The translations under genes were made by a program, and so were the position numbers. A stretch of 64,000 nucleotides of DNA. Source: Thelephora terrestris (taxonomy: Eukaryota; Basidiomycota; Agaricomycetes; Thelephorales; Thelephoraceae). The stretch is from the NCBI GenBank assembly GCA_015956445.1, contig WIUZ02000002.1, forward strand, positions 310,001-374,000. The letters are read 5' to 3'. Positions 1 to 64,000 of the stretch are shown here, in pieces; position 1 is the first letter of the stretch, and each line of letters opens with the position of its first letter. Below the pieces are notes generated by a model. That model worked only from the letters and a program-made list of their open reading frames with translations, was not told the origin of the DNA and made no database searches.

Positions 1-574
1 AACCAATCCAGAGAGTCGGTTCTCGACGGCTTCTCTAAGGGGAATACCACAGCCGCCCTTTGAAAAGGTGACTGTTTCGCCTATCCTCGAGTCGGTGTCC
101 CCTGATATCTGGGTGCTCTGATAGAGACGTTGGGGCACTTCGGGCAGTCCACAGAGACCACAAGCGCAAAGGGAGACTGAAGGTGGGAGAACGATAGGAT
201 TGGCCAAGGCTGGCGTTGGGGAGTGGTAGATCCCGCCTGTTGCTGACATGTGATTCTGCCGTGAGATCGTCAGAGGTGACGAGGGAGCAGGCAGAGCGGT
301 AAGTTGGGGAAGCTGGCTCTCAGGAGTAGATGGGAGCCCCAGGAGCGGTGCGCTGAAGGGATCCGGGTGTACGATGGAAGACATCGCGAGGTGTTGGAGA
401 AGTTCTGGGGGTGTTGATGGGTCCAGTGGCTGGTGAAGAAAGGATGTGAGCGAGAGCGGTATGGACTGTCGACTTGGTACGTACCTGGAGTGCAATGTCT
501 CCGGTGGAGTGTGTAACTCGGCCCAAGAACATCTGGCCGTGGCAAAGACACTGTACGACATGCAAAGCTGACAT
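1..574 (-). CDS. Hypothetical protein, N-terminal part, runs off left edge
   Basis: This is a partial two-exon model. Exon 1 (574-485) is 30 codons beginning MSALHVVQCL and ends exactly at a strong CAG|GTACGT donor. Exon 2 starts at 429 after a CACCAG acceptor, in the same phase, and stays open to the left edge. The encoded segment is rich in Pro, Ser and Leu, with phrases such as DPSTPPELLQHL and LPPSVSLCACGLCGL, and ends toward GCGIPLREAVENRLSG. No domain could be named and there is no signal peptide. The clean splice with an uninterrupted frame of about 140 codons is the main support. Function unknown. Confidence 0.5.
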
Positions 575-1675
575 GGCTTAGGAGGAAGATGGGAGTGTGT
601 ATGTTGGGGCGGAAGGTTATATATGATGTTTCGAGGATCTGCTGAGCTGTGCTGACGAAGTGTAATTCAGCACCGGGGGCGGTTAGCGCAAGTGCGAGCG
701 CCTCGCGTTTGGAACGATCTCGAAACCAAGTTTCGTTTCTCGCTTTGAGTCATGTGAAGTCTCGTAGAATCGGTGATGGAGTGCAAGCCCGACTCGGTCA
801 GATCACGGTTCAGTTGGCCAAGTGAATGGTTGGAGCAAGCAAAGCACAGGTGAGCTGTGGGAGGACACGTGTGGCTGGGAAGGGGTGGATGACGGCACCG
901 GCTTCATCGCATCCTTCATCCGGGTGCTTCCAGTTATTCAATGGGATCCCACACAGACTCCGCGTATGTCGGTACTTGAGCTTGATCATCGTCGAAGCCA
1001 CGGCAAAGAGTCACCAAAACCCTGATCGGACGTGGTCCATGTCTCTCCGCACCGAGACGGGGCACCAGCGAGTGTTTCGGTCTCCAACGGCCCGGTACTC
1101 AATATTACCGGAACGAGGAACGGCTTAGACCGGGTAAATGGCGATTCGATCCGAGGACTTTTGCGCTTCAATTTGCCTTCCCACTGCGGAAGAATGAATG
1201 GCAGGATGAGCGTCAACAAGAAAGTATAATAAGACCACTGATAGACGCCCTCGAGTCCATTCATGATCACGTTGATGCTCGTTCCCCGGTCTGCATGAAA
1301 CCCTGTGGGCCAAAAGCGTGCCATAGCGTCAATGATAAAACGTACCTCACCAGCGACTTCTGCTGCCGAAACGGATTCCAAAACGCTGGCTGATTGTGTT
1401 CAGAACCTCAAAACCTGACGCCTTCAAAGCCAAGAGTTCTCACAAGGGTCCGTTTGCTTCAATTGGCCCAATTACTAACTGCTCTCCATCAACGGCCGAA
1501 TCGACGATACCGAGCACTACGGCGCCCTCTTGAGCTGGCCTGGAATCCAGCCTCGAATTCAGAGGCGGAGTAGACGCGGTTTGCAACGGAACGGCACCCA
1601 AGGGGGCAACGCCTCTGAATTGGGGAACTGTGGTTGACAGTTGCCTCTCCCGCCCCACAGGTGTTCCCAACCCCC
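575..1675. other. Intergenic stretch, no confident gene
   Basis: This lies between the leftward partial gene and the oxygenase gene. A minus-strand frame at 986-1381 contains a hydrophobic run (YYTFLLTLILPFILP) but has no supported splice partners and no recognised family. I see nothing else that can be supported. The stretch probably holds both promoters. Confidence 0.4.
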
Positions 1676-4600
1676 ATGTCATCCATACACGATCCAGCAA
1701 AAGTCGCGCCAACGCTCGCCTTGCCGCCTGCAACCGACCGCAACGTCGACATCGACAATCTTGAGGACGACTCGGACGACGACGCATCGTCGGAAATCTC
1801 AGAAGGAGAAAACCTGCGGGTACGGGACTTGGTTCTTCCGTCCAGTATACCCTCTCTCACAACCAGCGGAACTCTCTCAGGACGACCTCGAGGAAGTCCT
1901 TCAAGGAGATTTTGATTTCAAGGGGAAATTCGCCCTCAGCGAGACTTTCGCGTCGGCGCCCCTCCCTGGTTTACAAATCCAGGGGATCGGTCCGATCGGA
2001 TTTCCTCTCACCGAGCGTGATGCTAAGCTTATCGAAACCGTCGCCACACAAGCTCCGTTCGGCAAGGGAACGGAGACCATCGTCGACACTACTGTCAGAG
2101 ATACATTCGAGATAAACCCCGACAAGTTCTCCTTCACGAACCCCGCTTGGTCCGGGTTTTTGCAATCGGTCACGAAGACGTTCGCAGAAGGTCTCGGTTT
2201 ACCTCCCAACCTCCCTCAGCCTCGGGCCGACTTGTATAAATTACTCCTTTACAAGGCTGGTTCTCAGTCAGTCCACTCTCCTTTTCTATCCATATCTCTT
2301 TTCCTGACTCTTCTTCAGTTTTCTACCCCACAAGGAGTACGTGCTATGCAACGACGGTATCTATACGCTTCTAACTGTCCCATAGCACAGAAAAGTCGCA
2401 GGGGATGTTTGCTTCTCTAATCATCATCCTCCCATCAAAATTCGAGGGTGGACAAGTACACGTCTCCCACGGCAACGACAAGGACGTATTCGACATCTCA
2501 CCCACCTCAGAGTTCACGATCTCAGCCCTGGCCTGGTATACAGACGTGATCCACGAAGTCAAGCCGGTCACCTCTGGATATCGTCTCGCCGTCTCCTATA
2601 ACCTCGTGAACACCCTACCTGGCCTCCCACCTCCCCATCTTCCGGACATGCATTCGGCCGTGTCAGCCGTCCAGAAAATTTTCCACAAGTGGACAAAGGG
2701 TGGTTACGATGATTACGGTGGTCCTGAATTCTCCGGGACCATCGCATTCCTTCTGGACCACCAGTACAGCGATGCCAGTCTCGAGTCCACAGCCCTCAAA
2801 GGCAAAGACGCCACACTCATATCTAACATTCGGAGCGTCGCAGCGAAGGAAGGGATCTGTCTTCGCCTTGGGCTCCTTCAGTACCAGATAAACGGCGATG
2901 CAGGCTATGCTGGTCGGTGTAGCCGTGAGCATTCCCCAAAAATGAAGAAGGTATTCGAAACTGCATATAGGATCGAGGATATGTATGACCTGGAGGGTGA
3001 CTTGGTGACGGAAATGATCGAGTTGGATCCGGAGTTGAGCATGATTCCCAAAGATCCTGGATTCAAACGTCAAGACCCGGACAACTACGAGTTCGAGGGT
3101 TTCACGGGAAATGTATGTCATCACCTTTCTGCGCGCGCAACGTTCTGGACCTAAAAATTGTTTAGGAAGGAGCACCATTAACACACTGTGAGTAGTTACC
3201 ATCCCTGCGTTCCGTGGCTAACGCAGGCCCCTCGCAGTGTACCGTCGCTCCGCCCTAGTCATGTATCTCACCCAGGACTTCGAAACATTGTTGGAGATCG
3301 GTGGTGCCGACTACGCGCTCACGAAACTCAAGAGATGGAGGGCCGAAGGGCAAACGGAGAGGAACATGCAGATGGCTCGATACATTCTCGATCATAAAGC
3401 TTCGAGTGACAGCTGGACCTACGACCAGTCGGCGCCGTTCTTGATCGACCTCGCCCTGGAGTGGGGCGATTTTCCCATGTGGCAAGAAGTCTTTAGGAAG
3501 AGCAGGAGGGATAGGATCACGCCAGAGCTCAGCTCGGATGTGCTTTTTCGAGCATGGAGCGTGTTTTCGTTCGATCGTACTAAGGACATGTCCGTACCCT
3601 CCATTCTCGCATCCATGCCCCACCGTTGAACCCACTTTGCAGAATACATCACACTATCCGCAACCAGCCTAACACAATGGCCGCGATCAAGCTCATAAAC
3701 GCCCTCCGAGCTCGTTTTCCTACGCAAGATCCGAATATGATAGCCTGGTGGAAAAGACATACCGTTAAAGTGCTCTCGTCGATCGAGCCCCCGCCGACCG
3801 TGCACGATTTACCCACACTTATGGACATCGCGAAATCGGAAGGGCTGCTCTTTTTCTCGGAAACGTACGTGTTATCGTGCGGACGGAATCCTTCGTTGAC
3901 TCGGTGCATTTTTATAGGGTCCTGAAAAAACTGGTCGGATTTCGCCAGATGTTCGACCTATGGGTCGACCTGGCTGGAAGCTTGTGGAAAGAAAAGGCCA
4001 GGTTTGTGCCATCGGGAGGGACCCCAGAGGAAACATCAAAGTACAGGGCTGCGTTGGACCACGCTATAGACAGTCTCATCGTTGCCGCGATATCCGAATG
4101 TTGCTCTGGGGTCGTTTACGGCGGCTATTCCCTTTCGTACTCAAATACGGAGCCGCGAGAACTCACCCGCACTCTAAAACTCCTCGACCTCATGTTACTC
4201 ACCGGCAGAACCCATCATTCCAGCCAGCTCATCGCCATGGTATCTCAACCGCAAGGCAGTTTACAAGAGAGGTACCAGAGGTTTCTGACTCTGCTCGTCT
4301 CCAAGATAAATAGGCGTTACCGGAACTATAGCAGGTCGGTGTTCCCCGTGTTGGACGCGTTTTTACGTGCGTTGGTGGAGAGGTGGCTCCAGGATCTCCT
4401 GGGTGTCCCCTCCAAGCGACCTGCTCCCCTCATCAAGAAGCTCACCTGCGGATGCCAAGACTGTACGAAGGTGAACAAGTTCCTGGAGTCGGAAGCTGTG
4501 ACAGACACGTTCTGGGCTGCACAGACGAGGCGTTCTCACGTTGAATCCAACCTGAGGGCCCTCTCAGGCGCCGTTACCGTCACCACGATCACGAGAGGTT

Positions 4601-4929
4601 CGCCTCACGGGTTGCAAGTGACGAAGACGCAGGGAACATCGGCGATGGACAGTGGGCGGGTAGAGAGAGCGCGCGCGTTTCTTTCCTTGGTTGGAACGCC
4701 GGATGAGCTGGCCAGGATAATGGGCGATCGGTACCGAGACGTGCAGGCGGCTTTGGCTGGGACTAAGCCGTATAAAATCGGCAGCACCAGAGCTCCTGTT
4801 GTCGCGCCGGCTGAAAATACTCCGATTGCGAGCACCTCTACGGGGAGCGGAACTCAGACCAGGCCAACAGTAGCTGGGACGAAAAGGAAGGCCGAGAGCG
4901 ATCCTGTGATCGACCTGACTTCTGATTAA
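1676..4929 (+). CDS. 2OG-Fe(II) oxygenase (prolyl 4-hydroxylase-like) with long C-terminal region
   Basis: Eight exons, about 960 aa: 1676-1819, 1881-2266, 2319-2336, 2386-3112, 3166-3187, 3238 to about 3589, 3643-3864, 3918-4929. The N-terminus is acidic. The dioxygenase core reads GSHFLPHKDTEKSQGMF, with the iron-binding HxD as H-K-D, followed by a jelly-roll segment and YTDVIHEVKPVTSGYRLAVS, which supplies the distal His and the Arg for 2-oxoglutarate. This arrangement is typical of a large Agaricomycete family of uncharacterised oxygenases, so the substrate is unknown. The C-terminal part has a Cys cluster (CGCQDC) and a disordered, Lys-rich tail ending DLTSD. The ATG at 1676 is the first in frame. 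The HxD sits on an 18-nt exon (2319-2336). The exon 6/7 junction is the least certain: a donor near 3569 or 3590 gives the same phase. Confidence 0.85.
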
Positions 4930-7075
4930 CTCGTTGTGCTGCTATTGTCTTCCTTTCCCTGCTGCGCTTCATCTTGCACATTGAATCCCACCTGCGTGTA
5001 CGAATAGGTTGTGGGTTTTGCTTGTAACACGCGCCGACGTTCAGTTAAAATTCCCGTCACCTGAGGCTGCCTGAGGCTCCCTATAGTACTTCAGGGCTGC
5101 ATCCCCTGTGAGATTAGACTTGCAGTCGTGACAGTCTCATCATCGTTTAATCCAGCGTGGGTGCTTGGGGACTGCTCGCTCAGGTACCTGAGCCAGTAAT
5201 TGGTATTCCCAGCGGATCTCCGTTCGACAAGTAGACTCAACGGAAGCGTGCCCTTCCCTTTTGAGTTGTCGAGTTAATCCGCCCAGACCTGACGATAGCA
5301 AGTTCTCGGAGGTAGGACAGAGATATCCATCATGGCCAGACTGACGGCTTCACATACTGTAACAACGCATCAGGTCGATTCTCCATGTATTCAAAACAAC
5401 GTTCGTATATTCTGCAACGCGAAACGAACACAACAGTCCTGGTAAACCTTTGTCGTCAGAAACCGTCAGATCAAAGGTTCTCTAATGCCCTGTAGAGCTC
5501 AACCAATCCAAACAAAAGAAGGGACATCCCTTCTAAGGATCTGCGGAACAGCCGAGCTGGTAAACTAAACGTCTCACCCACCTCTACGCCTGCGGGCAGA
5601 TATGAGTCCCTTCTTTTTGAGAGGTGACGACTGCCGTGGGCTCTGTAGGCCAGGGACCCCGATTGTCGTGAACGACTGGAGCCGTGTATCGCAAATACAG
5701 CTCTCGGAGAGACGGCAGGAGTTTTCTGTGTGGATCTGGTCCATCTGGATCCGGCAGCAGGAACGAGTCGAAGATCACCGCGTTGCGAAGGTCCGATACT
5801 TCAATGTCGGGAACTGTGACGAGTTCCTGTGCCACATTCGCTGGGAGGTGTCGCGAAAGCGGTGTCCTCACGTTCAAGCCCGTTGCTGGTCGCCATCGTA
5901 TCATGACGTCAGCTCCAGGCCGGTGAACTCGCCGAACCGACCTCGGGAAGGGAAAACAATAGTGTGGGGAGGGGAGCTGTGTACGATCCACGGACCCTTG
6001 ATACCTTTCGGGACCCCGAAGAACCATTGGAACGACCGACTCGCAGATGAATACAATTGATAGGTCTTGGAGAGAGTTCGGCACTTGGTGAGTAATGGGC
6101 TTGAGCGCAAGTTCCAAACGATAAGGAAACGAGGCGAGAATGACGGTATACTTTTTTTTAGCGTGCGCAGGTTTCCGTGAATTGCACACCTACGATGCAT
6201 CTTGATTGGCTCCAAGTGTGCTACAGCCGTTTGCATGTCGATAGCTCGCTTTTGAAAAAAACGCACTCACTTTTTTTCGTTCACGGACGGAGCTTGGCGC
6301 TGCGAAAAGCACAGCATCGGTACAAGTAGTTTGCACATAATTTCAATTTGAAAACCCAATCGGCCACGACCCTTTGTCACGGCTCTGCTCTAGCTAAGCC
6401 TGCACAGTTACAAAGTAACTCTCCTGCTCATGAACTATACAAGCCGAGTCCCATGAGATTCTGTGTACAAGGTGGATGGGGATGAAGTCGTTGTAGATCT
6501 AAGATTTATTTGCACCCGCGCGCGCTACCTGCCACACACAGGCTGTGCTAAGCTCCTTCCGTGAACAAAAAAAAGTGAGTGTGTTTTTCTCGAAAACGAG
6601 CTATCGACATGCAAACAGCTGTAAGCTGGATTACTGAACCAATTCTTTTCCATCCGGTAACGTCGTCGGCGCTGGACTTGCTCCGTTTACTAACCATGCC
6701 ACGGGTAGGGGAGAAAGCGGATCGGAGGTCATGGAGTGGGTTGGCGTTTGTTTTCAGCCTGTACCCCACAACCACATCGGTCGCTCCGTGATGCGGGGGG
6801 AGACCCCACGTCAATTGAGCAGGAGCCTAATGAAGTGGTGATGGAAGCGAGATTGGCCCCAGACTTTGCCCAAACGAGTCGCTTTGTCCGCATCCTATAG
6901 TATGTGGTTTTCTCTAGCCGTTACAAGATTTCTTTGGGACAAGGTCACGTGGGAGAGAAAACGATTCAAACGAAATTCCCCGTCACGTGGCCTGGTGTTG
7001 ACACCTCAACCGCGTCTGTTTCTAATCTACAAAACGCATTCTCGCCCCCGCCGTCTCAGCCTACGTCTGGCCTTC
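4930..7075. other. Long intergenic region containing an inverted-repeat element
   Basis: About 2.1 kb between the oxygenase and RAD30. Overlapping frames on both strands at 5580-6270 show no family resemblance and no consistent splicing, so I do not call a gene. The only clear structure is the TA-flanked inverted-repeat element at 6224-6621, listed separately. The RAD30 promoter should lie in the last few hundred bases. Confidence 0.5.
6224..6621. mobile_element. TA-flanked terminal-inverted-repeat element (MITE-like), 398 bp
   Basis: Two arms of about 72 bp, 6224-6295 and 6550-6621, are inverted copies of each other. The outer ends read CAGCCGTTTGCATGTCGATA on the left and, on the opposite strand of the right end, CAGCTGTTTGCATGTCGATA. 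The similarity continues through an A/T homopolymer block to an AGCT motif, with scattered mismatches. TA flanks both ends (6222-6223 and 6622-6623), consistent with the target duplication of Tc1/mariner-type elements. The interior has no coding capacity. Weak inverted similarity may continue a little outside the arms, so the exact ends are inferred. Confidence 0.6.
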
Positions 7076-9616
7076 ATGTGGAAGGGAAAGTCTGCGGTAA
7101 CAGACTCTGACTCCGAGTTTGTCGATTTGAACCCCACCATCACCTACCGCCATCTCCTTTCTCATGCCCTTGGGGTGAAGGACCCACTACGCGTGATTGC
7201 TCTCTGTGATAGTGATGCCTTTTACGCTGGATGCGAAATGGTCAGACTCGGGGTGGACCCAGAGCAACCGCTTGTCGTTTCGCAATGGGACTCGATCATC
7301 GCAGTCAACTATCCCTCACGCAAGTTTGGCATCACGAGAATGGACAAGGTTAAGGACGCGCAGAAGAGATGCCCAAATCTCGTGGTAGTACACGTTGCAA
7401 CATACAAGGAAGGAGATGCCGAACCTGAGTATTGGGAAAATCCTGATACCAAAACGCACAAGGTCTGTTCACCTTTGAAACTCGCACGCCGAGACTTGAC
7501 TCATTGATTTAGGTTTCCTTGGATTTTTATCGCCGGGAGAGCAATAAAATTCATAATATGTTCAAGGAATCCCTCCCGGCTGGTGCTGAGCTTGGTCAGA
7601 GCGTATTCCGTCTTGACTTTTTCGGGGCTTATCGAACCCTCATTAAACAGAGAAAGCCTCTATTGATGAATGTTTCATTGACTTCACACGGCCAGTTCGT
7701 GAGGAACTTCTCAGGAGATACCCTCACCTTGCCCAGGCACCACCGGGCGCTGCGGATACCCCTTTGCCACCACCACCAACCACTGTTACCTGGAACGCGA
7801 ACCTTGTCTCCATCCGTCCCAAAGATGATGTCGCCAATAACCTTCAGGAATCCAGCACCTCAACCCTTGGCGACCCTGAGCCCGAAGACTCTCTAATCAC
7901 TTGGCACGATGTCGCCTTATCTGTTGCAGTAGATATGATGCAAAGCGCAAGAGATCAAGTCCGCACAAAGTTGGGGTACTCAACGTCCGCCGTATGTGTT
8001 TCAGTATTTCCAATTACTTGCAGAAATTCCCACTCGCTATTCATCCCAGGGCATCGCAAGGAACAAATTTCTAGCCAAGGTATGGCTTCGAGCTTTTCAA
8101 TCTGTGTCAAGTCAATCGAAACATATCTCAGCTGACCGCATCTTACCGAAAACCCAACAGTCAGGTCCGTTGATTTTCCAGTGCTGAACTCCCCATATCG
8201 TGATCATCTGACACAAGATGACAGAGCGTCCTCAGAAACGCCATGATTCCGCACTATCTCCGACCATTTCCATTTCAAAAGGTGCCTAAGAGTTGCGGGA
8301 TGTGTCTGAATCCAACCGCTGATGAACGTTGCAGATTCGATTCCTTGGAGGTAAACTTGGTAACGCGGTTGCGAAAGAGTACGAAGCATCTACAGTTGGC
8401 GACCTTCTGTGAGTCTTGTAACGGTTCCCCGGGTCTGTTCCTGATGAGCGCCCGGGATGCCAGTGCTGTGAGCCTAGGTGATCGTCTGGCCGGCTTCGCG
8501 CGCGTCAAGTGGTTGGCTAACTGGTCACATTCGCATAGATGAATTTCAGAGAACCTTTGGGGAAGACTCCATATGGATTTGGGAAATCGTCCGGTGAGTT
8601 AATCTCCAGTCAACCGGGTACAACGGTCCCTGTTTTAGTATTAGCCAACATTAAGGCTAACCGACACATTAGGGGGATCGATCGCTCAGAAGGTGCAGAA
8701 TCATCTCTTCATCCACTTGGTCATGTAATGCTAGATGCAGCGGCATGCAGTCAAGGAAAAACCGCCGAACTCGAAAAGCATGGGCGCATCAAAGAACTTA
8801 CCCACACCTGTGACGATGTCATGCGAGGGACCGCACTGGATTCGAGTGATGGCGGCAGAACTGACCCTTAGATTAAACGACGCCCGGAAGATATCACCAG
8901 GTCTATGGCCTCGAACGATCGCTTTGAGTACGCGTCAAGGTAAGCGCACCCCCAAGCGCATCTACCAACGGCGTTGACGATCGACTTCCGCTGAATAAGG
9001 TTGGAGCGCCACGCAGCGGAAGCAGGCGCCCTTTCCGTTCTTACGAAACGTGACGATAGATGCCGTCGCCGCCGCTGGAGATAAGCTTTGGAAAGAGCTC
9101 GTGGGACCGCTAAACAGCACAAAGCCGTTGTCCACAAAGATCACCCATGTATCCCTCTCCTTTAATGGAGTCGAGGCAGGGGAAGTAAATCAGCAGGGCA
9201 TCGAAGGATTCTTGTCAAAAGCTCCGAGCAGCCCTAGGAAAAGGAAGCGCCAAGCGAATAGCGATGACGAGGAGATTGTCGAGACCCTTCCAGCGTCCTC
9301 AAGTGGAGAATCTGGACCAAAACCAGATATCGACTATTTCATTTGTGATCGGTGCAAACGGCGGATAGCTTTGCCGGAAGAGTTGACCATGTTCGCCTCG
9401 GAATTGGACGAGGATACCAAGAAGGATGCACTCGGGAGTTTGAGGGCTGAACATCAAGACTTTCATTTTGCGCAGGATCTGTCGAAGATGCCATCGGACG
9501 ATGAGCGACCCGAAAAGCCAAATCCAAAGTGGACTGTTCAGCCCAGAAAGAAGGGGAAACATAAAGACGGCGGAACGAACGGCGAGGGGATAGAGAGGTT
9601 CTTCACGAAACGCTGA
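7076..9616 (+). CDS. RAD30: DNA polymerase eta (Y-family translesion polymerase)
   Basis: Eleven exons, about 637 aa: 7076-7462, 7513-7594, 7651-7991, 8050-8079, 8132-8164, 8225-8281, 8335-8408, 8510-8593, 8673-8692, 8751-8939, 9000-9616. Y-family catalytic acidic residues are visible in ALCDSDAFYAG and KASIDECFIDF. The eta-type motif IIAVNYPSRKFGITRMD follows. Then come thumb/helix-hairpin-helix sequence (GIARNKFLAK, IRFLGGKLGNAVAKEY) and the little-finger domain (HWIRVMAAELTLRLNDAR, QAPFPFLRNVTIDAVA). The C-terminus carries a UBZ-type zinc finger (CDRC..H-x3-H, FICDRCKRR and EHQDFH) and ends in a PIP-like box (GIERFFTKR). The protein bypasses UV photoproducts at PCNA-ubiquitin-marked stalled forks. 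The exon 8 acceptor is uncertain: the expected CATAG acceptor at 8538 is out of frame, so AAG at 8509 was used, adding about seven residues. Confidence 0.9.
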
Positions 9617-9968
9617 TGCTACTTGTTGGAGTTGTTTCGATAGTGGTAGTTGTATTGTTACTACGGTCAATTGGGGGCTTCGTACGTGCAGCATAGCTTC
9701 GGTTACTTCGATGCATATGCAATGAAGACCTGATTAGGGTTATCTGCAGTTTGATGTGCGGCATACCGGAAGATATACTCATACGGGATCTGTAGTGAAC
9801 TTCGGTTGGTCAATATCGTTGTTGACATTTATTTGTTCGGGGAATTATGTATCTGGGTCACCTTTGACTTGTAATAAGTAGTCCCTCTCCTTCCTTCTCT
9901 CCCCCGACCCCTTCTCGACTCTTTCTTGCATCAGAAGTGTCTTATTTATCGTTTATTCAGTTGTAAAC

Positions 9969-11063
9969 ATGTCCAGGGTGCGTCTCGAGGCATTGGCCAT
10001 GCCGCTGGTTCAAGTTTTTGCTCGCTAACCGGATGGTGCTTAGGCACAGTTCCTGCGAGAGTACAAGCTTGTCGTCGTCGGTGGTGGTGGTCAGTCCTAA
10101 CCTGAAAGAATGCGGGATGAATGCGAGCAATCTGACATATCGTATGCGGGGGCAGGCGTCGGCAAGTCCGCTTTGACGATCCAGTTCATTCAGAGCCACT
10201 TCGTAGACGAGTATGATCCTACCATCGAGGGTGCGCCTACATCTCTTACGGTTCTTTGTGGGCCGCTGGATTGATGACGTTCCGCTTGGAAACAGACTCA
10301 TACCGAAAACAGTGTGTAATTGATGATGAGGTCGCCCTTCTTGATGTTCTAGACACCGCCGGCCAAGAAGAATACGGGTGAGCAGAGAATTTCGAGCTTC
10401 AAATCTGTCGCTTTCCATATGAAGCTCCCGCTCTCACCATCGGGACGGATGCTAATCGCTATTTGGTTTGTAGGGCCATGAGGGAGCAATACATGCGCAC
10501 CGGCGAAGGGTTCTTGCTCGTCTATTCCATCATCTCCCGAAACTCCTTTGAAGAAATCAGCACGTTCCATCAACAGATCCTGCGAGTCAAGGACAAGGAT
10601 AGCTTTCCAGTGATTCTAATTGCCAATAAGTGTGACCTCGAGTACGAGCGCCAGGTTGGGATGAACGGTATGTTTCTACGCCCGCCGCCCGCAACCTTCT
10701 TCCGCACATTGCGTCACAACTGGTCATGACGTTACTGACTTTTATGATTTCACAGAGGGTCGCGACCTTGCCAAACACCTGGGGTGCAGATTCATAGAGA
10801 CATCCGCTAAGCAACGCATCAACGTGGATGAAGCATTCAGCAACCTCGTCCGTGAAATTCGCAAATACAACAAAGTACGCTTCCGCCATTCCCCGACTTG
10901 TGGGGTAATTTTGAAATTGATGCGCGTTCTTTCGAATCTTCAGGAGCAGCAGACTGGACGACCAGCTCCCAGCACAGGACCTGCTCCTCCGGGGGTGTAC
11001 AGCCAACCGCATGGTTCAGATGACCACTCGAGCGGCTGCTGTAGTGGGTGTGTCATCCTTTAG
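9969..11063 (+). CDS. Ras GTPase, first of a tandem pair
   Basis: Seven exons, 214 aa: 9969-9977, 10044-10089, 10156-10230, 10296-10377, 10474-10667, 10756-10874, 10944-11063. All Ras motifs are present: the P-loop GGGGVGKS, effector loop YDPTIEDSYRKQ, switch [14 protein letters not shown] with the catalytic Gln, the base-specifying NKCD, and ETSAK. The C-terminus is variable and ends CCSGCVIL. The CaaX box CVIL with terminal Leu, plus upstream Cys residues, points to prenylation (by family knowledge, geranylgeranylation is favoured by Leu) with possible palmitoylation. The protein acts at membranes upstream of cAMP/MAPK pathways. The first exon is only 9 nt. The paralogue follows 400 bp downstream with the same internal exon lengths. 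Confidence 0.93.
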
Positions 11064-11392
11064 CCTAGGGTCCACGTCGTAAATGTGTAGGGAAGTTCCC
11101 ATTTTTGTAATGACTTTCACTTTCTTGGATCGTCTCCCCCGCTCTCATGCTGTCCTTCCGCCTTGTCCGTCCCATTGCCCACTACCACATTCTATGCGTT
11201 TATCTTCCTCTTTTCTGGTATTTCTTACTCTTAGTTCTGCTGGTCATTTGAAAAAAAAAGAATAGATGTAGTTTGAAACTGTGGAATTTTCGGTACATCA
11301 TTATTTGCGCAAAAAAAATAGCTGTGAGACAAAGGCGCAGTTTTGTTTGGAATGGTGATGGCGCAGAAAGATGGGCGAGAGTGCGGGTTCAG

Positions 11393-11403
11393 TATATATA
11401 AAA
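11393..11403 (+). promoter_or_regulatory. TATA-like box of the second Ras gene
   Basis: TATATATAAA lies about 60 bp before the ATG at 11461. Its position and orientation suit a core promoter between the tandem Ras genes. This is inferred from sequence only. Confidence 0.5.
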
Positions 11404-11460
11404 CAACTAGAGCCGAGACGATCCCCCTTACGACTTTCCCGCTCGCCATCCTCCGTCGCC

Positions 11461-12670
11461 ATGTCCACTGTAAGCTCCGTGCCATATTCTGCAAATCTCT
11501 CGCATCTCTCCAGTCCTTAATTCCGTCTTCTCTCCCGCCCGTCCAGCAAAACCAATTCTTACGCGAATACAAGCTCGTTCTCGTCGGCGGCGGCGGTACG
11601 TGGTGTTCTCCTCGCACGTCTCCCGCGGACTCTGCTCTAAATACATCTGGCCTTTTCTTTCTGTGGGGTAGGGGTTGGCAAGTCCGCTCTGACGGTTAGG
11701 TTCATTCAGAGTCATTTCGTGGAGGAATACGACCCGACCATCGAAGGTGAGGGTTGTCCTGCTATCACCTCCCCTCCCCACACTATCTGACCCTTTTGTC
11801 TGGCTTTGTATGGTATAGACTCGTACAGGAAACAGGCGGTTATTGATGACGAGGTCGCATTGATTGACGTTTTAGATACGGCCGGTCAAGAAGAATACGG
11901 GTGAGTTTACACCGTACGGTACTTCGGCTCAGAGCGGCGTCAACCCTGTTCCTGCTCGGCTCTTCCCCTCCACCCTCGCTTCCTTCGTTGTCTCTCAACT
12001 CCAATGACTTCATAGGGCCATGCGCGAACAATACATGCGGACCGGAGAAGGCTTCATCCTCGTATACTCGATAACCGCGAGGGAATCTTTCGAGGAAATC
12101 AACCAATTCCACCAACAGATTCTTCGGGTGAAAGACAAGGATAACTTTCCAATGGTCCTCATCGGAAACAAGTGCGATCTCGAGTACGAGCGCCAAGTCG
12201 GCATGAACGGTGAGTAGGAATACTTCAGGACCTTGCGTGTGCGATTCCTTTTTACCAAATCGGGGTACGTCCATGTTGTGGCTTTGGGCTATCTATTTCC
12301 CACGGCGTTGGGCTTCACCGCATTTGAGACATGGACGGAACTGATCGATGCATGATGAATGATATTAAATGATGTTTCATAGAGGGTCGTGACCTGGCAA
12401 AGCACCTCGGATGCATCTTCATGGAAACATCCGCCAAGCAGCCTATCAACGTCGACGAGGCTTTCTACTCGGTGGTTCGTGAGATCAGGAAATACAACAA
12501 GGTTCGTGTGTTTTTGTGGCGGAAATCGGACAGGGCTTACGTTCGAATTTTAACAGGAACAGAAGGATATCCGGCCAGCGGGTGGACCGAGGATGGGGCC
12601 TACTTCCATGGATCACTCGGATGAGCCCCAATCCGCCGGGTGCTGTGGGGGGGGATGCGTCGTTCTGTAG
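11461..12670 (+). CDS. Ras GTPase, second of a tandem pair
   Basis: Seven exons, 213 aa: 11461-11469, 11547-11595, 11672-11746, 11819-11900, 12016-12209, 12383-12501, 12557-12670. It begins [20 protein letters not shown] and keeps the P-loop, effector loop (YDPTIEDSYRKQ), [16 protein letters not shown] and ETSAK. Compared with the upstream copy, the core is nearly unchanged and differs mostly by conservative residues ([31 protein letters not shown]). The hypervariable tail is unrelated and ends [11 protein letters not shown], another CaaX box with terminal Leu. Exons 3-6 are exactly 75, 82, 194 and 119 nt in both genes, and the first exon is 9 nt in both, so the pair arose by tandem duplication with introns in place. 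A TATA-like box lies just upstream. Confidence 0.93.
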
Positions 12671-13154
12671 ATCTTTCGGTCGTCTTCGTCGTGTTGTATG
12701 CCCCCCCTCCCTCTCCCCTTTATGCCCCCTCAGATCAGATCGCATTCCTTGCATCTCGCACATTTCTATTCCCAAACTATGCCTGTCACTTGTGCGTTTC
12801 CCCTCGGATTTCCCCCTCGCTTTCCGCGACGCTCGCTATTTGGTTTCCCCTCATTGGATTGCTCCCTCTTTCTCATACACATACTCGGGGTTTTCCCTGT
12901 CTAGAAGTGAGACCCCTCGTCTCTCGCACACCGTTCTCGAGCATTTCCGATCTCACCGAATTATAGCCCATCTAAGTACTCACGCTCGTTGTAATGGCTT
13001 TATCAGTAAACTGACCGTTCGGTGTATCCAACAAATTTTCGTGGCTAGAGGTAACGAATTAGAATATCTTACACGCGGGAGAGAATGACTAGGAGATATG
13101 GTAGTGTTATGAGTTGTAAGTGATGGGGGATTCCGAATAATGGTAGTACCAGGA

Positions 13155-14145
13155 TCAAAGGGCGGTTCGATCTCGTTTCCACCTGGTGCCCTCTGAAGGA
13201 TCCTTTTCTGTGTCAAATGGTCAATTGATCTCTTGATGAACGGAAAGATTTAGGGGCTCACCTGGAACGTCGGCGTCCTCTTCGTTTACAGCACGTATGG
13301 AATCGATTCCAAGCTCGTATTGACCCTCGATTCCACTGTGTCCGCCGAGGAAAGAGATGCCGACCGTTTTGACGCGTTCCTTGTTCATACGGATTCTGGC
13401 TTGGACGTTCTCACCCGTGTTCCTCAAGACGAAATCTTCCAAGGGAATCTGGGTGTCAATCCGTTAGTTTCGCATCTGGTGAAGTATGGGATGCATTGGC
13501 TTACGAAGACGTCTTCCCATTGTCCTTGGTCTTTTCGGAAGAAGAGACGGTGCTGCCATAGGTCTGAGCTGAAGGCGCTGTCGGTTTTGATGTTCACAAA
13601 GTACGAGTTTCGTGTGCGAGGGTTTCCACCACTGCGAACTCGCAAAGCGAGGTACTTATGATGCGAAAGGTCGTCCAGAATGTCGCCAAATAGAGTAGTA
13701 CGACGCTAAGTCGAGTGCCCGGTTATTCACGGACTCTTTTATACCAACGTTATGCTCACTTTACTCCAGAAACCTGCGTACCCCCCACGGACGAGACCCT
13801 GGACTTCGGGGCGGACTCCAAGGTGCATTTCGCCCCAAAACTTTGCAAACCGTTTTTCCGTTGGAGATGATTGTTCGAGGGTGAGGTTTACGGTCGAGGT
13901 TCCACCGATGTCGGCGTCGCAGCCTTTGGAGAATTGAGAGAGGTCGTGATGAGAGTTCAAGGTAAAGAGCGTTATCGGTTTTCGATTAGGTTCGTTGGCT
14001 CCTTCCATACGAACGACTTGCTTGGTATCAGACGGTTGTACACACACAAATATAAACTCGAGGAAGACATACCCTTTATGGCGTTGGTGCGTAAAACCTG
14101 GGCTGACCTAGCCAGGTACGCGGATAGTTGTGATTTAACAGACAT
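13155..14145 (-). CDS. CIA30-family (NDUFAF1-like) complex I assembly factor
   Basis: Five exons on the minus strand, 256 aa: 14145-14073, 14016-13760, 13705-13505, 13448-13262, 13207-13155. It carries the CIA30 signature through its length: GCDADIGGTSTVNLTLEQS, GYAGFWSK, LWQHRLFFRK followed by WEDVFIPLEDFVL, and the end block VKTVGISFLGGHSGIEGQYE with LGIDSIRAVNEEDAD. Family members act in the mitochondrial matrix in assembly of the NADH:ubiquinone oxidoreductase membrane arm. The short N-terminus (MSVKSQLSAYLARSAQVLR) is basic and amphipathic, compatible with mitochondrial import. The tail after the domain is short. It shares a ~430 bp divergent upstream region with the LPMO gene. Confidence 0.88.
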
Positions 14146-14571
14146 CACGTTCACCGTTGTCCAGGTACGGTTAATCTCGACGAGATGTACTCTCGCGAGG
14201 GGGTCAAGAAGATGATGATGCAAGACGGAAAGTCACGCCGGGGGAGCGAGTCCGATCATTTTTTGATCCGACGCGACCCATCTCCGCTCTCCCTTTTAGT
14301 TTTTTCTCCGCATGGCCTGTGAGAACGCCGATGTGCGGCGCGGTGATTGTTACCAGTGGGCGTATATAATTTATTTTTGGGGTGGTCAATGCGGCGGTGA
14401 TCGGGTTTCCTTTTTTGTCGAACGATGCGGGTGGGCAATTCACGCCGACGGAGAACAATTGAGGCATTCACGACTTGACTCGGTCAATGCGAGAGGAGGG
14501 ATAAAAGGGAAAGGGTTCGAAGGTGAATGTGCTCACTCTCTTCCTTCTGACTGGTTCAGCCCCGATTCGAC
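14146..14571. promoter_or_regulatory. Divergent promoter region between complex I factor and LPMO
   Basis: About 426 bp separate the two opposite start codons. A TATA-like motif (GTATATAATTTAT) lies around 14362-14374, roughly 200 bp before the LPMO ATG. I see no other clear site. Whether the two genes share control is unknown. Confidence 0.4.
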
Positions 14572-16187
14572 ATGTTCGCTTTCTCTCTGTTTTCTCTCCT
14601 TTCTCTGCTCGCAGGTCACGTGAACGGGCATGCCTCGTTCTTCCACCCGAGCATGTACGGCTTCAACGTCACCGCTCAGACGTACGCTTACGACAATCGA
14701 CCCGTCGCTCCTCTCACCGACTACACTTTCGACCAATGGTGGTTCCACGGTCACCTCGATCATCCACCCAACTCCGGTGATCTCTTTGAGCTCCCGGCTG
14801 GTAAACCCGCTACTACAGAGATCGCGTGCGACAAAGGCGCAACTTCCTTCTTCGCTTCCTCTCCGGGGGGCGATGTAAGACAAGGAAACAATCCCTGTCC
14901 CAACTCACCCTTGGCTGCCATTCATAGTGAGTCCACCGTTTATACACACCGACCCGATTCATGGCTGACCTTTGGTCTTAGCTACCGTTAGTTCCTCTCC
15001 CCGTTCTCTTCGGAGAAAATGATCATCTGACCCCATTCTAGGGCTTTAGCGACCTCACCGGATGCGCTCTTGCTATCGCCTACAAGTCCGATGTCACAAC
15101 CGTTAAACCTGAGGACTTTGTCGTCTTCAGCGTGAACCAGACATGTGTATGGACCAGGTTCACCGATTTCCAAGTCCCAGCCGACATGCCACCGTGCCCT
15201 CCGGGAGGGTGCCACTGCGCATGGTTCTGGATCCACTCCCCCGACAGCGGTGGTGAGCAAAGTGAGTGATCTCTCAACTTATTTATTGCGACACCCATCG
15301 TTTACTATTCATCGGGGTGTAGACTATATGACTGGATTCAAGTGCAACGTCACCGGATCCACCTCCAACGTTCCTTTGGCCACACCCCAACTCCCTCGTA
15401 GGTGCGGTGCTGACCCCGCGAACGGTGTCGCGAACGCTACGCCCGGTAACTGCACTTACGGTGCCAAGAGCCCCTTCTACTGGTTCCAGAAGGAGCAAAA
15501 CAACGTGAGTCTTTCCCCCGCACCCCACGGACAGCAATTCGGTTCTAAACGTTGTCGTCAGATGAACGAGGGTACCTACTCGCCGCCCTTTTACACCGAT
15601 CTCTACAATTTCCGCGACGGGGCCCAAAACGATATCTTCCAAGGTTCTTACGATTCCATCCCGCCACCCAGTCCAAATCAAACCGTCATTCCCCAATTGA
15701 ATAATTCACCTGGTAACACCACTGGCACGCCGGCCTTGCCATCTTCATCATCCCTGACGCCTTCTTCGTCCATCTCTCCTTCTGTCTCACCCAGTAGCGT
15801 CTCCTCATCGCCAATGCCAGGCTACGTCTATCCGACTCCTTCGCCCTCCGGCTCCTCTCCACCTCCTTCTACAGTCACCAGCACTGTATATATCACCGTA
15901 GTTACCGACCTCCCCCCAAATTTCACCATGAACCCCAGCCCTGCTTCCAGCTCCACCAGCAATTCTATACCCACCCCTTCCGGCGGCCCTGGTTACACTA
16001 ATGTTGCCATCCTGAACAAACGCAAGCCTATGTACGTCTCTTCCAATTCTACACATTCCCGACCGCTTTCTAACGTCCTTCTCGCAGGCCAATGAAGAGG
16101 ATGATGTCCACCGCCTCTAACCTCAAGCACAAGCGACGGCAATGGGGGTCCAGACGGTTCATGTCAACTGACAACACGCGAATGTAA
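14572..16187 (+). CDS. AA14-family lytic polysaccharide monooxygenase, secreted
   Basis: Six exons, 443 aa: 14572-14926, 14982-14986, 15042-15261, 15323-15504, 15562-16031, 16088-16187. A 19-residue signal peptide ([19 protein letters not shown]) precedes a mature N-terminal His ([14 protein letters not shown]), as needed for the copper histidine brace. The body matches AA14 enzymes: [44 protein letters not shown] and CGADP..NCTYGA. AA14 enzymes are reported to oxidise xylan coating cellulose. The catalytic part is followed by a long Ser/Pro/Thr-rich linker (about residues 270-400) and a basic tail ([17 protein letters not shown]) with no obvious binding module or GPI signal. Exon 2 is only 5 nt (CTACC) and is needed to keep the frame ([11 protein letters not shown]). 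Confidence 0.9.
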
Positions 16188-16523
16188 TCTAATTGCTGGC
16201 AACCCTTTGTAATGACTTTTTGTAGCATTAATTCCCCACGAACTTTCTCGTACCGTACTGCGTGCAGTGCTTGTTGTAGTTGTATTACTTTTTAACCATA
16301 GGTGTTTAGGTAGATCTGGTCATCGCTCCATTTAGAGATCGTAGCCCCATATTAGGAACGAACTTCGTTTTTCGGTCATGCGAGAATAACGGGTCAGCTC
16401 AAGGGGGCCCGACGGTCGGCATCGTGTACCCGACTCAAGAACGCTCTTGTCGTCCTTCTAGTAGGCGGTTTATTCCGAAGGATGCGATAAATACAACTGG
16501 AAGATTTCCCCTTATCAGACGAC

Positions 16524-18194
16524 CTAAGTTGCACTTCCGAAAATTTGGTAACGCCTGCAGATGCTGGGGCCGATTTCGTCGTACTGTGCCTTCGTATGAC
16601 AGAAACTGTAGAATTCGGGCTGGAACACCATGGGGTAAGCACAGAATTGACCTTGGGGAACGAGTGCGGACGTACCAGAGAGGCCATGAGCGATCCTCCA
16701 AACCAGACGGCATATCGCTGGCGTTTGTGGCTGATCACGTCAACCTCGACGCCGGAAGACTTTGTGGCAAGTTTAGCTCGCTTCCATGGAACTGAGAGGA
16801 AAACACGACCAACCCTTTGCAGGCTACCGCTGGCTTGCACACTGGCATCAAGCCTTCGATCGACCAACTGTTTCAGGTCTCGTTTGAGCCGCTGACCGAA
16901 ATGCTGGAACATTGTCGAACCACCCGAGAGGACGATGTTCTTTGTGGATTCTTTAATACCAGTAAAGAAGTACTGGAAGAAGAACCGACCTTGTACAAGC
17001 CTCTCCTGACATCGATGGGCGATTGTTGAATGACTCCGTCGACTATCTCCGGGAGGGGGGTCAAGAAATCAGAAGAGTTGATCTCAGGGTTAAAGAAGAT
17101 TTCTGGTGCAAGGAAGCGTTCGTATCCGACATCGATGGTGTATGGCTGCGTGGGACGCGCTGAGATCATTACTAGAGAGAGACAATTCGGATGCGACAGA
17201 CCTTGCCTGTGACGGTATTTTCTCCCTCGTGCCTGAGAAAGTGTTTGTCCGGCTCCGCATCATACTTCCTGTACTCCTTCACGATATCCTGGCAGACGTA
17301 GCTATGCATCTCTTTCACCTTTCCGGCAATTTTCAGCTGATCCTCCGGAGGAACGGACGCCATCTCCCCTCGTTCCCTCATCAGATTCAACACGAACTGG
17401 GTGATGTCCCTGCCAGCGATGGGAATATGCTTGATCGCACTCCCGATGACGTACCCCTCAGCGCAAGGTATAACGTGGGTGACCCCATCGCCAGAGTCAA
17501 TAACCGTTCCGGTGAGCGTACGGTCCGTGACTTTGTTGGAGGACCAGGAGGCAGCGAGGGCGAGCACTGCTTGGACGGCAATGTAAAGTCCCTTGATGTT
17601 GAACGATTCGAAAAAGATCTCTGCAGTCTGTTCTCTATTTTCTGGTGCATTGAGAGGAGGCTCAGTCTAATCAACGTGAAAATTAGTTGGTTCGCACTGC
17701 GCAGTGATATTAGGCACCGCACCAGCAAAAAGTAGTGATCCTCCGGCTCCGCTCTCAGATACTTAAAGATCGTCTGTTCCCAGTACCTCTCCATATAATC
17801 CCAGTTATCAATCTGTCCATGTCGAATGGGATAACTAACGCCGTATCCCGGAGTCTTCGCGTTGGCGATCGCCTCGTCGCCAATGAAGAAGTCGAGATCT
17901 TCCACTCCGCGTTTCGATGCGAGGTGACCGGGCTTTGACGGGACCGTAGGTCCACCTCGCGATGGTTGAGAGGCAGGTCCCCTGGTCGCTATCGCGGTTG
18001 GGAATACGCTGGTTCATGTGAGCGATAAGGTCTGGTGAGGGCGTTGATGCATCTCACAAGGATGGGTCCGAATTCCCAGCATAACTGCAGCCAAATTTGA
18101 GACGTTTTCTTCGGTGCTTTCAAGGGCGTAACACGTACCCGATTTTCGAGTAGCCAGTACCGTTATCGCAGATGATTGGTGCTAACGTGCTCAT
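16524..18194 (-). CDS. ARP3: Actin-related protein 3 (Arp2/3 complex)
   Basis: Eight exons on the minus strand, 431 aa: 18194-18139, 18084-18058, 18008-17723, 17666-17202, 17145-16990, 16939-16814, 16759-16676, 16619-16524. It reads as Arp3 from end to end: [111 protein letters not shown] and the end [12 protein letters not shown]. Arp3 is one of the two actin-like subunits that seed branched filaments at endocytic patches. The spacer after the first strands ([16 protein letters not shown]) is typical of fungal Arp3. Frame and phase agree at every junction. Confidence 0.95.
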
Positions 18195-19557
18195 CCCGAG
18201 TTATCGAGCTTTTGGTTTCAGCGGAGTGCGGTTGTCACGCAGTCACTCTGTCGACCCTTGACCACCACCATCGAGGATTATCCTTGCAGCTCCGACCTCC
18301 GCTCCCACGACACACTAGAAACACTGCTCTCTGCGGTGGAGATCCTGTTCACCATAAGATGATTTTATTGGCACCGGTCGCTCACTTTCACCAGTGAAAT
18401 TGTTCAATATTCCCACCGAGGATGAGACCAGGCTCCGTGGCTTCTAGTCGCACTTGATTACCAAATTACCGCTCGCTCTCTCGAACCGGACGTTGGGGGT
18501 CTACTCAATGAGTCGTGCCTTTCCGTCAGTTCCAGATGTTATTTGATCACCCTTACCATGCCCTTTCGTACCCCCTACGTTATCTTTGGGACGTTTACGC
18601 GATTTTCGACTCAAGGCTAACGTGTCTGCCGCCACCCCAGCGTTTCGGCGGTCAATCTTGACCATCGAGGGTTTGGGTTCGCGTTCGCGACCTGTGCCGG
18701 TGTTAATATCCCAGGTCGATTTAATCACACGACTAGCGGGCCCCGCTAGGTTGGCTAATCAACACTTCGTATGGTAAGCACCCACAATTTTCACAGAGGG
18801 TTCAGGGAAGCCTCAGTCGTCATCACTCTTCAGAATGTACGCTCTGCGTCGCTAATAGCTGCCAGAATTCACCGCGCGGCTGGGTGCGGTGTTATGAGGT
18901 TGTCTATTTATCCGACCCCCAAGGTCGGGCCCGGACTTCCTCGAGCCTCCCACATCGACGCCCCGCTCTGACATGTTCGTGATGAAAAGGCGTCAAGGGT
19001 GAATAGCCCAATCCATTTGAGCGAACGCCGCGCATATTCGTGAAATTTTCGTGTATAGAACTTGGACGTGATTGAACTTCTGATTCACAGATATCACAAA
19101 TATCGCACGCTGAAGCAGGGATAATGCACGGTGTCTAACGCCATCTGCTGAACTTTACGAGAATGAGTACAGTGCTGGTCCCCATGACATCTACAATATC
19201 TTGTCTCATCTCTTAGTCCGTATCTGTCATTTCCACCTGAGGGTCACCGTTTCCGCGCAGTTTTTACATCAGCCAATGCCCCATTTTTTCGCGGGCATCG
19301 GCCCTGACTATGAACACCTGGACTGGGGCGAGACCACCAAGTATAGCACTCGGTCGGTCCGCATGAGTCGGTCCGCACGACATTCGTGGTAAATCGGACG
19401 TTCCCATAATATCTAATGAGCTTAGCAGGGAATCGCTTCCTGGACCTCTGCCGCACCCTTCAACTAGTCTGTCTGGACCTGAGACCCAACCTAACAGGTC
19501 GATAATAATTAACGAATCAATTGGGGTCACCACCAGAGAGCCCTCCGTGACCCGACT
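18195..19557. other. Intergenic stretch, no supported gene
   Basis: About 1.4 kb between the ARP3 start and the 3' end of the first aldo-keto reductase. Short frames occur on both strands, for example a Lys/Arg-rich one at 18501-18728 minus, but none resembles a known family or joins by plausible splices. It presumably holds the ARP3 promoter and the reductase 3' UTR. Confidence 0.4.
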
Positions 19558-20904
19558 CTATCGATCCTCATGAACGTTGGTTCCCTCGACCAACTGGATG
19601 ATCTCGTCTGATTCCTTCGTGGTAAGGTTAAACGACCCGGCTGCCAAGTTCTCGAGAACCTGGCTCCTCTTACTAGAGGAAGACGTCAGGCCCGCAAAAT
19701 TTGTCACCATTCTGATATGAATGGCTTACGATGAACCGGGGAGCGGCATGACATGGTCGCCAAGGCTCGCAACCCATGCAATGCACAATTGTCCGGTAGA
19801 GACACCCTTGCGCTCGGCGATCTTTCTGAGGCCTTCGTTCATGTTGTGCTTTGATACCCACAGGAAATCAAGTCAGTTAAACGCAAATTGAAATGCAAGT
19901 TCCTGACCTCTCCAGAGAAACGGTCGAAATGGAGAGCCGATCTTCCTCTGGACCCAGTTTGTTGGGTTGCGAGACCGCGAAATAGCGAGTACCCGACGAC
20001 TGTGATCCCGAGTTCTTCTGAAGCGGAAACAACTGCGAGGGAACAGAGTTAGCACTCCATATACAGACCGCTGAGTATCGCCGTACTTTTCTTCATTTCA
20101 CCCTTGTATGCCCAGGGACTGAGCTGGATCTCCACGGCAGCGATGGGGTGAACCTATACATGGAAGATAATTCAAGAGATACCAAATGACCTGACACGAC
20201 GGAATGCTTACAGCGTGAGCTCTTCGCAGGGTCACGCTGTCGGGCTCGGACATTCCGATATAACTGAACCTCCCTTCCTCGATCAGTTTTTGAAGCGTCC
20301 TAGTGCACTCCTCTATGGGAACCTCGGGATCGACTCGAGCACATTCGAATAAGTCCAGTTTTTTTGTACCTCTGAGGTGCTTGTTGATGTTATCAACGCT
20401 ACGTCTCAGGTTTCCCTCACTGCCCGTCGTCTAAGTGATGGCTCGGAAAAAGCCAAAGGGGGAAACTCACGAGGAATCAGGGTATAGGACTCCGGGCTTC
20501 GAAGCCCCCTTGACGGACAGGAATGTCTTGTCCGCGTATCCAGGATATTTCTCGAAGAACGAAGCGAGCAGGTCTAGGTTTGCTTCTGTGAGGTTGTTCC
20601 CGTAAAACTCGCCTTCAAACCAGGTAAGCGACGGCTTTGAGGGACGGTCGGCAAACACACTGCGGACGCACCACTGTTGAGAAAGAGTTTCACGCCGGCC
20701 GGCATAGCGTCGATAGCGGCTTTGATTGCATCGAAGGCTTGGTCGTATGGGACGGGATTGGGGGTCCATGTGAGTCGCATGAGACCAAGCTGCGTAATGA
20801 AAGTTGAGAAACCGGTGCACACCACGGTTTAGTAATAAGCAATGTGAACCTACCCCAACTTTACAGACGACGCTGTCTCCAATCCTGACAGTTGTCAACG
20901 ACAT
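19558..20904 (-). CDS. Aldo-keto reductase (pyridoxal reductase-like), tandem copy 1, internally shortened
   Basis: Eight exons on the minus strand, 314 aa: 20904-20854, 20789-20672, 20612-20471, 20419-20212, 20153-20087, 20032-19908, 19848-19730, 19672-19558. It belongs to the NADPH-dependent AKR branch that includes yeast pyridoxal reductase: NPVPYDQAFDAIKAAID, LNSGEFYGNN (catalytic Tyr), KTFLSVKGA (Lys), KKLDLFECARVDPEVPIEE, VHPIAAVEIQLSPW and GDHVMPLPGSS (cofactor region). The neighbouring copy has PLGHGFLTGQIKSRDDLP after GYS. This copy instead has LFRGLATQQTGSRGR, a shorter and dissimilar segment, so a loop near the active site is altered. It also has one more intron than copy 2, between PDSS and EGN. 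It may be a diverging or failing duplicate. Confidence 0.8.
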
Positions 20905-21496
20905 GGTATTGATCGGAGTAGTTTGAAGTGTAGTTCGTCGGGAGTTTTGGAAAATGAATGAGCTGAACGAGCTCCAGCTTTATTTAACACAGGTACTTAC
21001 CCGGCTCAATCAACCTGCGGAGCAGCTGGGTAATCATGATTTGGCATTCAGCGGCATCAACGCAATGTGGGTGACGTGATAGACAAGTCAAAGTGACCCA
21101 CTTCTCTCCGTTGATCGGCGTGCAGAGGTGACTGAGCCCCGGGTTTTACGGGTTACAGTTCCCCATCTCTCCCACGGTGACCCTCGAACGACCGCCCCAC
21201 AATTATGTTCAGTGAAGTGAGGATGACGCAGGAATTTTGAAGCGGTAATAGGCGCAGATGTCGCACACTTCCCAAACCGAGTCCTTGAGCAACAAGCACC
21301 TGCAGTGGGCCACCCGGTCGTTGCTACTCTGGCTGCTCGCTGCGTTCATCCTGGGGCTCCAGCTCGAAATCCGTCCTGACTCGAGGGTGTGAACTTGATG
21401 GAGGGCAAGTCGTACTTTCATTGGGCGTGCAAAAGGCACCAGAAACCTAGCTTCACTTTTATTTGGAATTACGAACAACACAACACACGATGACTG

Positions 21497-22836
21497 CTAC
21501 CCCCAGAGCGTGCCCTCCATGGCCTTATTGTACCGGAGCCCATATACGCTGAGGCTTTCAACTAGCTGAACGATCTCGTCAAACTCTTCTTTAGTGAAGG
21601 TGATCAATCCAGCCGCCAAGTTTTCGAGAACTCGACCACTCTTGCTAGAGGATGAAATCAGAACCGCAGAATCCGTGACAATCTGGTGTGAATAACTCAC
21701 GATGAACCAGGGAGCGGCATGACATGGTCGCCAAGGTTCGCAACCCAAGCAATGCATAGCTGTGCGGCCGAAATCCCCTTACGCTCAGCGATCTTCTTTA
21801 GCCCTTCAACGATATTGGAGTTGCGCTTCAATCCCTGCGGGGAGTTTAGCCGACGAAACGTAAGTCGAAATGCAAGTTCCTCGCCTCTTTAGAGAAACGG
21901 TCGAGGCGGAGACGCGCGTCTCCACTAGGGAGGTCGTCCCGGGACTTTATCTGTCCTGTTAAAAATCCATGTCCGAGTGGCGAATATCCGACAACTGCGA
22001 TGCCGAGCTCCTCCGAAGTGGCAATGACTATTAACTATGGGGTCAGCACCACGCCAGAAGCGTATGTATAAGCACCGTCGTACCTTTCTTCGCCTCTCCC
22101 TCGTATGACCAGGGGCTGAGTTCTATTTCCACGGCAGCGATGGGGTGAACCTGTACCACGGAGCATGAGGAATTAAACAGCCAGACGCGCCGGGATGCTT
22201 ACAACATGGGCCTTTCTTATGGTCGCACTGCTGGCTTCAGACATACCGATGTAACTAAACTCTCCTTCCTCGATCAGTTCCCGGAGCGTCCTGGTCGTTT
22301 CCTCGATCGGAACGCTGGGGTCGACTCGAGCGCACTCGAACAGGTCCAATTGCTTTGTGCCTCTGAGGAGTTTGTTGATGTTGTCGACGGCACGCCTTAC
22401 ACTCCGTTCGCTACCATCGCAACCCGCTTTGACGGACAAGAAAGTCCTCTCCGCGTGTTCAGGGTATTTCTGGTAGAATGCGGCGAGTAGGTCCAAGTTG
22501 GCTGACGGGCGATCGTGACCGTAGAAATTGCCTACGGAGAAAGTGAGCGACAGATTGAAGAAGCTAGCTGGGGCACTGCGGACGTACCGCTGTTGATGAA
22601 GAGTTTCACACCAGCCGGCATAGAGTCGACACCGGCCTTGATCGCGTCGAAGGCTTGGTCGTATGGGACGGGATTTGGAGTCATTGTGAGTAGCATGGCA
22701 CCAAACTACATGGGAGAAACTGAGAAAACTTGTGCTTATCGCAGTCTGGTCACGGCGAACCCACCCCGACTTTGCCGACGAGGCTGTCGCCAATCTTAAC
22801 TGTCTTTGACAGAGTGTCGGCAGAAACGACGTTCAT
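21497..22836 (-). CDS. Aldo-keto reductase (pyridoxal reductase-like), tandem copy 2
   Basis: Seven exons on the minus strand, 336 aa: 22836-22765, 22705-22588, 22531-22203, 22150-22084, 22027-21885, 21834-21701, 21644-21497. It has the full-length family pattern: VKIGDSLVGKVG, NPVPYDQAFDAIKAGVD, INSGNFYGHD with the catalytic Tyr, RTFLSVKAG, QLDLFECARVDPSVPIEE, SEELGIAVVGYSPLGHGFLT, AERKGISAAQLCIAWVA and GDHVMPLPGSS. It is predicted to be a cytosolic NADPH-dependent carbonyl reductase; the substrate could be pyridoxal or another aldehyde. The intron after DRFSKE (donor at 21884) begins with GC instead of GT, at the same place where copy 1 has GT. The phase requires removal, because the frame otherwise stops after 12 codons. 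A TATATAA on the minus strand near 22936-22943 lies about 100 bp upstream. Confidence 0.87.
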
Positions 22837-22935
22837 GGGGTTCGAGTGACCTTCAAGAAAGATGGGTAAACGTGACTTAAGGCACGGTGTTTGTGGAGAT
22901 GGATAAGCTGGAGGACAAACCCGAATGAAACCCGA

Positions 22936-22943
22936 TTATATAC
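22936..22943 (-). promoter_or_regulatory. TATA-like box upstream of reductase copy 2
   Basis: On the minus strand the sequence reads AGTATATAATCGG, about 100 bp before the ATG at 22836. The interval 22837-23209 is the shared divergent upstream region with ATG17. I see no further sites. Confidence 0.4.
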
Positions 22944-23209
22944 TGTACAGGCGCTTTGCTCAACTAGGCCTGCATCGGTGATTTGGTGCCTACCGGCAAC
23001 TGTGGGTAATGCCACTGATCATCCAAAGCGACCGACCTCGATGATGTTGGCCACGGCCATAATAATGACGTGGGAATTTTAGCCAATGCTTGCTTTCGAT
23101 GGGAGTAGGCGCCATGCCACGTGCTTCGTTGATCGCTGTTTGAATCCCGAAAGCCATCACAGAGCCGCGGATGCGAGTATCCTTGTTATCTGAGGACAGG
23201 TCCTACTAA

Positions 23210-25255
23210 ATGTCTGCGCAGCGGCTCGGGAACGACGACCCTCACATAGTGACCTTAGTGCTGCAGTCTAAGAGGGCGTTACAGCACGGAGAGCAGCTCT
23301 GTCTACGTGCCAGTCAGCTTTCATCGTCGTCTGCTCGGAATGCCGTCGAAGTTCTCACCCTCGATGCGAGAGTGAAATGGCTGTCTAATGCGGTGTTGGA
23401 GCAACTCAAGGTATGTCGGTCGAAGTGGGTGTCCTACCTTGGCTTACTTACGTTGGTTGCTATGTCCGGACCCACACAGCTAGCCGCCGCTGTCGCAAAG
23501 AGTATCGAGCAGAAACGCTCTCAGCTACATGAGCAAACCAAGGTTCGTCTCTCTCACCTAGGATCTATGTATATCTCACGTGGATGGTGACAGCAATGGG
23601 ACACCCTCCGGACCGAACGCACCAACGCCCTTGAAGCAACCCTCGAGTCTCTGGGCTCTCAACTCGTACCGAACGATTTCCACTCTAGTTCCGATAATTC
23701 ATCTATATTTGGAAGCCCCAAATCTGAGGCAAAGGAGGAGCTAATCATCTCTTCACCGGATCGTAGCCTGGCTTCTACTCTCCGGGTCCAACCTACTGTT
23801 CAACCTATCGACAAAAGTCGATGGAAGACCCTTCGCGATTTCATTGATGAGCGTGCAATAGAGGAGGTCTTGGAAACCGTTGAAGTTGAAAGGGCTACTC
23901 TTGACGTAGGTAATACTCTCACCTTTTCTGGCTATCATGACCCACCGCCGTACACATAGGATGCGATGGCGACCACAGCAGAGTACTCCCAAACCTTAGT
24001 CATGATGAACACCGCTGTCAAGAGTTCCCTGCCTCAGCCTAGCCCGTTACCTTCAATTGAGAAGATATTGTCGTCCCAGGCGGACGTCTCGATCGAAATG
24101 GCTCGCCATCTTGACAGCCTTACGGCCCATTATGATCAAATGGCAGCTGCATTGAAAGAGAGCGAAGCCGGAGAAACATTTAGCGAAGAGGATTTCCAAG
24201 GTATGCGCATTAACAGGACATCGTGGCACTTGCCGCCCTAACGGCTCGTGTTTCACTTAGCAATGAATAAGGATGCAAATGAACTCCAATTCATTCTCAT
24301 GGAACTTGAAGACGGTCTGAAGGCCATCGAGGATTCCCAGTGAGCAATCTTGTCACCCCAAATTCACCCTACTATGATGACGATCGTATGTTCCATTCAG
24401 CGATCAGCTGACTAGGGCCGCAGCTGACTTTCAGCAACACATTGCAACTCACAAGGCCATCTTGGATGACCTGGAGGAATTAGGAGATGTGATGGCCCAG
24501 ATGCTAGAACGCCAACAAATCGTAGAGGTCTGTATGGAGAGCCCGTTTTATCTCCCCAGTTCCGCCAATCCAGCCGTACCTCGTGCCCCCCAGGCGGATT
24601 TCGCGTCCCTTGTTGTCATTGAAAGTTTCTGATTTCTTCCGGAATAGAACCAATTCTCCGAGAGCCTTCATGTGCTGCATGAGCGGCTCATAACCATAGA
24701 AGAACTGCAGACCCAGTTCGCTGAATACCAATTGTCATACAACAAACTGGTCGTGGAAATGGGCCGCCGTTTACGGTACAGGGAAGCCGCCGAAAACGTT
24801 GTGCGCGGCATGATTGATCAGTTAGCGGCGATGACGGAAGGTTCGTGTCCAGTTCTTTTGCGGTGGCTGAGGCCTTCTGAGATTTATTTCTGCGGCTTCC
24901 CCTCCCGGCGGGTCCCTTTGACGACTCAATAGAAGAACGCGAGATGCGTGCCGCATTCAATGCAGAACAAGGGTCTAATCTACCTGCGGACTTGTGCCTC
25001 TGCGTTGAGAATATGCCGACTAGGTGGGACATTGTTCCAATCGAGGAGCAGCCCTTCGAGAGTATCTCGAGCGAGCACAGGGAAGATTATCGCGAAATTC
25101 TGCCAACGGTCGATAGCGAGTTGTTGGCTGAGGTAAGCTTCACACCCATTCAATCATGTTTACCCCTGACTTGATTCATTCAGGCCAAAGAACATATAGC
25201 GAAGGTTGAGGCGATGGCTCGGATGGGAGCCGGAACTGGAAGCCAGAGTCTGTGA
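23210..25255 (+). CDS. ATG17: Autophagy scaffold ATG17
   Basis: Nine exons, 495 aa: 23210-23410, 23480-23542, 23594-23905, 23960-24200, 24261-24339, 24401-24527, 24648-24840, 24933-25132, 25184-25255. The N-terminus HIVTLVLQSKRALQHGEQLC and the following GSQLVPNDFH match fungal Atg17. The rest is almost wholly helical with heptad-like patterns (LASTLRVQP..RWKTLRDFIDERAIEEVLE, QLTRAAADFQQHIATHKAIL, LHERLITIEELQTQFAEYQLS), as expected for the crescent-shaped dimer. It ends with the conserved-looking FNAEQGSNLPADLCLCVENMP. The protein scaffolds the Atg1 kinase complex at the pre-autophagosomal structure. All phases close. Confidence 0.9.
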
Positions 25256-25377
25256 TTCCCTCATGAGTTTCATGGGCGGGTGAAATGGGAGGTACATTAA
25301 GTGGAAGTCCATGCGACGGATGAGAGTACGATGCGGATGCTATTGAAGTTGTAATACGCGTGCTGTGATCAGATTAA

Positions 25378-26531
25378 TCAGAGACTCCATGGCCATTTGA
25401 ATCCATTCGACCGTTGTTGTGCCCCTGGACTTTGTTCCAACTTTTGACTTGGTGGACCCCAAGGAAATTTTTGAATAACCGGCTCGCGACCGTCTTTCCG
25501 CTCTTGCTCCTCCCACTCCGCATCCTCAAGATATCGATCGATGGCATCACTCTCCAACACTCCCTTTTGTGATGAGCCCCCTCGTTCCCGGTTATCCGCC
25601 TTCTCCTTCGAAGAAGGGTCCGGGTCCTGCGCGAGAGCAACGTAAGCTTTCGCCACTCTCCAATCAACTTCCTTGGTCACCGTTTGGAGTAGCTTCTCTG
25701 CGCGTTCGACTCGTCTCGCTTCCGTAAGGGCCGAGGTCTCCGGCAGAGGCTTTGACGCGGGAGGGAGAAGGATGGTAGTGCGCGTGTGCAGCAGGTGTGG
25801 CGTCGTACTTAGAGTTGTCGTAGGCAGATCGTTTAACCGGCACAATTCCATCGCCTGATCATTCGATCCCGTCAGAATTATAATTGAGGAGAAAGGCACA
25901 TGATCCGAAGAGAGTGACATACGTCCAACCGGAATCGAAGTGCGATACCCATCAGGGTGTCCCCCCTGCGTAGCCGATAAAGCGCGGGTTGGGCGGACTG
26001 CTGATCATCGCCAAGTGGAGGAGGTGTACGTGTAGGGCCTGTAACCGGAGATTCTTCCGTATTGACAGCGGGAACTGGAGGAGGCGGAGGGGTCTTTGGT
26101 AGAGCGGAGTTTGTCTGGATTACATCCGGAGGAGGGGGCGCAGCGCTCCGGGAACACCGTCCATTGCCTGTTCCGTTCAAACTCATATCATCTTCCGAGT
26201 CACTGCCCTCGTCTTCATCGTCCCCAAGGACGAACAAATCCTGATCCTTGACCCCTCCATTCAAATTCTCGACTTTCATCGACTGAGCCCCTGTGTTACC
26301 AGCAGGTTTCCCTCCAGGTCTGCTTCCGGAGGACGAACTGGCCTGAATAACCCCCACTCCGGCGAGACATACCAAACAAGGATTGTATCTCGCCAACCTC
26401 GGGTTCGTTTCCAAGCACCTAGGGCAGATCGGCCGCCCGCAGCATTTCGTTATAAACAACTCTGAATCATCCACGTTCGGTGGTAACGACGAAGAACATG
26501 CGAGACATAACGTCGTTCTCCGGTCCAACAT
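25378..26531 (-). CDS. LysM-domain protein with N-terminal zinc-ribbon-like Cys cluster
   Basis: Two exons on the minus strand (26531-25923 and 25854-25378), 361 aa. The N-terminus has paired cysteines (LCLAC..CCGRPICPRCL..CLVC), resembling a small zinc-binding finger. An acidic, Ser/Pro-rich middle follows. Then comes one LysM domain split by the intron (YRLRRGDTLMGIALRF, continuing AMELCRLNDLP and RTTILLP). The tail is charged and helical (EARRVERAEKLLQTV, DRYLEDAEWEEQER). There is no signal peptide, so this is unlikely to be a secreted chitin-binding effector; an intracellular role like that of eukaryotic LysM-domain proteins fits better. The exact role is unknown. The ATG at 26531 directly precedes the Cys cluster; upstream in-frame ATGs add an unlikely extension. 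Confidence 0.8.
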
Positions 26532-27684
26532 AGCTTTCAGACAATATGATGTGGTTATGGACGCGCGAAACGAGATCGGGGTGGTGGATGCGGTAATCCG
26601 AGGTGAGCGACGACAGTGTGATCGGTCCACGGTTCTCCTGATGATCGACGATGGATTCGACCCAGTCACCTCTCCCAACTGGTCCATACCGTCACAAGAC
26701 ACAGTCAGTGTTCCGGATTCGGGATATGTACGGAGAATGCATCAGTGGAAATACTTCTCCGACAGTACAATTCTAAGGTTTATTTTTCCAAAACAACCGT
26801 GACACGATAAAACGAGTCCGTAAATGTTTACCCTCTTGTTTCAAAATAATACATCCCGCGTGTTCGTCGAGCACACAAGAAAGATCGGATCCAAGAAAGT
26901 TTGAGAGACTGCAACAAGAGAGGATAGATCAGAGAGACAGAGGAGAGAGAGAGAGAGAAGAGCGGAAGGAAAGTTTGACCCTCGCCTTAATAAGGCGGAT
27001 ACTGAAAACAAGGGAGCGTAGGGGGTGGAACGGACAACAATGAGATCGGCGACCAGAGGTGGATGAGGTACAAAGGAGCGTGCATTCATGATCGTGAGTG
27101 GAAGGGAGAGGAGATAAAGAAGGAGCGTGACGGGTGCGTGGACTCTACATATCCAATGTCCGATAGGTCAAAAACGGGAATGGGTGCCGGACACCAACAC
27201 GTCTGCAAGAAGAGGCAAACGTGGGGAACAAAAGGGCAAAGGGAGAAGGAAGTGGGAAAGGATGCTTGTACTGTACATTCTATCCTTTTTGAGGTGTTTA
27301 AAGTTTGTTGGCTGTTGGAGAGAGAATGAAAAAATAGCGGAGAATAAGGAGATTAGACTATAAACAAACGAATAAATCTACGGGCACAACATCGACAGCA
27401 GAGAGGATGCAACACATGACAAGAGGACAAGAATCGACGGGTGGAAAAATTGTTTTGAACGGTTTCGATGGTGAAGATTGATGAAGAGAATCTGAAAGCC
27501 ATAGGCGAAGTGGAGCACCAGGCGCCTAGAAGATTAGTAAGGTCAAAAAAAGAGAAACCACGAGAGCGAGGGCTTGAGAAAACTAGACAGCGAAGCAAAA
27601 TTTGACTTGGTGATGAGGAAAAGATAAAACAATGTGGAGCGGAAACGGGAGGGGAGTTTTTGGGTTTGGTCGAGAGAAGCGGTC
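26532..27684. other. Intergenic region, purine-rich on the plus strand
   Basis: About 1.15 kb between the LysM gene start and the ankyrin gene stop. The plus strand is strongly purine-rich around 26920-27350, with a GAGAGAGA run near 26945. In the direction of LysM transcription this is a pyrimidine-rich tract, common in fungal promoters. No gene was recognised. Confidence 0.5.
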
Positions 27685-30600
27685 CTAGAGGCTCGTGTTC
27701 TGCCTCAGCCCCTTTACGACGTCCTTGACAATCCTCATACAGAGGTGGGCCTTCTCGATTTCATCTTGAGCGCCCTTGACCTTCAATTCGACCTTTCTCG
27801 CAATCAGCCTCCTCAAGCTTCTGAGGAGTTGGTCGTCCTCGACATCGGAGAACCCTCCATCAATCAAGGACAGCTCAGGCGATCCAGAGATAGGAGACGA
27901 CGGGGAAGACGAGCAGGGGGAACCGAACGGGGACGTGAGAACGCTCGGGAATGGTAATGGCAGGGTAAAGAGTGTCGGATCAAGATCGATGTCGTGAATA
28001 TCGAGGACGCTACGCGAGTTTTGGGCGCGCTCTCGACCAGTTTGAATAGCGTACTTCCGGGATTCGACAACTTGCGAAAAAATTGTTTCCGCCTTGGAGA
28101 GGAAATGATGTCCGGTCGCAATATACTGCTCGGCCTGTCAAAGACGTTCCATCACATACCATGGGCAGAGGGAAGATTTCGTGAGATAAAGTGAGAAAAT
28201 AACGTCAGCGCCAATTCAGTTTCCCAGGGGTAAACGACCAAGGTGAGATCAACGGGAGTAGTAGGGTCGTGATTATAATGAAAGCGAGCCAATTTGAAGA
28301 TTGAACCGGAACGGGACTAACCATAGTCATGCACTCTTCAATGCTAATCAAATCCCGACTCGCAGCGTCCAGAACGCGGTCGGAGGAGCGGAGAGCAAGA
28401 CCTCTAGCGCCTTCCCATTCCTCAGGCTCGCCGGAGGTTTGCTGGGGGACTACAGTTGGGGGTGGAGAAGCGGTGAGACTAGGGAACACGTTCAACTTCT
28501 TCTTGAGCCACTTCTTGAGTCTCTCAGTTCCGCTCACGGTGGACCGTTCTTTGAGGTCCTCGCCGCAGCTTTCGCTTAAGTCTGTGCTGGATCCGAGCTT
28601 CGTGCTCCCGGACATAGTTCGGCTTCTTTGTGAAACAGCGGTCGTCCCAGAAGATCCAGAATCTGTGGTGCGGCGTCGGGCTTGAATTGCACTCTCGCCC
28701 CAACGTACCATTGCCCCGGTACGGATTTCCAATTTGTCTTCAATCTCTTTGGACACACTATTCAGCAAGCCGCTGATTCGCCCAACAGAGGACTGGGCCT
28801 CTCGTAGACTGCCGGCGGCGGCCTCGACGGGATCACGGGCGACGGTGATGAGCATATTTCCCATTCCGACCACGTCAGCCAGATGTTCCTCCAGGGCGTC
28901 AAAGTCGGCTTCCGAGTACGTGGTCGGAAGGCTCCGGGAAATGAACCTCAGGTCATCGAAAAGTTGGTCCAGGAGTGGAATAAGACTTGCGGATGGAGGA
29001 ATGAAGTCTTCCAAGGGCAGAGGGGAAACGTGATCGTATGAAGGAATTACGGAAGCAATGGAAGCCATGGATGGCACACTCTTCAGCGATTTGAGAGACC
29101 TTTTAGGTTTGACGGTTCGGAGGGAAGCAACTGAGTCGGGACGCTCCGCCTCAAGTCCGAAAAGGGTTCGATACTCAGGTTTCGCAACCTCAGCAGCCGT
29201 CAACCTAGAGGAAGAAACAAAGGCGGGGGTGAGAATCAAACCTAAACTCAAAGAAAGTATAAAAGAACCCGAAAAGCGAAGGGGCGATGGTCACCGACGA
29301 TCGTCCTAGTGGCAACAAAAGGGGAGAAGAAACTCGTGCTTACCCTCGTGAGTTGCGGATCTCTCGTACGACTGACTTGGGGTCGCAATCCAAAAAGGCA
29401 GATAATACATCAATGCTGGCGCCACGTTCAGCGGCAATATGAATACAAGTTTCACCGTTTCGGTCTCGAGCCCCGAGGGGAGCGCGAAGATCCCGAACAA
29501 GATGTACAGCGAATGAATACAACAGGCCGGCATCAAGGGCGTCCAAGGGTTGACAGGAAGTGAGAGCGAGGCAATGGAGCGGAGTGTGCAGGTCACCGGC
29601 GGTAGGCAGACTGATATCGGTGCCAGCAAGATAGAGGGCATCGAGAATTTCCCTAGTCGGAGACGGTGAGGACACACAGTAATGAATTGGGCTCCAGCCG
29701 CGAGCATCCTGAGCGTTAATCAGGTAGTCTGGAGATGTAGGATTGAGGCACTGGGAGGGTGATGATCGAGGGAATAATTGGGATTGTACAGCGTCAGATT
29801 TTCCGGATGAGATGGCTTCGATGAGTGTATGAACAAAGTGAGAGTCTTGATAGAAATGGCTGGGCGGGATGACCGGCGAGTTCGTATGATACAATGCGTT
29901 CGCTTGAGCTGCATGACAGATGCTCCTTTTGTTGACGTGTTGCTGGCACGGCCATTAATGAAAGTTAAGTTGAAGGTGATAGAGTGACTTACGGTAATTT
30001 CTCCTGATCGGTGGCGGCGAAGGAAGTCTTCGCAGTGCCAGAGAATACGGGGGTGGAGGAGCCCGTAGTATACAGCAGTACGAAACTGAGCATCACGGAA
30101 GTCTGGTCGGGCGCCGTGACACAACAAGTGTTGTACGACCTCGAGGCCGCCGTTTTGGCAAGCGTCTGTTGGGCGATATGAGGAACTCGTTTTGGATAGA
30201 ACGAAGGCGTTTACGTACACATCAGTGGAGTGCGGCCCTTGGTATCTGGGAGATCAACGGATACCAGACCTGGAGCAAGTTCCAAGAGAGTCTGCACAGC
30301 TGTCGGCTTTTTGAGAAGGGCGGCAGCCCCAAGAGGACTGATCGACTTGACTCCGCAAAAGGTAACACTGGACGCATTGAGGGTGAGGAGAGAGACATCT
30401 CGGTGGGTGATGATAGCATTGAGGATATTCAGGCGAGAAATGGACATTAGAGGCGCGTTAGACGCGTCTATGGAGTCCCAGCTAGGATAAGGCGATAAGT
30501 AAAGAGAGAACCGAGGAGCCGGTACTCGGCGAAACTCACTCCTGGCCGGTCAAGACGTTTAATATAACGTTCCGACCGTCCTCGTAGACGACATTTACGT

Positions 30601-30706
30601 CGGCGCCAGCTGAGAGGGCACTCGTGAAGGCCAAATCATCGCCGGATAAGGCGGCATCGAGCAGGTATCGGTCTTGGGGATCTTGGTCGTGTGGGCGTGG
30701 GGCCAT
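27685..30706 (-). CDS. Ankyrin-repeat protein with helical C-terminus
   Basis: Six exons on the minus strand, 844 aa: 30706-30540, 30481-30219, 30165-29993, 29942-29344, 29204-28322, 28134-27685. Ankyrin-like units run from the N-terminus (DRYLLDAALSGDDLAFTSAL, then ADVNVVYEDGRN), through DLPDTKGRTPLMYACQNGG with LEVVQHLLCHGARPDF, to NAQDARGWSPIHYCVSS, AGDLHTPLHCLAL and ARDRNGETCIHIAAERGA. The second half has long helices (LIPLLDQLFDDLRFISRSL, DALEEHLADVVG), a Ser-rich linker, and a final predicted coiled coil (LRRLIARKVELKVKGAQDEI). It lacks a KilA-N/APSES DNA-binding domain, so it is not a full Mbp1/Swi4-type factor. It is probably a scaffold; function unknown. The intron before exon 6 is unusually long (187 bp). 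Confidence 0.8.
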
Positions 30707-31234
30707 GTAAGTCGGATGAAAAGGGAACGGAAGGGGGGAGAGAGGGGGAAGAGGGAGAGAGGGAACAAGGCATCGAAAAGGCGGACGAATGGACGGTTAA
30801 GTATTCGAAAACACGATGCATTTTCCTTGCACGCGGGTAACGAAACGAGGGATGCGCATCAGTTTACATATTCGAATTCTTACCTCCCCGGATCAATATC
30901 CAAGGAAGTCAAGAAACAGCAAATTGCCTTTTCCGTGGGCGGAGCCCTACATTTATTTATTTTCCTTATTTTCTTTTCCCCCTCGGTCTACTCTCCAACG
31001 GACGGCGGAATGGGGACAATGACGCTCTGTTACACTGGGTAGCTGCAATAGGCTGGCTATACTATCGTATAATTACTCTCTCTTCAATGCGGACAATAGA
31101 CAATGCGCTGTGCGGTTCGATAGCTCTCCCGATCCTGCCGTCGGATATCCTCCGAAAGGGCAAGGGGTTCACAGGAATGCGTCCCGAGTAAGAGAGCCCT
31201 ACAGGTAAATACGTCAAGTCAGTCAACATCATCA

Positions 31235-33597
31235 TCAAACAAACAAGCAAATTCGATGTAGGGCGCCCCGCCGATTGCCGAACTTTCCCGCACGGAGGGA
31301 ATAACCCGGAAGCAATTGATCCTTACCTTCACTTGTGCAAAGTTGGCTATCGCTCTCTCGTGATCCCAACCATTCTGTTGCAAACAGTCTACCGCAAATT
31401 TGACGTTCAAGCCCGTCTGTTGGCAAAGTCGAGCCACTTGTTCCCGTTGGGGTTCAGGCTGGGTATTCAAAAAACGTAAGGGTAAATTTCACATTAGCAA
31501 CAACCGTTATCACGACTCACCACCGAAGCGAGGGCGGCCTCGAGGCTCGGCGGCTGTGAACCTTTTGACGCCACGATGGGTTGCACGATCATTGGTCCCG
31601 GTGTCCAGGCATCGCTGCTTGAATACCCACGGACGGTAAGCTGATCGGATAGAATTTCTACCGCCCAACCCTTCATCTTCGCCCTGGAAAAATCGATGAG
31701 AAATCCATCTGTTCATATTTTGGCGTTCTAGCTTACCTCGAGTCGTCTGCAGCTGGTGCCAGAACGAAGGAGCGATCAAATGAACGCAGCGCGCTGACCG
31801 GTTCTGTTGGGCAAGCAGATTGTAAGATCCCACGTGTTCAAACACATAACCGGCGGCAAAAACTGAAAGGAAAGAAGCTCGCACGCACCTTCAGTGAACT
31901 GTCCGTGCACCGTGACGAACAACGTCGATCCAGCGAGCCAACCGTCTAAGCAGAACGCCGACGGAGAGCCAGCGATATCGTGCTTGGTTTGTGGTAGGCC
32001 AAGGACTGACTGTATAACGTTCTCCCGTCCGACATGCAAGGATTGTGCCATTTTGTCCACGTTCCCCACACGGGTCAAATTCCGCGATCCACCGTTCCCT
32101 CCGCCCACCCAAACGTCCCACTTGAGGTTCCTCTGATTCGGAAGTGTACTGTGCAGTCCTTGTATTCGGGCTCGCGGTGGAATCGAGGTATTGGCTGAGA
32201 ATGAGAAGGTTGCAGCGGGATGATACACATCCAAGAGTTCAGATCGTTGGGCATCGAACAGGGTGAAGAATCTGATTGGGGCGAGTGCGTAATCAACAAT
32301 ATACTGCAGAAGGGTGTATTCTCTGCTAAACGTACCTTGTTAAAAAATCGCTGACGACCCCGCCACTCACACCCGTTAAAAACGATGCTCCCATAGGGCA
32401 AGCGAAGGAGTTCGTAGTCGGTACCGGAGTCAGACGATGGGAGGAATTTGTGTGAGGTATTGGTGCGTCAAATCCCACTTTCACAATCGGTTCGTTGTCG
32501 AGCATCTCCAAAGCTGGAAACCGCTTAACGATGTCCCTGTCGATCGTGTGATGAGGTGAGTGCATTTCGGTACTCAAGAAGTGCACGAACCGTCGGTATT
32601 GTTCCGTGTTGGCGGGATCATCACCCTTGATGGGGTTGCCAGTCAAAACGAGTTCACGTAGAAAGTCCAGTTTGTTCTTCTCGCGGGTGAGTAGCCGAAT
32701 GTCGTCCATCGCCTTGAGCTGGTTGTTGGCGAGGGAGAGATTGGCGAGTTTGGGTAAGAACATCCCAATTGATGATATATCCTTCCCGCTTTGGATGTGG
32801 TTGTTGGCGAGAGATAACGTTTGCACCTGCGCAAGATGTGAAAAGGGGGAAAGGAGATGAAAGCCACCAACACTCACAGCCGGTCGAAGTTGGGCGGCGA
32901 GTTTGAACATGATTGCAGTTTCTTTCCCGCTACTCCCAGGAACTCCCGGGACAAGGAGATTGTGCTTCTGGACTATTGGATCATCGAGCATGCGCTACCG
33001 AAGCAAGTTCAGATACAGGGGGCCTCAACGCCACGATTGCTTACCTCCAGGTTGAGAAACTTAGTTTCACGGTTATATCGTGACCTCACAAACTCCCTCC
33101 ATTGATCCATGACCTTGATACCGACGTTGGTTGTAGATGTAGCTGGCATCCCCGGGACCTTCGAAGTGTTCATTGATACCGCGTTCCGGCGAATTCGACC
33201 AGCCGCGGTGGGCCGAGAAGCCCCCCGTATGGAAAGAGGTTCGGAGGAAGAAGCTCTGGAGGTGAGCTGACCAGGAAGGAGGAATATGGGACGAATTGCA
33301 TGGTAAGTTGAGTGTTCGACAAACAAACGGAGTGGAAGAAGAGACCCAGTGGCAAAGCTCCCTGGAAATCAAGAGAATGAGTCACGTATTTACCATAGAT
33401 ACCCTACTTGGGCCAGATGCTTGGTCCTTGTAATTATCGACGGGACGTTGTCGGTGTGCGCGAATCTTGCTAGATCCCTTGCGACCGCCAGGCTTGTCCT
33501 GAATATCACGCATGCGTTCGTCACGATCCATAAGCCCAGCGCCGCGCAAAGCGTTTGTAAGGATATTCCGCGAGCTTGAGCTAGTTGTGGAGGCCAT
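31235..33597 (-). CDS. MEX67: mRNA export receptor MEX67/NXF1
   Basis: Nine exons on the minus strand, about 608 aa: 33597-33394, 33266-33045, 32994-32878, 32826-32336, 32271-31889, 31803-31737, 31683-31521, 31458-31327, 31282-31235. Order of parts: a basic N-terminus; an RRM-like stretch ([22 protein letters not shown]); leucine-rich repeats ([59 protein letters not shown]); an NTF2-like domain ([18 protein letters not shown] to [15 protein letters not shown]); and a UBA-like TAP-C domain ([20 protein letters not shown]). The protein carries mRNPs through nuclear pores with Mtr2/p15. The last short exon, giving [15 protein letters not shown], is the least certain, and intron 1 may hide one more exon. 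Confidence 0.88.
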
Positions 33598-33860
33598 AGG
33601 CAACTACGGTTGCGAAGACGGTGGTGGTAAGCGGTTGAGTGGTTGTTGCGGTTTGCAGAGGTGTGGCACATCTTTGAGTCAACGGTCACATGTCACATGG
33701 GTATTTCCAAATCGGGGAGGGACGTTCGGAGGAGTCCGAGCGGGGATTCAAAATTATGGCTGCGGAGTTTTTCTGGGTTTTGATCTGGGGGGTTAAATCA
33801 CCGGTCGCGGCTGTGCCCTGTTTGCTTTTTTTTTCTCGGTCACGGAAATAAAATTCGACG

Positions 33861-35898
33861 ATGGCCTCTCAACATTATCAGCCACTCTCTCATGCCCTGC
33901 AACACCCCCTTGCTCAGTCGCCCTCCGTCTACTCCTCCTATGAACAGTCCCAGCAGATCGCCCCTGTCCAACACGCGCACCAGCAGCTGAATAACCAGCG
34001 TCAGGAGGAGGAGGAGGATGACGAAGACGACATGGCGGACGATGATCCTCCGCGTTCGCCTGTACAAAACAAGTCAGGAGGGTGTGTAAATACCCTTCTT
34101 AAAATACTAAGCGTGAATTTAATCCGACCTGTTGAAAGCGTTATGAATGGTACCTCGTCTGATCCTAAGAGTGTGCAACCAGACGGCGAGGTGAAATCTA
34201 AGCGAGGGCCTGGACGCCCCAAAGGCTCCCGAAGCACCAAGAAACCCAATTCCAAGGCAGCTGGGAACATGCACAACTTCTCACAGTACCCACCGCCGCC
34301 AGCCATACCCCAGGAGGCTGGACTGCACCAACAACACCAAGAATACTACAAATTTCAGTGGAGAGCGCTCAACCTATGTGCCGAGTTTTATAGCGCTGCT
34401 GAAGAGCTTATAGTGAGACCTTGTTCAACGTCTTCGTTCCCTTGAATCTCACCTGGGTAATCGTGCAGAAAGGGACGGCACCCCTCGTGATCGCGCAATG
34501 CTACCAGATGGGTCCAGGCGCGAAGTTCGACCCCTTGACTATGATTTCCGAGGCAAAGAGAATCTGTGACAGCTTGGTATGTTCACTGGATGTACGCAGA
34601 GTTCCATTTGACGCGTTTCCCAGTTGGCGAACCCTATGCAACTCATAAACAGCCCTCCGCCTGCTCTGTATCCGTCGTTTGGGGCCCAGCCCGTGTTCGG
34701 AGCGCCAGGATACCCTGCACAGATGCCGCCTCAAGCGTTCTCCGCTACTACATTCACTCCTAACCCGTATGCACCACCAAATGCCTCCACTTCACCGGAA
34801 AACAACACTCAGGCCCCGGTGCTCCCGAACCAACCTCAACCCTTCGTGATGCCACTCGGCCCTCCCCCTATGGCAGCTCCACCAACATATACTGTCTACC
34901 CCCCACGCTATCCTGCGACGTCCTATTACCAGTACCCCACTTCTACCACAGGCTACTACGCTGCCCCACCGACACAGAATGTCCCGCAACCCACCAATTC
35001 CACCAACACGACAACGACCACGACAACCCCGCCCACAAACCCTGCGAATCCTCCACCTCCGGCTACGGCCACGACAACACCAACGATGGCTCACACTAAC
35101 GTCCCCACAAATCCCAACACTGGGACCCCGACACAAGCACCCGCAAATCCTGCGAATCCTGCGAACCCTTGGCCAACGGGCTACAATCAGGTGGGAACAT
35201 GTTTCGATGGCGTGCCAAATCCTTTTTACTCACTCAAATTCAGGGCCAATGGGCAGACGATGAGGTTGCACGACTTAAACATCTTACGGAACAGAACAGA
35301 GACCAGAAAGGCGAGATCGACTGGGACCGCGTTATCCAAGCATGGGGTAACACGCGTACAAGGTGGATGAGTCTCGGGCCATACTGCTTCCTATATTAAC
35401 GGCCCTTCTTCTAGACATCAAATCTTGTTGAAGGCCACTTCCATGGGGCTCAAGGAGAGCACAACGCGTGTGAACAAGAGGCGGCGGGAAGCGGATGACA
35501 CAAATGGCATCAAGAGTTCCGCGGATACCATGTCCGTTGCGAATCTCACCACTGGTCCATCGGAGTCTCCTTCTCAGAGCAATACCTCATCCCCACCTGT
35601 GGCCACATCTCCGGCGATGGCAGCAATCAAGCCACCAACGACATTACAACCATCAGGCGTCGCTCAGCGCCCGCCTTCTACTCATGCTCAACATTCCCAA
35701 CCGCCGGCCCAGGCTCAAACACCCCACATACAATGGGCGCTGCCTACGTCGACACCGACGCCTCCTCAACCAGATCAACGATCCAACCCGTACTTCCGCG
35801 GAGGTCGTCCCTCCTATCCTTCGACGACTACGAAGGGAGGGGTTCAGCACCAATTTATGTACCAACCGACTGGCGCAAACGGATCCGGTGGCGTTTAA
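33861..35898 (+). CDS. AT-hook and Myb/SANT-like domain protein
   Basis: Six exons, 590 aa: 33861-34081, 34139-34412, 34469-34576, 34624-35190, 35244-35362, 35415-35898. The N-terminus is Gln-rich and then acidic (EEEEDDEDD). An AT-hook follows (KSKRGPGRPKGSRS), with GRP flanked by basic residues. Then come a short helical block (FQWRALNLCAEFYSAAEELI), a Pro/Thr/Asn-rich tract of about 190 residues, and a Myb-like helix unit (GQWADDEVARLKHLTEQ, then EIDWDRVIQAWGNTRTRHQI) with the expected tryptophan spacing. The C-terminus is disordered. It is likely a nuclear DNA-binding regulator; the target is unknown. Its start lies head to head with MEX67, about 260 bp apart. Confidence 0.82.
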
Positions 35899-36166
35899 GG
35901 GACGATTGTTTGTAGGATCGCTGGTTAAACCCATGTCACCTTTGATGTTCTCTGTAATATAGTTTTTCTTCCTCACACGACTGCACGTAGTAAATGTATT
36001 AACACTTTATCTGACAAGTTGTGGATTACTTTGCCTTTGCATACATAATATAAGTAGCTCACCGATTCGATAGACACTCGCTCCTCTGCTTGTTTCGACG
36101 GTCAACTCGCGCGCGATCGATAGATGATAAGCTCGATCAGCTGAACGATTTTCTCTGCCTGCTACT

Positions 36167-39100
36167 ATGTCTCTCTCCGGTCGCGGTCGCGGCGGAGCCC
36201 CTGCATGGGCTGCCCACTCTGGATCCCAAAGACGCCCGGTCGTCGCCCTTGTTAATTTGTTCAAGGTTTCGTTGGATCGCATGGGGAGCACTGTGTATCA
36301 ATATGATGGTTCGTCTTCTCACCTCTTTTCATCCATCTTGATTTCACATCACATTCAGTCGGTCAGTAGATTCCTCGAGCTCTGGACTGCCTCACACGTC
36401 AATGTCCACAAACTTGACCCAGGTATCATTCCGGAGATCAAGGCCAGACGGCGCCTCGTTGAGATTGTTGATGCCGTTCAATCGAGCAACCCGGAGATCT
36501 TCCGCGTCAAAGCTGCGTTTGACGGCAACAAGAACATATACTCTTTCAAGCCACTCTTTGCTGGTGGCAGTGAAGGAGTGTTCCTCTTTAAACCTGAGGG
36601 GATTATCACTGAATACACTGTCACTATTCGCTTGGTTGCGGAAGTGAAGGCTGGGTATCTTTCCTGAAGCAATGATTGATGCCCACTTCTGATGCTTTGT
36701 TATTAGGGATATTAAAGGGCTCATTAATGGAAACCCCTCTGAGGCTGCCATAAATGTGTCGAATATTCTCCAGATATTCATCTCTCAGCATTCAAACATG
36801 TAAGTTCTATCTTTAATGGCATTGATTTCTGGTGGTAATCTTTCATCTAGTCAGTTCCACCGCCCTCTATCCTCAAAGATAGTTTATTCAACGCTGGCAG
36901 AGCACACACATGACCTTGGAAATCACTCCCCTTTTCTACTCCACAGGGGGTTCTTCCAAAGCATCCGCCCCATTGCTGGCCACCTCATGATGAACATTGA
37001 TGTCACAGCTGGTGTCATGTTCAAGGGGGGGCCACTTATTGATGTCTGTATGGTGATCTTGGGTACAAACAACATCAGGGAACTTCAAGGCCATCAGAAG
37101 CGTGACATCCTTAGGCGTTTTCTCAAGGGCTTGCCATTCAAGATGATCAAACCTCTGAGGGGAGGCAAAGAGAGGGTTTACAGGATTACTGATATTTCAC
37201 GGTCAGCTTCAGAGTCAACATTTTCGAATAAAGAGGGTGAAGAGATGACTGTTGCAGTATGAACAAGTGATCAGATTGTCAGATTGACTCCATTACTCAT
37301 AATTATATGTAGGACCATTTCAAGAACACTGGCCGACCCCTCCAATTTCCAACAATCTTCTGTGTCCAGGCTGGCAAAGCCAAATTTTTGTTTCCCATGG
37401 AGTTTTGCAAACTCCTCCCTGGCCAACAGTTCAAGAAGACAACATCAGATGGTGACTTAAGTGCAGCAATCCTCAAGTTTACACCTCGGGACCCAAGGGC
37501 AAGGCTTGAATATATCACAGGGGCGCTCAAGCCAATGGGAGTCCTCAACTACCATGAAGGCAATAGCTACCTCAACCAAGCTGGTATCTCCATAGACTCC
37601 TCCCCACTCAAGGTCCCTGGGACCATCCTTGCCCCTCTTTGCATGACTTTTAAAGGGAGAACAGATGTGGTATGTATATCAGATTGCACAAACAGAAAGG
37701 TGTATTAATGGACTTGATTAGGCACTTCAAAATGGCTCTTGGAATTCTCAGTTTGCAAAGCATTCTGCTTCTCCCTTGAAAGCATATAAGCCAGCTGAAA
37801 TCAAGTCATGGTGCTTTTTCAATTTTGCATCACTCAGGAGGGATTCCTTCCAGAGCTTTGTTCAGGGTCTTGTCAGCAAATCAGCTGAACTTGGTAAGCT
37901 TTTGAGTCTTGTTGCATTGTTCTTGATGAATCAAGCCTCTGTTGTTAGGCATGAGTGAGGTCATTACATCAATAACTTCAGGAGGTATTGATGTGTTGTG
38001 GTTCCATATAGGTGTTGATACACATCCTGAGGTCATAACCAGCTCACCTCAGGATATCGCTACAGTACTCTTTATCTTCTCCTTTTTACCCAGCATCTGA
38101 CTCTATACTTTCAGGCTTTCAAGCAAGCAGGCACACTTGCAAATGGAAGGACTGGCAGTTGGCCACAGATCATTGTTGTGGTACTGCCAAATGGGCCAGA
38201 TGTTCGTGCCCAAGTCCGATATATTGCGGACATTGAACTTGGTGTTAGGGTTCAGTGTGTGGTGAGTAATCTAATTTTGGTACCTTAATTACTACTGATC
38301 TGAAAACCATTAAAGCATCAAGATAAAGTCAATAAGAACCACTCATCTTCACAGTATCTTACAAATGTTGCATTGAAGTATGCACATAATTTCAAAAGTA
38401 TTCATTAACTAATTATCTTTGATTAGGATCAATGCTAAGCTTAGTGGTGTAAACTGTGTACCTACCATTGTCCCAAATGACTGGATGCAAAAGTCACTAT
38501 TAATCAAGCCTACTATGGTTATTGGTAAGGAACCTTGTTCACTCAGCTTCTCTTACTAACCAAAACATCAGGTGCTGATATCTCAAGTCCTGGGTAGCTT
38601 CCCTTTGCCCCTTTATTAATCTGATCACTTATAGTTATCCTTGAAGCCCTGGTGAACAGAATCGGCCATCTATTGCTGGAATCACTGCATCATTGGACTT
38701 CTCTTTTGCCTCATACTGGGCACAGACTAGGGTGCAACAACCAGGGCTGTCAGCTATCCAAGATCTTGGACCAATGGTTGAGGTATCATTTTCCTTGCCT
38801 TATCCAAAACAATATTATGACCCATGCTGTAGGCCGCAATACACCATTTTAAACGGGAGCATAAAGTCCCCCCTATTCAACTCTTTTACTATAGAGATGG
38901 TGTCTCTGACTCTGAATTTGACACTGTGCATCAACAAGAGTATCAAGCAATCAAAGGTTTGTTTTCCAGACTTTCATGGGTATACTTCTGGACTTAATAA
39001 ATTACTCCAGATGCATATCACCAGGCTGGAATTGAAGAGTTCAAGTGTATGTTTCTATTTGTGACCAAAAGGTAAGGGATTTTACACTACCAGACACCCT

Positions 39101-39797
39101 CAAACCCTAATTGTCACTGGCAGGCACCATGTCAGGTTTTTCCCTGTGTCTGAACAGTATGTGGGTATTGGATAAATGGGAGCTTGATACTAAAACTGCA
39201 GTAGGGACTTTGGTGGGAGAACAAAGAACTTACCTGCTGGCTGGGTTGCAAACAATAGCATTGCAAGCCCCCTTTGCAAAGGAGACTTCTGGCTACTCTC
39301 TCATGCAGGCCTTCTTGGAAGTAAGGAAGGCAATTTTTGTGTTTTTCTCCTATGCTGAGTCACTGTTACCAATCATAGCAAGCCGCCCAAGTCATTATGT
39401 GCTAATGCACAATGACTTCAACTTTATGGAACAGAAGGAGGTGGAGGAATTATCCTATTACCTCTGTCATGTTCACCAGGGAGCCTCCTGCAGTGTATCT
39501 ATCCCTACCCCCATCTACTGTGAGTCAAGATTTTTTCCATCCCCTGCAAGGTGATCTAACCAAGTGATTCTACCTTTTCAGATGCAGATGTATGTATTTA
39601 TATTGAGGTCTTTGGATTTTACTTACAAACACTCCTGGGTACAGAAGGTCTGCGACATGACAAGAAAGTATTACTTCGACCCCGCTGTTGACTATGGGGA
39701 TAGCAATATGTCGTCTTCTGGTTCCACCCCATTCAACGAGACTGCGTGGAAGAGGGGGTTGAAGCAGCCAAAAGATCCGCGCATGTATTGGGTCTGA
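36167..39797 (+). CDS. Argonaute protein (PAZ, Mid and PIWI domains)
   Basis: Nineteen exons, about 848 aa: 36167-36308, 36423-36654, 36707-36799, 36851-37256, 37313-37669, 37722-37893, 37985-38064, 38115-38261, 38355-38377, 38427-38524, 38572-38593, 38647-38782, 38833-38956, 39011-39071, 39124-39156, 39202-39320, 39379-39519, 39582-39589, 39645-39797. Recognisable parts are an RG-rich start, the N domain (VYQYDG), the linker motif (RGFFQSIRPIAGHLMMNIDV), PAZ, Mid (GSWNSQFAKHSASPLKAY), and PIWI (INAKLSGVNCVPTIV, GADISSPGPGEQNRPSIAG, YYRDGVSDSEFDTVHQQEY, SRPSHYVLMHNDFNF). It binds small RNAs for silencing. The aspartates of GAD and YRDG are kept. The glutamate-finger position in QQPGLSAIQDL is not acidic, and the fourth position is Asp (YYAD). 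Introns 1 and 18 are the least typical. Exon 18 is 8 nt. Confidence 0.9.
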
Positions 39798-40268
39798 AAC
39801 TAAACACACGTACTTTTTGTATGTAGTATCGTTCAATGTGTAAGAATACTTGCTTTTTTTCCACTCCTGTGAGATAGGAAAAATGTGAACTTCCTCAGAT
39901 GGCGAGTTCATATCCAGGGCCCTTTGGCGTGAAACGAGCACAATGATCACAACATCAATAGGGTTGGACTTCGACCTCCGTGGGGGAGTCGAAGTATGAG
40001 GTGCGCTTTGGCACTCGATAGATGTCCGGAGGGTGCAGTCCCAGTTTTGATGTGAGAACAGTACCGAAGAACGGTGGCAAGATGAGAGGGACGCCAATCG
40101 ATGGTGGGAAGCACCAGAAGAAATCCTCCCGAGTGGCGCTTCATAGTAGGCTAATCTTCTCACAACAAAATGGTCAAATCACTAAATTGAAAACACAGAT
40201 GACAAAACATAGAGGTATATCTCCAAAAAATCTCCCTCCAACAGAAGGGTGGTCGGGTATCAACAGCT

Positions 40269-43084
40269 CTACCTCCTTCCGCGCCCCCTCCCTCGCAACC
40301 CAGCCGTGGAACCAGTGGCGACAGGCAGCCAAGACCTCTTCGTGATTTGGGCCTTGCGCGCCTGGATAGCTGATGGCCGCCTCGTTAGCAATCTCTCGTC
40401 TTCATCGTCTGTACCATCTTCACCCCGAACCGGAACTTCTTCGTCGCGCCCCACGGAATCAGGGTCATCACCGACATCCCCGAGTGCTTGATAGTCAACA
40501 GGTTGCTCCCCTTCGCTATCCTCCGCCCCAATCACATAACCGACGCCCATGAGCACTGGTGTCCCGGCCGCCCCACCGCCCTTCAGGAACCCCCGTTTCT
40601 TGCTCCTCGTTCCAACACCAACGAGGATGCCATCGTCGAACAACCGATCATCCTCGGCAGTCCTGATTTCCTCGTCTAGAGTTTTTCGCCTGACGTGAAT
40701 GTTGGGGAGAGCACCAGTCGCGGCCGTCTTTGGGTAGGGAGTGACACCAGCAAAGCTCCTCTCATTAAAAAGGGACAGCGTATTGTCATCATTCTCCGAG
40801 GCATATTCCAACTCGTCGTCGGAGAGATAGTGGACAGGCGTGCGAAGCTCGACGGCTGCGACACGGGATTTGGCGGGCCGACGTGGTCTGTTCGGGGTTC
40901 GCATCTGGGGCATGGGCGACGAAGGAATGCGTTTGGAGAAAATGCGTTTTGGGGTAGGATGCCTCACAGGAGGTGGTGAGGATGTCGCTATTGACAACGC
41001 AATCGGAGGGGGCATCTCGGAAACGTCTGTTGAACGCTGGCGCTCCGCGGCACGCTTATTTGCGAATCTAGTCAGTGCAGGGGGGCTGCTGTTGATCAAG
41101 ATCGCTTCCTTAGCAAGCTGTCGACCCGTGACTTTGGACTTTGGTCGATGCGCATTAGGTGGGGTGAGGGGCAAGCGGTCCTCAGCGGAGTTCTCTTGGC
41201 TAGGTTCATGGTCAGAGCACAAGGAGGGTGTGTCGTCTATGGATCCTGAGCCACTAGTTGGAGGATTGGGTTTCGCGGTTGAATGAATGATGGTGGGTGG
41301 AAGGAGGGCGGAGTGTGTAGCAGGAGGGGCGGGAAGTGCACGCTGTACTTTGGGAAGTGGTTGGGCGTGGGTGAGTGATGGGAGGTCACCACACGGAATA
41401 GATGAGGGATCAAAGGAGGTGTTGGAAGTGGTCAACCGCCGTTCCAGCTTGTGAGAAACTAAACAGATCGAGTCAGGTGAGACATACGCTAAAGACCGAA
41501 TAAACATACGGGATAAGTTGGACTGGTCTGTTCTCTGCCGCTTATTCATAGTTCCGGCGCCACCGGTACTCAACCTACGTTTGAGTGAGGCGGTGGTTGC
41601 TTCTCGCTCTAAAGGGTTGACCTCTATTCCAGTGTTGCGAATGGATGCAAGGCTGCCGGTCTTCCGCAACTTGGCGGTCTTCATCTCGGTAAGGAAAGCA
41701 GCCATTTTGTCGCCACCCAATTTAACGGTGGGCTGCCCGGTACGCTTAGTTCTTGAAGAGGCATAAGCACCATTGATTGGCGCCTCGACAGGAAGAGTGG
41801 TGTGTTTCAAAGCAGCTCTCGCGGAAGAGAGGAAGTCTTCGGTGGATTTAGCACCTGACCCTGGTAATCGAACCGGAGGAATGTGTGAACTCGATCCCGA
41901 TGGGGGAGGCGGTGGCGGGGGAGGTGGTGGAGGCATCATTGTGTGCCCTAGTAGAACACTAGGTGGACGTTGGGGATGGGGTGACCTGCGTCGCTCCAGC
42001 TGGGCGATGTCAGCAAACGTTCAATCCCACCATGTGAATTCTTACCTCTCTCCTCAACTGGGCGACTTCATGTTCCAAAACACGGATTCGCTCTTTGTCC
42101 CGATCACGCTCTAGTTCAATGCGTTCTCGGTCTTCATCAGCCGCGGCACCATCCTCGAGTCGCTTCTGGGCGGTTTTGTGCGACTCCAATATGTTGACGA
42201 GTTCCCACTCCTTCCCTCGAAACTCATACTCTGTCGTGGTCTCGCCGGGATCACGTTCGAACGGTGGCTCTACAGCCCTCTGTTTTCCTTTCGCTTTAGC
42301 AGAGAGGACAGGCAGGGGCGGAACGTCTTCCTCTGGAAGCAAAATTTGAGTACAGTGCACATCTGGGCCGCTGAGACGACGGACCTGAACTGATGTCAGC
42401 TTCGACGGGGTGATCCTCCAACGTTGGACGGACGTCTGTCCCCGTAGCATCGGGTTTTTCGAGGGTGGGCGAAGGTGGATTGCTAGAGACGCGTTGAATA
42501 CGTGTGGTCTGGAGCTGAGGGGTAATGTTCGGTGCCATGGACGGCGAACGCGGGAATAACGAGCCGGGCATGGTTGGGGGCGGAGGTTTCAAGAACGTTT
42601 TCTCACGGGAAACTCGTGAAGGTAGATTGTGGGGCACTGGATGGGAACTAGGTACACCGCTGGGAAGCATGATGAGTCCAACTCACCAGATTCATTCTGT
42701 GTATTGGGGACACCAAGTTTCTCGGTACGGTGTGATCGTCTGCTTCGAGGTCTGCTTGCACGTTGATCCTTGTTGGGACCCTCGTCGCGGTCGAGATCCG
42801 AGGGGCCTGCATACACTGTATCAACGACACGCCTCGACTTCTTCTTAACGCGTTGAGGGCGGTGCGATGAGTCGGAAGGACCGGGTTCGGGTGGTCGCTG
42901 TGAGATGTGGATTAATATCGTGTTGAATTTGTTCGTGATCGCGTGTTGTGTAACTTGCCTGTGCGGAGCCTCCTGCTGCATTGACCACAAATGATTCAAT
43001 CTCCCGCGAGAAAAATCCAAAAACATTGGACAGTAATCCAGAGCTCGCTGCTTCGGATTTGCTCGAGTTGGCGGAGGGTCCCAT
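40269..43084 (-). CDS. Large disordered protein with central coiled coil, function unknown
   Basis: Minus strand, about six exons starting 43084-42959 and 42897 to about 42695, then exons in 42645-42010, 42000-41515 and 41460-40269. It starts MGPSANSSKSEAASSGLLSN. A basic block (QRVKKKSRRVVDTVY) and a Pro-rich part (FLKPPPPTMPG) follow. The coiled coil is strongly charged (ELVNILESHKTAQKRLED, RERIELERDRDKERIRVLEH). A run of 12 prolines lies near 41900-41935. The C-terminal half is conserved-looking (VHYLSDDELEYASENDDNT, ERSFAGVTPYPKT, DRLFDDGILVGVGTRSKK) and ends in an RG-rich tail (GLRGRGRGRR). I recognise no family. The first intron appears to use a GC donor (CAG|GCAAGT at 42958). Confidence 0.65.
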
Positions 43085-44936
43085 GAGAGAATGGAACAAC
43101 TGGGACAAGAGTGCGGCTGTGACGTGACATAACCGTGACGCCCACCGAAGGTTTGACCAATTGAACTTCTGCCACGGCGGGGCTGTTGCAATCCAGTGAC
43201 CGAAAGGCTTTCGCTTCCAATGAAGCATCTGCGAGCGGGAGGATGCCTTGCCGAATTCATTTCCCAGCCACCCACCACCGAAGCTTTGTTCGTGTCTTTG
43301 GCTCTAGAGTTCCGACCTCGCGCGCAGACTCCTCGACATCCGGATGCCTTCCAAGTTCCACGTCGAAGAATACCCTCTTACACACCCGTGGACATGTCAC
43401 GGTCTTTCCGTGTTCCAGTCATGCAGCGCCGACTGTGTTAAGATTGGTTTGATTTCTAATCTAGATCGATAGCCGTGAGTCTTACTTGTCTTACTGCCAG
43501 TCGAAGCCACCTCTCCCGATCGCAACTGCGAAGATTTCTTTTTTTCGCACAGCCCTCTCGCTCCCTCGGAACACATGGTGACCCTCACGCGCTTCGTGGG
43601 ACCACTCAGCTTGTTCAAGCGGTAGTAGACTTAAAAAGAGTCTTATGGCTTTTTCTCGTTGCAAGTCATCTTTGGAATTCATGCGCACCTCCACGCATGT
43701 TCATCGAATACCGCAGCGTTGAATAAGACAAGGTAGGGGTAGATGCAGCAAGGAAACCGCGAAGCTACTTCCGGGCCACCTCCAAGGTTCTTTCGCCCTT
43801 ATGCTACAAAGAACTATACCCTCAGGGATTACGCTGAGCAGCTTGTTATTCACGCTGTCGCTTTGACGGTCTGAGGTGCAAGGATCATCCAAGCTAGGCC
43901 GCGTTCATAGACGAATGTTACCGGGCCCGGTACATGGATAGGTCTCCGTAGCGAAAGGGTAGATGTCCAGGAAAAATGTCTCTCAGGCAGAAAGTGGTCC
44001 CAACGTTGACATACTGCACCCACACCCGTGACCGAGATCAATCAACAATTGCTGTCGACAGCGGCGCAAAAAAGGGGGGACAGAAAAAGTCCTACACGTA
44101 CCGCTCCCCACCACCGCAAGAGTTACATACAGCTGTTGTGCGCGCAGTTGAGTAGCCCAAGTCGCCACACCCCACTATTTGGACGCCCCCTCACACACAA
44201 ATATGTCCATAGAAAGAGTGACCCTGCAGCTCTCGTCCGCTGGAAATTGACGCGTCTATCAAGGATGCCTTGTGTCCGGCTTTCCGGACGCAATCAGGAT
44301 TGTGGAAGGCATCTTTCATTCCAGGCTCGAGTATCGCACAGCATTGTTTGCTTGTCATCGACACCGAACATAGAGGGATAGGTCAAGTCGACATGCCTCA
44401 TGCTTCACGGTCGGTTTCGCCGTGTGACAATGAGCTTGGTGGTATCATGCAGGGCGAGCTTCCGTTTTCGGACCCTTCCTGGTCAAGGCGCTGGTCGTTC
44501 GGCGCCGCAGGCCCACAAACCTTTCGACCACAGGCTCTTCCGGCGGTATCACTGGTGATTCATTTTCTTCCTTCTCGACGCAAGAATTGAATTCGTGCGC
44601 AAACCTCTCCGTTTTGGCTGCAGCTTTGACGTAGCCCTTTCTTGCTCGGTCAGCCACGCCTGACGCGCATGATAACCTATTACATTCATTCAAGCCGGAC
44701 CTTCGAATATCAGTTCATTGCGATCACGGAGACCCATCTTTTCCTGTGTAATATCATGCTGAGTTATCCAAGCTACACGTTCTTCACCTGTGTTTTTACC
44801 GCCTCATGAGATTTGTCTGTGACGAATAGCCGTGGGAACATTGCGCCCACATCGGTCGGCCAGAGTCGTTCACCCTTGAGGTGGGGGGACCCACGACGCG
44901 CACCTGAGGGAAGGATTAGGTGACGGCCTTTTCATC
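43085..44936. other. Intergenic stretch, no supported gene
   Basis: About 1.85 kb between the disordered-protein start and the decayed F-box-like sequence. Frames at 43196-43441 plus and 44028-44590 plus show no family likeness and no good splice pairs. Nothing further can be supported. Confidence 0.4.
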
Positions 44937-45870
44937 CGCCTTGTTTTGCTTGGTATCCCCATTCAAGGACATAATCGAGAGCGTTTCGTCCATCAATCGT
45001 CTCCCAGAATTCGTTGTCGCAATTACGGCCTTCATCACCAATCAGAGTACGAGCTTCCGGCTCGCTGCGGTATGCAGGCATTGGCATTGTGCCCTAACCG
45101 GGGCTGCCACATTCTGGACCCCCTTTGATTTTCGAAGTCAACCACGTATCTTTATTCTCCTGCAGAGATCTAGGCCCACCTCCATCGGCGTTACCATTAT
45201 CGTTCTCTTCTTGGCGGGTCGGCTCCCACACTTGGAACAATGTGGATGCGAATGCAACGGCGGCAGGACGCCCCAAATTCCCCTCCTCCCTGTGTCCCGT
45301 TCTTTCAAGGCCAATCTCCCGCCCTAGGAACTCTGTATCTTGGGAGGGGCTCACCCGCTCGACCTCGCCCGGTCCGTGCCAATTATAGCCGACGGCCTGT
45401 CAAGACTTGTCCTTAACAACGAGATGTAGCCTTCACGACCTCCTCGATCACTTTGGGGGATTGAGAGACACGTGAGCATCGACCTTCCAAATTTTCAAAG
45501 ATCCGCTCCGGCGTCACGTATCGTATCCCTGCCAAACGTAAGGGAGGTGGGGCTGGACCGCTCTCCCCTGCCATTCTCCCAAACCCTTCCTTGTTCTTCT
45601 ACGGAAATGTGTTTGGGGCCACGGTGGAAGATACCCCCTTGTGGTGTCTGGGCAAGGCGGAAACCCAAAAATGTTGGAGTCGCGGTTCGTCAAGATCAGT
45701 ACCATTGTATTTCTAGGGTCCAATTGCATAGTGGTATTACCAGGGACCCGTTTGGCTCCCTTAGAGCATGCTGGCCACTTTGATTGTTCGAATCCCTTTC
45801 AGTCCCTCATTCGAGACAGCGTTATCCGACTCGCTAGAACCGGCGAAGGGATTGCGGGCATCCCCTGATG
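44937..45870 (+). pseudogene. Decayed F-box/LRR-like gene
   Basis: A frame at 44937-45327 contains an F-box-like segment typical of Agaricomycete F-box families (INRLPEFVVAITAFITNQST, FRLAAVCRHWHCALTGAATF). It continues with RIFILLQRSRPTSIGVTI. Further downstream, shorter frames resemble the variable LRR part (IVSLPNVREVGLDRSPLPF at about 45475-45560) but need several frame changes that no splice signals explain. The usual LPPE motif is altered to LPEF. I read it as a broken member of a large family. A functional multi-exon gene is possible but less likely. Confidence 0.5.
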
Positions 45871-46095
45871 TGTTGCATAGGATTTCCCGGCTCCTCCAGA
45901 AACCGTGCAAGTAGAGATAATCGTTTGGTTTCTGAAGCTACAACGCAGAAACCCATTCACCGTGTAGTGGTTTACCGAAGAAATGATAACCATCCGCACG
46001 TATTTAAAATACGATCATTCTCGTTCACGTGGTTTGATGCAACCGCGTCTTGTAAAATTCGTCCATCATCCTTCCGATTACGCGTTCCCTCATCG

Positions 46096-48250
46096 ATGGC
46101 CTCGATCCCCGTCACGATTAAACATTCCGGGAAAACGTACTCTCTCACTCTTAATGCTTCTCAACCGCCTCAAGCCTTCAAGGAGACTATCTACCAGTCT
46201 ACCGGGATTCCGGTTGACCGGATGAAAGTCATATTCAAAGGTAGAACGATCATGGATGACGATTGGGGTAAAATTGCATTAAAGGCGGATATGAGTTTCG
46301 TGGTCCTGGGGACGGCTGGGGAGCTTCCGAAGCCTCCGGAGACAAAGACTGTTTTCTTAGAAGGTTCCGTCGTTGATCATTGTTCACATGCGAGGTTTGG
46401 TGTGACTGAACCGTGTTGTGCGTTTTCATTATAGATATGGATGATAAGGAATTGGCTGAGGCGGTGAGTGATCTTCTTTGGGTATCCATCATGGGCAAGT
46501 GCTGACTAGGACTCTTGACCTTCGAAGCTCGCCTACCCTGTCGGGTTGAAGAACCTCGGGAACACCTGCTATATGAACTCCACAGTCCAAATGTTACGCG
46601 CGATTCCGGAGCTCCAGACGACTCTGACCAGGTATGTTGAATCTCTTTGATTTATCGAACTTGTTGATCGAAGATGTCTATAGTAGTTCTACCTCTGGCC
46701 TCCCCGCACATCTCGGACAACTGTACAATTCGATGTCTCGAACGCCAGACGCATATATTCCCCAGCAATTTCTTACATCCTTGAGGCAGGCCTTCCCCCA
46801 ATTCGCTGAGCTTATCAGCGGCGGTGGCGGAGGAATCAGGGGTCCTGCTTACGCTCAACAAGGTGATTTGCGATCACTCAGCATTCCTGATAAATTTCCA
46901 AAAAATGTTTTCCAGACGCGGAGGAATGTTATTCTCAGATTGTCGCAAATGCTCTGCGTGACGTCCCAGGGCCGTCCGGGAAGAAATTCGTCGAGGCTTA
47001 CATGATGACCCGTTTGCGGAACGAGTAGGTGTTCACTGATTTTCTACGTCTGCAGCGAATGGGTAGAGGCCTGAACTGATCCTTTCAGATTGAAATGCGA
47101 TGAGGCGCCAGATGAACCCGCTACGGTGTCAACGGAGGAAGCGCTCAAGGTCGGATGCCACATTTCGATGCGGACGAATTTCATGCAGCCGGGAATCAAG
47201 GAGGTCGGAGGTCATCATCTGGCAACATTCTCAATCAACCCTGATCGTGATTCGTAGGCTTTGGACCAGAAAGTGACGAAACACTCGCCGACTTTGAACC
47301 GGGACGCCAGTTACTCGCAGCACTCACGTCTGGAACGACTCCCCATGTACCTCACGGTCCATATGGTCCGCTTCGCGTGGAAGTCAGATATTAGCAAGAA
47401 AGTGAAGATCATGGTGAGGGAGCTCCGCCAAACATGCGTATATGCAATCTTGATCGATGGCGTTATTCTAGCGCAGAGTCAACTTCCCGACGGAATACGA
47501 TGCGTTGGAGATCGTGACGGATGAGTTGAAAGCTAAATTACAGCCGGTATCTCGGAGGTTGATGGAAATCGAAAAGGAGAGGATGGAAAGGTGTAAGGTT
47601 CGGAAACGGATGAAGAATAAGGCATCGACGAGTCAGACGGCAGCTCCGTCGGAACCTACTGACGCTACAGAAGGGGGAGAAATGGATGTTGACAAGAAGC
47701 CTGAGGACGGCGGCGATCTCCAAGACGAAGCTGTTTACAGAAAGAAAGAATTAGAGGAGCTCGAGGCGCTGATCAGCCCTGACATCAAGGCCGATACAGG
47801 GGCCAGCCCAACTGGGTTGTACGAGCTGGTCGGTACGTGTGAACCATCTTACGGTTTTTCCACCGTCATCATGCAGACCCCTTACGGCGAATGGACAGCA
47901 ATCATCACCCATAAAGGTGCCGCGGCGGATGCCGGTCACTACGTCGGATTTGTCAAGAGGAGCGCCTTTCATCCACGGGCCAGCGAAGCGGCTAGGCCTG
48001 GACAAAGGACGATCGATGACGAAGATAACGACTGGTACAAATTTGACGATGATAAAGTTTCCATCTTCCCGGAAGAAAAACTGGCCACGTTGGGTGGGGG
48101 AGGTTCGTGTTCCATATATCCCCCCTTCGTCATGATCTACGTCCTTTCTATTCTTGGGAATCTTGTGTGCTGACTTTCCGATTTCTTTAATTTGTAGGCG
48201 AGGATGCGTCGGCTTATGTCCTATTGTATAAGACCAAACCTCTTGCATAA
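46096..48250 (+). CDS. UBP6: Proteasome-associated ubiquitin carboxyl-terminal hydrolase UBP6/USP14
   Basis: Nine exons, 547 aa: 46096-46363, 46435-46463, 46528-46631, 46684-46862, 46916-47024, 47089-47203, 47258-47413, 47472-48102, 48198-48250. The N-terminal ubiquitin-like domain (PVTIKHSGKTYSLTLNASQP, MKVIFKGRTIMDDDWG) would dock on the proteasome base. The catalytic domain begins PVGLKNLGNTCYMNSTVQ with the active-site Cys. It continues through QQDAEECYSQ (Cys box 2), YLTVHMVRFAWK and a Lys-rich linker. The His box is GAAADAGHYVGFVKR with WYKFDDDKVS, and the end is ASAYVLLYKTK. The protein trims ubiquitin from proteasome-bound substrates. Order and length match the family, and every splice phase closes. 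Confidence 0.94.
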
Positions 48251-49580
48251 CGCGGAGGTTTTTTTTAGAAACGGCGCAATGTAACATTACCTTCCCTTCA
48301 TACCGCATGGTCATGGATATGAATGAAATGACTGTACACCTCTGGACACGGTTAAATTTGAAACACCAAACCCGTAGTGCCGGTCATGAAACTCGCGGGC
48401 TAAGCAATGGAAACAGGGTTCCTGGTGCCTCCGAGAGAGTAAATCGCAGGTTTTCATTTCCCACAGAGATGTCCCCCTGACGTGCGCAGTTGCCGTCACA
48501 ATATCAAAGGTGTCAGACTATGCCGCATATATGCAACCTTGCAAATGGTGGTATTCAATACGCAACCTCCTCCTAACTCCTACACAGTACTGAGCTTACT
48601 GTAGCACACCGCGCGTACGCTTCGCGGATTTCATTTCCGCCAAAGTCCGCTGCGTTGGGTTCCCTGCTTTGGATTTGCGAGTAGATTCCGGTTTCAAGGG
48701 GGGGTTCTGCATCACCATTCACCGGTCGTTGTTCGATGTGCGGCGCTCAGGGGCGTTGGGTGCATGGGCGACGATCCACGGACGTTTGCAAGCTGACTGG
48801 CTGATGATGGGGTGCGTGAGAATGGTGCGGTGGCGGCTCGGCGGCGAGATAGGGTATATGTATGTAACGCCGCGCATGTGCGTTGGAGCTGTCCCCAGGT
48901 TGAAAGGGTTGCGCATATATGGGCGATCATCATAGACTCGTGGTCCAGAACGAGTTTATGCCAAGATGGGCAAAGGCTACCAAAGCGAGAACGGTCGAAA
49001 AATTCGGCCGTGATGAATGATTGGAATGAAGTCCCCGAGAGTGCGCTAGACTATCGGACGAAGGCGGAAGTTCTGAGCTGGCTGAGTTTGTACTCGTGTT
49101 AGCGTGAACGGTTCAGTGGTCGCGTGAGTGACTCGTTCGCCCAAATCCCACAAATCGGGTGTAAGGCGACCTCGAAAGGCCCCGAGGGCCCCAAATCATT
49201 CGGCGCCCCAACGCATGTACACACACAAACTCCCCGAGCGGAAGAAGCTTGGAATAGAAACCGAGGGATGTCTCAGCAAAAATCGTATTGTATATAAACA
49301 ATAGGGGCACCCGAAGCATAGCTCCGAATGCCAAACTATGTGAGATGGTGGAAGAAGGTAATAGGTGGGGAATAAAACAACACATTGAATAACCACGAGG
49401 AAGCATAACAACAGTGAGAGAACGCGAGTGAACTTAAAAAAAGCGTCCGAGGCTTCACGGGCTGGGCATGTACATGAAATGTGAGTGGATATACAAGACA
49501 GCAGGGAACCCGTCAAAGGAAAGGAGATAAAGAGCGACAATGTGGGAGCGTCATTACCTGGTTTGGACACCAGTTTCAAA
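48251..49580. other. Intergenic stretch, no supported gene
   Basis: About 1.3 kb between two convergent 3' ends (UBP6 on plus, the disordered protein on minus). Small frames at 48669-48935 and 49113-49406 show no recognisable content. Probably 3' UTRs plus spacer. Confidence 0.4.
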
Positions 49581-50741
49581 TTACAACAAAACAACACCTG
49601 ATTGGGCATCGCGAGCGTCAACGCTGACCTCCGGGGCCGGCGTTGCTTTGCAATTATCAACTCTCGACTGGACGACGGGTCCCAGGTTGAAAGCGACAGG
49701 ATATTTCGGTAGGAACGGGGGCAGTAGCTGAACAGCATCCGCTGAGTGCGTTGGCGGGTCGATTGGTGTCGGGGGAAGATCCGAGGTTGAGGAAGAGACC
49801 GACGAAGACGAGTGTGATGACCCGGAGAATTTCGAACCAGAGATGCGGAAGTATGATAATTCCTCATCATCATAGCCTTCTATCTCGTCGTCGTCGGAGC
49901 TTTGTTCCTCGCTCTCTTCGTCCCTCCAATTCTCGATCGGAGAAAGTGAGGTAGATCCGAGAGCGGCCGCCGACGGTGATGAAACGGGGAAAGTGATCAA
50001 GGGATGGGTGACATCCAGGGAAGTGTTGAGCTTGGTCAATCCCCTCGATGTGAATCCTGGATGCCTTGGCCGTGTGGGCGGTGATGTGGGTTGTATCGGT
50101 TGGAACATATCAAGGGCCATGGTGAGGCCTTCGAGACGCTTACTCATCGCCTTGCGGGCATCTTCGGGCTCGGGTGATAGGAGGAGGCTGATGTCTGAGG
50201 ATTCTCGAACACCAGAACTGACGACGGAGGTATCAAGGAGATCACAGGGTTCCGAATTCCAAATGAGAGAATCGAGGCGCCCGATGTGTAGTGACGAATG
50301 GGTTTCGCGGAAATTGCAGTCGTTGGATTGATGGCACTCTGGAACTGGGGAGACGTAGAGTTGTCGTGGGGCTTGTAAGTGGGTTTCAACTGCGGTAGGT
50401 GCGGGGGAGGCGGATGGTCGTGGTGGGGGAGTGGCCAGCTCCTCTGGGAATTGGGAAGGAAGTGAGTTCTTGCGTAAGCGAGGTCGCGGAGAGAGGATGT
50501 CTCGTAGGGCGATAGCTGAATGGCGGTTGGGATTGTTGGTGTATGGGCTGAGCTCCTTCCGAGTACTAGGGCCAGCTACAGGCTGCGGCTTGATGAGAGT
50601 CCTGGGTCGTGCTGGTGACGCAGGTACCGTGTGTGACCTTGTTGGTGTCGGCCGAGGCTTGTGCGAGGATGAGGGGACGACGGTGTCGTCTGAATGTTCC
50701 GGCCGGAAGATGGCTTTGAAGACGGCCTTGTAAGAGACCAT
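49581..50741 (-). CDS. Intronless disordered protein, function unknown
   Basis: One uninterrupted minus-strand frame of 386 codons from the ATG at 50741 (MVSYKAVFKAIFRPEHSDDT) to 49581. The composition is Ser/Pro-rich with an acidic block (DEESEEQSSDDDEIEGYDDE) and a Ser run (SGSSHSSSSVSSSTSD). A short segment, DARKAMSKRLEGLTMALDMF, could be helical. The frame also opens upstream to 50909, but the chosen ATG begins the less repetitive sequence. An intronless gene is unusual here. No domain is recognised, so the length of the open frame is the main support. Confidence 0.6.
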   Translation of the reverse strand: MVSYKAVFKAIFRPEHSDDTVVPSSSHKPRPTPTRSHTVPASPARPRTLIKPQPVAGPSTRKELSPYTNNPNRHSAIALRDILSPRPRLRKNSLPSQFPEELATPPPRPSASPAPTAVETHLQAPRQLYVSPVPECHQSNDCNFRETHSSLHIGRLDSLIWNSEPCDLLDTSVVSSGVRESSDISLLLSPEPEDARKAMSKRLEGLTMALDMFQPIQPTSPPTRPRHPGFTSRGLTKLNTSLDVTHPLITFPVSSPSAAALGSTSLSPIENWRDEESEEQSSDDDEIEGYDDEELSYFRISGSKFSGSSHSSSSVSSSTSDLPPTPIDPPTHSADAVQLLPPFLPKYPVAFNLGPVVQSRVDNCKATPAPEVSVDARDAQSGVVLL

Positions 50742-51957
50742 CGTTTCTGTAGATCGGTTTGTTAGCGGTTCAAGTGAGTTTTGGATGAGATTGCGTACGG
50801 TAGTGGTGGTTATAGTGGAGGAAGAGCTTGGATGGAGGTTTGACGGAAGAGGGAAGGGGAGAAGGAGAAGGATTGTCGCTGGATAAATAATATCCGAATT
50901 TAATCTCAAATCTCAAATTCAGGCGAGTACCCCATTTTTTGCAAGCGCCCTCCAAATGTCATGTATATTGACCACGTGTCTCTCCGACAGATCCGACCCC
51001 TTATAGCCTGGGCTCATGTCTCCCGCCCTTACTCAACTTTGCTCGTTCCCTGCAGAATTTCTCCTTTTTTTTGACTGGGATTCCCCTACGAGATTGGAGT
51101 CGAGGTGTCCCCTAATTCCCTCTTGACACGCCTGTCGGAAGCGAGGTCGTCGCCTTCGAATGGTGATATAGCAACCGGCAGAGTGGCAGGATCTCACTCT
51201 CGCTTCAGTCTCGGTTACTTTCCCCCTCGGTCACTCAGCAATCGGGGCTTGAGTGTCCTGAAACAAGCTTGTTCCGTCCACTCAATCCACGACAACTCGA
51301 CGGGGGCAGCTCAGCCGAAACGCGCCCTAAAAGTTATCGAACCTATCAGTCGTATGTCAATCCTGTCAACGTCACCCGCCGCACTCCTATATCCCCTCTT
51401 ACACCATAATATAACACACAAATCCTGCTTCTTCCATCTCGTAGCGCCTTCGTGGCATACGGCTCGTTGTTGTTCAAGACCCATTGAATACGTCGCGTAA
51501 GCATAAAGCCCACGCGTGCCCTTGGTCCTTGCTTGATAGCCAACAAAACTCGAGGCTGGCTTCGAAGTATACATGCTTCGAACAATGACCGACAATTTCA
51601 GCCACCGGATGCCCAGGGAGTATATATTAGAGGCAGAAGAGCTAGAGCCCCAATTCAGCCCGTCAAAAACCACCGAAAACAGATTCCTCAACTACACACA
51701 TGCCGTATTTGATCGACCGACAACCCTGCGATCTCGATTGTATCCCTCTCATCATCAAGGGGGCGCGGACCTGCGCGGACTCGGCCCATCTGTGATGCAT
51801 GATGCTCTGGCCGTCAATTCTCTCAAACATCTAGTACCACATCCCGTATCAGTGATCGCTCTTTAGGCCTCAACGTTCGAACATTTTCGTCTTTTTGTGT
51901 GGCCGTGGGTGATCTTTCAGCCCAAAATGCTGTTCTTCCGTCAGCACTGGACACCTG
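50742..51957. other. Intergenic stretch before the rearranged BTB region
   Basis: About 1.2 kb. Frames at 51105-51500 and 51573-51866 on plus are not recognisable. It ends where the ~2.1 kb duplicated segment begins. Nothing else can be supported. Confidence 0.4.
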
Positions 51958-54080
51958 GCCTCTGCTCTCGGCGATCGCGGTCGGCTGGCCAGCGCATTGA
52001 GCCTTCCTGGGCTTCGCTCAATTGAACTTGGTCGCTCGCCTCAAACTCCTATCAACGCGCGACGCCGCCCTGACGAACTGCCCCCCACATCTGTATTGCC
52101 GACCAACGGATCCTTGCCGGGGTCTGAAATCGTCAGACCTGGTTCAACCTTGCTTTGTTTCGGTAAACATGAATCCTCAGCTTTCCCAACCCGCGACTCG
52201 GACCGCTAGAGATCCACAACGCGCCTATCATGTGACTCTCGGCGCCGGTCGTAACGTATTTGACCAACTTGCACTGGAGGTATTTGTTTTCCGGCTTCTG
52301 ACCTGCACTGTATCAGCCGCAGCGAAATGGAAACCTGCTTGTTTGCGCACCCACTTTTTGTATTCAACGCTCACCTGCACAGGTGACCTCGAGGAGTGGG
52401 GAAGACTTTGGTATGTCCCTTGCAAAGATGTGCAGTTTACGTTGGTGCCGTTACTCCCGTTCGGCGTGCCCAGTTAATTATTCATCTCCGGTTACGGAAA
52501 ACCAACCCCGCACGATCTCAGGGTTCCGGATCATGCGTCGCCAAATGAAGCGGGACTCACTGCAAGGTATGTAAGTGATATGTGTCGTACCGGATCTACG
52601 AGCGGCCACTCAACCGCCAAATTTAAGTCGACCGGCGGATGGCCTTTTCCCATAGACGGCGCGAATTCCCCTCGCTTGCCAACCCTACTGCCAGGGGCGA
52701 TTCACCTTTTGTTGATGCTCCGTGCCGACCTGGCTTCTTTCAAATGGACCGGTGTCAGGTTGACTGATAATCCCCTCACGAGCTTCATACGACTTTCCGG
52801 AAGATGGAGGACCCCTCTAGGGGATTCGGCGCCAAAACTTTTGTCTACGTGAAACCAGGTGGGCGCAGGTTTTTTAGGATGCCGGCTTTCGAACCAGGCT
52901 CGAGAGGCACTGACGTATTCCCTCAGAGGCGCTTCCAACAGCTCGGCCGTCGCGCACGACGATCCAGCGAGTTCACCTTCCAGGTATCCATTTGATGTGC
53001 CTTGGTGAAGGGGAGGGTATGGGGGAACGAGTTCGAAGCCTCCGGACGTGATGGGATCCTGCGTTCCTCGGATGGAAAGGAATTCCGTGTTCACAGTGTC
53101 ATCCTCGGACTCGCCTCCCTGGTTTTTTCAAGAAACCTTGCCTCATTGCCTCAAACTTCCCCCCAGCCGTTCGTTCAGTACTTCTATCCTCGCTCCCAGC
53201 TGAAGGCGTCTGATGTAGTCGTGTGGGCAGACTTGTACGCCACTGCCGACGAGTGAAACACCAAAGTTTCCATGACGGCACCGTTGGGGGGGTATGGTGA
53301 TCCCACAGTTTCTTGGGATAAGTCTCCCCGTTATGTGACCTATGCCTTGGCGTCTCATTTGGGTTTCGAGGAGGCAAGGATCTATTTAGGAAAATTCTAG
53401 CGATGGGCGTTATCTGGGGAGTTGACGGTGTTTGAGATGAAGGGGGTGGAATTCCTGATGGGCGGCTCTACCCATCAGCCTTGCATCTTCTTCAGAGACA
53501 AAGCTCGAACCGCGATCAGCTCCCATCCCCGACGAGCCCTCGGCCGACCGGAGCTGCAACTCTGCCTCGTTGGATTTCAGTACCGCGATCCATGCCCTGG
53601 GCCAGCGTGTGCCTACGAAGTCATTGCTTACCGCTGAAGATATCTATGGAAAGGTTGCAGGGGCAAACCGCCGGAGAACCTGTTCCGAATGCTACCTACC
53701 GCAACTCATTCAAGTATGTGCGCACCTGGACTCCCTTGGTGATGAAAGCAATTATCTGAGCTACCTCAGACAATTTGGGCGGACGGTCTCCGGTTCAGGC
53801 GGTAAGGGTAAGGCTACGTGTTCCCGCTTCGAAAATTCAATGTCCTCGTGTTCGGTGCTCTATTGATAATTTTTTCACTCGGAAACTTAGACAAACAACA
53901 GTCCTTACGGTTTACTAGCTCCGTTGTGTATGCGGTGCCTGCCGGCAAGACATGATTTTTGCAGAGATATGATAAAACCCTGAGATCGTGGGGACTCTGA
54001 GACCGCCTCAGTACGCTGGTCGCACGGTGTTAGACCGCCGGTGGCAATCGCCCAATGCAAAGAGCCAAAGCTGATGGAAG
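51958..54080 (+). repeat. Segmental duplication, copy A (about 2.1 kb)
   Basis: This is nearly identical to 57684-59803 in the same orientation, starting at GCCTCTGCTCTCGGCGATCG and ending around AAAGCTGATGGAAGT. Most blocks of 60 bp differ by zero to two bases up to about 53870; similarity then continues with small indels. The segment contains leucine-rich F-box-like sequence at the start (SLPGLRSIELG), unrecognised sequence in the middle, and a broken BTB gene at the end. There are no terminal inverted repeats, TG..CA ends or poly-A, so this looks like genome rearrangement rather than a transposon. Confidence 0.85.
53038..53870 (+). pseudogene. Broken BTB/POZ gene, copy A
   Basis: It opens with DGILRSSDGKEFRVHSVILG, matching the start of the intact BTB genes downstream. 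It then follows them through PFVQYFYPRSQLKASDVVVW to a TGA at 53254-53256, where the intact genes read ADKY. Homology goes on across further breaks: LASHLGFEEARIYLG, VEFLMGGSTHQ, PTKSLLTAEDIYGKVAGANR and CSECYLPQLIQVCAHLDSL. The family variable loop is shortened (LPQTSPQPF). It has lost its ATG region. The same stop is present in copy B. Confidence 0.75.
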
Positions 54081-54455
54081 TGACTGGCTATAGATGAAAC
54101 GACCGCCGGTCGTTCTGCCTTGCATAATGGCGCTTGCCGACAAATGGCGTCTTTTATATGGGTTTGGTTGGTCACAAAGCCAAACAGAGGATGTCGCTCC
54201 ACTAGGACGGCTGAAGTCTGACTGATTTCCAGGTACGCCCCTTTACTCGGCGCTAGTCGTGGGAAATACATGTCATGGAAAGATCCGAAAGCCACGTCCA
54301 AATCGTGGCGCTTCGGTGACCGACATTTACATCGCGTTTCTAGGGCCAGCTATTGGCCAGCACAACACTTCCTCTTCAACTTAACGGCATAAGTTTCAGT
54401 CGTTAACTCGCGGCCTTCCAGCTGGCACCCCACAGCCAAACCTTCAAGCTTCATC

Positions 54456-54486
54456 ATGGCCCCTTATGAATTCGATGCCCCCGATA
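54456..54486 (+). other. Original 5' end of BTB gene 2, separated by an element insertion
   Basis: ATGGCCCCTTATGAATTCGA encodes MAPYEFDAPDT, the same start as intact BTB gene 3 (MAPYDFNAPDA). It stops making sense exactly at the left end of the inverted-repeat element at 54487. Joining 54486 to 54931 restores a continuous match to gene 3 (APDTDAVLRSLDGEE), so this is the displaced former first codons. Confidence 0.8.
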
Positions 54487-54928
54487 CAGTTGAAATTGTT
54501 ATAATGCATGTGGTGAAAATGCATATTTTTGAAAGTGCATAAGGTTTTTGTGGGAACGGTGCTCGTCCGGTGTGATTTTATATTGAAATTGCATAACGCA
54601 TAATGCATAACCGCCGGGGTGAACTCCCCCTGCCATTTATGCATTTTCAGCATCAGAATATACGGGGCTAATGTTTTATTTTGAAGTAATTTTCACCAGT
54701 CAGCTTGTGGTGTTTGTGGAAAGGGATTTACAGCAGCCGCAAGTTTAGAGTAGCGCAACAAACAGCCCCCGAAGGATGCAAGCCTGCTCCGGGACAAGCA
54801 ACACTGTCACGCTTTGTGCGTATTGTCACACGGTGTTACAATATGTCACAAACTTGGTTGTGCATAAACCCGAAACTGCATTGAAATTTCTAGGGAACGG
54901 ACGGTATGCATTATTACAATTTCAACTG
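54487..54928. mobile_element. 442-bp TA-flanked inverted-repeat element (MITE-like) inserted in BTB gene 2
   Basis: The left end CAGTTGAAATTGTTATAATG and the right end, read on the opposite strand, CAGTTGAAATTGTAATAATG are inverted repeats of about 23 bp with one mismatch. TA flanks both sides (54485-54486 and 54929-54930). Removing the element plus one TA restores the coding match to BTB gene 3, which confirms both borders and the target duplication. The interior is AT-rich with short palindromes around ATGCATAAC and no coding capacity. A non-autonomous Tc1/mariner-type element is the best fit, though a partner transposase is not in the window. Confidence 0.85.
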
Positions 54929-55697
54929 TACAGACGCCGTTTTGCGTTCTTTAGATGGGGAAGAGTTCCCCGTTCACCGATTAATCCTCGGTCTCTCTTC
55001 CCCAGTGTTCCAAGGCATGCTTGGCTTGCCTCAACCCAACACCAATACCTCTAAGAAATCCACCATTGATCTCTCCGACCCCTCCGATACACTCAAACCC
55101 TTCATTCAGTACCTCTATCCTCGATCACCACCCAAAATCACAGACATATCGATGTGGGCAGCGTTGTATGCCATCGCCGACAAGTATAACGCAGAAGTTG
55201 TCATGGAGCCGCTGCGAGATATGCTGATCCCACGATTTCTCGAAACGCACCCACTGCGTGTCTACGCCTTCGCGTCGCAATGGGGTTTCGAGGAGGAGGC
55301 GAGGATCGCGTCCAGGAGAACTTTGACGATGGATATACTCAACGATTTTCCTCGAGAGGAAGCGGAATTCATGGGCGGCGCCGCATGTCAGCAGCTATTA
55401 TTCCTTCACTTCAATCGCCGAGAAGCGGCTCGAGCTGTAGTGGGAAATCATCCCCCTCCGTCGTCGAACAGCCCGCTCTGCCAATGTCCTCCACCGAATT
55501 ACACCTGCTTGGTCCTAGCTCTGTGTCAGCATGTGGCTACACGACCTTGGCTAACTGCTGAAGAGCTGTATGGAGAGGTTGGTAAATGGGATTATCCCGG
55601 CAAATGTAACAGCACCTGTCGCAATACGATCAAGAATATGTCCGCGTACTTTTCTTCTCTCTTGAAAGGATTATCCGATTTGCCTCAAACAATTTGA
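54906..55697 (+). CDS. BTB/POZ-domain protein, gene 2, with start codon inside an inserted element
   Basis: One exon, 263 aa if started at the ATG at 54906. The BTB core is DAVLRSLDGEEFPVHRLILG, SSPVFQGMLGLPQP, PFIQYLYPRSPPKITDISMW, then AIADKYNAEVVMEPL and FASQWGFEEEARIASRRTLT. The C-terminal half has a Cys-rich part (CQCPPPNYTC, CNSTCRNTIKN) and ends LSDLPQTI. This family is abundant in Agaricomycetes; roles may include adaptor functions for Cullin-3 ligases, by analogy. The first eight residues (MHYYNFNC) come from the right inverted repeat of the inserted element. The original start lies at 54456. Whether the new start is used, or the element is spliced out, is not known. Confidence 0.8.
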   Translation: MHYYNFNCTDAVLRSLDGEEFPVHRLILGLSSPVFQGMLGLPQPNTNTSKKSTIDLSDPSDTLKPFIQYLYPRSPPKITDISMWAALYAIADKYNAEVVMEPLRDMLIPRFLETHPLRVYAFASQWGFEEEARIASRRTLTMDILNDFPREEAEFMGGAACQQLLFLHFNRREAARAVVGNHPPPSSNSPLCQCPPPNYTCLVLALCQHVATRPWLTAEELYGEVGKWDYPGKCNSTCRNTIKNMSAYFSSLLKGLSDLPQTI

Positions 55698-56143
55698 TTC
55701 GGAAGGCTTGCGCGCGGAGAGGTGAGTCGTGAACTCATTCCCTGGGTGTCTACCCTGATATACAATCCTGCATGGGCAACCAAGAGTGCCTCATGTTCAG
55801 AATTTTAAGTTGATGTAATCGTGATCACCTGCTACCTTGAATTGTAATATATGTTTGCAATAGTACGGGTGACTCCCTGCATTTTTTTGGATTGAAAGGG
55901 CGTGGCGCTGGAAACATACCTCTGTGGGCGGGAATTCAGTCTAGTCTACTCGCAAAATTCCGGGTACTTGACCTGCTAAGCCCCTGCTTAGACAGCTTTT
56001 TTGCCAGTAGGTCGGACCTCTATTCAAGGCCAGCGTTGCACTCGTGGGAGTTTTTTTGTGGCTGGGATGATTTCATCAGTAAGTACTTAAGTGCCCGCCA
56101 CACTGTAGACAGTTTGTACAGAGACATTCCTAGATCTTCATTT

Positions 56144-56932
56144 ATGGCCCCTTACGACTTCAACGCCCCCGATGCGGACATTGTTTTCCGTTCTTCAGAC
56201 GGGAAAGAGCTTCGTGTCCATCGCCTTATCCTCAGTCTCTCTTCCCCGGTTTTCCAAGGCATGTTCGGTTTGCCCCAACCTTCCACCGAGATCCTCAACA
56301 TCGATATCCCCGATCCTTCCTGTGCTCTCGAGCCCTTCATCCAATATCTCTATCCGCTTTCGCCACCAAGGGTCACAGATATATCGATGTGGGCGGCATT
56401 GTATACAATCGCTGAGAAATATGGAGCAGAGGCTGTTATGGAGCCGCTTAGGGATATGTTAATTTGCAGATTTCTCGAGACATCTCCACTGCGTGTTTAC
56501 GCCTTGGCATCACGCTGGGGTTTCACGGAAGAAGCGAGGATTGCGTCTAGGAAAACCCTCACTATGGATATATTCAAACATTTCCCCCCAGAGGATGCGG
56601 AACTGATGGGCGGTGGCGCTTGCCAACAACTTTACCTCCTTCATTTCAATCGTCGAGAAGCGGCTCGAGCCTTGGTGGAAAAACACCCTCTCCCGGTGTC
56701 AACCGACTCGTCCTGCACATGCTCCCCGCTGAATTGCAAGCGCGTGGTCTCGGCTCTGAGTCAGCGCGTAGGTACGAGACCATGGCTCACTGCTGAAGAG
56801 TTGTGCGAGGAGATTGCCAAAGGGGACTATCCAAAGAAGTGTGGCAATAACTGCCGCAACGCGCTCAAGAACGTGCACGCGTACTTCACTTCCCTCCTGA
56901 GAGCACTATCGGATCTGCCTCAGACAATTTGA
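56144..56932 (+). CDS. BTB/POZ-domain protein, gene 3, intact
   Basis: One exon, 262 aa. It starts MAPYDFNAPDADIVFRSSDG at the ATG at 56144; the frame is open upstream to 55892, but this ATG matches the family start. Parts: the BTB fold (KELRVHRLILSLSSPVFQGM, PFIQYLYPLSPPRVTDISMW, LYTIAEKYGAEAVMEPLRDM), helices (SRWGFTEEARIASRKTLTMD, then GGGACQQLYLLHFNRREAAR), a Cys pair region (CTCSPLNC, CGNNCRNALKN) and the end LRALSDLPQTI. It is alignable along its whole length with gene 2, 450 bp upstream, so the two are tandem duplicates. This is the only copy here with an undisturbed start. Confidence 0.85.
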   Translation: MAPYDFNAPDADIVFRSSDGKELRVHRLILSLSSPVFQGMFGLPQPSTEILNIDIPDPSCALEPFIQYLYPLSPPRVTDISMWAALYTIAEKYGAEAVMEPLRDMLICRFLETSPLRVYALASRWGFTEEARIASRKTLTMDIFKHFPPEDAELMGGGACQQLYLLHFNRREAARALVEKHPLPVSTDSSCTCSPLNCKRVVSALSQRVGTRPWLTAEELCEEIAKGDYPKKCGNNCRNALKNVHAYFTSLLRALSDLPQTI

Positions 56933-57311
56933 GCCAGAGGATCTTGGTACAGGCGGTGAGTCGATATATTCATCCACGAGACTTCCAGAGGGCTGACATC
57001 CCAATCTGCACCGTGCACGATGAAGCACATCCTCGCATTCAGTGCTTCGAGCTATGGCTGTGGTCAACCACCGCATTTATTAACGACCATTCTTTGTGGC
57101 GTACGCCGGGTGCCTCCATGTATTTTGTTTTGTTTTGAGGCGGTACACATGTAGTATCGACTATTGAAAAGGGGCCTGGGATTATTGCATTGAATCAATG
57201 CCCAGGATAATAACCGTTTGGATGGCCTTCCGACCTTCGCGAACGATGCACCTGATTGCCCATCCGACCACCAGTAGTGATTTCCTTGCTATCATTTGAT
57301 GAACGAAGGGT

Positions 57312-57670
57312 CGGGCAAACCAGCCGATCGAGCGCCTCTTCTCTTCACCTTGCGGCTTCACCCAGAAATCTGCGACCTCATCGTCGACAAACAAGACGAG
57401 CCGACCCTACGTTCCTGCATCCGTTTGCAGAGGGTGAGCTCATCGATCCAGGGCCCACTATTTCAGCTCCATAGTCCTTGGAGACAAAATGTTGTGAAGT
57501 TGGCTAGACGCTTTCTTCCCCTCGGACAAGACCATTTCGTTGCTGATACTGTGCCCACATAAATTGAATGCCTCTCCCGGGACTTCATGCGCCTCGTAGA
57601 GTATGCCCCAGCATTTGAGAACCTCCAACACCTCCTGTTCGACGGGTGGCAATAGCTATTTGAAGCAGCC
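57312..57670 (+). pseudogene. F-box-like fragment, copy 1
   Basis: Nearly identical to 62521-62910. Translated parts read LHPEICDLIVDKQDEPTLRS followed, after a frame change, by RSRAHYFSS-like sequence. It then matches family text encoding FMRLVEYAPAFENLQHLLFD and stops at GWQ. It ends 14 bp before duplicated segment B begins. Only the N-terminal third of an F-box protein is present. Confidence 0.6.
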
Positions 57671-57683
57671 GTAAGGATACCTT

Positions 57684-59803
57684 GCCTCTGCTCTCGGCGA
57701 TCGCGGTCGGCTGGCCAGTGCATTGAGCCTTCCTGGGCTTCGCTCAATTGACCTTGGTCGCTCACCTCAAACTCCTATCAACGCGCGACGCCACCCTGAC
57801 GAACTGTCCCCACATATGTATTGCCGACCAATGAATCCTTGCCAGGGTCTGAAATCGTCAGACCTTGTTCAACCCTTGCTTTGTTTCGGTAAACCCGAAT
57901 CCTCAGCTTTCCCAACCCGCGACTCGGACTGCTAGAGATCCACAACGCGCCTATCATGTGACTCTCGGCGCCGGTCGTAATGTATTTGACCAACTTGCAC
58001 TGGAGGTATTTGTTTTCCGGCTTCTGACCTGCACTGTATCAGCCGCAACGAAATGGAAACCTGCTTGTTTGCGCACTACCACTTTTTGTATTCAACGCTC
58101 ACCTGCACAGGTGACCTCGAGGAGTGGGGAAGACTTTGGTATGTCCCTTGCAAAGATGTGCAGTTTACGTTGGTGCCGTTACTCCCGTTCGGCGTACCCA
58201 GTTAATTATTTATCCCCGGTTACGGAAAACCAACCCCGGACGGTCTCAGGGTCCCGGATCATGCGTCGCCAAATGAAGCGGGACTCACTGCAAGGTATGT
58301 AAGTGATATGTGTCGTACCGGATCTACGAGCGGCCACTCAACCGCCAAATTTAAGTCGACCGGCGGATGGCCTTTTCCCATAGACGGCGCGAATTCCCCT
58401 CGCTTGCCAACCCTACTGCCAGGGGCGATTCACCTTTTGTTGATGCTCCGTGCCGGCCTGGCTTCTTTCAAATGGACCGGTGTCAGGTTGACTGATAATC
58501 CCCTCACGAGCTTCATACGACTTTCCGGAAGATGGAGGACCCCTCTAGGGGATTCGGCGCCAAAACTTTCGTCTACGTGAAACCAGGTGGGCGCAGGTTT
58601 TTTAGGATGCCGGCTTTCGAACCAGGCTCGAGAGGCACTGACGTATTCCCTCAGAGGCGCTTCCAACAGCTCGGCCGTCGCGCACGACGATCCAGCGAGT
58701 TCACCTTCCAGGTATCCATTTGATGTGCCTTGGTGAAGGGGAGGGTATGGGGGAACGAGTTCGAAGCCTCCGGACGTGATGGGATCCTGCGTTCCTCGGA
58801 TGGAAAGGAATTCCGTGTTCACAGTGTCATCCTCGGACTCGCCTCCCTGGTTTTTTCAAGAAACCTTGCCTCATTGCCTCAAACTTCCCCCCAGCCGTTC
58901 GTTCAGTACTTCTATCCTCGCTCCCAGCTGAAGGCGTCTGATGTAGTCGTGTGGGCAGACTTGTACGCCACTGCCGACGAGTGAAACACCAAAGTTTCCA
59001 TGACGGCACCGTTGGGGGGGTATGGTGATCCCACAGTTTCTTGGGATAAGTCCCTCCGTTATGTGTCCTATGCCTTGGCGTCTCACTTGGGTTGCGAGGA
59101 GGCAAGGATCTGTTTAGGAGAACTCTGGCGATGGGTATTATCTGAGGAGTTGACGGTGTTTGAGATGAAGGGGGTGGAATTCCTGATGGGCGGCTCTACC
59201 CATCAGCCTTGCATCTTCTTCAGAGACAAAGCTCGAACCGCGGTCAGCTTCCATCCTTGACGAGCCCTCGGCCGACCGGAGCTGTGACTCTGCCTCGTTG
59301 GATTTCAGTACCGCGATCCATGCACCAAGCCAGCATGTGCCTACGAAGCCATTGCTTACCGCTGAAGATATCTATGGAGAGGTTGCCGGGGCAAACCGTC
59401 GGAGAACCTGTTCCGAATGCTACCTACCGCAACTCATTCAAGCATGTGCGCACCTGGACTCCCTTGGCGTTGAAAGCAATCATCTGAGCTACCTCAGACA
59501 ATTTGGGCGAACGGTCCCCGGTTCAGGCGGTAAGGGTAAGGCTCCGTGTTCCCGCTTCGAAACATTCAATGTCCTCGTGTTCGGTGCTCTATTGATAATT
59601 TAGACAAACAACAGTCCCTTGCGGTGTGCTAGCACTTAGTTCCGTTGTGATGCGGTGCCTGCCGGGGCAAGACATGATTTGTGCAGAAACGTGATAATAA
59701 CAGAGAGCGTGGGGCTGTTGACTGCCTCAGTAAGTTGGTCGCACGGTGTTAGACCGCCGATGGCAATCGCCCAATGCCAAGAGCCAAAGCTGATGGAAGT
59801 TAC
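57684..59803 (+). repeat. Segmental duplication, copy B (about 2.1 kb)
   Basis: The partner of 51958-54080, same orientation, offset about 5.73 kb. It begins directly after an F-box fragment, whereas copy A does not, so one border differs. Small differences such as AACCGGACGGTCTC versus AACCCGCACGATCTC show slight divergence. It contains the second broken BTB copy. Confidence 0.85.
58766..59600 (+). pseudogene. Broken BTB/POZ gene, copy B
   Basis: Same content and same first stop (TGA at 58982-58984) as copy A: DGILRSSDGKEFRVHSVILG, PFVQYFYPRSQLKASDVVVW, then VSYALASHLGCEEARICLGE, PTKPLLTAEDIYGEVAGANR and LPQLIQACAHLDSLGVESN. Some later positions differ from copy A, and some are closer to the intact genes (for example AEDIYGEV). 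The shared stop means the gene was already broken before the segment was copied, or the copies have exchanged sequence since. Confidence 0.75.
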
Positions 59804-60709
59804 ATCAACGAGAAGAAACTGAAATGCTTCGCAACGTTAGAGGCACAAAAGCTTAACTCAACCATTACCTAGCTATCGTCGACACTTCAGCTTACTTATC
59901 ACGCGCGGTTTAAAACAACATCAACGGTAATGTCCATTTCGAGTAGTAACGATGTGTGGAGTTTATACGACTCGAAGAGATAGGGCGAGTGGGGACTGGG
60001 GGAGGAGAAACATACTGGTTGAGAAAGGAATGGATAGTATATAGAAGTTGCGAGTATCAGATAATGAGAAGCTACAATGGTCGACGCGATGAATCCACGA
60101 ACCCCAAGGCCTAAACCGTCGACGAGAGCTATTAGCTGCGTGGATTGAGAAACGGAAAAAGGACGAGACATACCTAAGCGAAGAGCCCAAGATCCCAGGG
60201 CCTATAGACGATAAGTTCATTAGTTATAAGTACGAAAGAACGAAGCAGGAGAGAAAAACGTACCAAGGCAGCGATTCACCAGTCAATGCAACCGTCATCA
60301 CCGACAACCAACCGATAAAGAAAGAAAGTGGAGAGCCGAGACGAAGTCGACGGAACAGAAGAAGCGTGTAGATTTGCTTGGGGCCTAGACGTCAAGACGG
60401 TCAGTCATCAGCGTGAAAAGAAAAGTCGGAAAAAGGGGACGAACGTGAACAGAAAATCAACAACAGATATGCGCGTCTGAACCGACGGCATAAGAGTGGA
60501 AACCGGAAAGAAAACGCAGTCATGGAAGGGGGAGGAAGGGGGAAGGACGGGGAGGGAGGAGTGAGTCCAAGAAACGAGGCAGAAATAGGACGCTGTGGAA
60601 CGGCTCCGCAATGCACAGGCTTCGACGTCGTCAGCTGTGTGTACGAAAAGGATGAGGGTGAAGAAAAAAACTTACCAGTAGAGAGTCGAGCGCCGAGAAA
60701 GTTGATGAT
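59804..60709. other. Region with possible membrane-protein exons on the minus strand
   Basis: Minus-strand sequence between about 60390 and 59900 reads as hydrophobic pieces (PKQIYTLLLFRRLRLGSPLS, FFIGWLSVMTVALTGESL, GLGVRGFIASTIVASHYLI) separated by GT..AG borders, for example GTACGT at about 60264 and GTATGT at about 60174. A small multi-pass membrane protein is possible, but no start, family or complete model could be fixed. The plus strand near 60520-60560 is a G/A-rich tract. Confidence 0.3.
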
Positions 60710-62132
60710 CTACCACGAAGTGCGATAGAAGTCGGCGTGGGGATACTGGTCTTTGATCTTCTGGACAATCCACCAGGCAGGCGTGGCGAAGGTGACGTGG
60801 TTGCTCCCGCCTCTGGGCATTCCGGAATGGAGAAGACCGAGCATATTACCCTTGCCATCGACGATGAGGGAGCCCGAATCGCCTTTGGCGGAGAAATCGC
60901 CCGACTGCTTGTTGTAGTTATATATGGCGAGTTCCACAGACTCTTGTCCAAAATCGTCGGCGAGGTAAGCCTCCAGGCCCGCATGGTTTCCCACGGTGAG
61001 ATCGCTCGCGCCTCCGTCCTTTAGGACAATGAGGCAGGGCTCATCGTTGCTGTCGAAACAGTCGGGATTGGCGAGGAGCTCGCGCGTGACGATACCCTTG
61101 ACCCTGAGCTGTCGATTTGGGGGAGGGTTGAACAGCGTCCTAGTGTTGGTGTTGTGGAGAGGGTAAAACTTGTCGGTGAGTTCTCCGGGAGTGTACTTGG
61201 CTCCTAAAAGTAGTTTTTATCAGACGAGGTAATAATGTGAAAGAGGAAGCAAACGCACCGAGGTCGATAACATTGCCCTTGAAGTGGGGCTTGAACTTCG
61301 CCTCGTCAAGCTCGAACGTACCCACATCCAAGGTGTAGCGGTTACCCTCGACGTCGACGGAGATCTTGGGAGCCCAATCGACGTGGCCCATGTTTCGGCG
61401 CTCGATGTCGCTCCACTGTGCGTTGACTTCTTTGTCAAACGCCTCGAGTAGGCCGATATGCTGCTTGATTTCAGCCAACTTGGCCTGCTTGGCCGTCACT
61501 CCCGCCTCGGCCTCCTCCACCTCGTCCGGGTCCTCACTCGCCACCTGCAACTGCAACTCCGCAATCTCCGTCACAAAGAGCTCGGCGTCAGATCCGAGGC
61601 GACCGATGCGGGCCTTGATCTCGTTGACACCGCGTTGGAAACGACGGCTTCCACAGACGCGAACGAGCTGGCGAGGTGCGCCAGCACCCTTGAACTGGTA
61701 GTCGTCGGTGTTCGTCTTGTGGAGCACGTGGCGGTTGCTCACGCCGGGAACCCTGGCGCTAGCTTCGCCGCGCTTGGACTTGTTTTCGTGGAAGAAGAAC
61801 CCGACGCTCCCCTGAGCATCGTCGTCCTCCCTCTCCTGGGTGGTGATGGGCATGCCGAGCACAGCCGTCAGGAAGCGTCGAACGTAGTAGGTGGGGTCGG
61901 TGTCAAGAGTAACACGCAGAAGGGGTGGACCTGCGAGCGTCTCCACCGTGCCCTCGTACCACTCTATCACGGCTCCCTCGACTCCAACCTTCTCGAGAAG
62001 ACTTATGATATCGGGGGAAACATCGTGCGCATTCTCGGCAGTGGTGGTGTCGGGGTGGGTCGCGATCCAAATGACGATGGGACCGAGACTACCCTTCCCG
62101 TCCTCGCCGTGAGTGAAGAATCGAGCTGCCAT
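60710..62132 (-). CDS. Trypsin-fold (PA clan) serine protease-like protein
   Basis: Two exons on the minus strand (62132-61259 and 61203-60710), at least 455 aa. The likely catalytic His is in GVSNRHVLHKTNTDDY and the Ser is in FSAKGDSGSLIVDGKGNMLG, followed by LHSGMPRGG and FATPAWWIVQKI, all typical of chymotrypsin-like folds. Between His and Ser lies an insertion of about 90 residues that looks like an antiparallel coiled coil (LGSDAELFVTEIAELQLQV, EAEAGVTAKQAKLAEIKQHI). There is no signal peptide at the chosen ATG, and protein-like sequence continues upstream (HGVFNTQLNKVWHDVAPQIC) to about 62390, so the true N-terminus is probably further up with an unresolved frame. The catalytic Asp was not pinned down. 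Confidence 0.65.
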
Positions 62133-62520
62133 AACGGCCGAATAGAGAATACAGCGGGCTTTCAGGAGTTTGCAGATCTGGGGAGCGACATCGTGCCAGA
62201 CCTTGTTGAGCTGCGTGTTGAAGACGCCATGAGCGGTCTTGGTAGGGGTGGAAGAGTGTCTACCCTTGGGGAGGGGGAAAGGTGGGGAAAGGATTGTCGA
62301 GGAGGTCGGAGCGATAGAGGAGCTCAGGGGGGTCGAGGGAGATGCCGTGGTAATAGGCGATTCGTTCGTACTCTAAGACAAGGGTAAGTCACGTGTGGTA
62401 CTACCAGATGTGGAAATAAGCTAAGTGACTCGCCGCCTGCAAAGGGTCGGGCAAACCTAGTCTCCTCGAGCAGACCACGTATAACAACCGACAATCACTG
62501 ACAAGGGATGTACTAGGTGT

Positions 62521-63640
62521 GGGCAAACCAGCCGATCAAGCGGCGGCCTCTTCTCTTCACCGCGATCACCTTATGGCTTCGCCCAGAAATCTGCGACCTC
62601 ACCATCGACAAACTATCCCAAGACGAACCGACCCTACGTTCCTGTGCCCGTTTGCAGAGGGTGGGTTCATCGATCCAGGGCCCACCATTTCAGCTCCATA
62701 GTCGTTGGAGACAAAATGTTGCAAAGTTGGCTAGATGCTTTCTTCCCCTCGGACGAACAGATCCTTTTGTTGGTGAAAGGTCTGATACTGTGCCCACATA
62801 AAGTGAATCCCTCTCCCGGGACTTCATGCGCCTCGTAGAGTATGCCCCAGCATTTGAGAACCTCCAACACCTCCTGTTCGACGGGTGGCAATAGCTATTT
62901 GAAGCAGCCATAAACCCGCAATTTATCGCGGCGTTTCCACGGTCAGAGTATCTACTTTTCCCATGTTCCACGTTGCCCCCCGCGACCAGCCCCGAATATG
63001 ACGCTGATGTGTCGGAACCCAGCCACGGCGCTTACCAAGGCACCCTTGAGTTTGACGTCTGCTCTTGGGAGTTCAAAGGGACGTTATTCGCCGTGCTTGC
63101 GACATATCCCCCGTCTTGCGATACGGTCAAGATCTCCGTACAAGCTGCGGATGGAGAACTGTCCCAACGGATCTCGTCGACCTCTTGACACTTTACTGTT
63201 CCGATGCCTTAGAGGTACTCGGTATCAAGCACAGGAATGACCCACCTTGTAAGTTTGGCCTCGGCCGACGGCGATCTTTACCCCTCTCAGACCCTCAATA
63301 TCGATGATGGACTCTGGACCGGAATCCACTCCGTTTGAACGCTCGCGAGAGGTCTCGTTGTAGCTTGCAAGCCAACTTGCCCCGTTACTCCCCTGTCGCT
63401 TCTGGCACGATCGCTGCAAAGCCAGACTCACAAGCAAAGGATCTCCCGGGTTCTTTCGGGAGCAAAGACGTGTGGGAGGCCATCGGCCAAGGCTTGCTTC
63501 GATTAGCAGAATTTCAAGGAGGAAACAATGCTCGGTCGGTGGAGCGGCGATCAGTCTTGGCCGAACAAGCTTACAGGACCCGGGAGAGGAAACGGTTTGA
63601 GTAGAGCTGGTGGATCGAAAGCGCCTCGAAACGTTCTTTT
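62521..63640 (+). pseudogene. F-box-like gene, copy 2, interrupted
   Basis: It begins like copy 1 (LRPEICDLTIDKLSQDEPTL, then VCRGWVHRSRAHHFSSIVVG, DKMLQSWLDAF). It goes on past copy 1's end with LFPCSTLPPATSPEYDADVS, LEFDVCSWEFKGTLFAVLAT, SLASADGDLYPSQTLNIDDG and pieces up to about 63640. The sequence resembles an F-box protein with a long variable C-terminal region. Several stops and frame changes (for example TAG after DGWQ at about 62895, TGA at 63186-63188) are not flanked by convincing introns. It is probably a decayed gene; a many-intron functional gene cannot be fully excluded. Confidence 0.55.
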
Positions 63641-63785
63641 CCACAGTTTTCTCGAGTAGGGACGATCAACTTCATTGTACCCCCGCCTGTAGGTGGATAT
63701 ATGCTGTACTTGGAGGATTATTGACGTACGTATGGCTAATCTTACAGCCGAGTCCACCGTAAGATAAATATATTAAGATCTCTCT

Positions 63786-64000
63786 TCAGTCGAGATTGTC
63801 AGACCATCGTTCGTATTTCGTGATATCGGCCTCAACTGTCTTCAATTTCTGCTTTATCCAAGTGTTGGCGTCTGGTCCGATGGCCACCCTGAGAGGAAGC
63901 TCTGGCTCGCTCGCAAGCTCATGGAAAACCATCCTGGTCGCCTTGTCCGTGTCCCTGTACACCCCATTTTCCTTGAGACCGCGGATGATATTCCCCATCA
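63786..64000 (-). CDS. Short-chain dehydrogenase/reductase, C-terminal part, cut by the right edge
   Basis: A minus-strand frame running in from the right edge and stopping at 63786. It reads GVYRDTDKATRMVFHELASE, PELPLRVAIGPDANTWIKQK and KTVEADITKYERWSDN. This pattern (PLRVAIGPDA plus a final helix with VEADI) is the usual end of classical SDR enzymes that follow the PG motif and substrate loop. The catalytic YxxxK and cofactor-binding parts lie outside the window, so the substrate cannot be guessed. Confidence 0.7.
   Translation of the reverse strand, partial: MGNIIRGLKENGVYRDTDKATRMVFHELASEPELPLRVAIGPDANTWIKQKLKTVEADITKYERWSDNLD

Follow-up and report, generated by a model that had tools for sequence, protein, structure and literature searches.

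Pogo-type (IS630-Tc1-mariner) MITEs are short elements with TIRs and a TA duplication, and their ends are held in common with a DDE_1 element of the same genome. In the part of PMC7325037 consulted, a DD30D spacing is reported for several pogo groups and Fot1, the best-known fungal pogo group, is placed among the DD35D groups. The mimp MITEs of Fusarium oxysporum are found at the 5' side of genes, upstream of start codons, in the available sections of PMC3599309, and the available sections of PMC9860276 describe introners as TIR/TSD elements in coding exons and those of ascomycetes as being without TIRs and TSDs. A literature search at the level of paper titles returned no published MITE whose TIR supplies a start codon, which may exist elsewhere, and the portions of PMC3411680 and PMC6593561 consulted held nothing bearing on the start-codon question.

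The element described here lies in a 64,000-nt window (the whole stretch of DNA analysed, C12:310001-374000; unprefixed positions are those of the window), and copies of it were searched for across the whole genome of 40.6 Mb and 60 contigs. It resembles the pogo-type MITEs in its length, TIRs, TA duplication and ends shared with a DDE_1 element, and differs from Fot1 in that its 2.48-kb relatives have a DD30D spacing, as against the DD35D groups among which Fot1 is placed in the consulted part of PMC7325037. Like the mimps it is a MITE of a fungus and is situated on a gene's 5' side, but it interrupts the coding sequence and brings with it an ATG in frame, whereas those treated in the available sections of PMC3599309 lie upstream of start codons. 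It shares with the introners of PMC9860276, as far as those sections go, the position of a TIR/TSD element in a coding exon, but unlike them it did not yield credible in-frame splice sites in a scan for single introns. The features of the locus are listed in Table 1.

Table 1. Features of the interrupted BTB gene, the inserted element and the neighbouring gene (window positions)
Feature	Position	Strand	Basis and remarks
Native 5' end of BTB coding sequence	54456-54486	+	10 codons and 1 base, closing with the left TA (54485-54486); translation and comparison with the neighbour
442-bp pogo-type MITE, C12 copy of the family (judged from sequence)	54487-54928	+	TIRs; TA on both sides; 4 other full-length copies, with interrupted, truncated and diverged ones besides
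Left 23-bp TIR	54487-54509	+	Inverted-arm comparison, TIR pattern search
Left 197 bp of MITE	54487-54683	+	Resembles (81%) the left end of the 2.48-kb C56 element ahead of the first transposase-frame ATG (position 273 of that element); oriented as the BTB gene
Right 125 bp of MITE	54804-54928	+	82% like the end of the C56 element just beyond the transposase stop (element position 2358)
Right 23-bp TIR	54906-54928	-	Plus-strand reading opens with the in-frame ATG 54906
Open frame from TIR ATG (MHYYNFNC plus BTB protein, 263 aa)	54906-55697	+	Stop at 55695-55697; BTB match over residues 8-107
Right TA of target-site duplication (left copy 54485-54486)	54929-54930	.	TA at family ends, empty sites
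Uninterrupted tandem neighbour, 262-aa BTB protein, paralogous uninserted gene	56144-56932	+	Translation, Pfam BTB match

A sequence-only reading of the window had described a 442-bp, TA-flanked inverted-repeat element splitting a BTB gene, and this description was borne out by the 23-bp TIRs and by further copies elsewhere in the genome. The inverted arms, taken with the TA on either side (54485-54509 and 54906-54930), are 25 nt long and 96% complementary, with a single mismatch between the TIRs themselves. At least five complete copies are present in the genome (copy counts from this own-genome search being lower bounds), namely that on C12 and four others at 97-100% identity, which differ from it at 1 of 442 positions (C60), 11 (C34), 14 (C23) and 14 (C1), those on C23 and C1 being identical to each other. 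A chance inverted repeat was ruled out by these four further complete copies. Incomplete or diverged members were found on C59 (with a nested insertion), C16 (truncated) and C6, C4, C60 and C2 (diverged). A search of the genome with a TIR pattern, allowing up to 3 mismatches, gave 18 sites and none with a reversed control pattern, and TA adjoined the TIR at 16/16 ends in eight members examined that have both ends (two long and six short, one of the short ones carrying a nested insertion). The search for coding capacity gave no stop-to-stop frame of 80 aa or more wholly inside the 442-bp element. In the C59 copy, the additional ~640 bp were found to be a different inverted-repeat element nested inside, with ends GAGYGACTTTCCATAGCA and a possible 3-bp duplication, AGT.

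Empty sites were recovered for other members of the family. When the flanks of the C59 copy were joined they matched C59:220640-220838 over 187/200 bp with one TA and a gapless junction, and a second empty site, at C1:4369054, matched at 129/151 (85%) with 7 gap positions, none of them at the TA. The joined flanks of the long element on C56 matched C13:83594 at 100/111 with one TA, only 11 bp lying beyond the junction on the far side. No empty allelic copy of the C12 BTB locus was found among the 29 BTB matches listed, a number that is a lower bound. At C12, the element and one TA together add 444 bp, a multiple of three; counting both TAs as element leaves the joined frame two bases short, and the paralogue thus supports a TA duplication.

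Two of the TIR pairs lie ~2.48 kb apart (C23:1208254-1210728 and C56:1035049-1037536) and bound elements that are 98% identical. Exon frames in both match DDE_1 (PF03184), the larger C56 frame with an E value of 4e-23, and the spacing between the second and third of what we take to be the catalytic aspartates is 30 residues in both copies (DD30D). In a genome-wide DDE_1 search one TAA, either an intron or a lesion, was located within the DDE_1 match of both copies, and a further six places gave matches, five of these being on different contigs. A match of the transposase to the DNA-binding domain HTH_Tnp_Tc5 (E 0.00094, 19.6 bits) fell below the cut-off of 22.2. The MITE is also similar to the C23 long element at its left 197 bp (75%) and right 125 bp (80%), while its middle ~120 bp is not common to the 2.48-kb elements. 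Because the shared ends fall before the first ATG and after the stop of the transposase, the MITE looks like the 5' and 3' non-coding sequence of a pogo-type element, apparently of a sister lineage and not of the C23 or C56 copies. Its ends are 18-25% diverged from both transposase elements and its middle is unshared, so that it is no simple recent deletion derivative of either. Judged from its ends, target site and relatives, the 442-bp element is a pogo-type MITE.

Further observations were made at the long elements. That on C56 (L028) appears to interrupt or border on an exon of an RCC1-repeat gene, with an RCC1 match in the adjoining frame, and a related uninserted frame is present at C13. 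A minisatellite-like open frame with repeats of the HAPWVVQHYPFPMPHG type (L027, 324-1310) lies ~1 kb from the C23 long element, the right flank of which matched at least 31 further places (40 of 99 candidates scored).

The ATG at 54456 had been proposed as the native start of the BTB gene (MAPYEFDAPDT), and both translation and the match with the neighbour confirmed this. From this ATG the frame (MAPYEFDAPD...) reads into the element, which is inserted after codon 10, at the codon 10/11 border, and meets a stop after 28 codons, while the remainder of the BTB sequence, 54931-55697, is open. It had also been claimed that deleting the element and one TA rejoins the gene as in the neighbour at 56144. 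The flanks fused with a single TA did give a 265-aa frame without stops or frameshifts of its own over 265 codons, and the alignment with the neighbour was gapless at the insertion site and over the first 50 residues, with a single gap of 3 residues after residue 50 and 207/786 aligned nt differing. An ancestral intron at this position was ruled out, as 14/14 BTB paralogues run through the site from an ATG (14/20 loci retrieved and 14/29 matches; the two window genes, L044, L045, L047 and L053 were left out). Upstream of ~54449 no sequence common to the 5' regions of the two BTB genes was detected, except for a 16-bp match out of order.

A Pfam BTB match is present in the neighbour as in the frame that starts at the TIR ATG, the two being 69% identical. 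For the BTB pair, dN and dS were 0.19 and 1.07 by NG86 and 0.21 and 0.86 by YN00 (dN/dS ~0.18); from the low dN relative to dS by both methods it follows that the pair diverged under constraint, that is, under purifying selection. The pair is flanked by direct repeat pieces (51949-52650 and 57675-58378, 95-98% identity, spacing 5726-5728), and further on in each copy of the repeat there is a BTB-like match with two stops, near 53029 and 58757.

The C12 copy shows 1 change in 442 bp relative to the C60 copy, a change that is private among the five complete copies, and on this sequence comparison the insertion is young. At such an age ~1.8 substitutions and ~0.08 stops (counting substitutions only) would be expected in 792 bp. 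The open downstream frame was consequently rejected as evidence for a living gene, since a dead gene of that age would be equally open; the earlier statement that the frame stays open for 263 codons is correct, but with an insertion too young to have decayed it says little.

The most likely explanation of the locus is that a pogo-type MITE recently disrupted the BTB gene and that the BTB protein has been lost or strongly reduced. The anatomy of the gene, the other copies, the paralogue and the empty sites of relatives show that the MITE entered an intact gene at a TA on the border between codons 10 and 11 and duplicated that TA. A transposase like that of the 2.48-kb elements, the ends of which are nearly the same, probably mobilised it in trans, although the TAA in both of these copies, together with at least five other DDE_1 places in the genome, argues against them as the mobiliser. 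Transcripts from the native promoter would be translated from the native ATG, which is in a strong context (A at -3, G at +4), and would terminate at the stop within the element, whereby the BTB protein would most likely be lost or strongly reduced; the TIR ATG would at best allow low-level initiation of a near-normal BTB protein. Several features argue against loss: the frame opened by the TIR ATG is undamaged and retains its BTB match, this ATG has G at -3, the residues before the BTB core vary among the 14 paralogues, suggesting that a changed N-terminus may be tolerated, and the left part of the MITE, which resembles the 5' non-coding end of a pogo element facing the gene, could start a transcript inside the element.

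A rival proposal is that the insertion replaced the start of the gene, in which the MITE gives a promoter from sequence resembling the 5' non-coding region of a transposase gene, the TIR gives the ATG, and an MHYYNFNC-BTB protein would be made from a transcript starting in the element; we regard this as possible but unlikely. The right inverted repeat does contain an ATG in frame with the BTB domain, as had been reported, and the predicted N-terminal peptide of its frame is MHYYNFNCTDAVLR. In support of a new start, 263 open codons follow this ATG with the BTB match intact, the left 197 bp resemble, at 81%, the sequence ahead of the first transposase ATG and run in the direction of the gene, and the 14 paralogues examined differ in their N-terminal lead-in. 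In addition, MHYYNFNCTDAVLRS retains both Y-x-F and the DAVLRS strand, spaced two residues more closely than in the native protein, and a BTB fold would be expected of the product if it is made.

The frequency of such ATGs argues against a new start. Reading outwards, an ATG was found at 18/18 family ends in the TIR pattern search (3 mismatches allowed), and seven open codons followed it at the 17 ends read, the pattern used here having itself required the ATG; exceptions among the family ends are the C16 copy, in which one end is lost, and the diverged right end on C6, which has no ATG. A long outward frame was seen only at the C12 right end, while the other 16 ends read were open for 9-55 codons and gave no frame above 55. 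With in-phase insertion defined as the T of the TA being the third base of a codon, the TIR ATG would be placed in phase at 12/32 TA sites of the interrupted gene and 12/26 of the neighbour, in either orientation. An in-phase ATG as a sign of selection was rejected on this baseline of ~0.4, and the in-frame ATG is best seen as a by-product of the outward-open TIR sequence and a ~0.4 chance of landing in phase, which makes it weak evidence for a new start.

The position of the ATG within the transcript also argues against a new start. Eleven ATGs precede 54906, from 54456 to 54843, the native one being the first and eight lying inside the element; that at 54776 opens a 92-codon frame overlapping the BTB start. 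A start replacement free of these eleven would thus need a transcript start within 54844-54905 or a spliced leader. Were the transcript to start in the left part, ATGs would remain ahead of 54906: three in the left 197 bp (54603, 54639 and 54671) and two past them (54776 and 54843). The suggestion that the element may bring a new promoter is strengthened by the likeness of its left part, facing the gene, to pogo 5' non-coding sequence, and weakened by its right 125 bp, which correspond to sequence past the transposase stop and might hold the end of the transposase transcript. A sigma-70 promoter scan was set aside, as the model is bacterial and the host is a fungus. Start replacement is thus not favoured, given the eleven ATGs, the ~0.4 baseline and the young insertion, and has a small chance of being correct next to loss or strong reduction of the protein. 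A broader version, in which the family is a portable promoter-plus-start-codon cassette whose TIRs offer an ATG and seven open codons outwards at both ends, so that any in-phase insertion 5' of a domain re-starts a gene, appears slightly more doubtful still; were it true, the BTB gene would exemplify it at an early stage, with MHYYNFNC in place of the first ten codons and the BTB fold preserved.

It is very unlikely that the BTB copy was already dispensable or dying when the element arrived as a neutral passenger in a tandem cluster with two degenerate members. The pair of stops in each of the BTB-like matches at C12:363029 and C12:368757 (window positions 53029 and 58757) and a close intact paralogue next door fit such a history, but the 265 codons of the interrupted gene contain neither a stop nor a frameshift apart from the insertion, and the dN/dS of the pair is ~0.18.

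The least probable reading, for which we see hardly any likelihood, is the intron-like splicing that had been offered as an alternative, in which all or part of the element is removed from the transcript, as with an introner, and the native start remains in use: in a scan limited to single introns of at least 40 nt, seven GT..YAG pairs do bring the native ATG into phase with the BTB frame, but all are weak, the best of the seven donors matching only 2/4 scored consensus positions and a CTRAY site 10-60 nt before the acceptor being found in 0/7 solutions. Removal from GT 54489 in the left TIR to the CAG ending at 54933 (right TA and flank) would take out 445 nt and break the frame, and the sole GTRNGT donor (GTGCGT, 54816) lies inside the element, past the point where the native frame terminates; paired with TTTCTAG, an acceptor whose last base is 54893, it would give a 78-nt intron within the element that has no CTRAY and cannot rejoin the native start.

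Recent disruption of the BTB gene by a pogo-type MITE is the reading we retain, and, judged from sequence, the C12 insertion would remain an ordinary insertional mutation. It is a clean, datable case of a pogo-type MITE in a coding exon, and one genome holds its transposase-bearing relatives, the empty sites of other members and an uninterrupted tandem paralogue of the gene. The locus makes an easy test of whether TIR-borne ATGs can become real starts.
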